From Bacteroidota bacterium (GTDB taxonomy: Bacteria > Bacteroidota > Bacteroidia > UBA8524): DNA of 64,000 nucleotides. The notes beneath the pieces were generated by a model, which saw only the letters and a program-made list of their open reading frames with translations, had not been told where the DNA came from and did no database searches. The position numbers were made by a program, and so were the translations under genes. Below, one piece after another: positions 1 through 64,000 of this stretch. The stretch's first letter is position 1; each line of letters starts with the position of its first letter. The DNA lies in assembly GCA_008933805.1 (NCBI GenBank), contig WBUH01000002.1:91443-155442 (forward strand), read 5' to 3'.

Positions 1-678
1 AGCTGGATTACACACGGTAAAAGCGGTGATGTAGCAGTAGTGATGGTGCGTACAGGTGAATTGCTTGACAGCAACGGTATTACTGCATTTGTAATTGAAA
101 AAGGAACACCGGGCTTTAGTGCCGGCCGTAAAGAAAACAAACTTGGAATGCGCGCCAGCGAAACTACCGAGTTGATTTTTGAGAACTGCCGTGTACACAA
201 AAGCCAGATATTAGGCGAAGTAGGCCAAGGTTTCAAACAAGCCATGAAAGTATTAGAAGGCGGTCGCATATCAATCGCAGCACTTTCATTAGGTATTGCC
301 AAAGGAGCTTACGAAGCATCGCTTAAATATGCAAGAGAACGCGAACAGTTTGGTAAACCCATCGGTGAGTTTCAAGCCATCGGGTTTAAATTAGCAGATA
401 TGGCTACCCAAATAGAAGCTTCAGAATTGCTTATTATGCAAGCAGCTGATTGTAAAAACCGCAATATGCCATTAAACAAACTTTCGGCAATGGCTAAGTA
501 TTACGCATCAGAAGTAGCTGTAAAAGTATCTACCGAAGCCGTGCAGATATTTGGTGGCTATGGCTATACCAAAGATTATCCGGTAGAGAAATTTTACCGC
601 GATAGCAAACTTTGCACCATTGGCGAAGGCACATCAGAGATACAAAAGTTAGTAATCTCAAGAGAGATTTTGAAATAG
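1..678 (+). CDS. Acyl-CoA dehydrogenase, C-terminal part (5' end outside window)
   Basis: The frame is open from base 1, so this is the last 225 residues of a longer gene. It covers the end of the beta domain and the four-helix C-terminal domain of the FAD-dependent acyl-CoA dehydrogenase family, which oxidises acyl-CoA to 2-enoyl-CoA and passes electrons to electron-transferring flavoprotein. The segment GGRISIAALSLGIAKGAYE and the closing motif GGYGYTKDYPVEKFYRD followed by GEGTSEIQ are typical. The Glu of GEGTSEIQ lies where the catalytic base of short- and medium-chain enzymes sits. Chain-length preference cannot be decided from this part. A promoter for the next gene starts two bases after the stop codon. 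Confidence 0.95.
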   Translation, partial: SWITHGKSGDVAVVMVRTGELLDSNGITAFVIEKGTPGFSAGRKENKLGMRASETTELIFENCRVHKSQILGEVGQGFKQAMKVLEGGRISIAALSLGIAKGAYEASLKYAREREQFGKPIGEFQAIGFKLADMATQIEASELLIMQAADCKNRNMPLNKLSAMAKYYASEVAVKVSTEAVQIFGGYGYTKDYPVEKFYRDSKLCTIGEGTSEIQKLVISREILK

Positions 679-679
679 C

Positions 680-710
680 TTGCACATAACAGATTAGTGT
701 ATTATTTTTG
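680..710 (+). promoter_or_regulatory. Promoter of rpsU
   Basis: TTG at 680-682, a 20-base spacer and TATTTTTG at 703-710 fit the Bacteroidota housekeeping promoter (TTG near -33, TAnnTTTG near -7). Transcription would start about 20 bases before the rpsU ATG. Confidence 0.75.
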
Positions 711-736
711 CAACCCCATTTGGAATTTTATTTGAC

Positions 737-928
737 ATGATTATAGTTAACGTAAAAGAAAACGAAAGCTTAGATAAAGCCCTTAAGAAGTTTAAAAAGA
801 AGTTTGAAAAAACTGGAGTACTGAAAGAACTTCGTCGCCGTCAGGCCTTTGAGAAACCCTCAATTTCTCGTCGTATGCAAATCATTAAGGCTGCCTACAA
901 GCAATCGCAACAAATCACAGGCGAATAA
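737..928 (+). CDS. rpsU: 30S ribosomal protein S21
   Basis: This 63-residue basic protein has the S21 pattern: an N-terminal strand (MIIVNVKENESLDKALKKF) followed by a Lys/Arg-rich helix with KELRRRQAFEKPS. S21 binds the platform of the small ribosomal subunit near the 3' end of 16S rRNA and takes part in initiation. The length is normal for the family. It has its own well-formed promoter just upstream, and the recombinase gene follows after about 55 bases, an arrangement that allows co-transcription. Confidence 0.97.
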   Translation: MIIVNVKENESLDKALKKFKKKFEKTGVLKELRRRQAFEKPSISRRMQIIKAAYKQSQQITGE

Positions 929-983
929 TTTCGACCTGCTGGTTAATGATATTTAATTTCTGTATCTTTACACGTAAAGTGTG

Positions 984-1874
984 ATGGATACAGAAATTTT
1001 GTTTTTTATTGAGTATTTGGTAGTTGAGAAGAAATACTCGCAACATACCATCGCTGCCTACCAAAACGATTTAGACCAGTTTGCCCAATACGTAACCAAC
1101 CATTACGGAGCAGTTACAGTAGATACCATCACCCATCAACAAATTCGCAGCTGGCTTGCACAATTACTTTCAGAGGGCGTAAAAGCCACTTCGGTAAACC
1201 GAAAGATATCCAGCCTAAAAAGCTTCTTTAAATACCTCAAAAAAACGGGTAAGGCCGATGGCAATCCCATGGCCAAGGTTCAATCACCCAAAAAGCCCAA
1301 ACAACTGCCTGTATTTGTTGAAAAAGGCAAAATGGAGGTATTAACCGAAAACATATTGCCCGAGGACGGCGATGACTTCCTATCACTACGCAATAGGTTG
1401 GTTGTAGAAATGCTGTATGGAACGGGTATGCGTTTAAGCGAGCTAATCAACCTGAAAGAAACGGATGTAGATTTTTACGGACAAACGCTAAAAGTGCTAG
1501 GAAAACGCAATAAAGAGCGCATTATCCCTATCAGTAAGCCCTTACTTGAAATTGTTGAAAAATACCTGGCTGCTAAGGCTGAAAATTCCGAAAAATGTTT
1601 ATATTTGTTATGCAACAAGGGAGACAAAATGTATCCCGGGCTGGTATATAAAATTGTGAAGGGGAATTTGTCATTGGTTACCACAGTAAAGAAAAAAAGT
1701 CCACACGTGTTGCGCCATACATTCGCTACCCATCTGTTAGAAAACGGCGCCGACCTTAACGCAATCAAAGAATTGCTAGGGCACGCCAGCCTTGCGGCTA
1801 CACAGGTATACACACACAACTCTATAGAACGCCTAAAGGAGGTACATAAAAAGTCCCATCCAAAATCATCATAA
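984..1874 (+). CDS. Tyrosine recombinase, XerC/XerD type
   Basis: This 296-residue integrase-family recombinase has an N-terminal SAM-like core-binding domain (about residues 1-85) and a catalytic domain (about 105-290). The active-site residues are visible: Arg in GTGMRLSEL, Lys in LGKRNKERIIP, the HVLRHTFATH and LLGHASLAATQ boxes, and the nucleophile Tyr in QVYTH. Length and motifs fit chromosomal Xer recombinases that resolve chromosome dimers at dif, not phage integrases, and no mobile element surrounds it. A GTG at 981 directly precedes the ATG at 984; the ATG is preferred. XerC and XerD cannot be told apart here. Confidence 0.93.
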   Translation: MDTEILFFIEYLVVEKKYSQHTIAAYQNDLDQFAQYVTNHYGAVTVDTITHQQIRSWLAQLLSEGVKATSVNRKISSLKSFFKYLKKTGKADGNPMAKVQSPKKPKQLPVFVEKGKMEVLTENILPEDGDDFLSLRNRLVVEMLYGTGMRLSELINLKETDVDFYGQTLKVLGKRNKERIIPISKPLLEIVEKYLAAKAENSEKCLYLLCNKGDKMYPGLVYKIVKGNLSLVTTVKKKSPHVLRHTFATHLLENGADLNAIKELLGHASLAATQVYTHNSIERLKEVHKKSHPKSS

Positions 1875-1898
1875 GTTTAACCCTTAATTTTACGAGCT

Positions 1899-2204
1899 AT
1901 GCAAATCATGATTCAATCTATTCATTTCGACGCTGACAGGAAACTTATTGCTTACATCCAAAAGCGCCTTGAGAAGCTGCTCACATTTCATGATAACATC
2001 ATTGATGCAAATGTGTATTTGAAAGTTGAAAAAAGTGGAGACAATAACAACAAAACCCTCGAGGTTAAACTAAATGTTCAGAACCAAACACTATTTTGTG
2101 AAGAGCACTGCCGCACGTTCGAATGCGCTATAGATCTGGCAGTTGAGTCACTAAAAATGCAGTTGAAAAAGTACAAAGACAAACTTCGTGCTGTAAATTT
2201 TTAA
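1899..2204 (+). CDS. hpf: Ribosome hibernation promoting factor, short form
   Basis: This 101-residue protein of the HPF/RaiA (sigma-54 modulation) family has the opening strand IQSIHFDADRKLIAYIQKRLEKL, the middle strands with VEKSGDNNNKTLEVKL and a final helix ending in LKMQLKKYKDKLR. The family binds the decoding region of the 30S subunit and keeps ribosomes inactive in stationary phase. There is no C-terminal dimerisation domain, so it is the short form. It lies 24 bases after the recombinase gene and probably shares its transcript. The tRNA operon promoter begins 8 bases after the stop codon. Confidence 0.92.
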   Translation: MQIMIQSIHFDADRKLIAYIQKRLEKLLTFHDNIIDANVYLKVEKSGDNNNKTLEVKLNVQNQTLFCEEHCRTFECAIDLAVESLKMQLKKYKDKLRAVNF

Positions 2205-2212
2205 AAATTTCT

Positions 2213-2242
2213 TTGCACAAATAATTTTTTCATCTACTTTTG
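2213..2242 (+). promoter_or_regulatory. Promoter of the tRNA-tuf operon
   Basis: TTG at 2213-2215 and TACTTTTG at 2235-2242 are separated by 19 bases, an excellent match to the Bacteroidota consensus. The expected start near 2247-2249 lies inside the first arm of the hairpin at 2243-2286. Confidence 0.8.
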
Positions 2243-2296
2243 CAGTCCTTTGAAAAAGTACGAAACGTACTGACATCAAAGGACTGTTCTTTTTTA
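2243..2296 (+). terminator. Terminator-like leader hairpin before the tRNA operon
   Basis: Arms 2243-2253 and 2276-2286 are an 11-bp perfect inverted repeat, an inner GTACG/CGTAC pair (2258-2262 and 2266-2270) extends the stem, and a T-rich run (2287-2296) follows. It looks like an intrinsic terminator but stands between the promoter and the first tRNA, so it may be an attenuator or end a very short RNA. Confidence 0.6.
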
Positions 2297-2302
2297 TAAC
2301 AA

Positions 2303-2375
2303 GCCACTTTAGCTCAGCTGGTAGAGCAACTGATTTGTAATCAGTAGGTCGCTGGTTCGATCCCGGCAAGTGGCT
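2303..2375 (+). tRNA. tRNA-Thr(TGT)
   Basis: A complete cloverleaf is present: acceptor GCCACTT/AAGTGGC, D arm GCTC/GAGC, anticodon stem ACTGA/TCAGT with loop TTTGTAA (anticodon TGT at 2336-2338), and a T arm with TTCGATC. CCA is not encoded. It is the first tRNA of the operon. Confidence 0.97.
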
Positions 2376-2393
2376 CGCATTTTAAATGCAAAC

Positions 2394-2477
2394 GGGGAGA
2401 TACCAGAGTGGCCAAATGGGACGGACTGTAAATCCGTTGGGAAACCTACGAAGGTTCGAATCCTTCTCTCCCCACCA
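2394..2477 (+). tRNA. tRNA-Tyr(GTA)
   Basis: This is a class II tRNA with a long variable arm. Acceptor is GGGGAGA/TCTCCCC, anticodon loop CTGTAAA with GTA at 2428-2430, and the T loop contains TTCGAAT. It is the only tRNA of the cluster followed by CCA in the DNA (2475-2477). Confidence 0.97.
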
Positions 2478-2503
2478 AATGCATAGCACAGCTATGCAGG
2501 TTT

Positions 2504-2576
2504 GCGGGAGTAGCTCAGTTGGTAGAGCGACAGCCTTCCAAGCTGTAGGTCGCGGGTTCGAGCCTCGTCTCCCGCT
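2504..2576 (+). tRNA. tRNA-Gly(TCC)
   Basis: Acceptor GCGGGAG/CTCCCGC, anticodon stem ACAGC/GCTGT with loop CTTCCAA (anticodon TCC at 2537-2539), and T loop TTCGAGC. CCA is not encoded. Confidence 0.97.
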
Positions 2577-2634
2577 CAAAAGCAAACCGGGCATTGTTAT
2601 AGCACCCGCAAAACATGCAAGTGAAATGCAAACT

Positions 2635-2706
<72 letters not shown>

Positions 2707-2792
2707 CTAGAAAGTGAAAAAGATAGGTGCAGAACAAAACAGAAAGAAGTTTATATTTTTAAACATAAAACGAATACTTAAACAAAAATAAA

Positions 2793-3980
2793 ATGGCTAA
2801 AGAGAATTTCGACCGTTCAAAACCTCACGTGAACATTGGTACAATTGGTCACGTGGATCACGGTAAAACTACACTTACGGCTGCCATTACCAAAGTATTG
2901 GCTGACGCCGGTTTGTCAGAAGCCCGCTCATTTGATTCAATCGACGCAGCTCCTGAAGAAAAAGAACGCGGTATTACCATTAACACCGCCCACGTTGAAT
3001 ATCAAACCGCTAACCGTCACTACGCTCACGTAGATTGCCCAGGTCACGCTGACTATGTTAAGAACATGGTTACTGGTGCTGCGCAAATGGACGGTGCTAT
3101 ATTGGTGGTTGCTTCAACCGACGGTCCTATGCCTCAAACTCGCGAGCACATCCTTTTGGCTCGTCAGGTAGGTGTACCTCAACTTGTTGTATTTATGAAC
3201 AAAGTTGACATGGTTGACGATCCCGAACTACTTGACCTAGTAGAAATGGAAATCCGCGAACTGTTGAGTTTCTACAACTTCGACGGTGACAATATCCCAG
3301 TTATCCGTGGTTCAGCACTTGGTGCTTTGAACGGCGAACCTAAGTGGGTTGACACTGTTAAAGCTCTTATGGATGCTGTTGACAACTGGATTCCAATTCC
3401 TCCACGTTTGACTGACCAACCTTTCTTGATGCCTATCGAGGACGTGTTCTCAATCACTGGTCGTGGTACTGTTGCTACCGGTAGGATTGAAAGGGGTGTA
3501 ATCAACTCTGGTGATCCTGTAGAAATCATCGGTATGGGTTCTGAAAAACTAACCTCAACCGTAACTGGTATCGAGATGTTCCGTAAGATCCTTGACCGTG
3601 GTGAAGCTGGTGATAACGCAGGTTTGTTGCTACGTGGTATCGACAAAGAATCTATCCGTCGTGGTATGGTTATTTGCAAGCCAGGTTCAGTAACTCCTCA
3701 CAAAGCATTCAAAGGCGAGGTTTATATCCTTACCAAAGAAGAAGGTGGTCGTCACACCCCATTCTTCAACAAATACAAGCCTCAGTTCTACTTCCGTACA
3801 ACTGACGTTACCGGTGACGTATCTCTTCCAGAAGGTACTGAAATGGTAATGCCCGGTGATAACGTAACTATCACAGTTGCCCTTTTGAACCCAATCGCTA
3901 TGGAAAAAGGTCTTCGTTTCGCTATCCGCGAAGGTGGACGTACCATCGGTGCAGGTCAGGTAACTGAAATTCTTGACTAA
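2793..3980 (+). CDS. tuf: Elongation factor Tu
   Basis: EF-Tu delivers aminoacyl-tRNA to the ribosome as a GTP complex. At 395 residues it has normal length. The GTPase motifs are intact: P-loop GHVDHGKT (19-26), DCPGH (81-85) and NKVD (136-139). Domain 2 starts near residue 205 ([12 protein letters not shown]) and domain 3 ends with [13 protein letters not shown]. Codons are biased as expected for a highly expressed gene. It is co-directional with the four upstream tRNA genes, and a hairpin terminator and tRNA-Trp follow it. Confidence 0.99.
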
Positions 3981-4010
3981 TCGTCGAGGATTTAAAATAT
4001 AAATGATACG

Positions 4011-4043
4011 AAATCAATCCCGTTAACTCGGGATTGATTTTTG
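4011..4043 (+). terminator. Intrinsic terminator after tuf
   Basis: Arms AATCAATCCCG (4012-4022) and CGGGATTGATT (4029-4039) with a 6-base loop are followed by a T run. It would end or attenuate transcription between tuf and tRNA-Trp. Confidence 0.8.
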
Positions 4044-4066
4044 TATCTTATGAAAAACTTAAAGTT

Positions 4067-4137
4067 AGGGGTATAGTTCAAAGGTAGAATAGCGGTCTCC
4101 AAAACCGTTGATATGGGTTCGAGTCCTGTTACCCCTG
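4067..4137 (+). tRNA. tRNA-Trp(CCA)
   Basis: Acceptor AGGGGTA/TACCCCT, anticodon stem GCGGT/ACCGT with loop CTCCAAA (anticodon CCA at 4099-4101), and T loop TTCGAGT. CCA is not encoded. It sits between tuf and secE, 13 bases before secE. Confidence 0.97.
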
Positions 4138-4150
4138 CGAAACCTGAATT

Positions 4151-4345
4151 ATGAAAAGGGTAAAAGAATATATAGCTGCGTCATACGACGAATTAGTAAC
4201 CAAAGTTAGCTGGCCTACTTGGGAAGAGTTACAAGACAGTACTATCTTGGTATTGGTATCTTCAGTAATATTTTCTTTTGTAGTATGGGGAGCAGACTTG
4301 GGCTTGAGTGAACTTCTGAAGATGGTTTACTCGTTTTTTAAATAA
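4151..4345 (+). CDS. secE: Preprotein translocase subunit SecE
   Basis: This 64-residue minimal SecE clamps SecY in the translocon. It has the conserved amphipathic stretch ELVTKVSWPTWEELQDST and one transmembrane helix (about residues 30-52, ILVLVSSVIFSFVVWGADLG). Bacteroidota usually have this short, single-span form. It starts 13 bases after tRNA-Trp and ends 12 bases before nusG. Confidence 0.96.
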   Translation: MKRVKEYIAASYDELVTKVSWPTWEELQDSTILVLVSSVIFSFVVWGADLGLSELLKMVYSFFK

Positions 4346-4357
4346 TAGAGGTACCGT

Positions 4358-4897
4358 ATGCAGGATTTTAAGTGGTATGTAGTGAGGGCTATTAGTGGCC
4401 AGGAGAAAAAGGTAAAAGCCTACATAGAGAATGAACTTGCACGTGCAGGTCTTAGTGATTTTGTACCGCAGGTGCTTATCCCTATGGAAAAGGTGTACCA
4501 AATACGTAATGGCAAAAAAACCTCAAAAGAGCGTAGCTTTTATCCCGGATACATACTTATACAAGCAAACTTGGTGGGCGAAGTTGCCCCCATTATTATT
4601 GGTATAAATGGTGTTGTTGGATTTTTGGGAGCCAAAGACCAACCAATACCTCTGCGCCAAGCCGAAGTTGCCCGTATATTGGGTACAGTTGATGAGCAAT
4701 CAGAAAAAGGCGAAACCGCAATTGAACCTTTTATAGTAGGCGAAACCGTGAAAGTTACCGATGGTCCTTTCAGCGGATTTAGCGGTACTATAGAAGAGGT
4801 ATATGAGGAGAAAAAGAAACTTAAGGTAATGGTTAAGATATTTGGCCGCCGCACACCTTTAGAACTAAACTACGTACAAGTAGAAAAAGAACAATAA
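4358..4897 (+). CDS. nusG: Transcription termination/antitermination protein NusG
   Basis: NusG binds the RNA polymerase clamp and links it to Rho or the ribosome. This 179-residue copy has an N-terminal NGN domain (KWYVVRAISGQEKKVKAYIE, then FYPGYILIQ) and a C-terminal KOW domain (about 125-175, VGETVKVTDGPFSGFSGTIEEV). Length and domain order are normal. It follows secE directly, as in most bacteria. Confidence 0.97.
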   Translation: MQDFKWYVVRAISGQEKKVKAYIENELARAGLSDFVPQVLIPMEKVYQIRNGKKTSKERSFYPGYILIQANLVGEVAPIIIGINGVVGFLGAKDQPIPLRQAEVARILGTVDEQSEKGETAIEPFIVGETVKVTDGPFSGFSGTIEEVYEEKKKLKVMVKIFGRRTPLELNYVQVEKEQ

Positions 4898-4980
4898 TCA
4901 AAATTAACACAACGTACAAGACGCGGTAGCTTCCACCCGCAACTACTACTGAGTGATGATTTATAAATAACTGAAACAGA

Positions 4981-5421
4981 ATGGCAAAGGAAATATTCAC
5001 CTATATAAAACTACAGATTAAAGGTGGTGCTGCTAACCCGGCTCCCCCCATTGGCCCTGCACTGGGTGCCAAAGGTGTTAATATCATGGAGTTTTGTAAG
5101 CAGTTTAATGCCCGCACGCAAGACAAAGCAGGCAAGGTTTGCCCCGTGGTGATAACCGTGTACACAGATAAGTCTTTCGACTTTATCTTGAAAACTCCAC
5201 CGGTTGCAGCACAACTGCTTGAAGTTTGCAAAATTCAAAAAGGCTCAGACCAACCTAACCGTAAAAAGACAGGTTCGGTTTCTTGGGATCAAGTGAAGCA
5301 AATTGCTGAAGAAAAAATGCCTGATTTGAATTGCTTCACAGTAGAATCGGCAATGAAAATGGTTGCCGGTACTGCTCGCAGTATGGGAATAACCGTTACC
5401 GGCACTGCACCTTGGGCATAA
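4981..5421 (+). CDS. rplK: 50S ribosomal protein L11
   Basis: L11 binds the GTPase-associated region of 23S rRNA. The 146-residue protein shows the proline-rich N-terminal motif ([21 protein letters not shown]), the linker [10 protein letters not shown] and the RNA-binding C-terminal domain ending in [12 protein letters not shown]. An 83-base leader separates it from nusG. L11 and L1 genes are adjacent, as in other bacteria. Confidence 0.98.
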
Positions 5422-5451
5422 TCTTAAACCACAAAACGAGTTGAGAAAACC

Positions 5452-6150
5452 ATGGCACGTTTAACTAAAAAAAGAAAATTACAATTAGCAAAATACGATC
5501 CTAAACAAGCATATACGTTGGTAGATGCTGCCAAGATTGTAAAAGATTTATCATTGACGAAGTTCGATTCGTCAGTTGATATTGACGTTCGCTTGGGTGT
5601 TGACCCTCGTAAATCAAACCAAATGGTTAGGGGCACAGCAGTGTTGCCTCATGGAACCGGTAAAACCATCCGTGTACTTGTACTTTGCACTCCTGATAAA
5701 GAACAAGAAGCACGCGAAGCCGGTGCCGACCACGTTGGGCTTGACGATTACATTGCCAAAATTGAAAGCGGCTGGACTGATATTGATATCATTATCACCA
5801 TGCCTACAGTAATGGCAAAGTTGGGTAAACTAGGTAAAATCCTAGGACCCCGTAACCTGATGCCCAATCCAAAATCCGGAACTGTTACGCTGGAGGTTGG
5901 TAAAGCTGTGAAGGACGTAAAGGCTGGTAAAATCGACTTTAAAGTTGATAAAACCGGTATCATCCACGCTTCGGTGGGAAAAGCTTCCTTCTCGCCCGAG
6001 CATCTCTACGACAATGCTGTTGAATTAATTCAGACATTGGCAAAACTAAAGCCTGCTTCTGCTAAAGGTACTTACATTAAAAGTATCTACATCTCAAGCA
6101 CGATGAGCCCCGGTGTTAATATTGACACTAAATCGGTTCCCGGTATCTAA
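5452..6150 (+). CDS. rplA: 50S ribosomal protein L1
   Basis: L1 forms the mobile stalk at the E site and in many bacteria also represses its own operon. This 232-residue protein has the family signatures [39 protein letters not shown] and [15 protein letters not shown]. It lies 30 bases after rplK. No obvious copy of the rRNA L1-binding fold was recognised in the mRNA leader, so autogenous control is not shown here. Confidence 0.98.
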
Positions 6151-6180
6151 TGCAGGGACTTAAAGTAAACGTAAAGAGAC

Positions 6181-6705
6181 ATGAATAAGCAAGAAAAAGA
6201 GGACATTGTTAACAGCTTGGCTGAGCAGTTGCGTAACTATAAATTTATTTATATTACAGATACTTCAAACCTAAGCGCTGGCAATGATAACAAACTTAGG
6301 CGCAGCTTACACAAGCAAGGTATAAAAATGCAGGTGGCTAAAAACACCTTAATCCGCAAAGCTATGGAAGCTTCGGGTAATAACTACGGCGAATTGCCAA
6401 GTATCCTTAAAGGTACTTCTGCAATTATGTTTAGTGATGATGCCAAAATACCTGCTCTTGCCATTAAAGAATTCAGAAAATCTAACGATAAGCCTTTGTT
6501 GAAAGGTGCTTACATTGATTCTGATGTATTTATCGGCGACAGCCAGCTTGATGTACTTACTAAACTAAAATCACGCAACGAACTTATCGGCGAAGTTATC
6601 GGTTTGCTGCAATCACCTGCACAAAATGTTATTTCAGCATTGCAATCAGGTGGCAACAAATTGGCCGGTATTGTTAAGACCCTTGAAGAGAGGGCACAAG
6701 CATAA
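6181..6705 (+). CDS. rplJ: 50S ribosomal protein L10
   Basis: L10 is the base of the L7/L12 stalk. The 174-residue protein carries the rRNA-binding N-terminal domain (YIYITDTSNLSA, KNTLIRKAMEA, LKGTSAIMFSDD) and a C-terminal helix (residues about 130-174) that binds L7/L12 dimers. It starts 30 bases after rplA. The 64 A/T-rich bases before rplL hold no clear promoter. Confidence 0.97.
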   Translation: MNKQEKEDIVNSLAEQLRNYKFIYITDTSNLSAGNDNKLRRSLHKQGIKMQVAKNTLIRKAMEASGNNYGELPSILKGTSAIMFSDDAKIPALAIKEFRKSNDKPLLKGAYIDSDVFIGDSQLDVLTKLKSRNELIGEVIGLLQSPAQNVISALQSGGNKLAGIVKTLEERAQA

Positions 6706-6769
6706 CTTATTTCAAAAAAAACAAAAACAATTTTTAACTCATTACAAACCTTTTTAAAAAAATAATAAA

Positions 6770-7147
6770 ATGGCAGATTTGAAACAATTCGCGGAACAGT
6801 TGGTTAGCTTAACAGTAAAAGACGTAAACGAGCTTGCTAAAATTCTTAAAGAAGAATACGGCATTGAGCCTGCTGCTGCTGCTGTTGCAGTTGCTGCTGC
6901 TCCTGCTGGCGATGCAGCCCCTGCTGCTGCTGAGCAAACTGAATTTGACGTAATTCTAAGTTCAGCTGGTGCTGCTAAACTTAACGTTGTTAAGTTAGTA
7001 AAAGACCTTACCGGTTTGGGCTTGAAAGAAGCCAAAGACTTGGTTGACGGTGCACCAAAAGCTGTAAAAGAAAAAGTTTCTAAAGAAGAAGCTGAAGCTA
7101 TTAAAGCTCAATTGGTTGAAGCCGGAGCTACTGTTGAAGTTAAGTAA
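6770..7147 (+). CDS. rplL: 50S ribosomal protein L7/L12
   Basis: This 125-residue stalk protein recruits translation factors. It has an N-terminal dimerisation helix pair (about 1-35), a flexible Ala-rich hinge (about 38-55) and the compact C-terminal domain with the signature [21 protein letters not shown] and [14 protein letters not shown]. The acidic composition is typical. A strong hairpin follows before rpoB. Confidence 0.98.
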
Positions 7148-7168
7148 TCATACCGCCCCGATATTTAT

Positions 7169-7200
7169 GCATAGACCCCGGATTTTCCGTGGGTCTATGT
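7169..7200 (+). promoter_or_regulatory. rplL-rpoB intergenic hairpin (attenuator or processing site)
   Basis: CATAGACCC (7170-7178) pairs with GGGTCTATG (7191-7199) across a 12-base loop. No proper T run follows, only CTCTTTT a few bases on. In E. coli the same spacer holds an attenuator and an RNase III site; a similar role is inferred by position only. Confidence 0.55.
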
Positions 7201-7255
7201 ACTCTTTTATATACCTGCAACATTTCTCCCTCCTCATTTAATTTATTTTATACCC

Positions 7256-10200
7256 TTGGCAACTACAATAAACAACCAGGAAAGAATAAGTTTTGCGTCA
7301 ATCGGGCAAGTAATTGATTACCCCGATTTTCTTGACGTACAACTACAATCCTTCCGCGAGTTTTTCCAGCTTGAAACCTCATCGGAAAACAGGAAAAACG
7401 AAGGGCTTTTCAAAGTTTTCTACGAAAACTTCCCTATTAGCGATACCAGGAACATTTTTGAATTGGAGTTCTTGGATTATTTTGTTGACCCTCCCCGCTA
7501 TACCATTGCTGAGTGTATCGAAAGGGGTCTTACCTATAGCGTTCCACTTAAGGCAAAGTTGCGTCTTTCGTGTAACGACAAAGACCACGAAGATTTTCAA
7601 ACAATTGTGCAGGATGTGTACTTAGGTACTATCCCTTACATGACTCCTAAAGGTACTTTTATTATTAACGGTGCTGAGCGTGTTGTAGTATCACAATTGC
7701 ACAGGTCGCCCGGTGTATTTTTTGGGCAATCATACCATACCAACGGAACCAAGCTGTATTCAGCAAGGGTTATCCCATTTAAAGGTTCGTGGATGGAATT
7801 CGCTACCGACGTAAACAACGTAATGTATGCTTACATCGATAGGAAAAAGAAATTCCCCGTAACCACGTTATTGCGTGCTATCGGGTTTGAAACCGATAAG
7901 GATATTCTTAACATTTTCGACCTAGCGGAAGAAATTAAAGTTAGCAAATCAGGCCTTAAAAAGGTAGTTGGCCGCAAATTGGCTGCAAGGGTACTACGTA
8001 CTTGGGTAGAAGATTTTGTGGACGAGGATACCGGTGAGGTGGTTTCTATCGAACGTAATGAGGTGATTGTTGAGCGCGATGTTGTGCTTAATGATGACCA
8101 CATTGATTTGATTATTGATGCCGGTGTGAAGATTATCATCTTGAGTAAAGAAGATACTACCACCAACGATTTTGCTATTATATACAACACACTTCAAAAA
8201 GATACTTCAAACAACGGTAAAGAAGCCGTTGAGCATATCTACCGCCAGTTGCGTAACACTGATCCACCGGATGAGGAAACCGCACGCGGTATTATCGAGC
8301 GTTTGTTCTTCTCTGATAAACGTTACGATTTGGGTGATGTAGGCCGTTACCGTATCAACCGTAAGTTGGAAATGAATATCCCTATGGAAGTTAAAGTACT
8401 TACCAAAGAGGATATCATCGCCATTATAAAATACCTTATTGAGCTAAGTAACTCTCGTGCTGATGTGGATGATATTGACCACTTGAGCAACCGTCGTGTA
8501 AGAACGGTAGGTGAGCAGTTGTATGCACAATTTGGTGTAGGTTTAGCACGTATGGCTCGTACCATCCGTGAGCGTATGAACATCCGCGATAACGAGGTAT
8601 TTACCCCAACCGATTTGATTAACGCACGTACCCTATCGTCAGTTATCAACTCGTTCTTTGGTACCAACCAGCTATCGCAGTTCATGGATCAAACCAACCC
8701 CTTGGCTGAGATTACCCACAAGCGTCGTATGTCGGCACTTGGACCCGGTGGTCTTTCACGCGAACGTGCAGGTTTCGAGGTTCGTGACGTACACTATACC
8801 CACTACGGTCGTTTGTGTACCATTGAAACTCCTGAAGGTCCGAACATCGGTTTGATTTCATCATTATGTGTTCACGCTAAAATTAACGGCATGGGCTTTA
8901 TCGAAACTCCTTACCGTAAGGTAGTTGAAGGTAGGGTTGCTGTTGATGAGCCTGTTGAATACCTAAGTGCTGAAGAAGAAGACCGTAAAACAATCGCACA
9001 GGCAAACTCTACGATTGACGAAAACGGAAACTTTGATACCGAAAAAGTAAAAGCAAGGTACGAGGGTGACTTCCCGATGGTAGATCCGCACATTGTGGAT
9101 TACATGGACGTTGCTCCTAACCAGATTGTATCTATAGCAGCTTCACTAATTCCTTTCCTTGAGCACGATGATGCTAACCGTGCGCTGATGGGTTCTAACA
9201 TGCAACGTCAGGCAGTGCCTTTGTTGCGCCCTGATGCTCCTATCGTAGGTACAGGTTTGGAGAAAAAAGTAGCTGTTGACTCACGTACTTTGGTAATTGC
9301 CGAAGGCGATGGTGTGGTTGAATATTCAGACGCACTTGAAATACGCGTGAAATATGAGTACACAGAAGATGAGAAGTTGGTAAGTTTTGCCGGAAACGTT
9401 AAAACATATCCTCTTATCAAGTTTTTGCGTACCAACCAAAACACAAGCATCAACCTTAAACCTATTGTTAAAAAAGGTCAAAGGGTAACCAAGGGCGAAC
9501 CACTTTGCGAAGGTTATGCAACCCGCGATGGTGAGTTGGCTTTGGGTAAAAACCTGCTAGTGGCATTCATGCCTTGGCAAGGTTACAACTTTGAGGATGC
9601 GATTGTAATTTCAGAAAAAGTAGTACGTGACGACTGGTTTACCTCGTTGCACGTAACTGAGTATGAACTGGAAGTACGCGATACCAAACGTGGTGAAGAA
9701 GAATTAACCAACGATATACCAAACGTGAGCGAAGAAGCTACACGTAACCTTGACGAAAACGGTCTTATCCGCATAGGTGCCGAAGTAGGAGAGGGAGATA
9801 TATTGATTGGTAAAATCACTCCTAAAGGTGAAACTGAACCTTCGCCCGAAGAAAAACTGTTGCGTGCGATATTTGGTGATAAAGCCGGTGATGTGAAAGA
9901 TGCATCATTAAAGGCGCCCCCATCAACCAACGGTATCGTAATCGGTAAAAAACTATTCTCACGTGTTAAGAAAGATAAAGTAACCAAAGGTGATGAAAAA
10001 ACTAAGGTTACCAAGCTTGAAACTGACCATGAGAAAGCAGTAGCAGCCATCAAAAACACATTGGTTGAGAAACTGTTTACAGTAGTTAACGGTAAAACTT
10101 CACAAGGTGTAAATAACGTATACAACGAAGAGTTGATACCAAAAGGAGCCAAGTTTACTCAAAAGAACTTGAGCGAAATTGATTACACCAACGTTAACGC

Positions 10201-11068
10201 TGATAACTGGACTACTGATAAAGCTAAAAACGAGCTAATCAAAGACATTTTGGTTAACTACAAAATAGCTGTTAACGAAGAGATATCAGACTTCCGCCGT
10301 AAGCATTTTGCATTAACTGTAGGTGATGAACTACCAACCGGTATTTTGAAACTTGCTAAAATATCTATTGCCAACAAGCGTAAGCTAAAAGTGGGTGATA
10401 AGATGGCGGGTCGTCACGGTAACAAAGGTATCGTGGCACGTATAGTAAGGGAAGAGGATATGCCTTTCTTGGCCGACGGAACTCCTGTAGATATTGTATT
10501 GAACCCACTGGGCGTACCCTCGCGTATGAACCTTGGACAGATATACGAAACTGTACTGGGATGGGCCGGCTTGAAGCTAGGTGTTAAATTCGCCACTCCT
10601 ATATTTGATGGTGCATCGCAAGAACAAATTGACGACTATTTGAAGAATGCTAATTTGCCCTTAAACGGTCAAACTTACCTATTCGACGGTTTGTCAGGCG
10701 AGCGTTTCCACCAACCAACAACAGTAGGTGTAATCTACATGATGAAACTGGGTCACATGGTGGATGATAAAATGCACGCACGTTCAATCGGACCATACTC
10801 ACTTATTACACAACAACCTTTGGGTGGTAAAGCCCAGTTTGGTGGTCAGCGTTTTGGTGAGATGGAGGTATGGGCGTTGGAAGCATTTGGTGCATCAAAC
10901 ATCCTTCAAGAAATCCTTACCATCAAGTCGGATGATATCGTAGGCCGTGCCAAAACCTATGAAGCCATTGTGAAAGGTGATAACCTGCCACAACCCGGTA
11001 TTCCTGAGTCGTTCAATGTATTGATGCATGAACTTCGCGGTTTAGGTTTGGATATCAACCTTGAATAG
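7256..11068 (+). CDS. rpoB: DNA-directed RNA polymerase subunit beta
   Basis: The beta subunit forms one side of the RNA polymerase active-site cleft. The 1270-residue reading frame starts at TTG ([17 protein letters not shown]), which matches the usual Bacteroidota N-terminus, and no in-frame ATG is available nearby. Visible landmarks are the rifampicin region ([19 protein letters not shown], then [14 protein letters not shown]), [25 protein letters not shown] and the C-terminal [13 protein letters not shown]. The protein carries an insertion-like charged segment near residues 900-960, as in relatives. rpoC follows after 43 bases. Confidence 0.98.
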
Positions 11069-11111
11069 TTTTAAAAGTTAACAATCACCTTTTTGTAATA
11101 AAAGACACTAT

Positions 11112-14100
11112 ATGTCGTCAAAAAAAGATTTAAAAGTAAAAGGTAACTTCACCAAAATACGTGTAGGATTGGCTTCACCTGAAACCATTCTTCAACGTTC
11201 ATACGGTGAGGTAACCAAGCCCGAAACCATAAACTACCGCTCATACAAACCCGAAATGGGCGGTTTGTTTTGCGAAAGGATTTTTGGGCCTGTAAAAGAT
11301 TACGAATGCCATTGCGGTAAATACAAACGTATCCGTTATAAAGGTATCGTGTGCGATCGTTGCGGGGTGGAGGTTACAGAAAAGAAAGTACGCCGCGAGC
11401 GTATGGGACACATCCAATTGGTTGTGCCCGTAGCCCACATTTGGTACTTCCGTTCACTACCTAATAAAATAGGTTACCTGTTAGGCTTGCCTACCAAAAA
11501 GCTTGATATGATTATTTACTACGAACGTTACGTAGTAATACAAGCAGGTGTGAAAGCACAAGATGGTGTAAACTACTTGGATTTCTTGACCGAAGAAGAA
11601 TACTTGGATATTCTTGACTCGTTGCCAAAAGAAAACCAATACCTTGAAGATACTGACCCCAATAAATTCATCGCCAAAATGGGTGCTGAAGGTTTGTGGG
11701 ATTTGCTTTCAAGGATTAAACTCGACGACCTTTCATACTCACTTCGTCACCAGGCAGCCAACGAAACTTCACAACAACGTAAGCAAGAAGCCTTGAAACG
11801 TTTGAAAGTTATCGAAGGTTTCCGTAGTGCAAACGAAGAAGTTGAAAACCGTCCTGAGTGGATGATAATGAAGATATTGCCCGTTATCCCTCCTGAGTTG
11901 CGCCCATTGGTGCCTTTGGAAGGCGGACGTTTTGCAACATCGGATTTGAACGACCTTTACCGCCGTGTAATCATACGTAACAACCGTTTGAAACGCCTTA
12001 TAGAGATCAAAGCTCCCGAGGTGATTTTGCGTAACGAGAAGCGTATGTTGCAAGAAGCTGTTGACTCGTTGTTGGATAACACCCGTCGTGCCAACGCTGT
12101 GAAATCAGAAGGTAACCGTCCTTTGAAATCTTTGAGCGATATGCTTAAAGGTAAACAAGGTCGTTTCCGTCAAAACCTTTTGGGTAAAAGGGTTGACTAC
12201 TCTGGCCGTTCAGTAATTGTGGTAGGTCCAACTCTTGCAATGCATGAGTGCGGTTTGCCAAAAGGTATGGCTGCTGAGTTGTTTAAACCATTTATTATCC
12301 GCAAACTGATTGAAAGGGGTATTGTTAAAACCGTAAAATCAGCTAAAAAGATAGTAGACCGTAAAGAAGCGGTAATATGGGAGATTTTGGAGAACATCCT
12401 AAAAGCTCACCCCGTATTGCTAAACCGTGCTCCTACGCTGCACAGGTTGGGTATCCAAGCTTTCCAACCTAAATTGGTTGAAGGTAAGGCCATCCGTTTG
12501 CACCCATTGGTGTGTACAGGTTTTAACGCGGATTTTGACGGTGACCAGATGGCGGTTCACGTTCCACTTGGAAACGCGGCCATATTGGAAGCCCAAATAT
12601 TAATGCTTGCTCCCCACAACATTTTGAACCCTGCTAACGGTGCCCCTATTGCGGTACCATCACAGGACATGGTGTTGGGATTGTACTATATAACCAAACT
12701 ACGCCGCAGCACCCCCGAAAGGCCGGTGAAAGGCGAAGGCCTTACATTCTATGGTTCAGAAGAGGCTATCATTGCCTTTAACGAAGGCCGTGTAGAACTT
12801 CACACCATTGTGAAATGTAAAGTTGTAGTTAGGGAGAACAAACAACTGATTGAAAAAATCATCGAAACCAGCGTTGGTCGTATCATCTTCAACCTTGTAG
12901 TTCCTTACGGGTTTGGATATGTAAACCAATTGCTAACCAAAAAGTCACTACGTGATACCATTGGTGATATGGTAAAAGAATTTGGCGTGCAAAAAACCGC
13001 TAAGTTCCTTGATGATATCAAAAACCTAGGTTTCCACTACGCATTCAAAGGCGGTCTTTCATTTAACTTGGCGTATGTAAACATACCTCAAGAAAAACAA
13101 AAACTGATTGACCAAGCTAAAGAAGAGGTAGATGAAATTTGGAGTAACTATAACATGGGTTTCATCACCAATAACGAGCGTTACAACCAGGTAATTGATA
13201 TCTGGACCCGTATCAACTCGCGTATTTCTGATAGCCTGCTTAAACATTTGAGCACCGACGACCAAGGTTTCAACCCCATTTATATGATGTTGGATTCAGG
13301 AGCGCGTGGTTCTAAAGAGCAGATTCGTCAGTTAGGTGGTATGAGGGGATTGATGGCCAAGCCACAGAAAAACGTTGGCGGTGGTACAGGTGAGATTATC
13401 GAGAACCCCATTATCTCAAACTTTAAAGAAGGTCTTTCAGTACTAGAATATTTCATCTCTACGCACGGTGCTCGTAAAGGTTTGGCCGATACGGCGTTGA
13501 AAACAGCGGATGCGGGTTACCTAACCCGTCGTTTGCACGACGTTGCCCAAGATGTGATTATCACTGATAAAGATTGCGGTACGCTTCGTGGTATCCCAAC
13601 CTCAGCGTTGAAAGACAACGAGGATATTGTGGAAAGCTTGTACGAGCGTATTTTAGGTCGTACCTGTTTGTATGATATTATTGATCCTATCACAGGTGAG
13701 ATGATATGTCCTGCAGGTTCAGAACTAACCGAAGATATCTCTAAGAAAATTGATGCGTCAGCCATTGAGATGGTTGAAATACGCTCAGTGTTGACCTGCG
13801 AAAGCAAAAACGGTGTGTGCGGTAAGTGTTACGGACGTAACCTTGCTACCGGCCGCATGGTTCAAAAAGGTGAGGCTGTAGGTGTAATTGCCGCACAGTC
13901 AATCGGTGAACCCGGTACACAGCTTACCCTGCGTACCTTCCACGTGGGTGGTGCTGCTTCAGGTTCAGCTACAGAATCAACACAAGTTGCCAAATTTGGC
14001 GGTATTGTAAGGTTTGAAGATATACGTACAGTAAAAGTGAACGGTACCAACGGCGAGCAAGTTGTTGTATTAGGTCGTTCAGGTGAAGTACGTATCGTTG

Positions 14101-15386
14101 ACGAAACCACCGGCAATACCATCATTACCAACAACGTACCTTACGGTGCACACTTGATGGTATCTGAAGGCCAAAAAATAGAAAAAGGTGACATCATCTG
14201 TACTTGGGATCCTTTCAACGCGGTGATTATGACCGAACACTCGGGTAAAATCATGTTCGAAAACATTATCGAAGGTATCACCTTCCGCGAAGAGAGCGAC
14301 GAACAAACAGGTCACAAAGAAAAAGTAACCATCGATAGCAAGGATAAAACCAAAATCCCTTCAATCAAGATTGTTGATAAGAAAGGTGAAGTACTTAAAG
14401 AATACAACATTCCGGTAGGCTCACACATCGTAATCGACGATAAAGAACAAGTTGAAGGTGGACGCATTCTGGTAAAAATACCTCGTGTTACATCACGTAA
14501 CCGAGATATTACCGGTGGTCTTCCCCGTGTTACTGAATTGTTTGAAGCCCGTAACCCATCTAACCCTGCCGTTGTATCTGAGATTGACGGTGTGGTAAGC
14601 TACGGAGGTATTAAGCGTGGTAACCGTGAGATTATGGTTGAATCTAAAGACGGTGAAGTACGTAAGTACATGGTGCCGTTGTCGAAACACATCCTTGTTC
14701 AGGACAACGACTTTATCAGAGCCGGTGACCCATTGAGCGACGGTGCGATTACCCCTCAAGATATATTGCGTATTCAAGGCCCTAGCGCTGTACAACGTTA
14801 TATCGTAAACGGTATCCAAGAGGTTTACCGCTTGCAGGGTGTAAAAATCAACGATAAACACGTTGAGGTGATTGTACGCCAAATGATGCAGAAAGTTGAA
14901 ATTACCGATCCGGGCGATACTCGTTTCTTGGAAGGTGAAGCTGTAACCCGTTTGAACTTTAATGAGGAAAACGACTGGATTTACGACAAGAAAATTGTTT
15001 CTGATGCCGGCGATTCAAGCAACCTGAAAGTAGGTCAGATAGTTACTTTACGTAAACTACGCGACGAAAACTCGATGCTGAAACGTAAGGATATGAAACA
15101 GGTTGAAGCTCGCGATGCTGTATCAGCTACTGCACGCCCCGTTGTAATGGGTATTACCAAAGCATCGTTGGGTACACAAAGCTGGATGAGTGCAGCGTCG
15201 TTCCAGGAAACTACCAAGGTGTTGAACGAAGCTTCAATATCAGCCAAAGTAGATTACTTGGCAGGTTTGAAAGAAAACGTTATCGTAGGTCACTTGATAC
15301 CCGCAGGTACCGGTTTGCGCGAATACGAAAAAATGATCGTAGGCTCGCAAGAAGAATACGATATGTTGATGGCAACCAAAGACTAA
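11112..15386 (+). CDS. rpoC: DNA-directed RNA polymerase subunit beta'
   Basis: This 1424-residue catalytic subunit has the Mg-binding motif NADFDGD at residues 472-478. The N-terminal zinc site is visible as [20 protein letters not shown] and the second as [13 protein letters not shown]. The bridge helix and trigger loop region ([44 protein letters not shown]) is complete. The C-terminus ends with [15 protein letters not shown] strong terminator 30 bases downstream closes the long operon that starts with the tRNA genes. Confidence 0.99.
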
Positions 15387-15415
15387 TCAAAACTCCCTTT
15401 AGGGAAACTATACAA

Positions 15416-15446
15416 AACCCACAGGTGCAAACCTGTGGGTTTTTTG
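15416..15446 (+). terminator. Intrinsic terminator of the rpoBC operon
   Basis: An 11-bp perfect stem (15416-15426 with 15431-15441) with a GCAA tetraloop is followed by TTTTT. This is a textbook intrinsic terminator. Confidence 0.92.
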
Positions 15447-15510
15447 TTGCCCTTAGTGCATCAATGCAACCCGCAATACCTTAGATTTGTAATACTAAAC
15501 AAATACCATA

Positions 15511-15822
15511 ATGAGCGAAGAGAATACACAGCAAATAGATATAGAACTAAGTGAAGATGTGGCTGATGGTACCTACTCAAACCTTGCTATCATCACGCAT
15601 TCGCATTCTGAATTTATTATTGATTTTATCCGTATGATGCCCGGTGTACCTAAAGCAAAAGTGAAATCGAGGGTGATACTTACCCCCACCCATGCTAAAA
15701 GGTTGCTAATGGCCCTTAGCGATAACGTAAATAAGTTTGAAGAAAGCTTCGGCACAATAAACAACGAAGAATCATTCCCAAGTTTCCCCATGAATTTTGG
15801 CGGCCCCACAGGGCAAGCATAA
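15511..15822 (+). CDS. DUF3467 domain protein
   Basis: A 103-residue acidic protein matching the DUF3467 pattern: YSNLAIITHSHSEFIIDFIRMMPG, then AKVKSRVILTPTHAKRLLMALSDN. The biochemical function of this family is unknown to me. No signal peptide or transmembrane segment is seen, so it is probably cytoplasmic. A TAGATTTG box (15482-15489) that resembles a Bacteroidota -7 element lies 21 bases upstream of the start, but no good -33 partner was found at the right distance. Confidence 0.85.
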   Translation: MSEENTQQIDIELSEDVADGTYSNLAIITHSHSEFIIDFIRMMPGVPKAKVKSRVILTPTHAKRLLMALSDNVNKFEESFGTINNEESFPSFPMNFGGPTGQA

Positions 15823-15901
15823 TTAATTTCTGATTTGTTGACTTGTTGATTTTCTTATTTAAATCAACAAATCTCTAAATCATTAAATAAGCAAATCAAA
15901 A

Positions 15902-16678
15902 GTGAGTAAACAAACGAAGCCCCTTATATTAGTTACTAATGATGACGGTGTATCAGCCCCCGGTATTCGTTTTTTGGTGGAATTGATGAAGCAATTGGGC
16001 GATGTGATAGTAGTTGCCCCCGCAGGCCCGCAATCGGGTATGGGGCATGCTATTACCATTTCAAAGCCTTTGCGCTTGGATAAGGTAGATTTATACCCCG
16101 GCATCGAAGCCTATCAATCATCAGGCACACCTGTAGATTGTGTTAAAATGGCTGTTGATGTAGTGTTGCACCGTAAACCCGATTTACTGGTTTCAGGTAT
16201 TAACCACGGTTCCAACTCATCCATCAATGTAATTTACTCAGGCACCATGTCAGCCGCTGTTGAAGGAGCTATAGAAGGCATTCCTTCTGTCGGTTTCTCG
16301 TTGTGTGATTATAGCTACGCGGCCAATTTTGCCCCGCTTGAGAAATTTATACTGAGCATTTGCAACAATGTGCTTAAAAACGGGTTGCCCAAGGGTTCAC
16401 TGTTAAATGTGAATTTCCCCAAGGTGGATAACGAATCAGAAATTAAAGGGATTAAAATATGCCGCCAATGCAAAGGCAAATGGCAGGAGAACTTTGACGA
16501 ACGTGCTGACCCGGGCGGACGGAAATATTATTGGCTCACAGGTCGGTTTTTAAACGAAGACCACGGTGAGGATACCGATGAGTGGGCACTTGCAAACAAT
16601 TATGTATCAGTAGTCCCTACACAGTTCGACCTTACTGCATACCATGCAATACCCTACTTAAACGATTGGGATTTGTAA
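15902..16678 (+). CDS. surE: 5'/3'-nucleotidase SurE
   Basis: SurE is a metal-dependent phosphatase acting on nucleoside monophosphates. The 258-residue protein starts at GTG and has the metal-binding N-terminal motif ILVTNDDGVSAPGI, the APAGPQSGMGHAIT loop and the signature SGINHGSNSSINVIYSGTM. Length is normal. The preceding 79 bases contain a TGTTGATTT/AAATCAACA inverted repeat (about 15844-15869) that could act as a weak terminator of the previous gene. Confidence 0.95.
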   Translation: MSKQTKPLILVTNDDGVSAPGIRFLVELMKQLGDVIVVAPAGPQSGMGHAITISKPLRLDKVDLYPGIEAYQSSGTPVDCVKMAVDVVLHRKPDLLVSGINHGSNSSINVIYSGTMSAAVEGAIEGIPSVGFSLCDYSYAANFAPLEKFILSICNNVLKNGLPKGSLLNVNFPKVDNESEIKGIKICRQCKGKWQENFDERADPGGRKYYWLTGRFLNEDHGEDTDEWALANNYVSVVPTQFDLTAYHAIPYLNDWDL

Positions 16679-16819
16679 AAACGAGTAAAAAACAGGGTGA
16701 AAATACCTGTACTAAATTAAATACTTAATAAATCGGTTAGCGGTGGATATGTGTTTAACCAAAAGGAATAATTTAACGTAGATGCAGCAACTTTGTTCCT
16801 GTAAATAAATAATTGCTGT

Positions 16820-16936
16820 ATGTTATTAATGATTATCCCTAGTGTTGCCGAAGTGGTGTTGGCTTCAGTTGTTTGCTTAGGTCTTGTAGTTATGATGATT
16901 GACATAGCTTCTAAGAAGAAACAAAAAACGGCTTAA
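16820..16936 (+). CDS. Possible 38-residue membrane peptide
   Basis: A short ATG frame encodes one hydrophobic helix (LLMIIPSVAEVVLASVVCLG onward, then VVMMID) followed by a basic tail with KKKQK. The layout, one membrane helix with positive residues on the cytoplasmic side, is that of real small membrane proteins, and a strong terminator hairpin stands 28 bases after its stop. There is no homology evidence, so it may be chance. It fills most of the otherwise empty spacer 16679-17018. Confidence 0.35.
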   Translation: MLLMIIPSVAEVVLASVVCLGLVVMMIDIASKKKQKTA

Positions 16937-16964
16937 GCTCATCAGGTAGGTTTAACAATCAAAA

Positions 16965-17012
16965 AAAAGCCATTGGAGTAGCTGATAACCATCAGTTAGC
17001 CGATGGCTTTTC
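16965..17012. terminator. Bidirectional terminator
   Basis: AAAAGCCATTGG and CCGATGGCTTTT form the outer stem (one mismatch) around an inner CTGAT/ATCAG hairpin. A and T runs on both sides let it work on both strands, between the convergent small ORFs at 16820 and 17019. Confidence 0.8.
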
Positions 17013-17018
17013 TGTTTC

Positions 17019-17315
17019 TTACCAACTGAAGGCAGTTACAATCCCTGATACTCCTGAAATAAAAGAGATAACTATTAATGCTAACCGTTGATTATAACTT
17101 AAATCAGCATAGTAGTAATCAATGATTTTTAAGTTGACTATGTAGATAAATAGTAAGAATAGCAGTATAGGAATTAATGTTACTACAGCAAACGTAAGGG
17201 AAATGAAGTTTGAGCCGCCAAAAATTCTGGCTGTAGCAATAAACCCTAATAAAAACGATTGCCCCATTATTAAAAGGCATTTTAATAATGGGGCAATATA
17301 TTTTTTAGAGCTCAT
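17019..17315 (-). CDS. Small membrane protein coupled to dapA
   Basis: This 98-residue protein of unknown function has about three hydrophobic segments (roughly residues 8-28, 38-62 and 78-95) and is likely an inner-membrane protein. Its ATG overlaps the dapA stop codon in the form TAATG, which suggests translational coupling and supports that the frame is real. A perfect 17-bp hairpin lies over codons 7-19. A bidirectional terminator follows its stop. I recognise no family. Confidence 0.65.
   Translation of the reverse strand: MSSKKYIAPLLKCLLIMGQSFLLGFIATARIFGGSNFISLTFAVVTLIPILLFLLFIYIVNLKIIDYYYADLSYNQRLALIVISFISGVSGIVTAFSW
17259..17296. promoter_or_regulatory. Perfect 17-bp inverted repeat inside the start of the small membrane ORF
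   Basis: TTGCCCCATTATTAAAA (17259-17275) and its exact complement (17280-17296) enclose a 4-base loop. On the minus strand it is followed by TCGTTTTT, on the plus strand by TATATTTTTT, so it could stop transcription after dapA. Confidence 0.6.
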
Positions 17316-18187
17316 TAATAATTCTTGGCCAAGTCCAGCAGCTTGTTCTTTACCTCATCGTTTACGGGGTAAAGAGGTAAGCGCACATGAGTACCGCAAA
17401 TGTTCATGTAGTTAAGCAACTCTTTAATACCGCCCGGACTTCCGTCGGCAAAAATGGTGATGCTTAGATCCAACAGTTTGTAGTGCAGTTTGCGGGCAGC
17501 CACAAAGTCGCCTGCAAGGGCAAGGCGCACCATTTCGCTCCAGTCAGCAGGGTAGGCATTAGCAATTACTGAGATTACACCGTCCATACCCGCGCCAATA
17601 AGGGGCAGAGTAAGTGCATCATCGCCGCTGATAACCAAAAAGTCATCAGGTTTATTTTTTATAATCGCCATGCATTGCTCCATGTTACCACTGGCTTCTT
17701 TCATCCCGATAATATTGGGGTGTTTGGCAAGAGTAAGCGTGGTAGCCGCTGTCATGTTGCTTCCTGTACGTCCCGGTACGTTATACAATATCACGGGAAC
17801 AGGGCAAGCATCAGCTATGACGGTATAATGGTGTATCAGTCCTTGTTGGTTGGGTTTGTTGTAGTAAGGGCTAACAGATAAAACAGCATCAAAGCCGGTA
17901 AAATCAAAATGGGCAATGGTTTCTAAAATTTCGGCAGTATTGTTACCGCCAATACCCATTACCAAAGGCACACGGCCATTGTTTACTCTTTTTATTGTAT
18001 CAACCACTTGCTGTTTTTCTTGTTTATTCAGGGTGGCAGTTTCTCCGGTAGTACCTAAAATAACGATGTACTCGCATTTACCGTTGATAATGTGGTTGGT
18101 AACGTTTTCCAAACCTTCAAAATCAACCTCGTTGTTTGCTTTAAACGGGGTAACAATAGCCACACCCGTGCCTCTGAATTTATTCAT
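17315..18187 (-). CDS. dapA: 4-hydroxy-tetrahydrodipicolinate synthase
   Basis: DapA condenses pyruvate with aspartate semialdehyde, the first step of the lysine/diaminopimelate branch needed for peptidoglycan. The 290-residue TIM-barrel protein shows the GTTGETATL loop, the Tyr of VILYNVPGRTG and the Schiff-base Lys in IIGMKEASGN. The C-terminus with LLNYMNICGTHVRLPLYP is typical. Its stop codon overlaps the start of a small membrane protein. The DUF6913 gene lies 27 bases upstream on the same strand. Confidence 0.96.
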   Translation of the reverse strand: MNKFRGTGVAIVTPFKANNEVDFEGLENVTNHIINGKCEYIVILGTTGETATLNKQEKQQVVDTIKRVNNGRVPLVMGIGGNNTAEILETIAHFDFTGFDAVLSVSPYYNKPNQQGLIHHYTVIADACPVPVILYNVPGRTGSNMTAATTLTLAKHPNIIGMKEASGNMEQCMAIIKNKPDDFLVISGDDALTLPLIGAGMDGVISVIANAYPADWSEMVRLALAGDFVAARKLHYKLLDLSITIFADGSPGGIKELLNYMNICGTHVRLPLYPVNDEVKNKLLDLAKNY

Positions 18188-18214
18188 GTATCAAATGGTT
18201 TTGGGCTGCAAAAT

Positions 18215-18736
18215 TCAGCCAATTTTTTGTAAATAGTGTAATAGTTGGGCAATAAAGTCATTCTCTTTAGTTTCCAACATTAAATCATACGCATCGGCAA
18301 AGGTTTGAGAATACCTTCCTACGGTACATTTGGCGGATGATTTCACCATCAGGTAAGGGAAAATAACACTGTTATTAGTGCTGATATTTATTAAATAATC
18401 AAACGTAGTATTGAGGTACGACTTTAGGTTGATATGCACCGGCAAACCTGCCCAATTTAGATGGGTGCGGTTAAAATATTCGTTGCCGTAGGCAATGTGC
18501 AAGTTGGGAGGAAATTTTTTAGCATTAAAGTACCCCATTAGCAGTACTTCTTTTTTTTGTCCGCGTAAAATTTCGGCCAGTTGCAAGGCGGTTTTTTTCT
18601 CAACTTCATTATCCGCATCAAACACAACTCCTATCAATTTGGCTGTTTCCAACGGGGTGAACTTACGGTCGCGGTGTTTTTTCTTTTTCACCTCGGCCTT
18701 ATAATAGTACAGCCCTATGCGTTGTTTAATGCCCAA
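18215..18736 (-). CDS. DUF6913 family protein
   Basis: A 173-residue protein of a family I know only from Bacteroidota and without assigned function. It starts at TTG (LGIKQRIGLYYYKAEVKKKKHRDR when read literally, with Met inserted at initiation), has a basic N-terminal segment and a Rossmann-like core (AKLIGVVFDADNEVEKKTA, KKEVLLMGYF). The ending YSQTFADAYDLMLETKENDF is recognisable. No transmembrane helix is seen. It precedes dapA by 27 bases and is likely in the same transcript. Confidence 0.75.
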   Translation of the reverse strand: MGIKQRIGLYYYKAEVKKKKHRDRKFTPLETAKLIGVVFDADNEVEKKTALQLAEILRGQKKEVLLMGYFNAKKFPPNLHIAYGNEYFNRTHLNWAGLPVHINLKSYLNTTFDYLINISTNNSVIFPYLMVKSSAKCTVGRYSQTFADAYDLMLETKENDFIAQLLHYLQKIG

Positions 18737-18759
18737 GTATGGTGTGTTGTGTGTTAGTA

Positions 18760-18767
18760 CAAATATA
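18760..18767 (-). promoter_or_regulatory. Possible -7 box for the DUF6913-dapA transcript
   Basis: On the minus strand TATATTTG fits TAnnTTTG, 23 bases before the TTG start. A matching -33 TTG is not evident. Confidence 0.4.
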
Positions 18768-18835
18768 CGATAAATAGGGGAGGGCGGAAGATTTTGTACT
18801 ATTCGGTGAAAGAGGGGTTGTATAACTATTTTGCG

Positions 18836-19065
18836 ACGGACATAAAGTCCGCCTCTATTGATGGGATGCGTTCCGAAGGGTTTTAAACCCTTCGGAACGT
18901 TATTGTTAAAAGCCCTGAATTTTATATTCGGGGTAATTTTTTCGTATTCAGTTGGTATAAAACAATGAGTACACTCTCAATAGAGACGGGTTTTATACCC
19001 GTCTACACGCGACGGATATTCTGACGCTCCCCGACGAGCATAAAGCCCGCCGCTTTTGAGATAGC
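18836..19065. repeat. Intergenic hairpin cassette, copy 1
   Basis: This fills most of the spacer 18737-19093. It is a row of palindromes: a B-like module near 18836-18853 (GGAC-ATAAA-GTCC), module C at 18869-18899 (CGTTCCGAAGGG...CCCTTCGGAACG), module D near 18910-18935 (AGCCCTGAATTTTATATTC), module A at 18984-19004 (AGACGGG...CCCGTCT) and module B near 19032-19053. The same modules recur at 34.7, 42.0-42.4 and 51.7-51.9 kb. Confidence 0.85.
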
Positions 19066-19093
19066 CTTTTGGTTATATAGCAAGTCTGGTTAA

Positions 19094-21376
<2,283 letters not shown>

Positions 21377-21407
21377 TTAATAGAGTAAGCAACTAAACTA
21401 CCTACCG

Positions 21408-23141
21408 ATGAAAAAACTATTACCAATTAAATTAAATTTTTTATCAGCCTTAGCATTTTTGTTGCTGAGTTCCGTTGCATTTGGACAAAACTTGGTACAA
21501 AACGGGAGCTTTGAAAACTCAACCCCTACCGCTTGGAATTCAAACGCTTATTTAGCCTTCACAACTCTTTCATCAACGAGTACTTTAGCCAACTGGACAT
21601 ATGTTGGAGGGGATGTTAATGTACACCATTATACCCATCACAATATGGGATGTCCAGGTGCTGATACGCAACACATTGACTTGAACACCAATGGCATCAT
21701 ACAACAAAAAATTTTAGGGTTAACGCCAGGGGTGAATTATACATTAACTTTTTTCACAAGTGTACATAAGAATTTGATAGGATGTGGGGCTACAACAAGT
21801 CAGGCTGCATTCGGCACCATACAGCTTATCCGTTATTTGGATAGTGTTACAGACCTTTCTGTTTCTATGCGGATACCTAAAACAGACACAGGTGTATGGA
21901 AACAAAGAACGTATGCCTTTATAGCCACTGCTGATAGTTTAATTTTAAGGTTTAAAGGGGATAGTAGCTGTTACCATTCAGGAGGAATCTTAGTGGATAG
22001 CGTTGTGATACGTTCGGTTTGTAATCCCGATTGCGAGGAGGAAGAGGATACCACGGTAGTCTGTCACCCCGAATGCCAAGATCATGATTGGTATGCGGTT
22101 GGCACTACTTCAGCCCCAATGTCTCCTACTGATAAAATTTTTCGGATTCAAAATGCGGGTATTGGTACTAACAACCCTATATGGAATTTTAAATTAACGA
22201 TAGATAACCGCGACGATATCTTTGAGCAAAATAATAACCGCAATGCTATCCACGCCACAGCTATGCATACCAATTGTAGTTTTGGATATGGAATTTTGGT
22301 GAACACCAATCCCTTAGCAGGAACCAAAGCACTTGCCATACAAGGTAACGGAATCGACAGAGCTGTGATATACGGTAACGGTAAAAGCTGGTTTAGTAAT
22401 GTAATGACGTTGGGGGGTAACCCTCCAGGTGATGCTTGCCAAGATTTGCCGTCTGTCCATATTCTTACAATTAATGGTACGGGTTTGATTAACGGAATGA
22501 ATTTGACTTCTGACAGCAGGTTTAAAACGGATGTAAAACCCATTGAAAAAACCGATGAGATTATTAGTAAGCTAAACCCTGTTGTTTATAAGTTTAAAAC
22601 AGAGGAGTTTAAGAACAGAAACTTTCCCGAAGGAAATACTTACGGTTTTATTGCACAAGAGTTGAAAGAAGTACTTCCTTATACAGTTACTGAAGAAACC
22701 GATGGCTATTTGTCGGTAAACTACATTGCCATTATCCCCGTTCTTACCCAAGCCATTAAAGAGCAACAAGAAAAAATTGAGAAGCTGGAAGAAAAGGTGG
22801 CTGTGATGGAAGGCATTAACAAACAACAAGGTACGCTTGAGGGTAGCCCCGAACCTCAAAAAGTAGAGATTAACAAAACTGCCATGTTGATGCAAAACAA
22901 TCCTAATCCGTTAAGTGATGTAACCTTTATTGATTACTACTTGCCATCAACCACAGTATCAGCGTTTATTAAAGTTACCGATAATAACGGTCGTTTAATT
23001 CAGGCATTCCCGATTGAAAAAACAGGGTACGGTCAATTAGAATTAAACTGCTTGAATATGGCAACCGGTACTTACTATTACTCGTTGATAGTGGATAACA
23101 ACGTGATTGCCACCAAAACCATGTTAATAGCTAAGAACTAG
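21408..23141 (+). CDS. Secreted protein with S74 chaperone domain and T9SS sorting domain
   Basis: The 577-residue protein has a signal peptide (residues 1-26, ending in SSVAFGQ) and then a beta-sandwich domain resembling carbohydrate-binding modules (NLVQNGSFEN, about 27-200). A Cys/acidic linker (CNPDCEEEEDTT) follows. About residues 365-465 form an intramolecular chaperone (peptidase S74) domain with SDSRFKTDV and YGFIAQELKEVLP, followed by a coiled coil (KEQQEKIEKLEEKV). The last 80 residues are a T9SS type A sorting domain (NNPNPLSDVTFIDYYLP ... GTYYYSLIVDN). It is probably exported and attached to the surface. A strong terminator follows. Confidence 0.85.
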   Translation: MKKLLPIKLNFLSALAFLLLSSVAFGQNLVQNGSFENSTPTAWNSNAYLAFTTLSSTSTLANWTYVGGDVNVHHYTHHNMGCPGADTQHIDLNTNGIIQQKILGLTPGVNYTLTFFTSVHKNLIGCGATTSQAAFGTIQLIRYLDSVTDLSVSMRIPKTDTGVWKQRTYAFIATADSLILRFKGDSSCYHSGGILVDSVVIRSVCNPDCEEEEDTTVVCHPECQDHDWYAVGTTSAPMSPTDKIFRIQNAGIGTNNPIWNFKLTIDNRDDIFEQNNNRNAIHATAMHTNCSFGYGILVNTNPLAGTKALAIQGNGIDRAVIYGNGKSWFSNVMTLGGNPPGDACQDLPSVHILTINGTGLINGMNLTSDSRFKTDVKPIEKTDEIISKLNPVVYKFKTEEFKNRNFPEGNTYGFIAQELKEVLPYTVTEETDGYLSVNYIAIIPVLTQAIKEQQEKIEKLEEKVAVMEGINKQQGTLEGSPEPQKVEINKTAMLMQNNPNPLSDVTFIDYYLPSTTVSAFIKVTDNNGRLIQAFPIEKTGYGQLELNCLNMATGTYYYSLIVDNNVIATKTMLIAKN

Positions 23142-23167
23142 AAAGAGTAGTTAGCCTATGATAGATG

Positions 23168-23204
23168 CAGGATGCTAAGGGTAACACCTTGCATCCTGTT
23201 TTTT
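23168..23204 (+). terminator. Intrinsic terminator
   Basis: CAGGATGC (23168-23175) pairs with GCATCCTG (23191-23198), the inner AAGG/CCTT extends the stem, and TTTTTT follows. It ends the S74/T9SS gene. Confidence 0.92.
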
Positions 23205-23238
23205 GTTTAATGGTATACCGCCCATCAATCGGTTGCGT

Positions 23239-23246
23239 TAAATTTG
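23239..23246 (+). promoter_or_regulatory. Possible -7 box, nearly leaderless start
   Basis: TAAATTTG fits TAnnTTTG and ends only four bases before the ATG at 23251, so a transcript from it would have almost no leader. No clear -33 TTG is present. Confidence 0.4.
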
Positions 23247-23250
23247 TATT

Positions 23251-23847
23251 ATGGGTTTAGATAGCGTCATCTTACTGCAAGAAGTCGAAGATTATTTTGA
23301 GATAACGATTCCGAATGATGTTGCTGAAAAAATTGTTACTGTAGGCGATTTTTCAAGCTATGTGCACAAACATATCACGCTTCAAACGGCAGAAAAGTGC
23401 AAAACACAAGTACTGTTTTATAAGGTCAGGGAGTTTTTTTGCAATGAGCTTGGACTAAGTAAATCGGAAATAACCCCCCGAACAATTTTAGAAAACATTG
23501 TAAAGATTGATATCCGAAAGGATGTATGGGTAAAGCTTGAAAATCACTTAGCATTAAAATTACCTAAACTAAGTAAAGTTGATAGTACTGGTAAACCAGC
23601 GATAGTCTATAAGTTTTTTGGATTAAAAAAAGTGAAGTCTGAGGACGGGTTATTTAATCACACCATAGGGGAATTAATAAGCTGGATAACATCACTTAAT
23701 TATAATACACTTTTCGATAAGAATGGTCTATGCAGTGAAAGGGATGTACAACTGGTACTTTTAGGATTCGTTTCAGAAAAACTTTCAGTGCCTATTGAAG
23801 AAGTAAAACTGGAGAGCAGCTTTACCAGTGATTTGGGCATTGACTGA
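23251..23847 (+). CDS. Acyl-carrier-protein-like protein, probably truncated
   Basis: The 198-residue protein looks like two incomplete acyl carrier domains. The N-terminus MGLDSVILLQEVEDYFEITI followed by VGDFSSYV matches the second half of an ACP, beginning at the DS motif whose Ser would carry phosphopantetheine. The C-terminus (LGFVSEKLSVPIEEVKLESS, then DLGID) matches the first half of an ACP and stops just before the expected Ser. A repeat block begins about 20 bases after the stop codon, so the end may have been lost by repeat insertion. Between them lies an unrecognised 110-residue segment. Function unknown. Confidence 0.6.
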   Translation: MGLDSVILLQEVEDYFEITIPNDVAEKIVTVGDFSSYVHKHITLQTAEKCKTQVLFYKVREFFCNELGLSKSEITPRTILENIVKIDIRKDVWVKLENHLALKLPKLSKVDSTGKPAIVYKFFGLKKVKSEDGLFNHTIGELISWITSLNYNTLFDKNGLCSERDVQLVLLGFVSEKLSVPIEEVKLESSFTSDLGID

Positions 23848-23866
23848 TACCTGTATTTACAAATAG

Positions 23867-23929
23867 GGTCGAAACCCCATTTTGTTAAAATTACCCCATC
23901 GGTGCGGACTTAAGTCCGCACTATTTTTT
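23867..23929. repeat. Second-family hairpin repeat, copy 1
   Basis: A run containing AGGGTCGAAACCCC, AAAATTACCCC and the 20-base palindrome around GCGGACTTAAGTCCGC. The same elements occur in the opposite orientation at 34862-34955. Confidence 0.75.
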
Positions 23930-24016
23930 CGTCATTGCGAGGTCTCCCGAAGCAATCCCGCACAATTAAAGCAAACGGATTGCTTCAAAACTCAAAAGCA
24001 GTTTCTCGCAATGACG
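23930..24016. repeat. Large inverted repeat with CGTCATTGCGAG ends
   Basis: CGTCATTGCGAG (23930-23941) pairs with CTCGCAATGACG (24005-24016), and inside GAAGCAATCC pairs with GGATTGCTTC. Similar CATTGCGAG palindromes are known as dispersed bacterial repeats. No ORF of its own is present. Confidence 0.75.
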
Positions 24017-24047
24017 AAGGCTTGCACTTTAACCTGTCGGGAAAAAA

Positions 24048-25058
24048 TCAAATCCCCTTCAAAAATTCAATGGTATTCACCCCGTCAGCATAATCCCACA
24101 AGGCAGGATTTTGGGTTTCACCGGGGGCAACCACGTTGCCCAAATCAGCCTCACTTACCACGCACTGTATTTCCTCGGTATGTTCAGCAATAAAAGCCTT
24201 AACATCACTCAAATCGTCATAAAAAGTATAGTTAACGGTACCTATGGGGGCGTAAATCTTTTTATCCTCCCTAAACAGCATAAACCCGTTATCAAGGTGG
24301 GTATCCATATTCATTAAAAACAACGCACGGTGGTACACGTAGTTGTTTGCATACTTATTATGGTTTATCAAATCGCTATAGGGCAGGGTATTATCAATAA
24401 ACTTAACAATATCAAACCCTTTGGGCATCCATACTTGGGTAACGTTGCGGCAGCCTTTGCCAAAATACCCTGTAATATCGCCCGCAATCTTAGTAAGCGT
24501 TTCGGGGCTTTCATCCCCCGTAAGCACAGCAATACTGTTGCGGTTTTTGCGGATTACATTAGGGTATTTACCAAAATAGTATTCAAAATAGCGGGCAGTG
24601 TTATTACTACCGGTAGCTATCACCGCTTCAAGCTTTTCAATACGCTCAGTAGTTTGCAGGTAATTAGCCATTTCAGGATTGGCCTGCACCATAGTAGCGA
24701 TAAAAAACTGTATCAAAGCTTCGTCTTCGCTGGATGGTTTTATGATAGCACGGTTGCCGGTTATCAATACGCTCAAAATATCGTGCAGCCCTACCAACGG
24801 GATATTTCCCGCGGCGATAATACCTACTGTTTTTGGGGCGGGGTTGTTGCCTATTTGCTCGCGCTCAATCCATTGCTGCAAACTTTCGGGCGTAAGTTTC
24901 TTACTCCAATAATTCACAGATAAGGCAATGTTTTCAGGCGTAAACCAAGGGTTTGCCACGTATGCCTTGTGCATGGCAATCAAAAGTTCAGCATCATTTT
25001 TATCGCTAAATACGCGGCCTGTATAGTGTAATGCGTTTAAAATCTCGTTCAGTTCCAT
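24048..25058 (-). CDS. Acyl-CoA reductase, LuxC family
   Basis: The 336-residue protein belongs to the LuxC-like acyl-CoA reductase family, related to aldehyde dehydrogenases, which reduces activated fatty acyl groups to aldehydes. Seen are the cofactor-binding region VGIIAAGNIPLVGLHDILSV, GNRAIIKPSSED, VIATGSNNTARYFEYYF and the likely nucleophile Cys in GKGCRNVTQVWMP. There is no lux operon here. It is divergent from a ferredoxin gene 79 bases away, a pairing that suggests a shared redox role, but this is inference. The physiological substrate is unknown. Confidence 0.85.
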   Translation of the reverse strand: MELNEILNALHYTGRVFSDKNDAELLIAMHKAYVANPWFTPENIALSVNYWSKKLTPESLQQWIEREQIGNNPAPKTVGIIAAGNIPLVGLHDILSVLITGNRAIIKPSSEDEALIQFFIATMVQANPEMANYLQTTERIEKLEAVIATGSNNTARYFEYYFGKYPNVIRKNRNSIAVLTGDESPETLTKIAGDITGYFGKGCRNVTQVWMPKGFDIVKFIDNTLPYSDLINHNKYANNYVYHRALFLMNMDTHLDNGFMLFREDKKIYAPIGTVNYTFYDDLSDVKAFIAEHTEEIQCVVSEADLGNVVAPGETQNPALWDYADGVNTIEFLKGI

Positions 25059-25068
25059 TTTAAATTAA

Positions 25069-25482
<414 letters not shown>

Positions 25483-25499
25483 TACTTTAAACCTTTTTT

Positions 25500-26252
25500 A
25501 TGCAAGGCATTTGCACATACTCATCTGTACCCTTACGCGCCGAACCGTCAAGCAAAAGCGAGATGGTTTCGCAATTATTATTTGGTGAGACCTATCGCGT
25601 AATAGGCCACGAAAAAAACTGGATGCAGGTGGTGTGCGATTTTGACGACTACCAAGGCTGGTTGCACGAAAACCAGTTTGTAGAGGCAAAGCCAAGCGAA
25701 GGCCAAAAAGTACTGCTGAACAGTGCTTTGGGCGAGTTGGTTCATAGCAATGAACACATCCGACTTTCGATGGGTTCGGTAATACAGATAAATGATGCCG
25801 GACAAGCCCTACACAACGGTAAGTTGTGGGAGGTGAGGGGAGAAGTTCGCAGTGCCGTTACCACCCCCAACCGTGATGTTATGACGGGCGATGCGTTGCA
25901 ATTTGTGAACACCCCGTATTTGTGGGGTGGTCGCGCTATTTGGGGCATCGACTGTTCAGGTTTCACACAGGTGATTTATAAACTGAACGGATTATCATTG
26001 ATGCGGGATGCCTATCAGCAAGCATCTCAAGGACAAACACTATCGTTTTTGGATGAAACCGAACCGGGCGACCTTGCCTTTTTTGACAATGAGGACGGCA
26101 AGATAGTACACGTGGGCATTCTGCTCGATTCTCGTCGTATTATCCATGCAGGCGGCTGTGTTCGCATTGATAAAATTGACCAAGAAGGCATTTTTAATGT
26201 GGATACCGGCCGCTACACCCACAAACTACGCTTAATTAAAAAGATAGTATAG
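25500..26252 (+). CDS. NlpC/P60 (C40) peptidoglycan hydrolase with SH3 domain
   Basis: A 250-residue protein with an N-terminal bacterial SH3 domain (about 1-60, CTYSSVPLRAEPSSKSEMVS, GWLHENQF) and a second SH3-like stretch before the C-terminal NlpC/P60 domain (about 130-250). The catalytic Cys is in WGIDCSGFTQ, the His in KIVHVGILL, and RRIIHAGG follows. Such enzymes cut the D-Glu/diamino acid bond in peptidoglycan peptides. No classical signal peptide is visible, so export is uncertain or the protein recycles muropeptides inside the cell. It follows the ferredoxin by 17 bases. Confidence 0.88.
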   Translation: MQGICTYSSVPLRAEPSSKSEMVSQLLFGETYRVIGHEKNWMQVVCDFDDYQGWLHENQFVEAKPSEGQKVLLNSALGELVHSNEHIRLSMGSVIQINDAGQALHNGKLWEVRGEVRSAVTTPNRDVMTGDALQFVNTPYLWGGRAIWGIDCSGFTQVIYKLNGLSLMRDAYQQASQGQTLSFLDETEPGDLAFFDNEDGKIVHVGILLDSRRIIHAGGCVRIDKIDQEGIFNVDTGRYTHKLRLIKKIV

Positions 26253-26261
26253 AGTAGGTTT

Positions 26262-26346
26262 TTAGTGTTTAGTGGTTGGTGTTTAGGGATTAGGGATTGA
26301 TGATTACCAACCATCAACTACCAACTACCAACCATCAACTAATCCC
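26262..26346. repeat. Low-complexity inverted repeat
   Basis: The spacer holds several copies of CCAACTACCAA/CCAACCATCAACTA and, before them, the complementary words GGTTGGTGTTTAGGGATTAGGG. It can fold back on itself. No coding function is likely. Confidence 0.6.
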
Positions 26347-26400
26347 CAAACCCAAAGCAACATTTTACTTTTACAGCCGTTCATGTATTAACAAAAACAC

Positions 26401-26408
26401 TATTTTTG
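26401..26408 (+). promoter_or_regulatory. Possible -7 box of the BatA-like gene
   Basis: TATTTTTG fits TAnnTTTG and ends six bases before the ATG at 26415, which suggests a leaderless or nearly leaderless mRNA. A clear -33 TTG is not seen. Confidence 0.4.
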
Positions 26409-26414
26409 ACCCTA

Positions 26415-28436
26415 ATGAGTTGGTTGTACCCGTTGTTTTTCGCTGCATTGGCATCCATTGCCATCCCTATCGTTATACACCTATTCAATTTCAGGCGATT
26501 CAAACGCATTTATTTTACCAACGTGGCTTTGTTGCAAGAAGTGCAGCAAGAAACACGTTCGCGCCGTAACCTAAAGCATATTTTGGTATTGATGGCGCGC
26601 ATCTTTGCCATTGTATTTATTGTACTGGCGTTTGTGCAGCCCTTTATTCCCGCTACTTCGGGGGCGGCAAGGCAAGGCGTTTCAGCAGTAAGCGTGTACG
26701 TAGATAATTCTTTCAGCATGAGTAGCGTGGGCAATGAGGGAGAGCTGTTTCAGGCAGCCAAAAACAAAGCCCGCGATATTGCAAACGCCTATTCTTCAAC
26801 CGATTTGTTTCAACTGCTAACGGCTGATTTTGAAGGCAAACACCAACGATTAGTAAACCGTGAAGAATTTTTACGGATGATTGACGAATTGCAGGTATCG
26901 CCTGCCTCACGAAAACTGAGCGAGATAATTGCCCGCCAAAAAGAAGCCCTTAACAAAGACCCGATGGCCAATAAAACAGCCTACGTGTTGTCTGATTTTC
27001 AGCAAAACATGGTGGATGTTGAGGCCGTAAATACCGATACTACCATACTTACCGAGCTGGTGAAACTGGAAGGTAACCCCAAAGCCAACCTAAGTGTTGA
27101 CTCGGCGTGGTTGCTAACTCCTTATGTGCAGGCCAATCAAACCGCACAACTGATGGTGCGTGTTAAAAACTTCGGCGATGAGCAAGAAAACATTCCGCTC
27201 ACCCTAAAAATAAATAACATTCAAAAAGGGTTAGCCAATTTTAGCATTGGTAAAAACGAAACCAAGGATATTGAACTATCGTTTACCGCCACTACTTCGG
27301 GTTGGCAAAATGCTGAATTGGCGGTGATGGACGACCCCATCACGTTTGACGATAAGTTGTTTTTTGCCTTTGAGGTGAAACAAGAGATAAACATCCTTGC
27401 CATATCCCCCGAAGGGCCTTCAAAGTTTATCGGGGCGGTGTACGGCAAGATTGATGCTTACTACAAGCTAACCGAGGTGAGCGACAAACAACTGGATTAT
27501 TCCTCCTTCTCAAAATACACGCTGATTGTTTTAAACGGAGTTAAAACTGTTTCAAGCGGGCTAAGTGCCGAACTGGGTAAGTTTGTAACCGCAGGCGGTT
27601 CATTGGTGGTGTTTCCTGCCGCTGATAAAGTTGTTGATAGAAGCGTAAACGATTTTTTAGGCTCAATAGGGGCAAGCCCTTTGCAAGCCTATATGGAAGC
27701 CAACCAACGTGTTGAGGGGCTTACGGTTGCCCACCCCTTATTCAGGCATATTTTTGAGAAAACGGGCGACAATATGGATAAACCTGTATTGCAAAAATAC
27801 TTTGTAACCCAAGCCAGTGCCGGCGAACCTATTATGCGTTTGCAAAGCGGTCAAAGTTTCCTTACCCATTATACCAATGCCGCAGGCCATGTGTACTTGT
27901 TTAATTCGCCTCTAAACGGCGAGTGGAACAACTTTGCCACCCATGCACTGTTTGTTCCCATCATGCTCAACATGGCATTAAACAGCGTGCAAAGCCCTGA
28001 TTTGTTCTATACCATCGGCAACGGGCAATTAGTGCGTTTAAACCTCGCCGCAGGCAAAGACCAAGTATATAAACTGAAGTTAGACAAGGCGGAGTTAATA
28101 CCCCAGATGGTGGTAAAAGACAACAAGCTGAATCTTGCCGCCGGCCCTGAGTTGAAACAACCCGGAAATTATGCGTTGGAAAGCGGAGGGCAGGATGTAG
28201 GTGTTAGGGTAGCGTTTAATTACAACCGTAATGAATCGGCAAACACGTACTTTACCGAAAAAGAATTAGAAGAGCAGATAAAAATACAAGGCATTAAAGT
28301 ATTGAAAAATACCCCCAAAGGCATACAGGCAGCCATTGTTGAGGCTGATAAAGGGGTGCAATTATGGAGGTATTGTATCATGATGGGCTTGTTTTTCCTT
28401 TTATGTGAAGTATTATTGCTAAGATTTTTAAAGTAG
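26415..28436 (+). CDS. BatA-domain membrane protein with VWA-like region
   Basis: The 673-residue protein starts MSWLYPLFFAALASIAIPIV, the BatA/aerotolerance N-terminal motif with HLFNFRRFKRIYF, and has a second membrane helix (about 55-75, LVLMARIFAIVFIVLAFVQP). Then comes a von Willebrand A-like domain with DNSFSMSS as a MIDAS-type motif, a long periplasmic region and a C-terminal membrane helix (YCIMMGLFFLLCEVLLL). It probably sits in the inner membrane. The Bat operon partners (MoxR ATPase, BatB, BatD) are not next to it, so it is a stand-alone relative. Five bases separate it from the next gene. Confidence 0.8.
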   Translation: MSWLYPLFFAALASIAIPIVIHLFNFRRFKRIYFTNVALLQEVQQETRSRRNLKHILVLMARIFAIVFIVLAFVQPFIPATSGAARQGVSAVSVYVDNSFSMSSVGNEGELFQAAKNKARDIANAYSSTDLFQLLTADFEGKHQRLVNREEFLRMIDELQVSPASRKLSEIIARQKEALNKDPMANKTAYVLSDFQQNMVDVEAVNTDTTILTELVKLEGNPKANLSVDSAWLLTPYVQANQTAQLMVRVKNFGDEQENIPLTLKINNIQKGLANFSIGKNETKDIELSFTATTSGWQNAELAVMDDPITFDDKLFFAFEVKQEINILAISPEGPSKFIGAVYGKIDAYYKLTEVSDKQLDYSSFSKYTLIVLNGVKTVSSGLSAELGKFVTAGGSLVVFPAADKVVDRSVNDFLGSIGASPLQAYMEANQRVEGLTVAHPLFRHIFEKTGDNMDKPVLQKYFVTQASAGEPIMRLQSGQSFLTHYTNAAGHVYLFNSPLNGEWNNFATHALFVPIMLNMALNSVQSPDLFYTIGNGQLVRLNLAAGKDQVYKLKLDKAELIPQMVVKDNKLNLAAGPELKQPGNYALESGGQDVGVRVAFNYNRNESANTYFTEKELEEQIKIQGIKVLKNTPKGIQAAIVEADKGVQLWRYCIMMGLFFLLCEVLLLRFLK

Positions 28437-28441
28437 CCGTA

Positions 28442-29710
28442 ATGCACCTGCTGATAAAAAACACCACAGTATCACAACCCAACAGCCCATTAAACGGCAA
28501 AACCCAAGATATTTTAATAGAAAACGGCAAGATAAAGTCCATTGTAGCCGCCAATACTGCTCAGTCCGATGGGGCAACGGTAATTGACGGTACGGGTACG
28601 TATACTTCCGTTGGTTTTATGGATATGCGCGCTCAATTTGCCGACCCCGGTTTTGAGCAGCGCGAAGACATACAAAGCGGATGCAAAGCTGCCGCCGCAG
28701 GCGGTTTCACAGGGGTGGCTGTATTGCCTTCTACCCAGCCGCCCGTACACTCAAAATCAGAAGTCGAATACATACTTAGCAGAGCCAAAGGGCAGGTAAC
28801 CACCGTGTACCCAATGGGCTGCATCACCCATAAACGCGAAGGAAACGAACTGGCTGAGATGTATGATATGCACACGGCAGGGGCGGTAGCCTTTAGCGAC
28901 GGTAATAGAGCCATTGCCGATAGTGGATTAATGAGCCGTGCATTGCTGTACACCAAAGGTTTCAACGGTTTGTTATGCGTTCACCCCGAAGATAGCGGCC
29001 TTGCCAAAGGCGGTCAGATGAACGAGGGGATAGTTTCTACTCGTTTGGGTATGAAAGGCGTTCCCAACCTTGCCGAAGAGCTGATAGTGAAGCGCGATAT
29101 TGAATTGGCACGTTACAACAACTGCCGCGTTCATTTTTCGCACATCAGCACCGCAGGTTCGGTTGAATTGATACGCAAAGCAAAAGCCGAAGGCTTGCAG
29201 GTAACTGCCGATGTTTCTATAGCCCATCTTGTTTGGACGGATGAAGTATTGGAAGAATACGACAGCAATTTTAAACTTACCCCGCCTTTGCGTACGCAAA
29301 CCGATGTTGATGCTTTGATAGCAGGCGTTAAAGACGGAACGATAGATGCCGTTTGCACCGACCATAACCCGCAGGACGCTGAAAATAAAGTACTGGAGTA
29401 TGAATATGCTACGCCCGGTATGCTGGGTCTGCAAACCTTTTTACCCCTTGCACTCACCCTTGAAAAAACAATAGGTTGGGATACCTTGCTGAAAGCAGTT
29501 ACCGAAAATCCCCGCAGGATTTTAGGAATTGAAGCTGCTACCATTGCTGAAGGGCAGCCGGCAAACCTTACTGTATATTCACCCACTGCTAAGTGGACGT
29601 TTGATAAAAGCACCAACTACTCAAAATCGGTAAACTCGCCGCTGTGGGGCAATGAACTTACAGGCAAGGTAGTAGTTACCGTTAACAACAATAATTTTCT
29701 CCAATTTTAA
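28442..29710 (+). CDS. Dihydroorotase-family amidohydrolase lacking the HxH metal motif
   Basis: A 422-residue protein of the dihydroorotase/multifunctional complex type, which in active form closes carbamoyl aspartate to dihydroorotate in pyrimidine synthesis. The scaffold is clear: GFMDMRAQFADPGFEQRED, AAAAGGFTGVAVLPSTQP, HPEDSGLA, CRVHFSHIST and AVCTDHNPQD. The first metal ligands, normally DxHxH after the first strand, read DMRAQ, so both His are missing. It may be a non-catalytic partner of aspartate transcarbamoylase like the Pseudomonas PyrC' protein, or use another metal set. It is in one transcript with the BatA-like gene (5-base gap). Confidence 0.88.
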   Translation: MHLLIKNTTVSQPNSPLNGKTQDILIENGKIKSIVAANTAQSDGATVIDGTGTYTSVGFMDMRAQFADPGFEQREDIQSGCKAAAAGGFTGVAVLPSTQPPVHSKSEVEYILSRAKGQVTTVYPMGCITHKREGNELAEMYDMHTAGAVAFSDGNRAIADSGLMSRALLYTKGFNGLLCVHPEDSGLAKGGQMNEGIVSTRLGMKGVPNLAEELIVKRDIELARYNNCRVHFSHISTAGSVELIRKAKAEGLQVTADVSIAHLVWTDEVLEEYDSNFKLTPPLRTQTDVDALIAGVKDGTIDAVCTDHNPQDAENKVLEYEYATPGMLGLQTFLPLALTLEKTIGWDTLLKAVTENPRRILGIEAATIAEGQPANLTVYSPTAKWTFDKSTNYSKSVNSPLWGNELTGKVVVTVNNNNFLQF

Positions 29711-29720
29711 ATACAACACA

Positions 29721-30443
29721 ATGGAAGCACGGATTTTTGCGCCTATTAAAGATGCCTTACAGGCAATGGTAGCGGGTTTTATAGAGGGAGGTAAGAAAGA
29801 CGGTCTTACTATTGATGAAGACCAACACCAATCGTTTTTGAATGAATTGGTTACGGCTTTTTCACAGATAGACGGTTTTGAAACCAAGATGAACAATGTG
29901 GACGGAGTGTTTGAGCGATACCCTGCATTTGCACCTATTGGTGAGTTTTGCTTTGATTTGCTGATGATTAACTTCTTTACGGCAGACGCTAAAGATTTGG
30001 AAGACGGCTACCTTGAATCGCAGGAATGGCTGGATATAGAAGAGAAAACCCTTGACAGAGGCACGGAGTTTTTAAACATCCTGCTGTATATTAATGAGTG
30101 CAAAGAGGTTGGTGCAGATATTTCACTGGATGATTTTCTGAAAGAGTTTTTGCTTACCGAAGACGATTTGTACCAAGAGGAGTATGTGATATACGAACCG
30201 ATTATTAAAAACCAGCATTTAGTTGACGCAAGCATAAAAGACATTGTAAATGCGGCTGAAAACATGGCTGATAGCGAGGTACAAGAAATATTTGTGCCCC
30301 TGATGGCTTATTTTAGTGATAGCGAAAGCTACGCTGAACGCTTACTACAAATACTCACCTTGTCTGAAAACAAATCTGTTGATGCTGCCTTGTTTATGGC
30401 GTTGAACGGGTTTACCAACAGCTTGGACAACTTAGCAGAATAA
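29721..30443 (+). CDS. Acidic helical protein of unknown function
   Basis: The 240-residue protein is strongly acidic (for example SLDDFLKEFLLTEDDLYQEE) and predicted mostly helical, without signal peptide or membrane helix. It starts 10 bases after the dihydroorotase-like gene and is presumably co-transcribed with it and the BatA-like gene. The next gene is convergent. I recognise no domain. It may be cytoplasmic; no function is proposed. Confidence 0.7.
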   Translation: MEARIFAPIKDALQAMVAGFIEGGKKDGLTIDEDQHQSFLNELVTAFSQIDGFETKMNNVDGVFERYPAFAPIGEFCFDLLMINFFTADAKDLEDGYLESQEWLDIEEKTLDRGTEFLNILLYINECKEVGADISLDDFLKEFLLTEDDLYQEEYVIYEPIIKNQHLVDASIKDIVNAAENMADSEVQEIFVPLMAYFSDSESYAERLLQILTLSENKSVDAALFMALNGFTNSLDNLAE

Positions 30444-30453
30444 AAGGAAGCAG

Positions 30454-31338
30454 TTATTGCGCTGCCTGCCAGATTATAGTCCCCTTTTTATTGATATACG
30501 CATACCCTTTCGTGGTTTCAACTAACGCATGGTTGTAGCGGAAGCGTGCGCTTCTGTCAAACTTAAAATCAATAGTTACAGTACCTTTGGTGTCTATAAA
30601 ACCCCACTTGGCAAAGTCTTTTTCTACACAGGCCAAACCGCCGCTAAATTCGCGTGCGCCTGAGTATTGGTAATCCACCACAACTTCCCCTTTTTTATTT
30701 ATAAAGCCCCACTTATCGTTTTTACGTACAGGGGCAAGGCCGTTGGCAAAAAAGCCTGCGCGTTCAAAACTGTCTTTAATCACTTGTGCACCTTTAGTAT
30801 CAATATACGTCCACTTACCTGCAAAGTTCTTTTGCACGGCTATCAATCCTTCACCCACTTGGGTTAGGTCGTTATATTCAGGCTGAATTACCCATTGGCC
30901 TTTTTTATCAATCAGCCCCCACTTGCCTTTGGTTTGTGCTTGCGCAAATCCCTCAGAAAACTCATAGCACAACTGAAACTTCGGCTCGATAACGGTTTTA
31001 CCTTCTTTGTTTATGTAGCCCCACTTGCCGCCTGTATTCACACGGGCAAGCCCTTCGCTAAAATCACCTGCACCATCAAAAACAGTACTTATTACTATGT
31101 CCATCTTATCATTAATGAACACGTACCTAAAGCCTTTGTTATTGTTGTGCACTACACTTGCCAACCCCTCGCTAAATTGGTTTCCCATAGTAAATGCGGG
31201 GGCTATTACCTCAGCACCAAAACTATCAATATAGCCGGCCATACCCTCTTTAATCACCATTAAACGGTTAGCATCGGTTTGAGCATTTAATGCACCTGTA
31301 AGTGCCAAAGCAATAGTTAAAAGGGTGTTTTTTTTCAT
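30454..31338 (-). CDS. Exported WG-repeat protein
   Basis: The start at 31338 gives a signal peptide (MKKNTLLTIALALTGALNAQ) and 294 residues. The rest is about eight WG (KWGYI/KWGFI) repeats of some 30-36 residues, for example KWGYINKEGKTVIEPKF and KWGLIDKKGQWVIQPEY. WG repeats form small beta modules; their function is mostly unknown. A longer frame to 31467 would overlap the polyprenyl synthase gene and hide the signal peptide, so the shorter start is chosen. The upstream gene ends 17 bases before it. Confidence 0.82.
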   Translation of the reverse strand: MKKNTLLTIALALTGALNAQTDANRLMVIKEGMAGYIDSFGAEVIAPAFTMGNQFSEGLASVVHNNNKGFRYVFINDKMDIVISTVFDGAGDFSEGLARVNTGGKWGYINKEGKTVIEPKFQLCYEFSEGFAQAQTKGKWGLIDKKGQWVIQPEYNDLTQVGEGLIAVQKNFAGKWTYIDTKGAQVIKDSFERAGFFANGLAPVRKNDKWGFINKKGEVVVDYQYSGAREFSGGLACVEKDFAKWGFIDTKGTVTIDFKFDRSARFRYNHALVETTKGYAYINKKGTIIWQAAQ

Positions 31339-31354
31339 AAAGAATATTATCGTA

Positions 31355-32329
31355 TTAACTAACTCGGGTGCGTATCCATTCGCAAAAATCGTGCAGGTAT
31401 TTTTTGTTTTCAGCGGGCATATCAATCGTTTCCAATAGATTGTATGCTTCCGTAAAATAGCTTTCACTTTTTTGGGTAGCCAGTTCTTTTATGCCTAATG
31501 TGTTGTAGATGGCGGTTACGGCCGTTACCTTTTCAGCTGGTATAAAATCCGAAACGTTAATCCAGTGGGTTAATTGCTGTTTAGTTTCACCTTCGGCCAG
31601 TTCAAGGGCTTTTATCAATAAATAGGTTTTTTTATTACTGATAATATCACCTCCGGCCTGCTTGCCCACCTTTTCATTATCACCAAACACATCCAGCACA
31701 TCGTCCATTAACTGAAACCCGATACCTACCAACTCCCCAAAACGATAGATGTTTTTTGCCCCCTCGGGGGTTGCATTTGCCATCATTGCTCCGGTTTGCA
31801 GCGCGCAACCTAATAATACAGCCGTTTTAAGGCGTATCATTTCAATGTATTCCGCTTCGGTAACATTCTCACGGCCTTCAAAATCCATGTCTTGCTGCTG
31901 GCCTTCACATACCTCAATCGCTGTTTGATTAAAAATATCTAACAGAGGTTTTTGTAGAGAAATATCAGCATCGCGCACCAAATCAATGGCTTTTATCAGC
32001 ATTAAGTCTCCGGCAAGTATCGCCGTAGGCTCGTTCCACTTTACGTGTACAGTGGGTTTTCCTCTGCGCAATGGAGCTACGTCCATAATATCGTCGTGCA
32101 TCAACGTAAAGTTGTGAAACACCTCAATGCCCAACGCTTGTTTCAACGCAGTGTCCATAGCGCCGCCAAACAGTTCGCAACCCATAAGGGTGAGCACAGG
32201 GCGCATACGCTTACCGCCTAAAGTAAGGATGTAGTTTAAAGGCTCGTAAAGGTTGTTAGGATTTCCCGTAAACGGGCGTTTTTCAATTTCGCTGTTAATG
32301 TAGGAAAGGTACTCTTCGTATGGGCGCAT
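31355..32329 (-). CDS. Polyprenyl diphosphate synthase
   Basis: A 324-residue trans-isoprenyl diphosphate synthase that condenses isopentenyl diphosphate with allylic diphosphates. Both Asp-rich motifs are present: HDDIMD (first) and LMDDVLDVFGD (second). GGKRMRP and KTAVLLGCALQTGA fit as well. The residues before the first motif (EVFHNFTLM) include an aromatic at -5, which points to a short or medium chain product, but this is only a hint. The start MRPYEEYLSYI at 32329 is chosen over an upstream one. It may feed quinone or carotenoid synthesis. Confidence 0.92.
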   Translation of the reverse strand: MRPYEEYLSYINSEIEKRPFTGNPNNLYEPLNYILTLGGKRMRPVLTLMGCELFGGAMDTALKQALGIEVFHNFTLMHDDIMDVAPLRRGKPTVHVKWNEPTAILAGDLMLIKAIDLVRDADISLQKPLLDIFNQTAIEVCEGQQQDMDFEGRENVTEAEYIEMIRLKTAVLLGCALQTGAMMANATPEGAKNIYRFGELVGIGFQLMDDVLDVFGDNEKVGKQAGGDIISNKKTYLLIKALELAEGETKQQLTHWINVSDFIPAEKVTAVTAIYNTLGIKELATQKSESYFTEAYNLLETIDMPAENKKYLHDFCEWIRTRVS

Positions 32330-32421
32330 GAGGCAAAGATACATTTAGATGTCAATAGTCGGCGGTCAACAGTCCATAGTATGTTTTTACTAAGGACTGT
32401 TGTCTGCGGACGGATGACCAA

Positions 32422-34530
32422 TTAAACCATTGCAAAATCAATTTGACGTTTTACAGGGTCGGTCTTTTTAACCTTCACCATCACAGGGTCGCCCAAACGG
32501 TATTTGCGTTTGCTGCGTTTGCCTATAATGGCTTGCTCTTTCTCGTTAAACTCATAAAAATCATCAAACAAGGTGTTCAGACGTACCATGCCTTCGCATT
32601 TGTTTTCAATAATTTCTACATAAATACCCCATTCGGTAACGCCGGAAATGATGCCGTTAAACACACGACCAATAGCGGTTTGCAGGTATTCAGCTTGTTT
32701 ATATTTTACAGAAGCACGTTCAGCGTCGGCCGCTTTTTGCTCCATTTGGCTGCTGTGTTTGCAGCGTTTTTCCCATTCTTGCGAGGGTTTTTCGCTGCCT
32801 CCTTCAAGGTATTTTTCAAGCAAACGGTGAGTTAGCAAATCGGGGTAACGGCGGATGGGGCTGGTAAAGTGACTGTAAAAGTCGAACGCCAATCCGTAGT
32901 GCCCTGTTTTCTGAGTAGTGTACACCGCTTTCGACATGGTACGAATGGCCATGTTTTGCAGGATACCTTGCTCAGGCTTTCCTTCGGTGGCAGCCGTAAG
33001 CTCATTTATAGATTTAGTAATGGCTTTGTGCGAATCTAACTTTAAATGATACCCGAAACGTTTTGCAAACATTGAGAAATCTTGTAGCTTTTTATCATCG
33101 GGGGCATCGTGCACGCGGTACACAAACACGTTGGGGTCTTTTTGTTTTGGTGTACGGTATTTGTAACCGTATTCAGCCACCTTACGGTTGGCCAGCAGCA
33201 TAAACTCCTCAATCAGTTTGTGGGCATCTTTACGTTCTTTCTTATAAACGCCCAAGGGCTTTCCTTTTTCGTCAAGGTTAAATTTCACCTCTTCGGTTTC
33301 AAAATTTATAGCCCCTTGCCTAAAGCGTTCTTCTTTCAGCTTTTTGGCAATGTTGTTCAGTATAATCAGTTCTTCGGCCAAATCACCCTCGCCGCTTTCT
33401 AAACGGTCTTGGGCTTCTTCGTAGGTAAACCTGCGTTGTGAGTGTATTACGGTTTTGCCAATCCACTGGTTAATAATCTGCCCCTTATCGTTCATTTCAA
33501 AAACGGCAGAAAAGGTCAGTTTATCTTCATTAGGGCGGAGTGAACACACCCCGTTGCTCAACATTTCAGGCAGCATGGGGATGGTACGGTCAACCAAATA
33601 CACTGATGTGGCGCGATTAAACGCATCTTCGTCCAGTTTTGTGCCCGGCCTTACATAGTGTGAAACATCGGCAATGTGTACCCCAATTTCAAAGTGGCCG
33701 TTATCAAGGCGTTTGAACGATAAAGCATCGTCAAAATCCTTGGCATCGGCAGGGTCAATGGTAAAAGTGAGCGTATCCCTAAAATCGGTACGTTTCTTAA
33801 TCTCGTTTTTGCTAATGGTAGTAGGTATTTTTTCAGCCTCTTTTTCTACCTCTAACGGAAACTCAACAGGGAAACCGAATTCAGCAACAATAGCGTGCAT
33901 TTCGGTATCGTTTTCACCCGGTTCACCCAATACGTGGGTAATCTTTCCAAAAGGATTTTTAGCTTCTTCAGGCCAGTCCGTTAGTCGGGCAATTACTTTT
34001 TGTCCGTCAAGTGCTCCGTTCAGGTGTTCATTCGGGATAAAAATATCGGCATACATCCGCTTATCATCGGGCACCAAAAACGAGAAGTTTTTATTACGCT
34101 GCAATGTACCCACGTAATCGGTTTTGCTGCGGTGCATCACCTCAAGCACAAAGCCTTCGGGGCGTTTGCCTTTTTTGCGCGCATACAAGGTAACCGCAAC
34201 ACGGTCGCCGTTAAGAGCATGGTTTAAGTCGTTAACCGAGATAAAAATATCTTCTTCGCCTTCGTCGGGTACAAGGTAAGCAGCCCCGCGTTGGGTAACC
34301 TCAAGCACGCCTTCAATGGTGTTCATGGGGTTATCGTAGTGGTATTTTCCACGTTCAGCTTCACTAATCTTCCCGTCTTTTTTCAGCTCTTCTAATAATT
34401 GAATAACGTTTTTGTTTATTTTTTCGATACCCAGCCTTGCGCTTACTTGCTTGTGGTTCATCAGGCGGGTAGGATTGTCTTTAAATACTTGTAGTATAAG
34501 AGGTTTTAGGTCTTTTTTAGAATATGCCAT
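32422..34530 (-). CDS. rnr: Ribonuclease R
   Basis: RNase R is a processive 3'-5' exoribonuclease of the RNB family that degrades structured RNA. The 702-residue protein has an N-terminal winged-helix region (residues 1-65), cold-shock domains (about 70-220), the RNB catalytic domain (about 245-570) with TIDPADAKDFDDAL, and a C-terminal S1 domain (about 615-700, GRVFNGIISGVTEWGIYVE). Length is normal. It is followed on the same strand by the polyprenyl synthase gene after about 90 bases. Repeat cassette copy 2 lies upstream. Confidence 0.96.
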   Translation of the reverse strand: MAYSKKDLKPLILQVFKDNPTRLMNHKQVSARLGIEKINKNVIQLLEELKKDGKISEAERGKYHYDNPMNTIEGVLEVTQRGAAYLVPDEGEEDIFISVNDLNHALNGDRVAVTLYARKKGKRPEGFVLEVMHRSKTDYVGTLQRNKNFSFLVPDDKRMYADIFIPNEHLNGALDGQKVIARLTDWPEEAKNPFGKITHVLGEPGENDTEMHAIVAEFGFPVEFPLEVEKEAEKIPTTISKNEIKKRTDFRDTLTFTIDPADAKDFDDALSFKRLDNGHFEIGVHIADVSHYVRPGTKLDEDAFNRATSVYLVDRTIPMLPEMLSNGVCSLRPNEDKLTFSAVFEMNDKGQIINQWIGKTVIHSQRRFTYEEAQDRLESGEGDLAEELIILNNIAKKLKEERFRQGAINFETEEVKFNLDEKGKPLGVYKKERKDAHKLIEEFMLLANRKVAEYGYKYRTPKQKDPNVFVYRVHDAPDDKKLQDFSMFAKRFGYHLKLDSHKAITKSINELTAATEGKPEQGILQNMAIRTMSKAVYTTQKTGHYGLAFDFYSHFTSPIRRYPDLLTHRLLEKYLEGGSEKPSQEWEKRCKHSSQMEQKAADAERASVKYKQAEYLQTAIGRVFNGIISGVTEWGIYVEIIENKCEGMVRLNTLFDDFYEFNEKEQAIIGKRSKRKYRLGDPVMVKVKKTDPVKRQIDFAMV

Positions 34531-34690
34531 TTGTAATGGTAGTTTGAAATAAAAATAATGTAAGATGTTTTCGCAACATCAATGTAATAATATACAATGA
34601 TACTGTTTTGTTTTGACGTTAAAAAATAAGCCGTATTGTGTAATAGTTAAAGTTGGTTGTAGTAATAGCAGATGCAGGATAGCTAATCAT

Positions 34691-34825
34691 AAATGGAAAA
34701 GTTACCCCGAATATAAAATTCAGGTTTTTAGCGAGTAATGCCCCGAAGGATTTAAAACCCTTCGGGACGCAGCCCTCAACAGCGGCGGGCTTTATACCCG
34801 TCGGATAATAGGGCTACTTCAAAAG
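34691..34825. repeat. Intergenic hairpin cassette, copy 2 (reverse orientation)
   Basis: Read on the minus strand it gives modules B (GACGGGTATAAAGCCCGCCGCTG), C (CCCGAAGGG...CCTTCGGGG near 34742-34766) and D (CCTGAATTTTATATTCGGGG near 34702-34724). It occupies part of the 426-base spacer 34531-34956. Confidence 0.8.
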
Positions 34826-34861
34826 TGAGTTTAAGGGGGCTGTTTACCACAACAGGTTAAA

Positions 34862-34955
34862 ACCTATCGTTTTTGTAATTACCCAATCCGTGCGGACTTA
34901 AATCCGCACGGATTGGGTAATTTTAACAGAATGGGGTTTCAACCCTGTGTTTTAG
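34862..34955. repeat. Second-family hairpin repeat, copy 2
   Basis: A perfect 20-bp inverted repeat (34877-34896 with 34903-34922, loop CTTAAA) is followed by AACAGAATGGGGTTTCAACCC. It matches the reverse complement of 23867-23929. Confidence 0.82.
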
Positions 34956-34956
34956 T

Positions 34957-35664
34957 TTATTCACTCTTACCCAGCAAGTACAGTGCACCCACTCTAAAAT
35001 CAAACAGGTTTATATCCATACCAAACGAAGAATTGCTGCTGCGCTCAATTACCCCTTTCTTTTCGGGCTGCCAGGTTTGCGAAAAATACAGGTTACCCAA
35101 ATCAAAAGTAAGTTGCCAGCGTTTACTTAGCACAACATACACACCGGGGTTTATATTAACGCCAAGGGTATAAAACGGGTATTTAATTTTGGTATCGCTT
35201 TTCACGGTATCATTTTCAACAAAGTACTCATCGCGGCGCACATACGTACCTGACAACATTACTTGCCCCTGAAGAAAGAAGCCCACCCTTTCGGTACCTT
35301 TTATGTACCAGCGGGTGCCCGCCCCAACACCAATGTTGGTGGCATTGGCAAGGGTTTCGCGGATATCTTTACCACCTGTGGTAGTACCTGCCTCATAATT
35401 GCGCTGCAAGGTGCTGTAGTTTATCCCAACCACGCCGTAGGTATAAAGCTTGTTGGTAATAAACTGCCCTGTGTGCACACGGAAATTGAACCCCGTGCCC
35501 AGCTCTTCTGAGAAATTATTGCTTGAATTGCTTTGTGCATTGCGGGAGTTAAGAAATGAAAAATCACCCCCTACAGCCCAACGTCCTTTATACATTTGCG
35601 CTCCTGCTTGCGATGCAAACAAACAGCTAAGTACTACAATTAATACACGCATTTTAGTTATCAT
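34957..35664 (-). CDS. Outer-membrane beta-barrel protein 1
   Basis: About 235 residues starting at MITKMRVLIVVLSCLFASQAG, a signal peptide ending in AGAQ. The mature part alternates polar and hydrophobic residues with aromatic girdle residues (WAVGGDFSFLNSR, TYGVVGINYS, YTLGVNINPGVYV, WQLTFDLGNLYFS) as in small porin-like barrels, and ends LYLLGKSE. The start at 35652 (MRVLIV) is also possible. It follows the next barrel gene with a slight overlap. Function unknown. Confidence 0.75.
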   Translation of the reverse strand: MITKMRVLIVVLSCLFASQAGAQMYKGRWAVGGDFSFLNSRNAQSNSSNNFSEELGTGFNFRVHTGQFITNKLYTYGVVGINYSTLQRNYEAGTTTGGKDIRETLANATNIGVGAGTRWYIKGTERVGFFLQGQVMLSGTYVRRDEYFVENDTVKSDTKIKYPFYTLGVNINPGVYVVLSKRWQLTFDLGNLYFSQTWQPEKKGVIERSSNSSFGMDINLFDFRVGALYLLGKSE

Positions 35665-36358
35665 TTTTTGTGCCATCAGAAATTATTAAGTAATTAACCC
35701 CGATAAAAAAGCCTTTAGCTACCGACGAGAAATCGACAATTACTCTATTTCGGCTGCTTAAAGGTGTGTTTTGGCGGATGGTTTTTTGGTAATTGTAGGT
35801 AATAGAAAAAGGCTGGTAACCTGCCGAAACCGATAAGTGCGGCAACACAAAATATTGTATTCCGGTTGAGATTTTCCCGTCTACGTAGCGGTCTCTATCT
35901 TGTCGGGGTTTGTCGTCAGCAAAAAGAGTAGATAATTTATCTCCCCTGATAAGAGAACCCCAGTTAACGCTTACCGTATTCACCCAATATAAACGGTCGC
36001 TAAGAGGGAGGTAATACGACGAAAACAAACCCATGCCCAGTTCCAACTCGTAGTATTGGCTTTTTAAACGGTATGAGTTGCCCAATGAGTCGAGCACAGT
36101 GTACGTATCACTGGTTCCGGTATAGTTTACATTGGTACCGAAACCTACCAACAACCTTGGGGTAAAAAACGCCCCTATGCGGGGAGCAAACTTCAAGGTA
36201 GTTTGTCCGTCAATACCTGTAGAAGCAGTGGCGGGCAGTTGAGACTTTTGTCTCCCAAAGGCCAAATTTCCGCCCAGCATAAAGTCGCCTTTCTTTACTT
36301 GGCTACTTACACTAATGCTCACACTAACAAGCAGTAACACGAGATAAACTTTTTTCAA
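35654..36358 (-). CDS. Outer-membrane beta-barrel protein 2
   Basis: A TTG at 36358 gives the signal peptide (M)KKVYLVLLLVSVSISVSSQ and a protein of about 234 residues; the longer frame to 36442 has no convincing N-terminus. The mature sequence is rich in barrel-like strands (GDFMLGGNLAFGRQ, GAFFTPRLLVGFGTNVNYTG, LSVSAGYQPFSITYNYQ, GFFIGVNYLI). It is similar in style and size to the gene after it, so the pair may have arisen by duplication. Function unknown. It is divergent from the alpha-2-macroglobulin gene. Confidence 0.7.
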   Translation of the reverse strand: MKKVYLVLLLVSVSISVSSQVKKGDFMLGGNLAFGRQKSQLPATASTGIDGQTTLKFAPRIGAFFTPRLLVGFGTNVNYTGTSDTYTVLDSLGNSYRLKSQYYELELGMGLFSSYYLPLSDRLYWVNTVSVNWGSLIRGDKLSTLFADDKPRQDRDRYVDGKISTGIQYFVLPHLSVSAGYQPFSITYNYQKTIRQNTPLSSRNRVIVDFSSVAKGFFIGVNYLIISDGTKNDN

Positions 36359-36456
36359 ATTCTTTAAAATATTTATGAGAAACCATACAATAATAACACT
36401 ACTCACAACGCTTTTTTCATAACTTACACCCACTTTCAACACTTCTGCACCGCCCT

Positions 36457-39400
36457 ATGATTAACAAATTAAATGCCTTATTTATTGCCCTTTTGGTGGC
36501 AACTCTTTTTTCGTGTTCGCGCAACCCCATCAACATGGTAAGTTACGTGAAAAACTTCGGCGAAGAAATACAAACCCAGCAAAACCTTATTTTCTCCTTT
36601 AACCATGACGTAGTGGATGAGACGAGTGTTGGTAAATGGGATTCTACCGAGTACATACAGCTATCGCCAAAAGTTGAAGGACGTTTTAGGTGGGCAAGCC
36701 GCCGCGAACTGGTGTTTTCTCCTGCTAAGGGCTTTAAACCCAGTACTGAATACAAGGCGGAGTTTTCAAAAAAAGTGTTGAAAAAGGCTGAAAACAAAAA
36801 GCTGTTTATCGGCAAGGAGTATGAAGCGGTAAAGTTTCATACCGAGTATTTACAGCCCGATGCCATCAGTGCTTTTTGGGCTAAAGGTAAGGACGGAAAC
36901 GGCATTATGATTCGTTTGGGTGTTAATTTTAATTATGAAGTTGACCCTGCACAGTTGAAAAGTTTGATGAAGGTGAGTATAGGCGGCACCGATGCTTCGT
37001 TTACACCGGATAACACCACACCCGGAAAAGAGTTGTTTTTTACCATCAACGGTTCGCCGTTTGGTAAAGAGCAATCATTAATTGTGGTGAAGTTTATGAA
37101 AGGGGTGAAGTTGGCAACCGGCGATTATACCACCGACCAAGAGCATGAATTATCCCAAGTACTTGCTTCACGCTATGATTTGGTAATTCAGAATGTGGAG
37201 AGCGGTTTTAAAGATAACAAAGGGTTTGTACGGGTAATTACATCGCAAGAGATTGATGCTACGGCACTGGATAAAGCATTTACGCTTGACCCGAATGTGA
37301 CCAACAAAGCCGAATTGACCGAAAATGGGGTGTTGATTACAGGTGATTTTTTGATAAACAACACCTACTCGCTGATACTTAAAAAGGAATTTTTTAAAGG
37401 GGCGTTGGGTGGAGTATTAAAAGCCGATTCACGCCACGAAGTATTTTTCGGTGAGATGCCGCCCAGCATTAGTTTCAGTAGTAAAAAAGCCATTTACCTA
37501 AGTAAATCGGGCAGTCGCAACATTGGGATTAACATCGTAAATGTGCCCGAGGTACAGGTTAAAATCATAAAAATATACGAAAACAACATACTGGCCTATA
37601 TGCGGGGCAATAGTTACGGCTATTACGATTATTATTACGAGGAAGAGTATTATAATAGCGACCGTTCGTACGATATGGACCACGGTGGCCAGTACAGCAG
37701 CGTAGTATCAGAGCGCACCATAAAAACCAGCGATTTACCCCGTATAAACGGTATTGCCACCCTAAACCTTGATATGCCCCAAATTGATGAGTTTAAAGGC
37801 ATATACGTGGTACAGGTGTCCTCAAAAACCGATTATTATTTAAATGCCAGCAAACTGGTTTCGATATCAGACATTGGGGTGATAAGCAAACAAACCGAAA
37901 ACGATTTGTTTATCTACACCAACTCAATTCTTACGGCCAAACCTTTGGGCGATGTAGAGGTACACATTATCAGCAACAACAATCAAGATGTGTTTACCGT
38001 AAAAACCGACAGCAAAGGGTTTGCTGTGGTAAAAGATTTTAAGGATAAGATGCGCCATTTTAGCCCTGCAATGCTAACCGCACGGTTGGGTGATGACTTT
38101 AACTATATGTTGCTGAGTCAGACTGGGGTTGAAACCTCGCGGTTTGATGTAGGCGGAAAGCGCGAGCATCCTTCGGGGTGGGATGTATTTATTTACGGCG
38201 ACAGGAACATATACCGTCCCGGCGAGAAGGTGTATTTTAATACCATTGTGCGCAACACCAAGTGGGAGCCTGTGGCCGATGTGCCTTTGAAGGTTAAATT
38301 GGTAATGCCCAACGGAAAAGAGTACACCAGCCTACGCAAAAACACCAACGGGCAAGGCTCTGTAGACGGGGCTTTTGATATTGCGGCATCTGCCGTTACA
38401 GGCAGCTACACTATTGAGGTGTATAACGGTAACGATGTGTTGCTGAACTCAAGAAGCATAGGGATTGAGGAGTTTATGCCCGACCGTATTAAATCGACTC
38501 TTACACTTAATAAACCGTACTATAACCTAACCGATAAAGTAATTGCCAGCATTGAGGCGGTGAATTACTTTGGCCCGCCCGCGGCAAACCGTAACTACGA
38601 GATGGAATTACGACTAACTCGTAAGGATTTTAGCCCTAAAAATTACAGCGACTTTAACTTTAACGTTAGCGCCAAACAAAACTTTATGGAGAACCTGCGC
38701 GAAGGGAAAACCAGCGATGCAGGGTTGGGCTCACAAACGTTTGAACTTGATGCCGCCTATAAAGACATGGGCTTGCTGGAAGGTACTGTGTTTGCTACTG
38801 TTTTTGATGAGAGCGGCCGCCCGGTGAACCGCAGCAAACGGTTTGATATTGTTACCCAACCTGTGCTGTACGGTATTAAGTTGGACGATTATTACCTGAA
38901 AACCCACGAACCTATGCAGGCCAAACTGGTAGCGGTGGATAGGGACGGTAAGCTGGTGGCTAACGCAAAAGGATTAGTGCAGGTAGTACAATACGAATGG
39001 CAATCAGTGCTTACAAGGGGTTATAACGATAATTTTTATTACACCTCTAAACGGGTAGAAAAGGTAATGGAGAGCAAAACCATTGGGTTTGGCAAGGGTG
39101 AGACGATATTTACCTACGTTCCGCCTGTATCTGGCTCGTATGAAATACGGGTGATGCGCGAAGGTGCAGAACGTTATGTGGCGTATGATTTTTATGCTTA
39201 CCGCTGGGGTGCCACCCTTACCACATCGTTTGATGTGAGTACCGAGGGTAGCGTGGATATTGTATTTGATAAGGAAAAATACGAGGTGGGCGATAAAGCC
39301 AAAGTACTGTTTAAAACACCGTTTGTAGGGAAACTATTGGTTACCATTGAACGCAACGGCATTTATGATTACCGTGTAATTGAAACCGATAAAAAATCGG

Positions 39401-41892
39401 CTGAGATTGAACTTCCGGTTAAAGAAGACTTCTTACCCAATGTTTACATATCAGCCACACTGATAAAACCTCTTACCAACAGCGGAGTGCCCCTAATGGT
39501 AGCGCATGGCTACGGTAATTTATCGGTAGAAAAGAAAAGCACCATACTGCCTGTGGCTATTACTGCGGTAGAGAAATCACGCTCAACTACCAAACAAAAG
39601 ATTACGGTAAAAACCAAAGCCGAAGCAGGCATACAAGTTACGCTGGCCGTCGTTGACGAGGGTATATTAGCCCTTAAAAACTTCCCCACTCCTGACCCGC
39701 ACGGGCATTTTTATGCCCGCCGAGCCCTTGAGGTAAACAGCTACGATTTATACCCCTTCTTGTTTCCTGAAATATCAAGCCGAAGCACTACAGGTGGTGA
39801 TGGTTACGACCTTGAAAAAAGGGTGAACCCGTTAAGCAATAACCGCGTGAAACTGGTAGCATTTTGGAGCGGAGTACTTACTACCAACAGTAACGGGGAA
39901 GTAACCTATGAGGTGGATTTACCCAAGTTTAGCGGCGATTTGCGCATTATGGCCGTTGCGTACAAAAACGGGAACTTCGGTTCAGGCAGTAAGAATATGA
40001 AAGTAGCCGACCCCTTGGTGGTTACCAGCGGTTTGCCTCGTTTCTTCTCTCCCGGTGATGAAATACAAATGCCTGTAAACATTAGCAACACTACCGCTAA
40101 AAATGCAAACGCCAAAGTAACCGTGAGCATAACAGGGCCGGTACAAGCAATGGAGGGGGCAAATGAAAACGTTACCATAACGGCCAATAAAGAAAACTTG
40201 GTGGTATTTAAACTAAAAGCACTGCCCCAAATAGGCAATGCTAAAATCAAAGTATCCGTACAAGGCTTGGGCGAAACCTTTGTGGATGAAACCGAAATCA
40301 CCGTGCGGCCATCCACCTCGCTACTGAAAAGTACTCTTTCGGGAACCATGAAACCGGGCGAGACTAAAAACTTGGAACTCAACCCCGATTATATTCCGTC
40401 GTCAATAGCAACCAAACTGGTAGTTAGTAAAAACCCGATGGTTGAGTTTATTGATAAATTCAGCTATTTGGTGGGGTACCCTCACGGTTGTGTGGAGCAA
40501 ACGGTATCAGCGGCCTTCCCTCAACTATACTTTGCTGATTTTATGAAAAACTCAGCCATGAAAAACCGCACTTTGCTAAGCAGCGGTGAGGATGACCGCA
40601 ACCCTGAATATAACGTGCGCCAAGCCATTATTAAATTGCAAGGTATGCAACTGTATAACGGAGGTATGAGTTACTGGCAGGGCGGGTATGAAGAATCGTG
40701 GTGGGGTAGTATTTATGCGGCACACTTCTTAATTGAAGCCGAGAAAGCAGGGTTTGATGTAGATAACAACGTGCTCGACCGTTTGCTGGATTATATCACC
40801 TATAAAACAGGCAATAAAGAGTTGGTAGAGTACCGCTATTATACAGGCGAAAACTATGTATACAAAAAGTACGCCTCTCGCGATGTGATATACAGCTTGT
40901 ATGTGCTAAGCCGCGCGGGTAAACCCAACCGCTCGTTGCTCAACTACTACAAAGGCAACAAAGATGTGCTTACTACCGATTCGCGTTATATGTTAGCAGC
41001 GGCCTACGCGCTTATCTCAGATAAGGTATCGTTTAATGAAATGCTGCCCAACGAGTTTGTGGAGTATGACCCCACCAAAGCCACCGGCGGTAGTTTCTAT
41101 TCGCCCGTGCGTAACCTTGCTATATCGTTACACGCCTTGGTTGAAAGCGATATCAACCATAAGCAAATACCCGCCATGGCGCGTAACCTTACCCAACAAT
41201 TAAAAACAGGATATTATTTAAGCACCCAAGAACTTTCGTTTGGCTTCCTTGCATTGGGTAAGTTGGCGCAAAACGCAAACAAGTCTGATGTATCAGCCAT
41301 CATTAAAATTGATGGTAAAACCGTTGGAAACTTCTCAAACAAAGATTTGGTATTGGATAATGCGGTGTTGGGTAACAAAGAAGTAAGCATCACATCTTCG
41401 GGCACAGGAACTTTGTATTATTACTACGAAATGGAGGGAATAAGCGCAACGGGCAAATACGACCAAGTAGATAACTTCTTGCGGGTACGTAAAGAGTTTT
41501 TCGACCGCTTCGGCAACAAACTATCAGGTACCACCTTCAAGCAAAACGAGTTAATTGTTGTGCGTATTTCAATAGCGGCACTGAATAATATGGACATTGA
41601 TAATGTGGTGGTAACGGATATGCTGCCCGCAGGGTTTGAAATTGAGAATCCGCGCATTACCGAGGGACGTGATTATGAATGGACACAAAACCGTGCTTAT
41701 ACCCAACACTTTGATGTACGCGACGACCGTATAAACTTTTACCTGAACCCTGATAACAGGGAGCAGTATATTTACTACACGGTGCGGGCGGTAACCAAAG
41801 GTAAATTTATAATGGGGCCTGTTGGTGCCGATGCGATGTATAACGGCGAGTACCGCTCATACAACGGAGCCGGAACCATAACGATACAATAG
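36457..41892 (+). CDS. Alpha-2-macroglobulin family lipoprotein
   Basis: The 1811-residue protein starts with a lipoprotein signal (MINKLNALFIALLVATLFSC) and is likely anchored in the periplasm. It has the macroglobulin array with the bait region in the middle (residues about 500-1100) and the thioester motif GCVEQ with Cys1345 and Gln1348, so the covalent trap is intact. A Tyr/Glu/Asp-rich insert lies near residues 385-410. Bacterial relatives protect the envelope from proteases. They often pair with penicillin-binding protein 1C, but no such gene is near. A terminator follows. Confidence 0.93.
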   Translation: MINKLNALFIALLVATLFSCSRNPINMVSYVKNFGEEIQTQQNLIFSFNHDVVDETSVGKWDSTEYIQLSPKVEGRFRWASRRELVFSPAKGFKPSTEYKAEFSKKVLKKAENKKLFIGKEYEAVKFHTEYLQPDAISAFWAKGKDGNGIMIRLGVNFNYEVDPAQLKSLMKVSIGGTDASFTPDNTTPGKELFFTINGSPFGKEQSLIVVKFMKGVKLATGDYTTDQEHELSQVLASRYDLVIQNVESGFKDNKGFVRVITSQEIDATALDKAFTLDPNVTNKAELTENGVLITGDFLINNTYSLILKKEFFKGALGGVLKADSRHEVFFGEMPPSISFSSKKAIYLSKSGSRNIGINIVNVPEVQVKIIKIYENNILAYMRGNSYGYYDYYYEEEYYNSDRSYDMDHGGQYSSVVSERTIKTSDLPRINGIATLNLDMPQIDEFKGIYVVQVSSKTDYYLNASKLVSISDIGVISKQTENDLFIYTNSILTAKPLGDVEVHIISNNNQDVFTVKTDSKGFAVVKDFKDKMRHFSPAMLTARLGDDFNYMLLSQTGVETSRFDVGGKREHPSGWDVFIYGDRNIYRPGEKVYFNTIVRNTKWEPVADVPLKVKLVMPNGKEYTSLRKNTNGQGSVDGAFDIAASAVTGSYTIEVYNGNDVLLNSRSIGIEEFMPDRIKSTLTLNKPYYNLTDKVIASIEAVNYFGPPAANRNYEMELRLTRKDFSPKNYSDFNFNVSAKQNFMENLREGKTSDAGLGSQTFELDAAYKDMGLLEGTVFATVFDESGRPVNRSKRFDIVTQPVLYGIKLDDYYLKTHEPMQAKLVAVDRDGKLVANAKGLVQVVQYEWQSVLTRGYNDNFYYTSKRVEKVMESKTIGFGKGETIFTYVPPVSGSYEIRVMREGAERYVAYDFYAYRWGATLTTSFDVSTEGSVDIVFDKEKYEVGDKAKVLFKTPFVGKLLVTIERNGIYDYRVIETDKKSAEIELPVKEDFLPNVYISATLIKPLTNSGVPLMVAHGYGNLSVEKKSTILPVAITAVEKSRSTTKQKITVKTKAEAGIQVTLAVVDEGILALKNFPTPDPHGHFYARRALEVNSYDLYPFLFPEISSRSTTGGDGYDLEKRVNPLSNNRVKLVAFWSGVLTTNSNGEVTYEVDLPKFSGDLRIMAVAYKNGNFGSGSKNMKVADPLVVTSGLPRFFSPGDEIQMPVNISNTTAKNANAKVTVSITGPVQAMEGANENVTITANKENLVVFKLKALPQIGNAKIKVSVQGLGETFVDETEITVRPSTSLLKSTLSGTMKPGETKNLELNPDYIPSSIATKLVVSKNPMVEFIDKFSYLVGYPHGCVEQTVSAAFPQLYFADFMKNSAMKNRTLLSSGEDDRNPEYNVRQAIIKLQGMQLYNGGMSYWQGGYEESWWGSIYAAHFLIEAEKAGFDVDNNVLDRLLDYITYKTGNKELVEYRYYTGENYVYKKYASRDVIYSLYVLSRAGKPNRSLLNYYKGNKDVLTTDSRYMLAAAYALISDKVSFNEMLPNEFVEYDPTKATGGSFYSPVRNLAISLHALVESDINHKQIPAMARNLTQQLKTGYYLSTQELSFGFLALGKLAQNANKSDVSAIIKIDGKTVGNFSNKDLVLDNAVLGNKEVSITSSGTGTLYYYYEMEGISATGKYDQVDNFLRVRKEFFDRFGNKLSGTTFKQNELIVVRISIAALNNMDIDNVVVTDMLPAGFEIENPRITEGRDYEWTQNRAYTQHFDVRDDRINFYLNPDNREQYIYYTVRAVTKGKFIMGPVGADAMYNGEYRSYNGAGTITIQ

Positions 41893-41920
41893 GGGAGAGA
41901 CACCCAAAATATCACAATGT

Positions 41921-41954
41921 AAAAGGCATGAAGTTCAGACTTCATGCCTTTTTT
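41921..41954 (+). terminator. Intrinsic terminator of the macroglobulin gene
   Basis: AAAAGGCATGAAGT (41921-41934) pairs with ACTTCATGCCTTTT (41939-41952) over a TCAG loop, and a T run follows. Confidence 0.92.
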
Positions 41955-41964
41955 GATTGTGAAC

Positions 41965-42400
41965 CTCAATAGAGACGGGTTTTACACCCGTCTAACCCCG
42001 ACGGACATCACAACGTTGCTCTCGACGGGCATAAAGCCCGCCGCTGTTGTAGGGCTTCGTTCGGAATGGTTTAAAACCATTCCGAACGTTATTCCCCAAA
42101 GCCCTGAATTTTAATATTCAGAATAATTTTTGCGTATTCAGTTGGGATTAAATGATGGGCACACTCTCAATAGAGACGGGTTTTAAACCCGTCTATATTC
42201 GTTGGGCATTCCAACGCTGCTTTTGACGGGCATAAAGCCCGTCGCTGTTGTAGGGTTTCATTCGGAATGGTTTTAAACCATTCCGAACGTTATTTTCCAA
42301 AGCCCTGAATTTTATATTCAGGGGCGTAAATGGTTTAGGTAAAGCAATGGGCACACTCTCAATAGAGACGGGTTTCATACCCGTCTAAACCCGTCTGCCC
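41965..42400. repeat. Intergenic hairpin cassette, copy 3 (two tandem units plus a partial third)
   Basis: Units start at 41965, 42166 and 42358 with CTCAATAGAGACGGG. Each complete unit (201 and 192 bases) has module A (GACGGGT...ACCCGTC), module B (GACGGGCATAAAGCCCG), module C (TTCGGAATGG...CCATTCCGAA) and module D (AGCCCTGAATTTTA). The third unit stops after module A. It fills the space between two terminators. Confidence 0.9.
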
Positions 42401-42411
42401 CTGCTGTAAAC

Positions 42412-42444
42412 AAAAAAAGCACCCTGAATTTCTTCGGGGTGCTT
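42412..42444 (-). terminator. Intrinsic terminator of rplU-rpmA
   Basis: On the minus strand AAGCACCC pairs with GGGTGCTT and is followed by TTTTT. It lies 20 bases after the rpmA stop. Confidence 0.92.
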
Positions 42445-42464
42445 GAATATTTTTAAGGAGTACC

Positions 42465-42857
42465 TTATTCTTCGGTTGAAGGGGTTGCTTCAGCAGCAGG
42501 AGCCTCTTCAGCAACTTCTGCTACGGGAGCCTCAACTACAGGAGCAGCAACCTTTGCAGGTTTAGCTTTTGGTGCAGCAGGGGCAGCAACAACAGTTTCG
42601 TCAACAAAAGGGGTAATTGATACAAATGAGCGGTTGTCTTTACGTTTGGTAAACACTACAGTGCCGTCAACCAAAGCAAACAAGGTATGGTCTTTACCGA
42701 TACCAACGTTTTCAGACGGGTGGTGTTTAGTACCACGCTGCCTAACGATGATGTTACCGGCAATAGCCAACTGACCACCGTATATCTTTACTCCCAAACG
42801 TTTACTGTGCGATTCGCGACCGTTTTTCGAACTACCCGCACCTTTCTTGTGAGCCAT
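42465..42857 (-). CDS. rpmA: 50S ribosomal protein L27 with acidic tail
   Basis: The L27 core ([20 protein letters not shown], residues 1-85) is normal and lies near the peptidyl transferase centre in the ribosome. The 130-residue protein carries a C-terminal extension of about 45 residues made mainly of Ala, Pro, Val, Lys and Glu (for example [11 protein letters not shown]). Typical L27 has about 85 residues. The role of the tail is unknown. It is the second gene of the rplU-rpmA operon, 40 bases after rplU. Confidence 0.95.
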
Positions 42858-42897
42858 AGTATTATTCTTTTAAACTTACGTTGAACTAATTAAAAAA

Positions 42898-43212
42898 TTA
42901 AGCTGTGATACCGTCGATTTTAATCTTGGTAAATTGTTGACGGTGACCGTTTTGTTTTTGGTAGCCTTTGCGGCGTTTTTTCTTAAAAACGATAACCTTA
43001 TCGCCTTTCAAGTGCTCAAGCACTGTGGCGGTTACTTTAGCGCCTTCAACAGTGGGAGTGCCAACTTTAACGTTTCCGCCATTATCCACCAACAACACTT
43101 TATCAAAGCTAAGGCTTTCACCTTCGTTGTGGGCGTTTAAACGGTGAACGAAAAGATTTTGGTCTTTCTCCACTTTAAACTGCTGACCGGCAATTTCTAC
43201 TATTGCGTACAT
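42898..43212 (-). CDS. rplU: 50S ribosomal protein L21
   Basis: The 104-residue protein begins [18 protein letters not shown] and contains the [21 protein letters not shown] and [15 protein letters not shown] segments that mark L21, a 23S rRNA-binding protein of the large subunit. A GTG three bases upstream is less likely as start. A TATCTTTG box lies 23 bases upstream. It forms the usual pair with rpmA. Confidence 0.97.
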
Positions 43213-43234
43213 CACTTTTATTTTTAAAGGACGG

Positions 43235-43242
43235 CAAAGATA
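43235..43242 (-). promoter_or_regulatory. -7 box of the rplU-rpmA promoter
   Basis: On the minus strand TATCTTTG fits TAnnTTTG exactly. The -33 region is T-rich without a clean TTG. Confidence 0.55.
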
Positions 43243-43386
43243 CGAAAGTTTATGAAAAATAAAAACCTACACATCACTTTTTAAACAAGTTGAATACGTG
43301 TCACTTGAGAGTCATTTTAAAATCCATTGCAACTATTTGTTTATACAGCAAGTCTTTTAGGCCATACATTATAACCTAATTACTAT

Positions 43387-44556
43387 ATGAAAAACAATCG
43401 TTTACACCTATTATTCAGTCTTCTCACCCTTTGTTGCCTTTTGTCTTTTGGCTGTAAAGACAAAGACAAAAACGACACTCCGTCGCCAACTAACAATAAT
43501 TCCGGACCTTCGTTGTTGTCAGGGGCTCAAACAGGGCAGGCATACACAGGCTCAATCAGCGACTTCACATTGGCGTTCAACAACAACTCAGTTGTGTTGC
43601 TGGCTGCTCAAAACTCTACCGGAAAAATTTATGCCATCGATTTGAAAGACAACGATGCTACCAAAGCAGCCGCAAACACAATTTCGGCACCTGTTACTAC
43701 CTTTAGTACCAACATAGCATCAAGTTTGGGTATTGCTGTAAGCTCTATCAGCTATGTAAACATTGAAGTAAACCCAATTTCAAAAGCGGTGTATGCATTG
43801 GTGCGTAACACTCAAAACAACAACCAAACATTGTTTAAAATTACCAATGCCGGTACTACTATCGAGCAGTTAGATGTAAGCAATGTAAGCTACAGCACTA
43901 TTAATTTCTCAAGCAACGGCCAGTTGATTAACGACATGACTTGGGGCGATAACACTTTATACTTTAGCTACAGCCATGCTTCAACGTTGGATGGTTCTAT
44001 AGCCACAGCTGTTGCTCCTTTTGCTCACAACTCATCGGCAACATCACGCGCTACAACCGTGTACAAAAGCAATTGGGGCGGTAACTATTTTACCAGTGCT
44101 CCTCTTGAAAGCATGACTTATGGTGAAGTAGACGGTGAAAAACGCTTGATGGGTGTTACCGTATGCGCTCCCGGTTATTCATTCAAAACCAGCGAAATAA
44201 CCACCGGTAGCGGATTGTTGCAGGTAAAAGAATATTTTAACCTAAACACGGGTATAGCGCAAAAAGTATTTTGCGTAACCAGTAACAATAACACCTATAT
44301 GATTGAAGTACACGAGGATGGACGTATTGTTCGTGTGGGTGAGAGATACTTGAACGAAAGCGAGAATGCTAATCAGAATGGCCGTTGGATTATGACCTAC
44401 CAAAACGGTGGTTTGGCTCCTGCACCCGGATTGACTGAGCAAGAGTTGAAACTGATTGCTCCTGCCAATACCTACGTGTTAGCTTCAAAATACAGCGAGA
44501 CTAAATTGTTGGTGATTAGCCGTCAAGGCGGTCAACTTTCATTATTAGATATTTAA
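43387..44556 (+). CDS. Lipoprotein of unknown function
   Basis: The 389-residue protein has a lipoprotein signal (lipobox LSFGC at residues 19-23) followed by a charged, Asn/Pro/Ser-rich linker (KDKDKNDTPSP). The remaining sequence has many short beta segments (VVLLAAQNSTGKIYAIDL, KAVYALVRNTQNNNQTLFKI, TYMIEVHEDGRIVRVG) that look like propeller blades, but I do not recognise a named family. It lies 22 bases upstream of another lipoprotein gene, probably in one operon. Confidence 0.75.
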   Translation: MKNNRLHLLFSLLTLCCLLSFGCKDKDKNDTPSPTNNNSGPSLLSGAQTGQAYTGSISDFTLAFNNNSVVLLAAQNSTGKIYAIDLKDNDATKAAANTISAPVTTFSTNIASSLGIAVSSISYVNIEVNPISKAVYALVRNTQNNNQTLFKITNAGTTIEQLDVSNVSYSTINFSSNGQLINDMTWGDNTLYFSYSHASTLDGSIATAVAPFAHNSSATSRATTVYKSNWGGNYFTSAPLESMTYGEVDGEKRLMGVTVCAPGYSFKTSEITTGSGLLQVKEYFNLNTGIAQKVFCVTSNNNTYMIEVHEDGRIVRVGERYLNESENANQNGRWIMTYQNGGLAPAPGLTEQELKLIAPANTYVLASKYSETKLLVISRQGGQLSLLDI

Positions 44557-44578
44557 TTGACTATAGCGCCGATAAACC

Positions 44579-45685
44579 GTGAAGCAGAATTTAATAAAGG
44601 TATGGGGGCTGATATGGGTTGTGGTAATAGCAGCATGTGGTGATAAAAAACAATCAGCGCAACCGGCAATTGATGCAAGCAATCCCTATAAACCAATTAT
44701 AAAAATTGCTGTAACCGCTACACAGGCGCAACAAGCACAAAAGGCCGGATGGGAAACCATATCCGGCCTTTTTGTGATTAATAATGGCATTGCCGCTACA
44801 ACTCCTATCGGTTGCCAATACAATTTTACCAACGATACCTTGTACTTCACTCCCCGCCAACCTTTAGGGGTCAATATGCAATTTGCAGTACTGTACATTA
44901 CAGGTAGTGATACAGTAAGAACAGAGTATGCAACTCCCGCAACTCCAAAAGATATTTCAGTACCAGCTGTAGCAGGAATTTACCCCCTCGCTGATACTGT
45001 ACCGGCAAACATTCTCATGTTTCATGTTACGTTTACCAAACCAATGATAGAAGATGTGCAAACGTATAAGCAAATAAAACTGTTGGATGAAAAAGGGGTG
45101 GAAAAGCAGATGGTATGGCGACACAAATCAAACTGGGCAGATGATGGAAAACATTTAGTGTTGATGCTGCACCCCGGCAGGGTGAAACGTGGCATACATT
45201 ATTTTGAAAAAGAGGATAAATTATTTGAAGAGGGGAAAAAGTACACATTGGTAATTACTTCTGTATTGCGTGATAGGGATAACCAGCCGCTTGAAAAGGA
45301 GTTTACAAAAACATTTGTGGTGACTGCTGCTGATAGGGTAATCCCCACATTTAAACAGCCGCATTTAGTAGTGCCCCAAAACGGTACGCAACAACCGCTT
45401 GAAGTTGTATTTGATGATAAAATGGATTTCGGTACCATGCAAATAGGCCTTGAAGTGAAAGACAATATGGGTAATAAAGTAGAGGGCTTTGTACACCCCA
45501 TAAATGATAAGGTGTGGGCTTTTGCTCCTGCTAAGTATTGGCAATCAACAGGATATAAGTTACAGTTAAATTCCTATGTCACCGACTTATCAGGTAACCA
45601 TTTAACCCGCCGTTTTGAAGAGGAGGATATCGAAGAGATGAAACAGCAGCAAACCATTGAGGTTGCTTTTACGCCAAAGCAGTAA
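44579..45685 (+). CDS. Lipoprotein with Ig-like domains
   Basis: The 368-residue protein starts at GTG and has a lipobox (VVVIAAC, Cys at about 20). Two regions with the bacterial Ig-like (Big/SbsA) style follow: VPAVAGIYPLADTVPANILM with FHVTFTKPM, and HLVVPQNGTQQPLEVVFDDKMDF. Such domains pack in rod-like surface proteins. It starts 22 bases after the previous lipoprotein. The role is unknown; it may form part of the same envelope structure. Confidence 0.72.
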   Translation: MKQNLIKVWGLIWVVVIAACGDKKQSAQPAIDASNPYKPIIKIAVTATQAQQAQKAGWETISGLFVINNGIAATTPIGCQYNFTNDTLYFTPRQPLGVNMQFAVLYITGSDTVRTEYATPATPKDISVPAVAGIYPLADTVPANILMFHVTFTKPMIEDVQTYKQIKLLDEKGVEKQMVWRHKSNWADDGKHLVLMLHPGRVKRGIHYFEKEDKLFEEGKKYTLVITSVLRDRDNQPLEKEFTKTFVVTAADRVIPTFKQPHLVVPQNGTQQPLEVVFDDKMDFGTMQIGLEVKDNMGNKVEGFVHPINDKVWAFAPAKYWQSTGYKLQLNSYVTDLSGNHLTRRFEEEDIEEMKQQQTIEVAFTPKQ

Positions 45686-45932
45686 ACGTTACTTACTTGC
45701 ATTGCCTGTAAAGTGAACCCGTTACTATTGGGGTAAAAAAATAGTAAAAACTATCAAAAAAACACGATAATGTATTCATAAAAAGCACTTTAAATAGGGT
45801 CATTTTATGGTAAAAAGATCGTTGTTTAAATAACTTTATCTAAGAAACAGCACCAATCGTTTACAAAAATTTGTTTTTATACAAAAATAAGGTAAACTTT
45901 TAGCCCATTATTTCAAACCAATCTAATCTTTT

Positions 45933-48900
45933 GTGAGGGCTTTATCAGTGGCAATTGATTGTATTCTATTCTACAGTAAAAAAATACTGTTAGGTATATT
46001 ATTATTGTTTTTTTCAGTGATTTTTGTGCGCGGTCAAGTGCCCGGGATGAAGGTATACTCACAGTTTGATGGGTATACGGCAACCATTGGTTATGTAATT
46101 ACACAAGACGATAAAGGGTTTATTTGGGTTGGTACTGATAAAGGAGCCATTTGTTTTGACGGCAAGCGGTTTAAGGTGATTGACGACCGCATGGGGTTGA
46201 TAGACCAAGAGATACTAATGGCCGCCCCTTGTAACGATGGCAGGGTGATGCTGGTACCTTTGCTTAATAATATATCGTATTATCAAGATGGAAAGGTTAT
46301 TACGCCGCAACAAAACCCAAGCTTAAAGCAAGTACGTAACAAACAGATTAATCATACCCGTATTGATAAATCAACCGGCAAAATATGGCTGTGTGATGAA
46401 GGGGTAAACAAAACTATTTTTTGTTTTTATGACGGCATTGTAACAAAGCAAAAGCTGGATATTGGTATTGGTTTTTTTTCGATAACGGTAATAAACAACC
46501 GCATCTTAATGCAGTTAAAAGACGACCGTAGAACCCTGCTGTGGTATAATGTATTGACCCACAAGAAGGATACACTGCGCATTCCTTTTGATTATTCTAT
46601 AACATCTCTAATAAATGTAAGCGTTACAGATGATGCAAAGCTTCTTGTTATTAATGATGTTGGCCGAGAAAAAATAACGGGTTACAGGATAGAGGGCGAT
46701 ACAGGGATTAAACTGTTTGATAACTATACGCAAGGCCCTTTGTATCATGTGGTAGTAGATAGAAATAATCATTTATGGATACTATCAAGCGATAACGGTA
46801 TTGAATATTGGGGTGATATAACAAAAATAACCAACTCATCATCTCCTGTAAGCTTGTTTAAGAATGTTACAATTAATCATTTGTTTGTTGATAAAGATAA
46901 TAACGTGTGGTTGACGACACGCGGAGACGGGTTGTTTTTTCTTTCGCAAAAGCATTGGCAAAACGCGCTGCAAACCATGCCGTTAAAACTTGCAGATATG
47001 AACCCTGATTGCGTAACCGGTGATAGAGGGGAAATATTTTTTGGCCATAAAAGAGCAAAACTCTCAATACTTAAAAACAATAAGGCAACCGTATTTGAGT
47101 TGCCCGTAAGAAGAAACCAATCGCTATCTATTATCAAACCTGTAAATGATAAAATTGTAATTGCGGGCAGGGATAATATGATGTATCTGAGTAGTACCGA
47201 AAACCCTACACAGCTAATAAAGTTGCATAACATACATACAATAAAGGATGTAACAAATTATAAGGATAAGACCTTACTAATGGCTACGCATGATGGAGTG
47301 TATATAGTAACGGCAAATGGAGACGGAACCACCGAAACGGAGCAATGCCTTTATTACGGTAGGTCAACCTCAGTTAGTATCACCGAAAATGGAGTTATAC
47401 TGATTGGTACACCAAACGGACTGTATGTAAAGCAATCAGTAATAGCTCCAAGCAATAAAGTAAAACACCCAGTTTTGAGCGAGGCACACATTACAGCATT
47501 AACGCTTGCAGGCAAAGAACACATATTAGTAGGCACCAGTGTAAACGGGCTATACACTTATAACTATAAAACGGGCGAGATAAAGCAAGTAAATAATGTA
47601 ATAAATCAAAGCACCGGTAGCATTGAGCAGATATACCCCCAAAACGATTCAATTTATTGGTTATCTACCGATAGAGGAGCTTATAGTATCCGTTTTGATA
47701 AAGCGATGGTAGATAAAGACGTAAAAATCTACACGTTTTTTGATGGTCTGCCTTCAAATAACGTATCATCAATATATTCACAAAACGACACTGTTTATTT
47801 AACCACATCAGGCGGGTTAGGTATACTTTTGCCAAATAGAGAAATTACTACAGCTTCTCACCCTCCGGTGGTTTGGCTATTGACAGCCAAGTATAGCGAT
47901 ACAGCAATACAGTTCCCTCAGAAACTTACCATAGGTCCCGGACAAAACGATGTTCAATTATCATTAAGCGCAATCTCCTATGAGAGTTTTGGCAATATAA
48001 AGTATCAATACAGGTTGTTGGGATTAACCGATAATTGGGTAACCACTGAAAGCCCGGATATAAGCTTCAGCGGATTACCGCCGGGGCAATATCAGTTACA
48101 AGTGTTTGGCTTAAACTATAACGGCGTAAAAAGCTTAAAAGTCCTTACACTCCCCATAATTGTTTTACCCTCATTTTGGCAAACATGGTGGTTTATGCTG
48201 TTTATAGCAGTGTTTATACTTGTTTGCATAGCATTTTTAATACTATGGTGGGTGCAGCGATACAAAAGCATACATTACAAGCAGTTGCAGCAAAAACGAA
48301 AATTGGCTGAATTGGAACTGGAGGCCATTAAAGCCCAGATAAACCCGCATTTTGTGTTCAATTGCCTAAACTCAATACAGGTATTTAGTTATAAAAACGA
48401 GCACGATTTGGTAAAACAATACATCAACCTGTTTGCTAAGTTGATACGCCAAACCATGCAGTACTCGCAAGAAACATTTATTACGTTGGGCGAAGAACGT
48501 GAGTACCTTATCAATTACCTTAAGCTTGAAAAAATACGGTTTAAAGATAAGTTGAATTACAAATTGTGGATGGATGAATCATTAAGCTCTACTACATTAA
48601 TACCGGCCATGCTTGTGCAACCTTATGTTGAAAATGCGTTGAAACACGGAGTAGCGGCGGTAAGAGACAGGGAAGGGTTGGTTGAAATTAACTTTTTTAA
48701 GAATGAAGAGGGGGGATTGATAATAACCATTGAAGATAATGGCCCGGGGTTGCCTGCACAAACTACTAACAACAGCAGAAAAACACTAGGCATGCGGCTA
48801 TCAGGAAGCAGGGCACAAACGTATAATCAGTTGTTTAATTTAAATGTACAAGTTCATATAAGGGCAAATACTGTTATGGGGTATGGAACCGTTATAGAAT

Positions 48901-48941
48901 TAATAATACCATCAATTGCACATGAAAACACAAAATTTTAG
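45933..48941 (+). CDS. LytS-type sensor kinase with propeller sensor
   Basis: The 1002-residue protein starts at GTG and has a signal anchor (about 15-33), two-component regulator propeller repeats (about 45-640, for example FIWVGTDKGAICFDGKRF), a Y_Y_Y domain (about 665-735) and one membrane helix (WWFMLFIAVFILVCIAFLIL). The kinase part is of the His_kinase (LytS/YehU) type, with the phospho-acceptor His in INPHFVFNCLNSIQ and an ATPase with EDNGPGL. The partner response regulator overlaps by 20 bases. The ligand is unknown. Confidence 0.93.
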   Translation: MRALSVAIDCILFYSKKILLGILLLFFSVIFVRGQVPGMKVYSQFDGYTATIGYVITQDDKGFIWVGTDKGAICFDGKRFKVIDDRMGLIDQEILMAAPCNDGRVMLVPLLNNISYYQDGKVITPQQNPSLKQVRNKQINHTRIDKSTGKIWLCDEGVNKTIFCFYDGIVTKQKLDIGIGFFSITVINNRILMQLKDDRRTLLWYNVLTHKKDTLRIPFDYSITSLINVSVTDDAKLLVINDVGREKITGYRIEGDTGIKLFDNYTQGPLYHVVVDRNNHLWILSSDNGIEYWGDITKITNSSSPVSLFKNVTINHLFVDKDNNVWLTTRGDGLFFLSQKHWQNALQTMPLKLADMNPDCVTGDRGEIFFGHKRAKLSILKNNKATVFELPVRRNQSLSIIKPVNDKIVIAGRDNMMYLSSTENPTQLIKLHNIHTIKDVTNYKDKTLLMATHDGVYIVTANGDGTTETEQCLYYGRSTSVSITENGVILIGTPNGLYVKQSVIAPSNKVKHPVLSEAHITALTLAGKEHILVGTSVNGLYTYNYKTGEIKQVNNVINQSTGSIEQIYPQNDSIYWLSTDRGAYSIRFDKAMVDKDVKIYTFFDGLPSNNVSSIYSQNDTVYLTTSGGLGILLPNREITTASHPPVVWLLTAKYSDTAIQFPQKLTIGPGQNDVQLSLSAISYESFGNIKYQYRLLGLTDNWVTTESPDISFSGLPPGQYQLQVFGLNYNGVKSLKVLTLPIIVLPSFWQTWWFMLFIAVFILVCIAFLILWWVQRYKSIHYKQLQQKRKLAELELEAIKAQINPHFVFNCLNSIQVFSYKNEHDLVKQYINLFAKLIRQTMQYSQETFITLGEEREYLINYLKLEKIRFKDKLNYKLWMDESLSSTTLIPAMLVQPYVENALKHGVAAVRDREGLVEINFFKNEEGGLIITIEDNGPGLPAQTTNNSRKTLGMRLSGSRAQTYNQLFNLNVQVHIRANTVMGYGTVIELIIPSIAHENTKF

Positions 48942-49680
48942 AGCAGTCATTGTTGACGATGAGGACGATGCAAGGGAAATGGTGAGCATTTTCCTTGAGC
49001 AAATGTTTCCTACGGTAGAAATTATCGGGCAAATGGATAGCGTTAATTCAGCTGCCCATGCCATTTACAAACTAGAACCTGATATATTATTTTTAGACAT
49101 AGAAATGTCTGACGGGACTGGTTTTGACCTACTAACCCGCCTTGCCCACCAGCCGGATATTGTTATTTTTATTACAGCGTTTGACAACTATGCAATCAAA
49201 GCCATTAAGGCATCTGCGTTTGATTACATTTTAAAACCAATTGATGCAGAGGAGTTTAGGCAAACCATGAATCTAGCCTTGAGACGTCTTGAGCAGAAAC
49301 GTTTTTCAAGCAATTTTGGGGGTGCTATGGCGGCAATGCAAATTGATACCGGCAAAATTGGTTTACCGGTATTAAATGGGGTGAACTATGTGGATGTAGA
49401 TACCATTTTGTATTGCGAGGCCGATGATAACTATACCGTGGTGCACTTTACCAACTTCACAAAAACGTTGGTATCGCGTACTTTATCACATTTTGAAAAT
49501 GATTTAAGGAAATACAACTTCTTTAGGTCGCACAACAAGTATCTGGTAAATATGAAGTACATCAGTTCTTACACTAAAGGTAAGGATGGCGGCTTTATTA
49601 CATTGGTAAACCGTGTTGAACTTAAAGTGGCACTTCGCAAAAAAACCGACCTCCTTAAAACCCTTTCACACGTTGAGTAG
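48922..49680 (+). CDS. LytTR response regulator
   Basis: A 252-residue regulator with a receiver domain (1-120) and a LytTR DNA-binding domain (about 150-250). The acidic pair Asp12/Asp13 and phospho-acceptor Asp59 (LFLDIEMSDGTG) are present, as are Thr in FITAFDNY and Lys in LKPIDAEEF. LytTR shows CEADDNYTVVHF and FFRSHNKYLVNM. Its ATG lies inside the end of the kinase gene (20-base overlap), so both are made together. The likely targets cannot be read from the window. Confidence 0.95.
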   Translation: MKTQNFRAVIVDDEDDAREMVSIFLEQMFPTVEIIGQMDSVNSAAHAIYKLEPDILFLDIEMSDGTGFDLLTRLAHQPDIVIFITAFDNYAIKAIKASAFDYILKPIDAEEFRQTMNLALRRLEQKRFSSNFGGAMAAMQIDTGKIGLPVLNGVNYVDVDTILYCEADDNYTVVHFTNFTKTLVSRTLSHFENDLRKYNFFRSHNKYLVNMKYISSYTKGKDGGFITLVNRVELKVALRKKTDLLKTLSHVE

Positions 49681-49712
49681 GGCAGGAGTCGGTTATAAGT
49701 ATAGAGTTGTGG

Positions 49713-50453
49713 CTATGAAACCCCGTTAATCAGCCTGAACGCCAGTTTAGGTGAGATACGGGAAATAAAATACAACAGTTTTACGGCACCCACCTTTACC
49801 TCGGGTTTTCCTTTCTCAATGCCTTTTAGCATTTTGAGTACTGCAACCTCGGCGGTAATGGCAATTTTGGGAACGTCACCATTGTGCCAAGGGGTATCAA
49901 CCACAGGCATCATTACTTCAAAAACGTTCACTTTAGTTTCTTTTAAGCGGTACCTAAGCACTTGTGTAAACGAGTGCAGGGCCGCTTTTGTAGCATTGTA
50001 AATAGGGTATTCGGCCCGCGGGGCATATATCAGTCCGGTTGTGATATTAATAATTGCAGGATTAGGAGTATTTTCAAACAAAGGTAAAAACAGCTTGGTG
50101 AGGGCTATGGGAGCCAATAAGTTAGTGTTAATCTCAGCCTGCGCTTTTCTCACCATCAATACATCCGCCCTAAAGTCAACACGGTGCACAATTGCGGCAT
50201 TGTTTATCAATACATTGCAGTTAGGGTAATGCTGTTGTATAAACTCGTGTAGTTTCATGCGGTCGTTATCATTACTTATATCACAGGCAATAGTAATTAG
50301 TTGCGGGAGTAGTTGTTTAGCTGCTGAGAGTTTTTCTTCACTTCGTCCGCAAATAATCACTGTATTTTGAAGGTTAATAAGCTGTTTGGCAAGCTCTAGC
50401 CCTATACCTGAGCTTCCGCCTGTTATAAGAATGGTTTGATGTTGTAGTTTCAT
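49713..50453 (-). CDS. Short-chain dehydrogenase/reductase
   Basis: A 246-residue NAD(P)-dependent SDR. The nucleotide-binding motif ITGGSSGIGLELAKQL is at residues 9-25 and the catalytic pair is in YPIYNATKAALHSF (Tyr and Lys). NNAAIVHRVDF is the usual NNAG-like motif. Substrate unknown; it resembles the DltE-like SDR group. It stands alone between two genes of other type, with a GCTCACTA/TAGTGGAGC inverted repeat (50455-50476) before its start. Confidence 0.9.
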   Translation of the reverse strand: MKLQHQTILITGGSSGIGLELAKQLINLQNTVIICGRSEEKLSAAKQLLPQLITIACDISNDNDRMKLHEFIQQHYPNCNVLINNAAIVHRVDFRADVLMVRKAQAEINTNLLAPIALTKLFLPLFENTPNPAIINITTGLIYAPRAEYPIYNATKAALHSFTQVLRYRLKETKVNVFEVMMPVVDTPWHNGDVPKIAITAEVAVLKMLKGIEKGKPEVKVGAVKLLYFISRISPKLAFRLINGVS

Positions 50454-50515
50454 TGCTCACTATAAATTAGTGGAGCAAAGGAAAAACCGCTACCAAGCAA
50501 TCGCATTAACCTATG

Positions 50516-51085
50516 TTAACGCTTGCTGTTTTTTAAACGGCTTAATGAAACGGGCGATATACCTAAATACGACGCTATAAGGTGTTGTTTTACCCGTGTT
50601 TCCAAACAGGGGAACTCCTCTTTAAAAATCCTGTAGCGATGTTCAGCATCCAGCAATAGTAGTTCTCGTTCCCGCTTTTCTTTGGTACTAAAAGCTTTTT
50701 CTAAAAAATGAATCAGTAAGTCTTTCCAACAAGAGTGTCCGTTTTTTAATTGCTCCCAATCGGTATAGTTTATCTCATAAATTACGCTATCCTCTAATGC
50801 CTCAATAAACATAGCTGAAGGTTTTTGGGCAATCATGGCCGAGTATGAAGTAATGAAGTTTCCGGCAAGAATAAAATTCTTAGTGTACTCAGTTCCGTTA
50901 CCATCAATATAAAAATACCTGAAAAGCCCTTTACCCACAAAGGCAATCTTTTTAGGTACTTGCCCTTCACGGATAAAATGCTCTCCTTTATCCATACGCC
51001 GTTCATTAGCTATAGAAGCAAACTTTTCCGCCTCGGTATCGGGCAGCTTAATTATTTTTCGCAGTAACTCAATAATGGCGTCCAT
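50516..51085 (-). CDS. Crp/Fnr-family transcription regulator
   Basis: About 189 residues starting at MDAIIELLRKII, with a cyclic-nucleotide-binding type beta barrel (KGEHFIREGQVPKKIAFVG ... GKGLFRYFYIDGNG), a dimerisation helix and a C-terminal helix-turn-helix (VKQHLIASYLGISPVSLSRL). The lack of the classic cAMP Arg in the phosphate-binding cassette suggests another effector or none. An upstream ATG at 51136 would add 17 residues without clear function. It is divergent from a DinB-like gene, possibly its target. Confidence 0.88.
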   Translation of the reverse strand: MDAIIELLRKIIKLPDTEAEKFASIANERRMDKGEHFIREGQVPKKIAFVGKGLFRYFYIDGNGTEYTKNFILAGNFITSYSAMIAQKPSAMFIEALEDSVIYEINYTDWEQLKNGHSCWKDLLIHFLEKAFSTKEKRERELLLLDAEHRYRIFKEEFPCLETRVKQHLIASYLGISPVSLSRLKNSKR

Positions 51086-51184
51086 AGCTTTGTGCGTATG
51101 CTTTGAGGCAATATAAAGCAACCGTTTGTAAACCAAATACTGATTTGGTTAATATTGTATAATCATCTATAAACTATAAAAACT

Positions 51185-51652
51185 ATGAACGTAACAGCCC
51201 ACATTGCAAAACATTTTAGGGAGGTTCACTTTGGAGGTAATTGGACGTGGTCGAACCTTAAAGACAATTTAGAAGGGGTAACTTGGGAAGAAGCCATTAC
51301 CAAAGTGCACTCATTTAATACAATAGCCACACTTGTGTATCATACCAACTATTATGTTGATGCCGTATTAAAGGTATTTAAGGGAGAGGTGTTATCCTCT
51401 AATGATAAATTCAGTTTTTCGCACCCGCCCATCAACTCGCAAGAAGATTGGGATAATATGCTAAACAAGGTTTGGGACGATGCCAGAGAGTTTGCTGATT
51501 TACTGGAGCAAATGCCTGATAGCAAACTTTGGGAAAACATTGCCGATGAAAAATACGGTATTTATTACCGCAATCTGCACGGTATTATTGAGCATACCCA
51601 TTACCACTTGGGGCAAATAGCCTTGATTAAGAAGATTTTGAAAGAGGGGTAG
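51185..51652 (+). CDS. DinB-like metal-binding four-helix protein
   Basis: A 155-residue protein of the DinB/YfiT superfamily, four-helix bundles with a metal site of about three His: LVYHTNYYVDAVL and IEHTHYHLGQIALIKK provide the typical His residues. Some members are thiol-dependent transferases, but the role of this one is unknown. It is divergent from the Crp-like regulator (99 bases apart). Hairpin cassette copy 4 begins directly after its stop. Confidence 0.88.
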   Translation: MNVTAHIAKHFREVHFGGNWTWSNLKDNLEGVTWEEAITKVHSFNTIATLVYHTNYYVDAVLKVFKGEVLSSNDKFSFSHPPINSQEDWDNMLNKVWDDAREFADLLEQMPDSKLWENIADEKYGIYYRNLHGIIEHTHYHLGQIALIKKILKEG

Positions 51653-51905
51653 CCCCCATAGCGGCGGGCTTTATGCCCGTCGGTAATATTGGGATGCCCA
51701 ACGGGCGAAGACGGGAATGAAACCCGTCTCTATTGAGAATGTACCCATCATTTCACTCCAACTGAATACTAAAAAGCCCTGAATTTTATATTCAGGGCTT
51801 TTGAGGTCAACGTTCGGAATGGTTTTAAACCATGCCGAACGAAACCGTACAACAGCGGCGGGCTTTATGCCCGTCGAGAGCAACGTTGGGATGCCCGTCG
51901 GGATG
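51653..51905. repeat. Intergenic hairpin cassette, copy 4 (reverse orientation)
   Basis: This fills the entire spacer between two genes. On the minus strand it shows modules B (GACGGGCATAAAGCCCG, twice), C (CGTTCGGCATGG...CCATTCCGAACG, one mismatch), D (AGCCCTGAATATAAAATTCAGGGCT) and A (AGACGGGTTTCATTCCCGTCT). Confidence 0.9.
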
Positions 51906-51908
51906 ATG

Positions 51909-53213
51909 TTAGTGTGAATGCTTCTCAGTTTGTGCAGGCTGGGTTTGCTCAGTAGCATTGCCTTTGTCGGTTTTAATTTTGTGTGGATGCCAGCCCCAAA
52001 TTCCTAACAAGATAAAAAAGCCGATAATATAACCCAAGGTTACGTGCCAGCCATTTTTAAGCCAAGAACCTACCGATTTGGCTTGGGGATAGATGTTAGA
52101 TAAAGCCACACCTGCAGATGAACCAAACCAAACCATTGAGCCGCCAAAACCCACTGCATAGGCCAGCATACCCCAATCGTAACCGTCTTGCTGGATGGCA
52201 AGGGCGGTAAGCGGTATATTATCAAATACTGCCGATACAAAACCTAAAATAAAGGCAGTTTTCCACGAGGCTTCGGGCAGTTCATTCACGGGCATCATTG
52301 ATGCGCACAACACTAGTGATAGCAGGAAGATAGTACCCGATAATGAAGCTGGGATTTCCTTCCAATCGGTTTTGGTAAAAGCTGCACACAGTAATATGGC
52401 CGCCCAAACACCCGCTGCGGGTAAATCAAGGTAAATATTGGTTAAAATAGCACCGGCAAGTATCAATACTACTGCAATCAGTTTTTTACCGTCAACTTTT
52501 GCATTAGGGGTAGCATCTTTTTGTATCGGCTGAAATTTATGCTGCTGGCGGGCGGCAATAATCCCAAACACAATAAGGGCAGGTACAGCGGCAACAAAAG
52601 CGTGCAAAACATCTAGCGGGTTTACCCCTGCAATCCACATCATAGTGGTAGTAGTATCACCCACCACACTGCCCGAGCCACCGGCATTACTGGCGGCTAC
52701 AATAGCCGCAAGGTAACCTATGTGTACATTGCCTTTAAAAACAACCAAGGCAATGGTACCACCAATCATGGCGGCTGCTATGTTATCAAGGAAAGAAGAT
52801 ATAACAGCAATCAGTATCAGCAATACAAAACCACCTGTCCAATTATCGGGCAGGTAATTGGGTAAAATATCAGGCACACCTGAGTGCTCAAAGTGTTTTG
52901 CCAGTATAGCAAACCCCAGCAACAAGCCTGCAAGATTAAGAATCGTCATTTTCTCATGGTCGAGGTGATGGACGATATCAAAAGCTGGGTCGAAAAATAT
53001 TTTGTAAACCGTTATAACTGCCAAACCTGTTAGGGCCACATAAAGTGTTTTGTTGTGAAACAGGGCTACACCCAACAGGGTTAAGGCAAAAAAGATAAAT
53101 TCTAATCGAATGCCGGCGATGGTAAAAGGCTCTGCGACATCACCTGCTGCTTGGGCAAAGCTAACGACCGGCATAAGTAGCATGGCGGCCAAAAAAGTTA
53201 GTATGTTTTTCAT
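51909..53213 (-). CDS. nhaD: NhaD-type sodium/proton antiporter
   Basis: A 434-residue polytopic membrane protein of the NhaD/citrate-transporter (IT) superfamily. It has an N-terminal signal-like segment (ending VVSFAQ), about a dozen hydrophobic helices and the family motifs FLDNIAAAMIGGTIAL, ASNAGGSGSVVGDTTTTMMW and AVFDNIPLTALA. Such proteins expel Na+ (and Li+) in exchange for protons. The C-terminus is a hydrophilic His/Lys/Gln-rich tail. The long upstream spacer (53214-53953) may carry its control region. It does not form part of a visible operon. Confidence 0.88.
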   Translation of the reverse strand: MKNILTFLAAMLLMPVVSFAQAAGDVAEPFTIAGIRLEFIFFALTLLGVALFHNKTLYVALTGLAVITVYKIFFDPAFDIVHHLDHEKMTILNLAGLLLGFAILAKHFEHSGVPDILPNYLPDNWTGGFVLLILIAVISSFLDNIAAAMIGGTIALVVFKGNVHIGYLAAIVAASNAGGSGSVVGDTTTTMMWIAGVNPLDVLHAFVAAVPALIVFGIIAARQQHKFQPIQKDATPNAKVDGKKLIAVVLILAGAILTNIYLDLPAAGVWAAILLCAAFTKTDWKEIPASLSGTIFLLSLVLCASMMPVNELPEASWKTAFILGFVSAVFDNIPLTALAIQQDGYDWGMLAYAVGFGGSMVWFGSSAGVALSNIYPQAKSVGSWLKNGWHVTLGYIIGFFILLGIWGWHPHKIKTDKGNATEQTQPAQTEKHSH

Positions 53214-53274
53214 TAGTGTTGTTTTTGTAATGGGATCTTTGGTTATGTAATTAGTTTATGGTTGTTATTCAATG

Positions 53275-53470
53275 TTATGTACCGGTGTAATCATCATTCA
53301 CCCAACTACGCTGAAAATTCCCTGAAGCAAACCAATATCCGCCATCAAAAATCCATCATTCTGCCTAAAGCATCCGGCCGGAAATGTTTGCCCGCCTTAT
53401 AGGTGTTGCCACCTATCACCACTAATTAGTCAAAGCCTCTTCTTTGGGTGTTAAAAAAGAGGACTTTTTG
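53275..53470. other. Structured or decayed block upstream of nhaD
   Basis: In an AT-rich 740-base spacer (53214-53953) this part is richer in G+C. It has a hairpin with stem ATAGGTG/CACCTAT (53399-53416; GCAA tetraloop on the minus strand), a TCCGGCCGGA palindrome (53373-53382) and, at 53433-53468, a terminator-like stem (CCTCTT/AAGAGG plus T run) on the plus strand. The minus strand also holds protein-like frames, one stopping at a run of five T. Identity unknown: RNA element or pseudogene. Confidence 0.4.
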
Positions 53471-53743
53471 GCAACAACGTTATTTGCATAGTAATACCGT
53501 AGCAGATATCACTATCAAACTTGTAGTGTGTTGCAATGTCAAAAAAATCAGAACTGTAATACCTTTTTGTCTAAACGCACTTTTTTATTCTTCTCTGTGC
53601 TCCTGCAATGCTTGATATACGGTGCATTTTCCCCTCTTATTTCAAAGTGCCGGTATTGCATCTAAACGATTCACTAATATAGGATTACTCTTGTAATTAC
53701 CTAGCAATGAGGGAGTAAAAAGTGAATATTTATAGAGGCAATC

Positions 53744-53782
53744 TAATTCAAACGGGGTGCAACCCCTTGTGTTTAGTGCTTT
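53744..53782. repeat. Second-family repeat, partial copy
   Basis: AACGGGGTGCAACCCC followed by TTGTGTTTAG resembles the end of the element at 34930-34955. The rest of 53470-53953 holds nothing I can recognise besides AT-rich sequence. Confidence 0.5.
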
Positions 53783-53953
53783 AGTAAGGTATTGGTTTTG
53801 TAGTTACATTAGTGGTTTGTTACAACGGACAAAATGAACCGATGCAAGGTAAATGTGATGATTTGATTGTTTAATAATCCTCAGCGGTAAAACATTGTTT
53901 TTAAGTCACTTATTTAGGGTTGACAGTGTTGAATAACAATGATTTTTTGGGTT

Positions 53954-54337
53954 TTACAGGCGCAATTGTTTGTTGACAGTTATTATAGAGTATGTTTCTG
54001 ATTTTCGCTTAGAGGTAAGAAATTCATTAATAGAATACGCTTTGGCAACCGAGAATTTAATCTGTGAGCAGACTGCTAAAATTAGCTTCTGTTTTTTGCG
54101 CTTGGCATAATCTTCATTGGTTTTATTGGTAGGGCTATAATGAGTGGTTAGTCTGTTTTCAGCAGATGATACACTCCAATCCTCGGCCTGAATGGTGCAT
54201 TCCTTTTCAAGCACATCGCCTTGATGTTCGGCTGCTGCAATTGTTTTAGGAGGGTGTTGCGTTATGACCGAAACAAATGTCCCCAAACATACGAGTGCAG
54301 CTACTAAGGCAAGGGTGTATTGTAAGGTTTTTTTCAA
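53954..54337 (-). CDS. Small exported protein of unknown function
   Basis: A 127-residue protein with an N-terminal membrane anchor or signal peptide (KTLQYTLALVAALVCLGTFV) and a polar, basic remainder (YAKRKKQKLILAVCSQIKF). There are two Cys residues in the mature part. No family was recognised. The gene stands alone after a 740-base spacer; 189 bases with a terminator separate it from the TonB receptor gene. It could be a spurious frame, but the signal peptide argues for a real one. Confidence 0.5.
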   Translation of the reverse strand: MKKTLQYTLALVAALVCLGTFVSVITQHPPKTIAAAEHQGDVLEKECTIQAEDWSVSSAENRLTTHYSPTNKTNEDYAKRKKQKLILAVCSQIKFSVAKAYSINEFLTSKRKSETYSIITVNKQLRL

Positions 54338-54473
54338 GCAGAAAACTTTTGCGATGTAAAATTAGCAGTTGTTTTATAAGAAACAACACTGGTGTACTGC
54401 AACCTTGATTTTAAAGGCTAAATGGGGCATTCAGTATCAGTTTAACAGGCATCTTGTTAAGAAATTGTTAAAT

Positions 54474-54507
54474 TAAAAAGACCCGCCCCATGCAGGGCGA
54501 GTCTTTA
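54474..54507 (-). terminator. Intrinsic terminator of the TonB receptor gene
   Basis: On the minus strand AAGACTCGCCC pairs with GGGCGGGTCTT around a short loop and is followed by TTT. It lies 20 bases after the receptor stop codon. Confidence 0.9.
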
Positions 54508-54526
54508 ACCAAAAGGAGCAAACATG

Positions 54527-56884
54527 CTAGAACTCTACACGGTAGCTAAGTATAGGGATAAGCGGTGTTTGGTACCAGTATTTTGCAGTGCCTGTGTTTT
54601 TATCATAGTATTGGCCGCCAATGTTTTTATGGTTGGTAGCATTTTGTAAATCGAGGGCAATGGTAGTAGTGATGTTTTTGTAGTTGCGCTTCATGCTTAG
54701 GCGCACATCCACACGGTAGTAATCAGGGGCTTTGCTTGCAAACGCTTTCGATTCGTAAAACTTGGCTTCGTTGTGTGCAATAGAAGCAGCAAGGTCTATC
54801 GGAGTGTACCTGAAACCGCCCATGTTTATTGATTTTATGCTGAAACCTATCACACGGTCTTTGTTGCCTCTTTTATAAGCCCACTCTTTTCCGGCGGTAA
54901 ATGAAATTACATAGTTGGTATTGAAACGGGTATTGTACCACACATCATCCAGCGTTTTGTACTTAGATTCATACAACGAAGCGGATAGCAAATAGTAGAA
55001 GTTTTTATGTAAAAACCGTTCGTAGGTCAATTCGGCACCATAGTTTCTGCCATATCCTTTATTCACCAAAGGTTCGGTGTTATACCCTTCAACACTGTTA
55101 AGTATCGAGAAGTGTTTATCCCTATCCGCACTCACTGGCACATTGAACAAATGCTGGTAATACAACTCAAGTTTTATGTGTGAGTAGCTGTTTATATTAA
55201 AATCATATCCGGTAACAATGTGGTGCGATTTACTGAATGCAAGGTTTTTATTGGGAGTAGTGATGGTATTGTTCTCGGTTTTTTGGGCAAAGTATATTCC
55301 TATGGGTTGCAATTGGCTGTGCAAGCCATAACCCAGTATAAAACTTCCACGGCTGTTTACCGCATATTTTATAGATGCCCGTGGCTCTATTGAGTTTGAG
55401 TTGTTTAGCAATAACTGGTGGTAGTGCAAGCCCATATTGGCGGTTACACGTTTTGAAAGCATATAATTCCATTGGAAGAATCCTTGTACTGAATACGTAT
55501 TGTCGTTTACATTCAGTTTTTCAGTAAGCTCAGTGGTGTCGGTTTTATCTTTCATGATAAGATTAAAACCCAAACGGTTTACTATCAATCCGCTGCGAAT
55601 ACTGCTTTTTGCAGATAATTTTTGGGTATATACGGATGATAGCGTGGTTTTGTTTTGGGTGTATCTCTGCTCGTATTGTTTAATAAAAGTGGTGTAATCC
55701 GGTTGGAGCTCTTCTTCGTTATAACCGTTTTGATTGCCTGAAAACACAAGGGCTGTTTTAAGGTAGGATTTGTTTTTAAAGTTTATGGTATGTGTAAGCC
55801 CCACAGCCCCTGTATTGCTCAAAAAGCGTGAGTTTGATTTGTAAAAATCATCCTCTTCCCATTTTAGTGAATCCTTTTTGGCATAAGAATTTTGGGTGCT
55901 GATGCCCCCAAAACCGAAGGCACTAAAACTACCGGCTCTTTTTGTTGGCAAGTACACATTAAACGATAAATCCTGAAAGTTGGTAACGGCATCACCCAAT
56001 GGCACGCCAATCATGCCCAATAATGATAGGGTAGAGTATCGGTAGTTGATAAGGAATGAGCCTTCATAGCCTTTCTTAAAAGGGCCTTCTACTGCAAAAT
56101 CTAACCCCAGCAAGCCTGCTTGAAAGGTATATTCACGTTTTTGATTGTTTCCTTTGCGCAGTTTCAAATCAAAAACACCTGATAAAGCATTGCCGTATTC
56201 AGCAGCAAAAGCACCCGTCGAAAAATCAGAATTACTTAGTAGCTGCGAGCTGATAATGGAAATACCTCCGCCCGATGTTCCTACGTTTGAAAAGTGGTTG
56301 GGGTTAGGAATTTCAACACCTTCCATACGCCATAACAACCCGTTGGGCGAGTTACCCCTGATAGAGATGGTATTGCTACCGTCGCCGGCGTGTACCACCC
56401 CTGCAAACGAGGTGGCCATCCTGCCGGGGTCGTTTACCGCCGCCGCATACTTTTGGGTTTCTTCTACTGAAAAAGGACGGGTGCTAACTGTCGACATACT
56501 GTTTAGCGGGATATTCTTTTTGGCGGTAACCTCTACTTCTTGTGCGGTTACAATATCTTCTTCAAGGTTAACAGTCAGCACCAATTCTTTCCCGGCATTC
56601 ACCGTAAGGTTTTGCAGTAATTGTTCCTTATAGCCCATGTAGGTAACTTTAATGGTTCGTTTACCTACGGGCACTCCTTTTAGAGTGAAATTTCCATTTT
56701 CATCGCTAACAGCCCCAATAATGGGGGTAACCTCCTGCACTACAAGTTGTGCCCCTATTAATGGTGATTGTGATACTTTATCTAAAACAGTACCTCTAAT
56801 GGTTTGGGTGGCAGTTTGACCGTGGGCAATTAAGAATGTGAACAGTAATAAATAAAGCGCGATAATTAATTGTTTGAAATTCAT
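54527..56884 (-). CDS. TonB-dependent receptor with carboxypeptidase-regulatory domain
   Basis: The protein of 785 residues from MNFKQLIIAL has a signal peptide (1-23, ending AHGQ), a CarboxypepD_reg-like beta sandwich (about 29-112, IRGTVLDKVSQSPLIGAQLV), a plug domain (about 125-235, with ISIRGNSPNGLLWRMEGVEI) and a C-terminal outer-membrane barrel ending in RVEF. It imports an unknown substrate with TonB energy. It has no N-terminal STN domain, although it stands in a sigma/FecR operon; the STN domain is on the neighbouring protein. A 66-base gap separates it from that gene. Confidence 0.92.
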   Translation of the reverse strand: MNFKQLIIALYLLLFTFLIAHGQTATQTIRGTVLDKVSQSPLIGAQLVVQEVTPIIGAVSDENGNFTLKGVPVGKRTIKVTYMGYKEQLLQNLTVNAGKELVLTVNLEEDIVTAQEVEVTAKKNIPLNSMSTVSTRPFSVEETQKYAAAVNDPGRMATSFAGVVHAGDGSNTISIRGNSPNGLLWRMEGVEIPNPNHFSNVGTSGGGISIISSQLLSNSDFSTGAFAAEYGNALSGVFDLKLRKGNNQKREYTFQAGLLGLDFAVEGPFKKGYEGSFLINYRYSTLSLLGMIGVPLGDAVTNFQDLSFNVYLPTKRAGSFSAFGFGGISTQNSYAKKDSLKWEEDDFYKSNSRFLSNTGAVGLTHTINFKNKSYLKTALVFSGNQNGYNEEELQPDYTTFIKQYEQRYTQNKTTLSSVYTQKLSAKSSIRSGLIVNRLGFNLIMKDKTDTTELTEKLNVNDNTYSVQGFFQWNYMLSKRVTANMGLHYHQLLLNNSNSIEPRASIKYAVNSRGSFILGYGLHSQLQPIGIYFAQKTENNTITTPNKNLAFSKSHHIVTGYDFNINSYSHIKLELYYQHLFNVPVSADRDKHFSILNSVEGYNTEPLVNKGYGRNYGAELTYERFLHKNFYYLLSASLYESKYKTLDDVWYNTRFNTNYVISFTAGKEWAYKRGNKDRVIGFSIKSINMGGFRYTPIDLAASIAHNEAKFYESKAFASKAPDYYRVDVRLSMKRNYKNITTTIALDLQNATNHKNIGGQYYDKNTGTAKYWYQTPLIPILSYRVEF

Positions 56885-56950
56885 AGTTCTGTTGTTTTTA
56901 ATTTCCATATCTCTTGGACAATTAAAAAACAGAATACCCCTATGCCGGTA

Positions 56951-59050
56951 TTACAAAAATTTGATAGATGCTTTAGCCCCCAGCCACATAGTGCTTTGTG
57001 TATTGCCCATAGTGTTGTTGCCAAAGGTTGGCGGTGCTATTGCATTAAAGGTATTGATGAATGAATTATCGGTTTTTTCTTGCTGCAAGAAATTGAATGT
57101 GGGGCCTACAGCCAAGCTGATTTTTTTGGCAATTGCATACGAATAACTCACGTTTACACGGCTAAGCAGGTTAGTTTTTATAGCACCTGACGATGTGTTT
57201 TGTAATTGCTGCGTGGTTATATCAAACAGCAAGCCTTTTTTCGGGGTAAGCTTTTTATAAGTGCTCAGTCCGTAGCCAAAAGTCCAAAAGGGCTGAGGGC
57301 CAAAGTTGCTATACCCTGCAAACAATAGGTTGTGAAATTTATCTACGCCGCTTCTAAAACCTAAAGAGGTAATTTTTAGCTCATCAAACGATAGTTCTAT
57401 TTTGTGGTAACCGTTTCTTACAAAGCTAAATATACCCACAGGAATGCCATTGCAGCTATCCGCAAAATTAAAACAGGCTACCTGTACACCGTTTATTTTT
57501 CGGGCTATGTTTATTACCCCTGTCACCTGTGCACCATCCACTTCTTTTGCCATATTCATTACCCCGCTCACTTGTACACCCGTAATTTGTTTAGCAGCAT
57601 TCATCACACCACCAATTTGCACCCCGTCAATTTCTTTAGCGGTATTCATTATACCGCCTATTTGTGTGCCGCGGGCATACTTGGCTGTATTTAAAATACC
57701 CCCCAGTTGAATGTCGCGCATGGTATCTTTAGCCCAATTATATATGCCGCCTATTTGCACCCCGTTTATGTTATTGGCATAATTAAAAATACCTCCAAGT
57801 TGCAAGCCGGTAATATTGGTTCGGGTAATGTTATAAATACCACCCACCTGTAAGCCGTCCACAATTTCTGCATAGTTAAATATGCCGCCCAATTGCATAC
57901 CATCTACGTCTTTGGTCACAATGTTAAAAATACCTCCAATTTGTAAGCCGTGGTAATATCCTTGCACAGTATTAAAAATACCGCCTGCTTGCACACCGTC
58001 GGTGTTTCCGCCAACGATATTAAAAATGCCCCCACCTTGCACGTGTTTCACATTACCACCCACAATATTGCCTAACCCCGCCATTTGTACATATTGCACA
58101 TCGCCGAAATCATAGTTTAGTAAACCCGCAATTTCCAGCCCGTCAACCCCTTTTGAGTTTCCTATTAAAACGTTAAAGGATAGTTTATTAATCGTATTGT
58201 ACGATAAGAGTTTGTTGGTGCTTAGCGGCGGAACCAATGAAAATGATATTTTGGTAAACAATGTATCCCGTATGTTTCTAAAGTTGGCATTCAGTTCTTT
58301 TTGCTTTTGCCAAAACTTACTGATAGGAGCCGAGGTATCTTTAACCGCACTATCAATTACAAGTATTGGTGCGGGTGTATCGATAGGAGTTTCAGTAGCA
58401 GGTTCTTGGGGTAGAAGCGTTGTTTCAACCTTAGGAATATGGATAGGGGTGAGGGTTAGCCACAATTCTTTATCAGTAGCACCGGAGAGGGTAAACGCAG
58501 TGTCTTTATAATTTTCTTTGGCTATTGAAAGTGATAAGTCGCCCGTTTCGGCTGATACTACCATTTTGAAATACCCGAACGAATCGGTAATGGCCGATTG
58601 CTTGATGGATTTAATAAAAATACTGGCATCTTTCACCTTAGCACTATCGCCTGCACTTACAAGGTAGCCGCTAATGGTAAAAGTGCTTTTTTTAGCGGGC
58701 GGTACGGGTTCGCTGTATTTAATAATGATGTATTTCTTTTTAAGCTTGTAACTGCACGAAACCGGTTTTAGCAAAGCATTCAGCACCACCCGTAAAGGCT
58801 TATTATAAAAGCTGACTGAGGTTTTTCGTTGGTCGTCAAACTGTTTTGAGTTGTATGAAAATACCACCCCTGTTTGGTTGCTGATGGTTCTGAAAATTTC
58901 GGCAAAGGTTTGGTTACTGGCATTCACCGTAACCGATTTTTCCAAAAATGGCACATCGGCAGCGCGGGCTGTAGAAACGTTTACGACTATTAAAACAACC
59001 CAGATAAAGTGCTTAATTGTTGCAGCGGTTGCCTTTAATAATGTATTCAT
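56951..59050 (-). CDS. STN-domain protein with 16 tandem 15-16-residue repeats
   Basis: The 699-residue exported protein has a signal peptide (1-31), an STN domain (about 36-112, QTFAEIFRTISNQTGVVFSY), a CarboxypepD_reg-like domain (about 124-200), a Pro/Thr-rich linker (about 205-245) and then about 16 repeats of 15-16 residues (301-547; consensus DGVQIGGIFNxAK). The C-terminal 150 residues look like barrel strands. The repeats resemble the LA_2272-type surface repeats of Leptospira. It has no TonB plug. It overlaps fecR by 38 bases, so it is part of that signalling operon. Confidence 0.8.
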   Translation of the reverse strand: MNTLLKATAATIKHFIWVVLIVVNVSTARAADVPFLEKSVTVNASNQTFAEIFRTISNQTGVVFSYNSKQFDDQRKTSVSFYNKPLRVVLNALLKPVSCSYKLKKKYIIIKYSEPVPPAKKSTFTISGYLVSAGDSAKVKDASIFIKSIKQSAITDSFGYFKMVVSAETGDLSLSIAKENYKDTAFTLSGATDKELWLTLTPIHIPKVETTLLPQEPATETPIDTPAPILVIDSAVKDTSAPISKFWQKQKELNANFRNIRDTLFTKISFSLVPPLSTNKLLSYNTINKLSFNVLIGNSKGVDGLEIAGLLNYDFGDVQYVQMAGLGNIVGGNVKHVQGGGIFNIVGGNTDGVQAGGIFNTVQGYYHGLQIGGIFNIVTKDVDGMQLGGIFNYAEIVDGLQVGGIYNITRTNITGLQLGGIFNYANNINGVQIGGIYNWAKDTMRDIQLGGILNTAKYARGTQIGGIMNTAKEIDGVQIGGVMNAAKQITGVQVSGVMNMAKEVDGAQVTGVINIARKINGVQVACFNFADSCNGIPVGIFSFVRNGYHKIELSFDELKITSLGFRSGVDKFHNLLFAGYSNFGPQPFWTFGYGLSTYKKLTPKKGLLFDITTQQLQNTSSGAIKTNLLSRVNVSYSYAIAKKISLAVGPTFNFLQQEKTDNSFINTFNAIAPPTFGNNTMGNTQSTMWLGAKASIKFL
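57410..58150 (-). repeat. Coding tandem repeat within the STN protein
   Basis: About 16 units of 45-48 bases encode residues 301-547. Unit sequences differ at many third positions, so the array is old, not a recent slippage product. Confidence 0.85.
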
Positions 59051-59984
59051 CGTCCGTTTTAATAAAGGTTAGCTCCAACGTTTCCGTAATCACATCCAGC
59101 ATGGTTTCCAGTTTTTCGCTGGTAAAGTGTGCAGTCAACCTGCAATCTTCAATGTTCTTGCTTTCAATACTTATGCGGGTATTAAATGCACCACTCAGTT
59201 TTTGTACTACTTCTTTCAGTGAAACGTGGGTAAATGCAAACGTTTGGGTTGCAGCAGTTTCAGGTGCCCGTACAATACTTTTTTGCGATTTAATGTAAAC
59301 AGCGCTTTGGCCTTTGTTTAATGTAACTTCAGTGCCTAAGCTATCATACAACAACACTACACCCTCATCCACCAAAACACTTATGGTATCTTGGTTGGGC
59401 GATGTGGTGATTTTAAATTTAGTACCGATATCTTTTACATACACATTGCCCACATCCACCAGCATGGGAAGCTGCTCAGAGTGGGTTACCTCAAAATACG
59501 CCGACCCTTTAAGTTTAACTAAACGGTTGGTTTTTCCGTAACCATCATCAACGGTTAGACTTGAGTTAGGTTCGATAACGGCGGTGGTACTTTCTTCAAG
59601 CACTACTTTCTTTTGTGTATCAAGTGCTGCATAGGTGGTGCTGTTATTACCCGATGTTTGGTTGAAGTATCTGAACACAAGCACGGCACCAGCCACTAAT
59701 ACTACTGCGGCTGCATATTTAAATAAACCCTTTAGTTTGAAAACAGGGGTTTGTTTCTCGGTATAATCCAGCTGACCTTTTACGGTTTCTAACGCCGCTT
59801 GCACATTAGTGTTGGTAAGTGCATTAATTTGGTAATCAGTAAAAAACAGTTTCTCGCACTCAAGGTAGTAGGCCAAATTATCAGCACTCTGTTCCTTCCA
59901 GTCCTCCAACTCCATAGCCTCCTCAGGACCTGCTTCACCTGCCAGATACTTGCTTATTAACTCATCTGTATTTGTTTCTTTCAT
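59013..59984 (-). CDS. FecR-type anti-sigma factor
   Basis: The protein has 323 residues from MKETNTDEL; a GTG two codons upstream overlaps the sigma stop. The N-terminal part (about 1-85) binds sigma factor in the cytoplasm, one membrane helix follows (about 88-107, LFKYAAAVVLVAGAVLVF), then the periplasmic FecR domain (about 125-225, RLVKLKGSAYFEVTHSEQLP) and a C-terminal DUF4974 domain (about 245-320, TFAFTHVSLKEVVQKLSG), itself similar to an STN fold. Between sigma and the STN protein it is the middle link of the signal chain. Confidence 0.93.
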   Translation of the reverse strand: MKETNTDELISKYLAGEAGPEEAMELEDWKEQSADNLAYYLECEKLFFTDYQINALTNTNVQAALETVKGQLDYTEKQTPVFKLKGLFKYAAAVVLVAGAVLVFRYFNQTSGNNSTTYAALDTQKKVVLEESTTAVIEPNSSLTVDDGYGKTNRLVKLKGSAYFEVTHSEQLPMLVDVGNVYVKDIGTKFKITTSPNQDTISVLVDEGVVLLYDSLGTEVTLNKGQSAVYIKSQKSIVRAPETAATQTFAFTHVSLKEVVQKLSGAFNTRISIESKNIEDCRLTAHFTSEKLETMLDVITETLELTFIKTDDEYIIKGNRCNN

Positions 59985-59989
59985 CAGCA

Positions 59990-60547
59990 CTAAATTTGGG
60001 TGAACAGAATTAGTAAAGGCATGTATTCTTTAAGCTCGGTGCGTAAAATCTTTAACGCTTTACCCATTTGGTTTTCAACGGTTTTTACTGAAATACCCAA
60101 TGTGTCGGCTATTTGCTGGTACTTAAGGTTACCGTAGCGGCTCATTCTAAAAATCTTTCCGCATTGCTCAGGTAACTGGTCTATTGCATCGTCAATCTTT
60201 TGTTTTAGTTCTTTAGCTACCACCACATCGGCAGTGTGTTCAACCGTAGCAGAGCGCATAGAGTCTACAGCGTAGGATTCTCTAACCGCCATTTGCTTTA
60301 TTCGGTTAAGGCAGGCATTGTGTACTGATTTATAAAGGAAGGCGCGGAGCGAAGTATGTATGTCAAGCTCATCGCGCTTTTGCCATACATTAATATACAC
60401 CTGCTGCACTACATCTTCGGCTTCGCCGGGGTCTTTCAGAAAGGTGAAACTATAGTTTACTAATGGTTTGTAGTATTGGTTAAAAAGCATTTCAAAAGCC
60501 TTTATATCTTCAAGTTTAAAAAGTGCTTTTTCTTTGCTGTTTTCCAT
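59990..60547 (-). CDS. ECF sigma factor
   Basis: The 185-residue protein has sigma region 2 (about 15-85, FNQYYKPLVNYSFTFLKDPG, AEDVVQQVYINVWQKRDEL) and region 4 (about 125-175, LPEQCGKIFRMSRYGNLKYQ, then GISVKTVENQMGKAL). It has the length of Bacteroidota FecI-like sigma factors. It is the first gene of the operon sigma-FecR-STN protein-TonB receptor and has a strong housekeeping-type promoter a few bases before its start. Confidence 0.95.
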   Translation of the reverse strand: MENSKEKALFKLEDIKAFEMLFNQYYKPLVNYSFTFLKDPGEAEDVVQQVYINVWQKRDELDIHTSLRAFLYKSVHNACLNRIKQMAVRESYAVDSMRSATVEHTADVVVAKELKQKIDDAIDQLPEQCGKIFRMSRYGNLKYQQIADTLGISVKTVENQMGKALKILRTELKEYMPLLILFTQI

Positions 60548-60557
60548 TTGTAGGCAG

Positions 60558-60587
60558 CAAAGTTAAACATACTTTTATACAAGACAA
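60558..60587 (-). promoter_or_regulatory. Promoter of the sigma/FecR operon
   Basis: On the minus strand TTG (60585-60587), 19 bases and TAACTTTG (60558-60565) match the Bacteroidota consensus exactly. The start would be about five bases before the ATG at 60547, so the leader is very short. Confidence 0.8.
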
Positions 60588-60716
60588 TTGAAAGCGTTTT
60601 TACCCCTACGTCACCAAAATAATTTGTTTAGGGGTTGCCTTAGAAATAGTTAGATACCGGCTAAGCTGATTCTTTTCCATATTTCTATAAAGAAACTAAG
60701 AGTGTGAACCGGTAAA

Positions 60717-61376
60717 TTATACCCTGCTTTTTGAAGCTTTGGTTACAAGAGTTCTGCCTGTTTTATTAAGCGCCTCAACCCTGTTGCGTACGTGCAGTTT
60801 TTCGTAAATATTGTAAATGTGTGTACGCACTGTGTGCACGCTTAGAAATAGTTTTTCGGCTACTTCTTTATTGCCGTATCCTTTGCCCAGTAAGTCAAGT
60901 ATCTCATTTTCACGCTTACTAAGGCTTATTTCTTCGTTTGCAAATCCGGGGTTTTCTCTAAAAGCATTTACCACTTTGCGGGCAATGTCGCTGCTCATGG
61001 GTGCTCCGCCTTTTACCAGTTCTTTAATAGCATCTAATAGGGTTTCGCCGGCAGCTTTTTTCAAAATATATCCATTGGCTCCGGCTTTCAGTGCTCTGAA
61101 TATTTTTTCAGAGTCTTCAAAAACAGTACACATCATTATCAAAATATCAGGATAATGTTCTTTAATATATCGGGTAAACTCAATACCATCCATACCCGGC
61201 AGGTTTATATCCATTAACAGTACCTGTGGCTTCGAGTGCTTTATCCCTTCCATGGCTTCTTCGGCACTAGTGTACGAGGTGCAGAAAAAATCGGTATGGC
61301 CGTTGATAATAAATGAAATACACAACCGCATATCGGGTTGGTCTTCAACAATGCATATTTCGAGAGGCATATTCAT
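60717..61376 (-). CDS. NarL/LuxR-type response regulator
   Basis: The 219-residue protein has a receiver domain (1-125) with Asp11 and phospho-acceptor Asp56 (QVLLMDINLPGMDG), Lys in ILKKAAGETLL, and a LuxR-type helix-turn-helix (about 150-210, LSKRENEILDLLGKGYGNKE, TVRTHIYNIYEKL). A start at 61370 is equally possible. It follows the kinase gene with a 14-base gap, so the pair is co-transcribed. It stands next to the sigma/FecR operon but is not obviously part of it. Confidence 0.93.
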   Translation of the reverse strand: MNMPLEICIVEDQPDMRLCISFIINGHTDFFCTSYTSAEEAMEGIKHSKPQVLLMDINLPGMDGIEFTRYIKEHYPDILIMMCTVFEDSEKIFRALKAGANGYILKKAAGETLLDAIKELVKGGAPMSSDIARKVVNAFRENPGFANEEISLSKRENEILDLLGKGYGNKEVAEKLFLSVHTVRTHIYNIYEKLHVRNRVEALNKTGRTLVTKASKSRV

Positions 61377-61390
61377 AATAGATAGTTTTA

Positions 61391-64000
61391 TTACAGTGGT
61401 ATTTTAGCTTTTACAATACATCCTGCGTTAGGTTGTGAACTAATCTCTACAGTGCCTTGCAGTGCAGCGGCACGCCTGTTCATATTGCCTAAGCCGTTTC
61501 CGCCGCCTGAAGGGTGTGTTGTAAATCCTTTGCCATTATCCTTTATTTCAAAATACAGGACATTGTTTTGTTGTAACATAAAATAGATTTTTACCTCGCC
61601 GGCGCCTGAGTGTTTGATGATGTTGTGGAGGCTCTCTTTGATGATTAGAAAGATATTACGACTTACGTCGGCCTTCACAAGGTGATCGGTAAAAACATTC
61701 TCATCAATTGTAATGGTGTTTTTTATGCCGTGTTCTTCAAGTAGGCGGGCACAGTAGTTGTGCAAGTATGCAGCAAGGTTATGAAGGGTGTGATTAGCCG
61801 CATTCAGCGTCCATATCACTTCATTCATCTTATTAATTACCTCGTTCGATGATTTTTCAAGCTTATCCACCATGTCTGTAAAGGGAACCGTGTGTGGCGA
61901 ATTTTCTTTTAGTATGCGGGATAACAGTACAATATGGGTTAGCTCGGCACCAATATCGTCGTGTATATCGGCTGCTATTCGGTTTCGTTCTTTTTCAATT
62001 GCTTCGTTTTGTTGCAGTTGAGCCAGTTGCACCCTGAAACGTTTTGTGAACCGATTGCGGATAAGGATGTATAAACCACCTACTGCACAAAGTAAAATCA
62101 AACCTTTGAATGGTAATGTGGAATAAAAAGGAGGCAATATGGTAAAGGCTATTTCTTTTGAGGTACTCCAATCGCTGTTTGATTTTTTTGCTTGTATCTC
62201 AATGGTAAAATCCCCGTGGTGTAAATCACTAAACTCAAGTTGAGTTGACGAGGTAGTGTGCCACTCTGTGCTACCTGCAAAACGGTACCGGTAGGTTACC
62301 ATGCCGGGGTTAGTCATAACAGGGGCTATGTATTCTATCCGCACCCGCTGTTGCCTATACGGAAAGCTGATAACCGATGTAGTAGGGTAAACGGTTTCGT
62401 TTACCTTAAAACTTAAAATAGTAAGAACAGGGGCCGATACCTTGTATTGCTTTTGCAACGGCAGGGCAAAGGTTGATAAACCTTCAGCCGTGGCAGCATA
62501 CATCGTGTTTTTTAAGAAAGTAATATCATAAACATCAATGGAGTGAAGGCCGTCGTCAAGCCCTATAGTTTGTATAATGTGTAACCGAGTATTCTTATAA
62601 GCAGCTATAGTAATACCGCCGTTGGTAACTATGTATAAAGTGTCGTTTTGTAAATATACCCGCCTGCAAATAATACCTTCAAGTCCTTCTGCACGGCCTA
62701 AGCGGGCAACTATCGTGTCATTTTTTAATGCTAAAACACCATCGCTATACGTGGCTAAAAAAATTGTTCCGTCTGCACTTTGGGCATAGTGCTGTATCCT
62801 TACATTTAGTCGGGGTGTTTTTATTGCCAAATTTTTAATCGTGGAACCGCTTGCTTTATAAAAGCCGTTTGAACTACTTAAATAACAAGTGTTTTGGTTG
62901 TCATAAAAACAACTGTATATACGTGCGTTTAATACTAAGTTTTGTAGTGCTTTAATTTGTGGTGTTGGTTGTTTTACCTCAAATATTAATTTAGGTGTTG
63001 TGATATAAATGTTGCCATTGTTATCAGATGCAACACCCTTAACCGGGGCATAAAATCCCGTTCCATCAGTTTTGTTTAATAAAACCCGCTTATATACTCC
63101 TTTAGCCTTACGTTGCAGCAGTACACAGGTCTCATCAGTGGCGCACCATATATTGCCCGTCTTATCCGAGTGTATTTGAAGTACTCGGTTAAAGTTGCGA
63201 TTTCCATAATTCAAGTCGTAGTGTTTTATCTCATTACCATTTATACTGGTGATGAAACCGTTACAATAGCCTGTCCACAACGTGCCTTCGTTATCGGTAT
63301 GTATACACAACAACCCCTTTTGCAAAAGGCGTTCTTTAATACCGGGTATTATATCTTCAATCAGCTTTTTATAAGGTATTTTAAACAAACCTTTGTTTCC
63401 CGTACAAAACCACAAATTGTCTTCATTGTCAATAGCTACAATGGCATACATATCTTTTAATACCTGCACTGCGGGCGCATAGCCATTGCCGGTGTAGCGG
63501 TAAAAAAAAGTATTGTGCCTGCGGTTACACATCCAAATATTGTGGTGTTTGTCCATCAGCACAATCACATCTTCCTTCCTTCCCATAGATATTTCGTGCA
63601 CACCTAACTCAAGTGTGCATGCTGTATCATTAATAGAGTACAGCCCGTTGTCGTTCAGGTATAAGGTTCTGGACGGTGTAGATGCATTCGCACACCAGAT
63701 TTTATAACCTCCTGCCGAAAAATTAGAATACGGGATAGTAACTGCTTTAGGCTCGGAATCGGAAACCAGAATTATTTTATCATTATTAGTGATGCAATAC
63801 ACCTTACTGTTATCCGTACTTAGATAAAATGCTTTTATCACATCCGTAGTATCTAAAAGATGGCTGAAGTTAAAGTATGTGATAGTGTTGTTATTATCTA
63901 TTTTTACTATCGAGTGGGGCTTTTCTCTAAGTTGGACATAGATTTCTCCATTCCCTGATTCAATAAATTCAGAAGCTACACCGTAACTGGTAAGTGCGTT
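61391..64000 (-). CDS. NarL-type sensor kinase with propeller sensor (5' end outside window)
   Basis: The frame stays open to the window end, so about 870 residues are visible and the start lies outside. The order is regulator propeller repeats (up to about 520 residues before the membrane part), a Y_Y_Y-like domain (QQRVRIEYIAPVMTNPGMVT, TYRYRFAGSTEW), one membrane helix (KGLILLCAVGGLYILI), a HisKA_3 domain with the phospho-acceptor His in NRIAADIHDDIGAELTHI and a HATPase with DNGKGF and GNGLGNMNRR. The apparent GTG at 63839-63841 is internal. It pairs with the response regulator downstream. Confidence 0.92.
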   Translation of the reverse strand, partial: NALTSYGVASEFIESGNGEIYVQLREKPHSIVKIDNNNTITYFNFSHLLDTTDVIKAFYLSTDNSKVYCITNNDKIILVSDSEPKAVTIPYSNFSAGGYKIWCANASTPSRTLYLNDNGLYSINDTACTLELGVHEISMGRKEDVIVLMDKHHNIWMCNRRHNTFFYRYTGNGYAPAVQVLKDMYAIVAIDNEDNLWFCTGNKGLFKIPYKKLIEDIIPGIKERLLQKGLLCIHTDNEGTLWTGYCNGFITSINGNEIKHYDLNYGNRNFNRVLQIHSDKTGNIWCATDETCVLLQRKAKGVYKRVLLNKTDGTGFYAPVKGVASDNNGNIYITTPKLIFEVKQPTPQIKALQNLVLNARIYSCFYDNQNTCYLSSSNGFYKASGSTIKNLAIKTPRLNVRIQHYAQSADGTIFLATYSDGVLALKNDTIVARLGRAEGLEGIICRRVYLQNDTLYIVTNGGITIAAYKNTRLHIIQTIGLDDGLHSIDVYDITFLKNTMYAATAEGLSTFALPLQKQYKVSAPVLTILSFKVNETVYPTTSVISFPYRQQRVRIEYIAPVMTNPGMVTYRYRFAGSTEWHTTSSTQLEFSDLHHGDFTIEIQAKKSNSDWSTSKEIAFTILPPFYSTLPFKGLILLCAVGGLYILIRNRFTKRFRVQLAQLQQNEAIEKERNRIAADIHDDIGAELTHIVLLSRILKENSPHTVPFTDMVDKLEKSSNEVINKMNEVIWTLNAANHTLHNLAAYLHNYCARLLEEHGIKNTITIDENVFTDHLVKADVSRNIFLIIKESLHNIIKHSGAGEVKIYFMLQQNNVLYFEIKDNGKGFTTHPSGGGNGLGNMNRRAAALQGTVEISSQPNAGCIVKAKIPL

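Follow-up and report, generated by a model that had tools for sequence, protein, structure and literature searches.

From computational evidence, we describe a Bacteroidota gene cluster that is likely to encode a variant cell-surface signalling system whose transducer is a dedicated outer-membrane protein, here called N, and not a TonB receptor. Judging from gene neighbourhoods, the conserved unit is an ECF sigma factor, a FecR regulator and N, and the TonB receptor that follows them in the DNA analysed (a stretch of 64,000 nucleotides, hereafter the window) is an optional companion.

Gene order and domain content

As the sequence-only reading had proposed, four genes stand in a row on the minus strand in the order sigma factor, FecR, STN/repeat protein and TonB receptor, and family searches bore out the identity of each. 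The first encodes a Bacteroidota FecI-like ECF sigma factor of 185 aa (59990..60547; TIGR02985, 174 bits versus a cut-off of 126), and the second a 325-aa FecR anti-sigma factor with an STN-like FecR_C domain (59013..59990; PF04773 and PF16344 above cut-off). The third gene encodes N, the putative transducer (56951..59050; 699 aa), which matches both STN and the LA_2272 repeat, and the fourth a TonB-dependent receptor composed of CarboxypepD_reg, plug and barrel (54527..56908). An intrinsic terminator with a 13-bp stem, 7 G-C pairs and a T tail (fold z-score -4.35) is predicted after the receptor gene (54477..54506). The overlap of 38 bases between the FecR and N genes was reproduced. The distance from N to the receptor had been given as 66 bases, which holds when the second ATG is taken as the receptor start; it is 42 bases to the first. 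Since the first ATG lies 8 bases beyond the end of a predicted promoter, the second (56884) is the likelier start.

By family searches at the thresholds used, FecR and STN genes number just two each in the genome of the window, indicating that the FecR-STN adjacency is not due to chance. The other pair belongs to a canonical sigma-FecR-STN-receptor fusion on a different contig. Directly upstream of the locus, on the same strand, lie a response regulator and a histidine kinase with a Reg_prop/Y_Y_Y sensor (60717-63841); they were rejected as members of the system, since they do not recur in related loci.

A hidden STN domain was sought in the receptor and none was found; CarboxypepD begins at residue 36, straight after the signal peptide. 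The CarbopepD_reg match was over its cut-off, and Plug scored 23.7 versus a cut-off of 23.9. Nor did a profile scan find STN in any of 12 homologous receptors. The locus thus has one hallmark of a FecIRA system, an ECF sigma factor beside a FecR with FecR and FecR_C domains (found in the window and in 75-77 of 80 relatives), and lacks another, the N-terminal STN on a TonB receptor, the domain being carried by N.

Predicted structure of N

N scored 35.1 bits with the STN profile (cut-off 28.4) and 36.3 bits with the LA_2272 repeat profile NF047436 (curated cut-off 25); a CarboxypepD_reg-like (TTR-like) domain stayed below its cut-off. NF047436 matched 12 of 18 N homologues at E 0.01. NF047435, the profile of LA_2272/LA_2273 family lipoproteins, gave no match in the N of the window and one weak match among the 18 homologues. 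The repeat array noticed in the sequence proved real: it comprises 15 units at a spacing of 15-16 residues with the consensus GxQxAGxxN, conserved across 68 aligned homologues. From the N terminus, the predicted architecture is a signal peptide, STN (residues 39-112), the TTR-like domain (123-200), a disordered tether (205-240), a beta-solenoid of the 15 repeats (about 300-545) and a small barrel of eight strands (548-698).

The AlphaFold model of N, built with 68 homologues, had a mean pLDDT of 87.9, and that of the fragment from residue 261 had 93.8. Structural matching related the STN domain to the PupA signalling domain (TMt 0.74), the TTR-like domain to the carboxypeptidase D TTR domain (TMt 0.80), and the C-terminal barrel to the small outer-membrane barrels NspA, Opa60, OprF and OmpW; the E-values of these matches are weak because each domain covers a small share of the query. 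A PDB sequence search with the single N protein returned nothing useful. Of 79 N proteins, 61 end in F, which is a common signal of outer-membrane proteins. Each repeat most plausibly forms one coil of a solenoid, and by the order of strands in the model this solenoid would be periplasmic relative to the small barrel. The idea that the repeat array is itself the sensor lost ground here, since this strand order would place it in the periplasm and not outward; the outward-facing part of N is probably formed by the barrel loops.

Occurrence of the sigma-FecR-N unit

N-like proteins were present in many of 100 related genomes, and the inspected neighbourhoods showed sigma-FecR-N. Searching species-genome contigs with the single N sequence gave no matches; an alignment query did match, returning at least 383 N relatives from 84,980 species genomes. 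The best 80 of 383 were kept and come from Flavobacteriales, Cytophagales, Chitinophagales and Bacteroidales; as these loci were picked by similarity to N, the frequencies given below describe near relatives. FecR adjoins N in 77 of the 80 loci and the sigma gene in 75, bearing out that the link of the repeat protein to FecR recurs widely across Bacteroidota. Some of the missing neighbours are contig edges. Two clear exceptions, L109 (7863-9572) and L136 (7938-9713), have N with no FecR beside it, and we count them against our main reading.

The company of the unit is variable. Of the 65 loci in which 5 kb of sequence or more is available, 27 have an STN-less relative of N, designated R, and 42 have the receptor family downstream in the same orientation; a DUF2807 gene recurs in 36 of the 80 N loci, and in 16 loci sigma-FecR-N stands without any of these three. 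N looks like an STN-tagged copy of an R-type repeat protein. By a loose pattern, a TonB box was found in 20 of 45 receptors, 6 of 80 N proteins and none of 32 R proteins.

The receptor family of the window is broad (75 of 100 genomes at E<=1e-100). Two genomes listed as 100% complete, G079 and G097, carry sigma-FecR-N-R and had no receptor relative at this threshold in a search that scored ten candidates per genome. N thus appears not to need this receptor, and the two may cooperate where both occur. Wherever neighbours were examined, receptors more than 50% identical to that of the window stood beside N or R; this could reflect a physical partnership and is likewise counted against our main reading. 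In one 877-aa protein (G040:C150), STN and a receptor of this broad family are fused.

The N-type proteins clustered in a tree of 57 FecRs, with 4 changes versus 14.9 in shuffles, and holding all 40 of them as one clade bettered the tree (lnL +21, p-AU 0.846); by this sequence comparison, a single origin is allowed, unproven as it is. The proposal that STN had been split off from the receptor was not supported by these comparisons: the N-type FecRs fit one lineage travelling with N, and the receptor family is without STN in all 12 cases scanned and absent from some near-complete genomes that bear the unit. One locus in the set, L067 (CP034120.1), is labelled Glaciecola amylolytica, a gammaproteobacterium; it is Fluviicola-like and falls in the Flavobacteriales group of the FecR tree, and the record name is probably wrong.

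Promoter motif and predicted regulon

Spaced-word searches conducted upstream of the sigma genes and, separately, of the downstream genes converged on the same motif, TAGGGGTAA-N~12-GTTGTC, or in its fuller form TAGGGGTAA, about 12 bases and [AG]GTTGTC. Its spacing is fixed, with 115 of 137 AGGGG...TGTC pairs at 16. A site was defined as a weight-matrix score of at least 14 within 150 bases upstream of a gene, the matrix being built from the same 80 loci. Such sites precede 43 of 76 sigma genes, 10 of 76 FecR genes, 17 of 32 R genes, 11 of 37 DUF2807 genes and 19 of 47 receptor genes; there were none before the 80 N genes, 3 before 660 other genes (one of them a truncated receptor) and 0 in 289 shuffles. 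About 40% of the sigma genes have no site at the chosen threshold, a further point that we count against our main reading. Altogether, the 80 loci contain 142 sites, 128 of them near system genes, and 74 loci have at least one; 25 shuffled loci had none. Loci not used for training contain 25 sites, 23 of which immediately precede a sigma, FecR, R, DUF2807 or receptor gene; 4 of the 25 are on contigs also represented in the training set. Unlike the N loci, the canonical loci examined are nearly devoid of TAGGGGTAA sites, with 3 in 329 kb of strand, of which two are weak.

Within the window there are exactly two sites, both on the minus strand. The site with the top score (29.7) is TAGGGGTAAAAACGCTTTCAATTGTC, upstream of the sigma gene (60583..60608); the other, TAGGGGTATTCTGTTTTTTAATTGTC (56917..56942), lies upstream of the receptor gene and scores 25.5, and the next best scores below 9. 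Because the receptor has its own copy of the sigma-gene promoter, it is a predicted target gene. With this promoter before it and the terminator behind it, the receptor gene is predicted to form its own transcription unit, although read-through from upstream may reach it as well, and the notion of one four-gene row did not find support. From the distribution of the sites, we infer that the sigma factor reads the TAGGGGTAA sites and predict that the sigma operon is autoregulated.

On contig 11 of the same genome, unlinked to the window, an STN-less LA_2272-type R gene (L035 6324-7544) has a site scoring 22.7 at 13-17 bases before its start. In relatives, sites are also carried by unlinked genes for DUF2807 and small outer-membrane proteins. 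Exact sites numbered 24 in the 100 genomes, mostly in genomes with N or R, versus 13 for a reversed control pattern. The one-mismatch sites C1, C2, C5, C8 and C9 of the window genome were rejected as targets, as they fall within genes or at a distance of over 90 bases from a start. In the relative G002, another receptor-like gene (L153 6008-8323) has a site scoring 18.2 shortly upstream and is a possible extra target.

A housekeeping promoter of the form TAnnTTTG lies 18 bases before the sigma gene of the window and occurs in 18 of 74 relatives; it was found before no R gene and before a single receptor gene, and may contribute basal expression.

Discussion

The mechanism that we consider likely is the following. 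N would sit in the outer membrane through its small C-terminal barrel, with the solenoid, tether, TTR-like domain and STN extending into the periplasm, where the STN would meet the STN-like FecR_C end of FecR; we infer both this topology and this contact. A change at the outer membrane would alter the STN/FecR contact, and FecR would then let the ECF sigma factor act. The sigma factor would transcribe its own operon, sigma-FecR-N, from the TAGGGGTAA-N~12-GTTGTC promoter, together with a small envelope regulon, consisting here of the receptor and the unlinked R gene and elsewhere of DUF2807 proteins as well. Since N resembles R plus an STN module, it may report the state or load of the cargo of R-type proteins. 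In Pseudomonas, the anti-sigma factor is bound by a detached signalling domain, which protects it until the signal comes (PMC11637429), and by analogy the uninduced state here may be an STN-FecR complex.

The system shares with FecIRA-type systems (E. coli Fec; Pseudomonas Fox and Pup) an ECF sigma factor, a FecR-type regulator with an STN-like C-terminal domain, an STN-bearing outer-membrane transducer and a sigma-dependent promoter, here predicted, before the receptor gene. In those systems, however, STN lies within the TonB receptor, whereas here it is on the plug-less small-barrel/solenoid protein N and the receptor has none. The E. coli fecIR genes are under sigma70 (PMC9249621), whereas the sigma gene here carries a site of the cognate type. 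The STN-SusC systems of Bacteroidota polysaccharide loci use FecI/FecR and carry STN N-terminally in their outer-membrane protein (PMC7782687); they differ in that STN is fused to SusC and LA_2272 repeats are absent. The Dma anti-sigma factors of Bacteroides thetaiotaomicron, which affect vesiculation, have a C-terminal beta-barrel joined by a disordered tether (PMC13088901). Sigma control would be tied to a C-terminal barrel through a disordered tether in the N system too, but Dma unites anti-sigma factor and barrel in one polypeptide, whereas FecR and N are separate genes whose products would be joined via their STN domains. DUF2807 has been grouped with the Toastrack domain of envelope-stress (PSP/Lia) systems (PMC11237479). 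From the presence of DUF2807 and the likeness to Dma, we would guess that the signal is envelope state rather than a nutrient.

Other assignments of roles were weighed against this mechanism. The sequence-only reading had suggested that the TonB receptor senses a substrate and relays the signal to N, which would supply only the missing STN, and thence to FecR. The receptor adjoins N here and follows it in many loci, its closest subclade stays beside N or R, and receptors of classical systems are sensor and target both; because the receptor gene of E. coli Fec is also a FecI target, a receptor that is a predicted target may still be a sensor. Although such a relay may operate where the receptor is present, we regard it as unlikely, given that the two near-complete genomes and many loci have the unit without the receptor, that N, with a predicted barrel of its own, also occurs unlinked to the receptor, and that the receptor carries its own sigma-type promoter. 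N could also be a structural or regulated envelope protein with an inherited STN, FecR answering something else. This would suit the finding that the STN-less R relatives are themselves predicted targets and that Pfam STN at E 0.01 does not recognise 19 of 68 N proteins; yet a home-made STN profile detects the domain in 80 of 80, and N, which in none of 80 loci has its own promoter site, nearly always follows sigma-FecR, as a regulator would. We give this explanation hardly any credence.

With the signalling role unchanged, the repeats might instead be strands of one large transmembrane barrel, N being a big porin-like protein with STN. They are beta-rich, some are modelled as 13-residue strands with 2-residue turns, and no solved solenoid was among the 50 structural matches listed. 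However, those matches are mostly small barrels, and the repeat number across homologues ranges from 7 to 15, odd in 33 and even in 35. Because odd and even counts are equally common, a repeat cannot be a single strand of an antiparallel barrel that has both its ends in the periplasm, and this architecture appears very unlikely. Signalling by N as a small-barrel, solenoid-bearing transducer thus stays our preferred reading.

Besides N, STN also occurs in further FecR-linked proteins other than TonB receptors. L165 3294-4664 and L166 4123-5478 encode STN with a small outer-membrane barrel (451-456 aa), in which a CarboxypepD domain was not detected, and L163 2001-4406 encodes an 801-aa STN-CarboxypepD protein with ankyrin-like repeats. 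This suggests that STN is a portable output module, attached by Bacteroidota to outer-membrane proteins besides TonB receptors.

LA_2272/VC2662 proteins (NCBIfam NF047436, NF047437) have the same 15-16-residue repeat as N and are annotated only as surface repeat proteins, whereas N is STN-bearing and FecR-linked. In open-access papers, we found no STN or FecR link of these proteins and no description of the gene arrangement or promoter motif; the remark that such a combination lacks a functional description agrees with that literature. The putative signalling system is thus widespread yet undescribed there, and it gives the LA_2272 repeat and DUF2807 a first functional context. The predicted promoter sequence would let the regulon be read off in any genome, and the system is testable in cultured hosts (Fluviicola, Niastella, Chryseolinea, Ohtaekwangia, Fulvivirga and Spirosoma). 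More tentatively, it may represent a phylum-wide form of envelope sensing with an STN-tagged copy of an outer-membrane solenoid/barrel protein, itself a product of the system, as the sensor, so that cells would measure their own envelope protein or its ligand independently of a TonB receptor.
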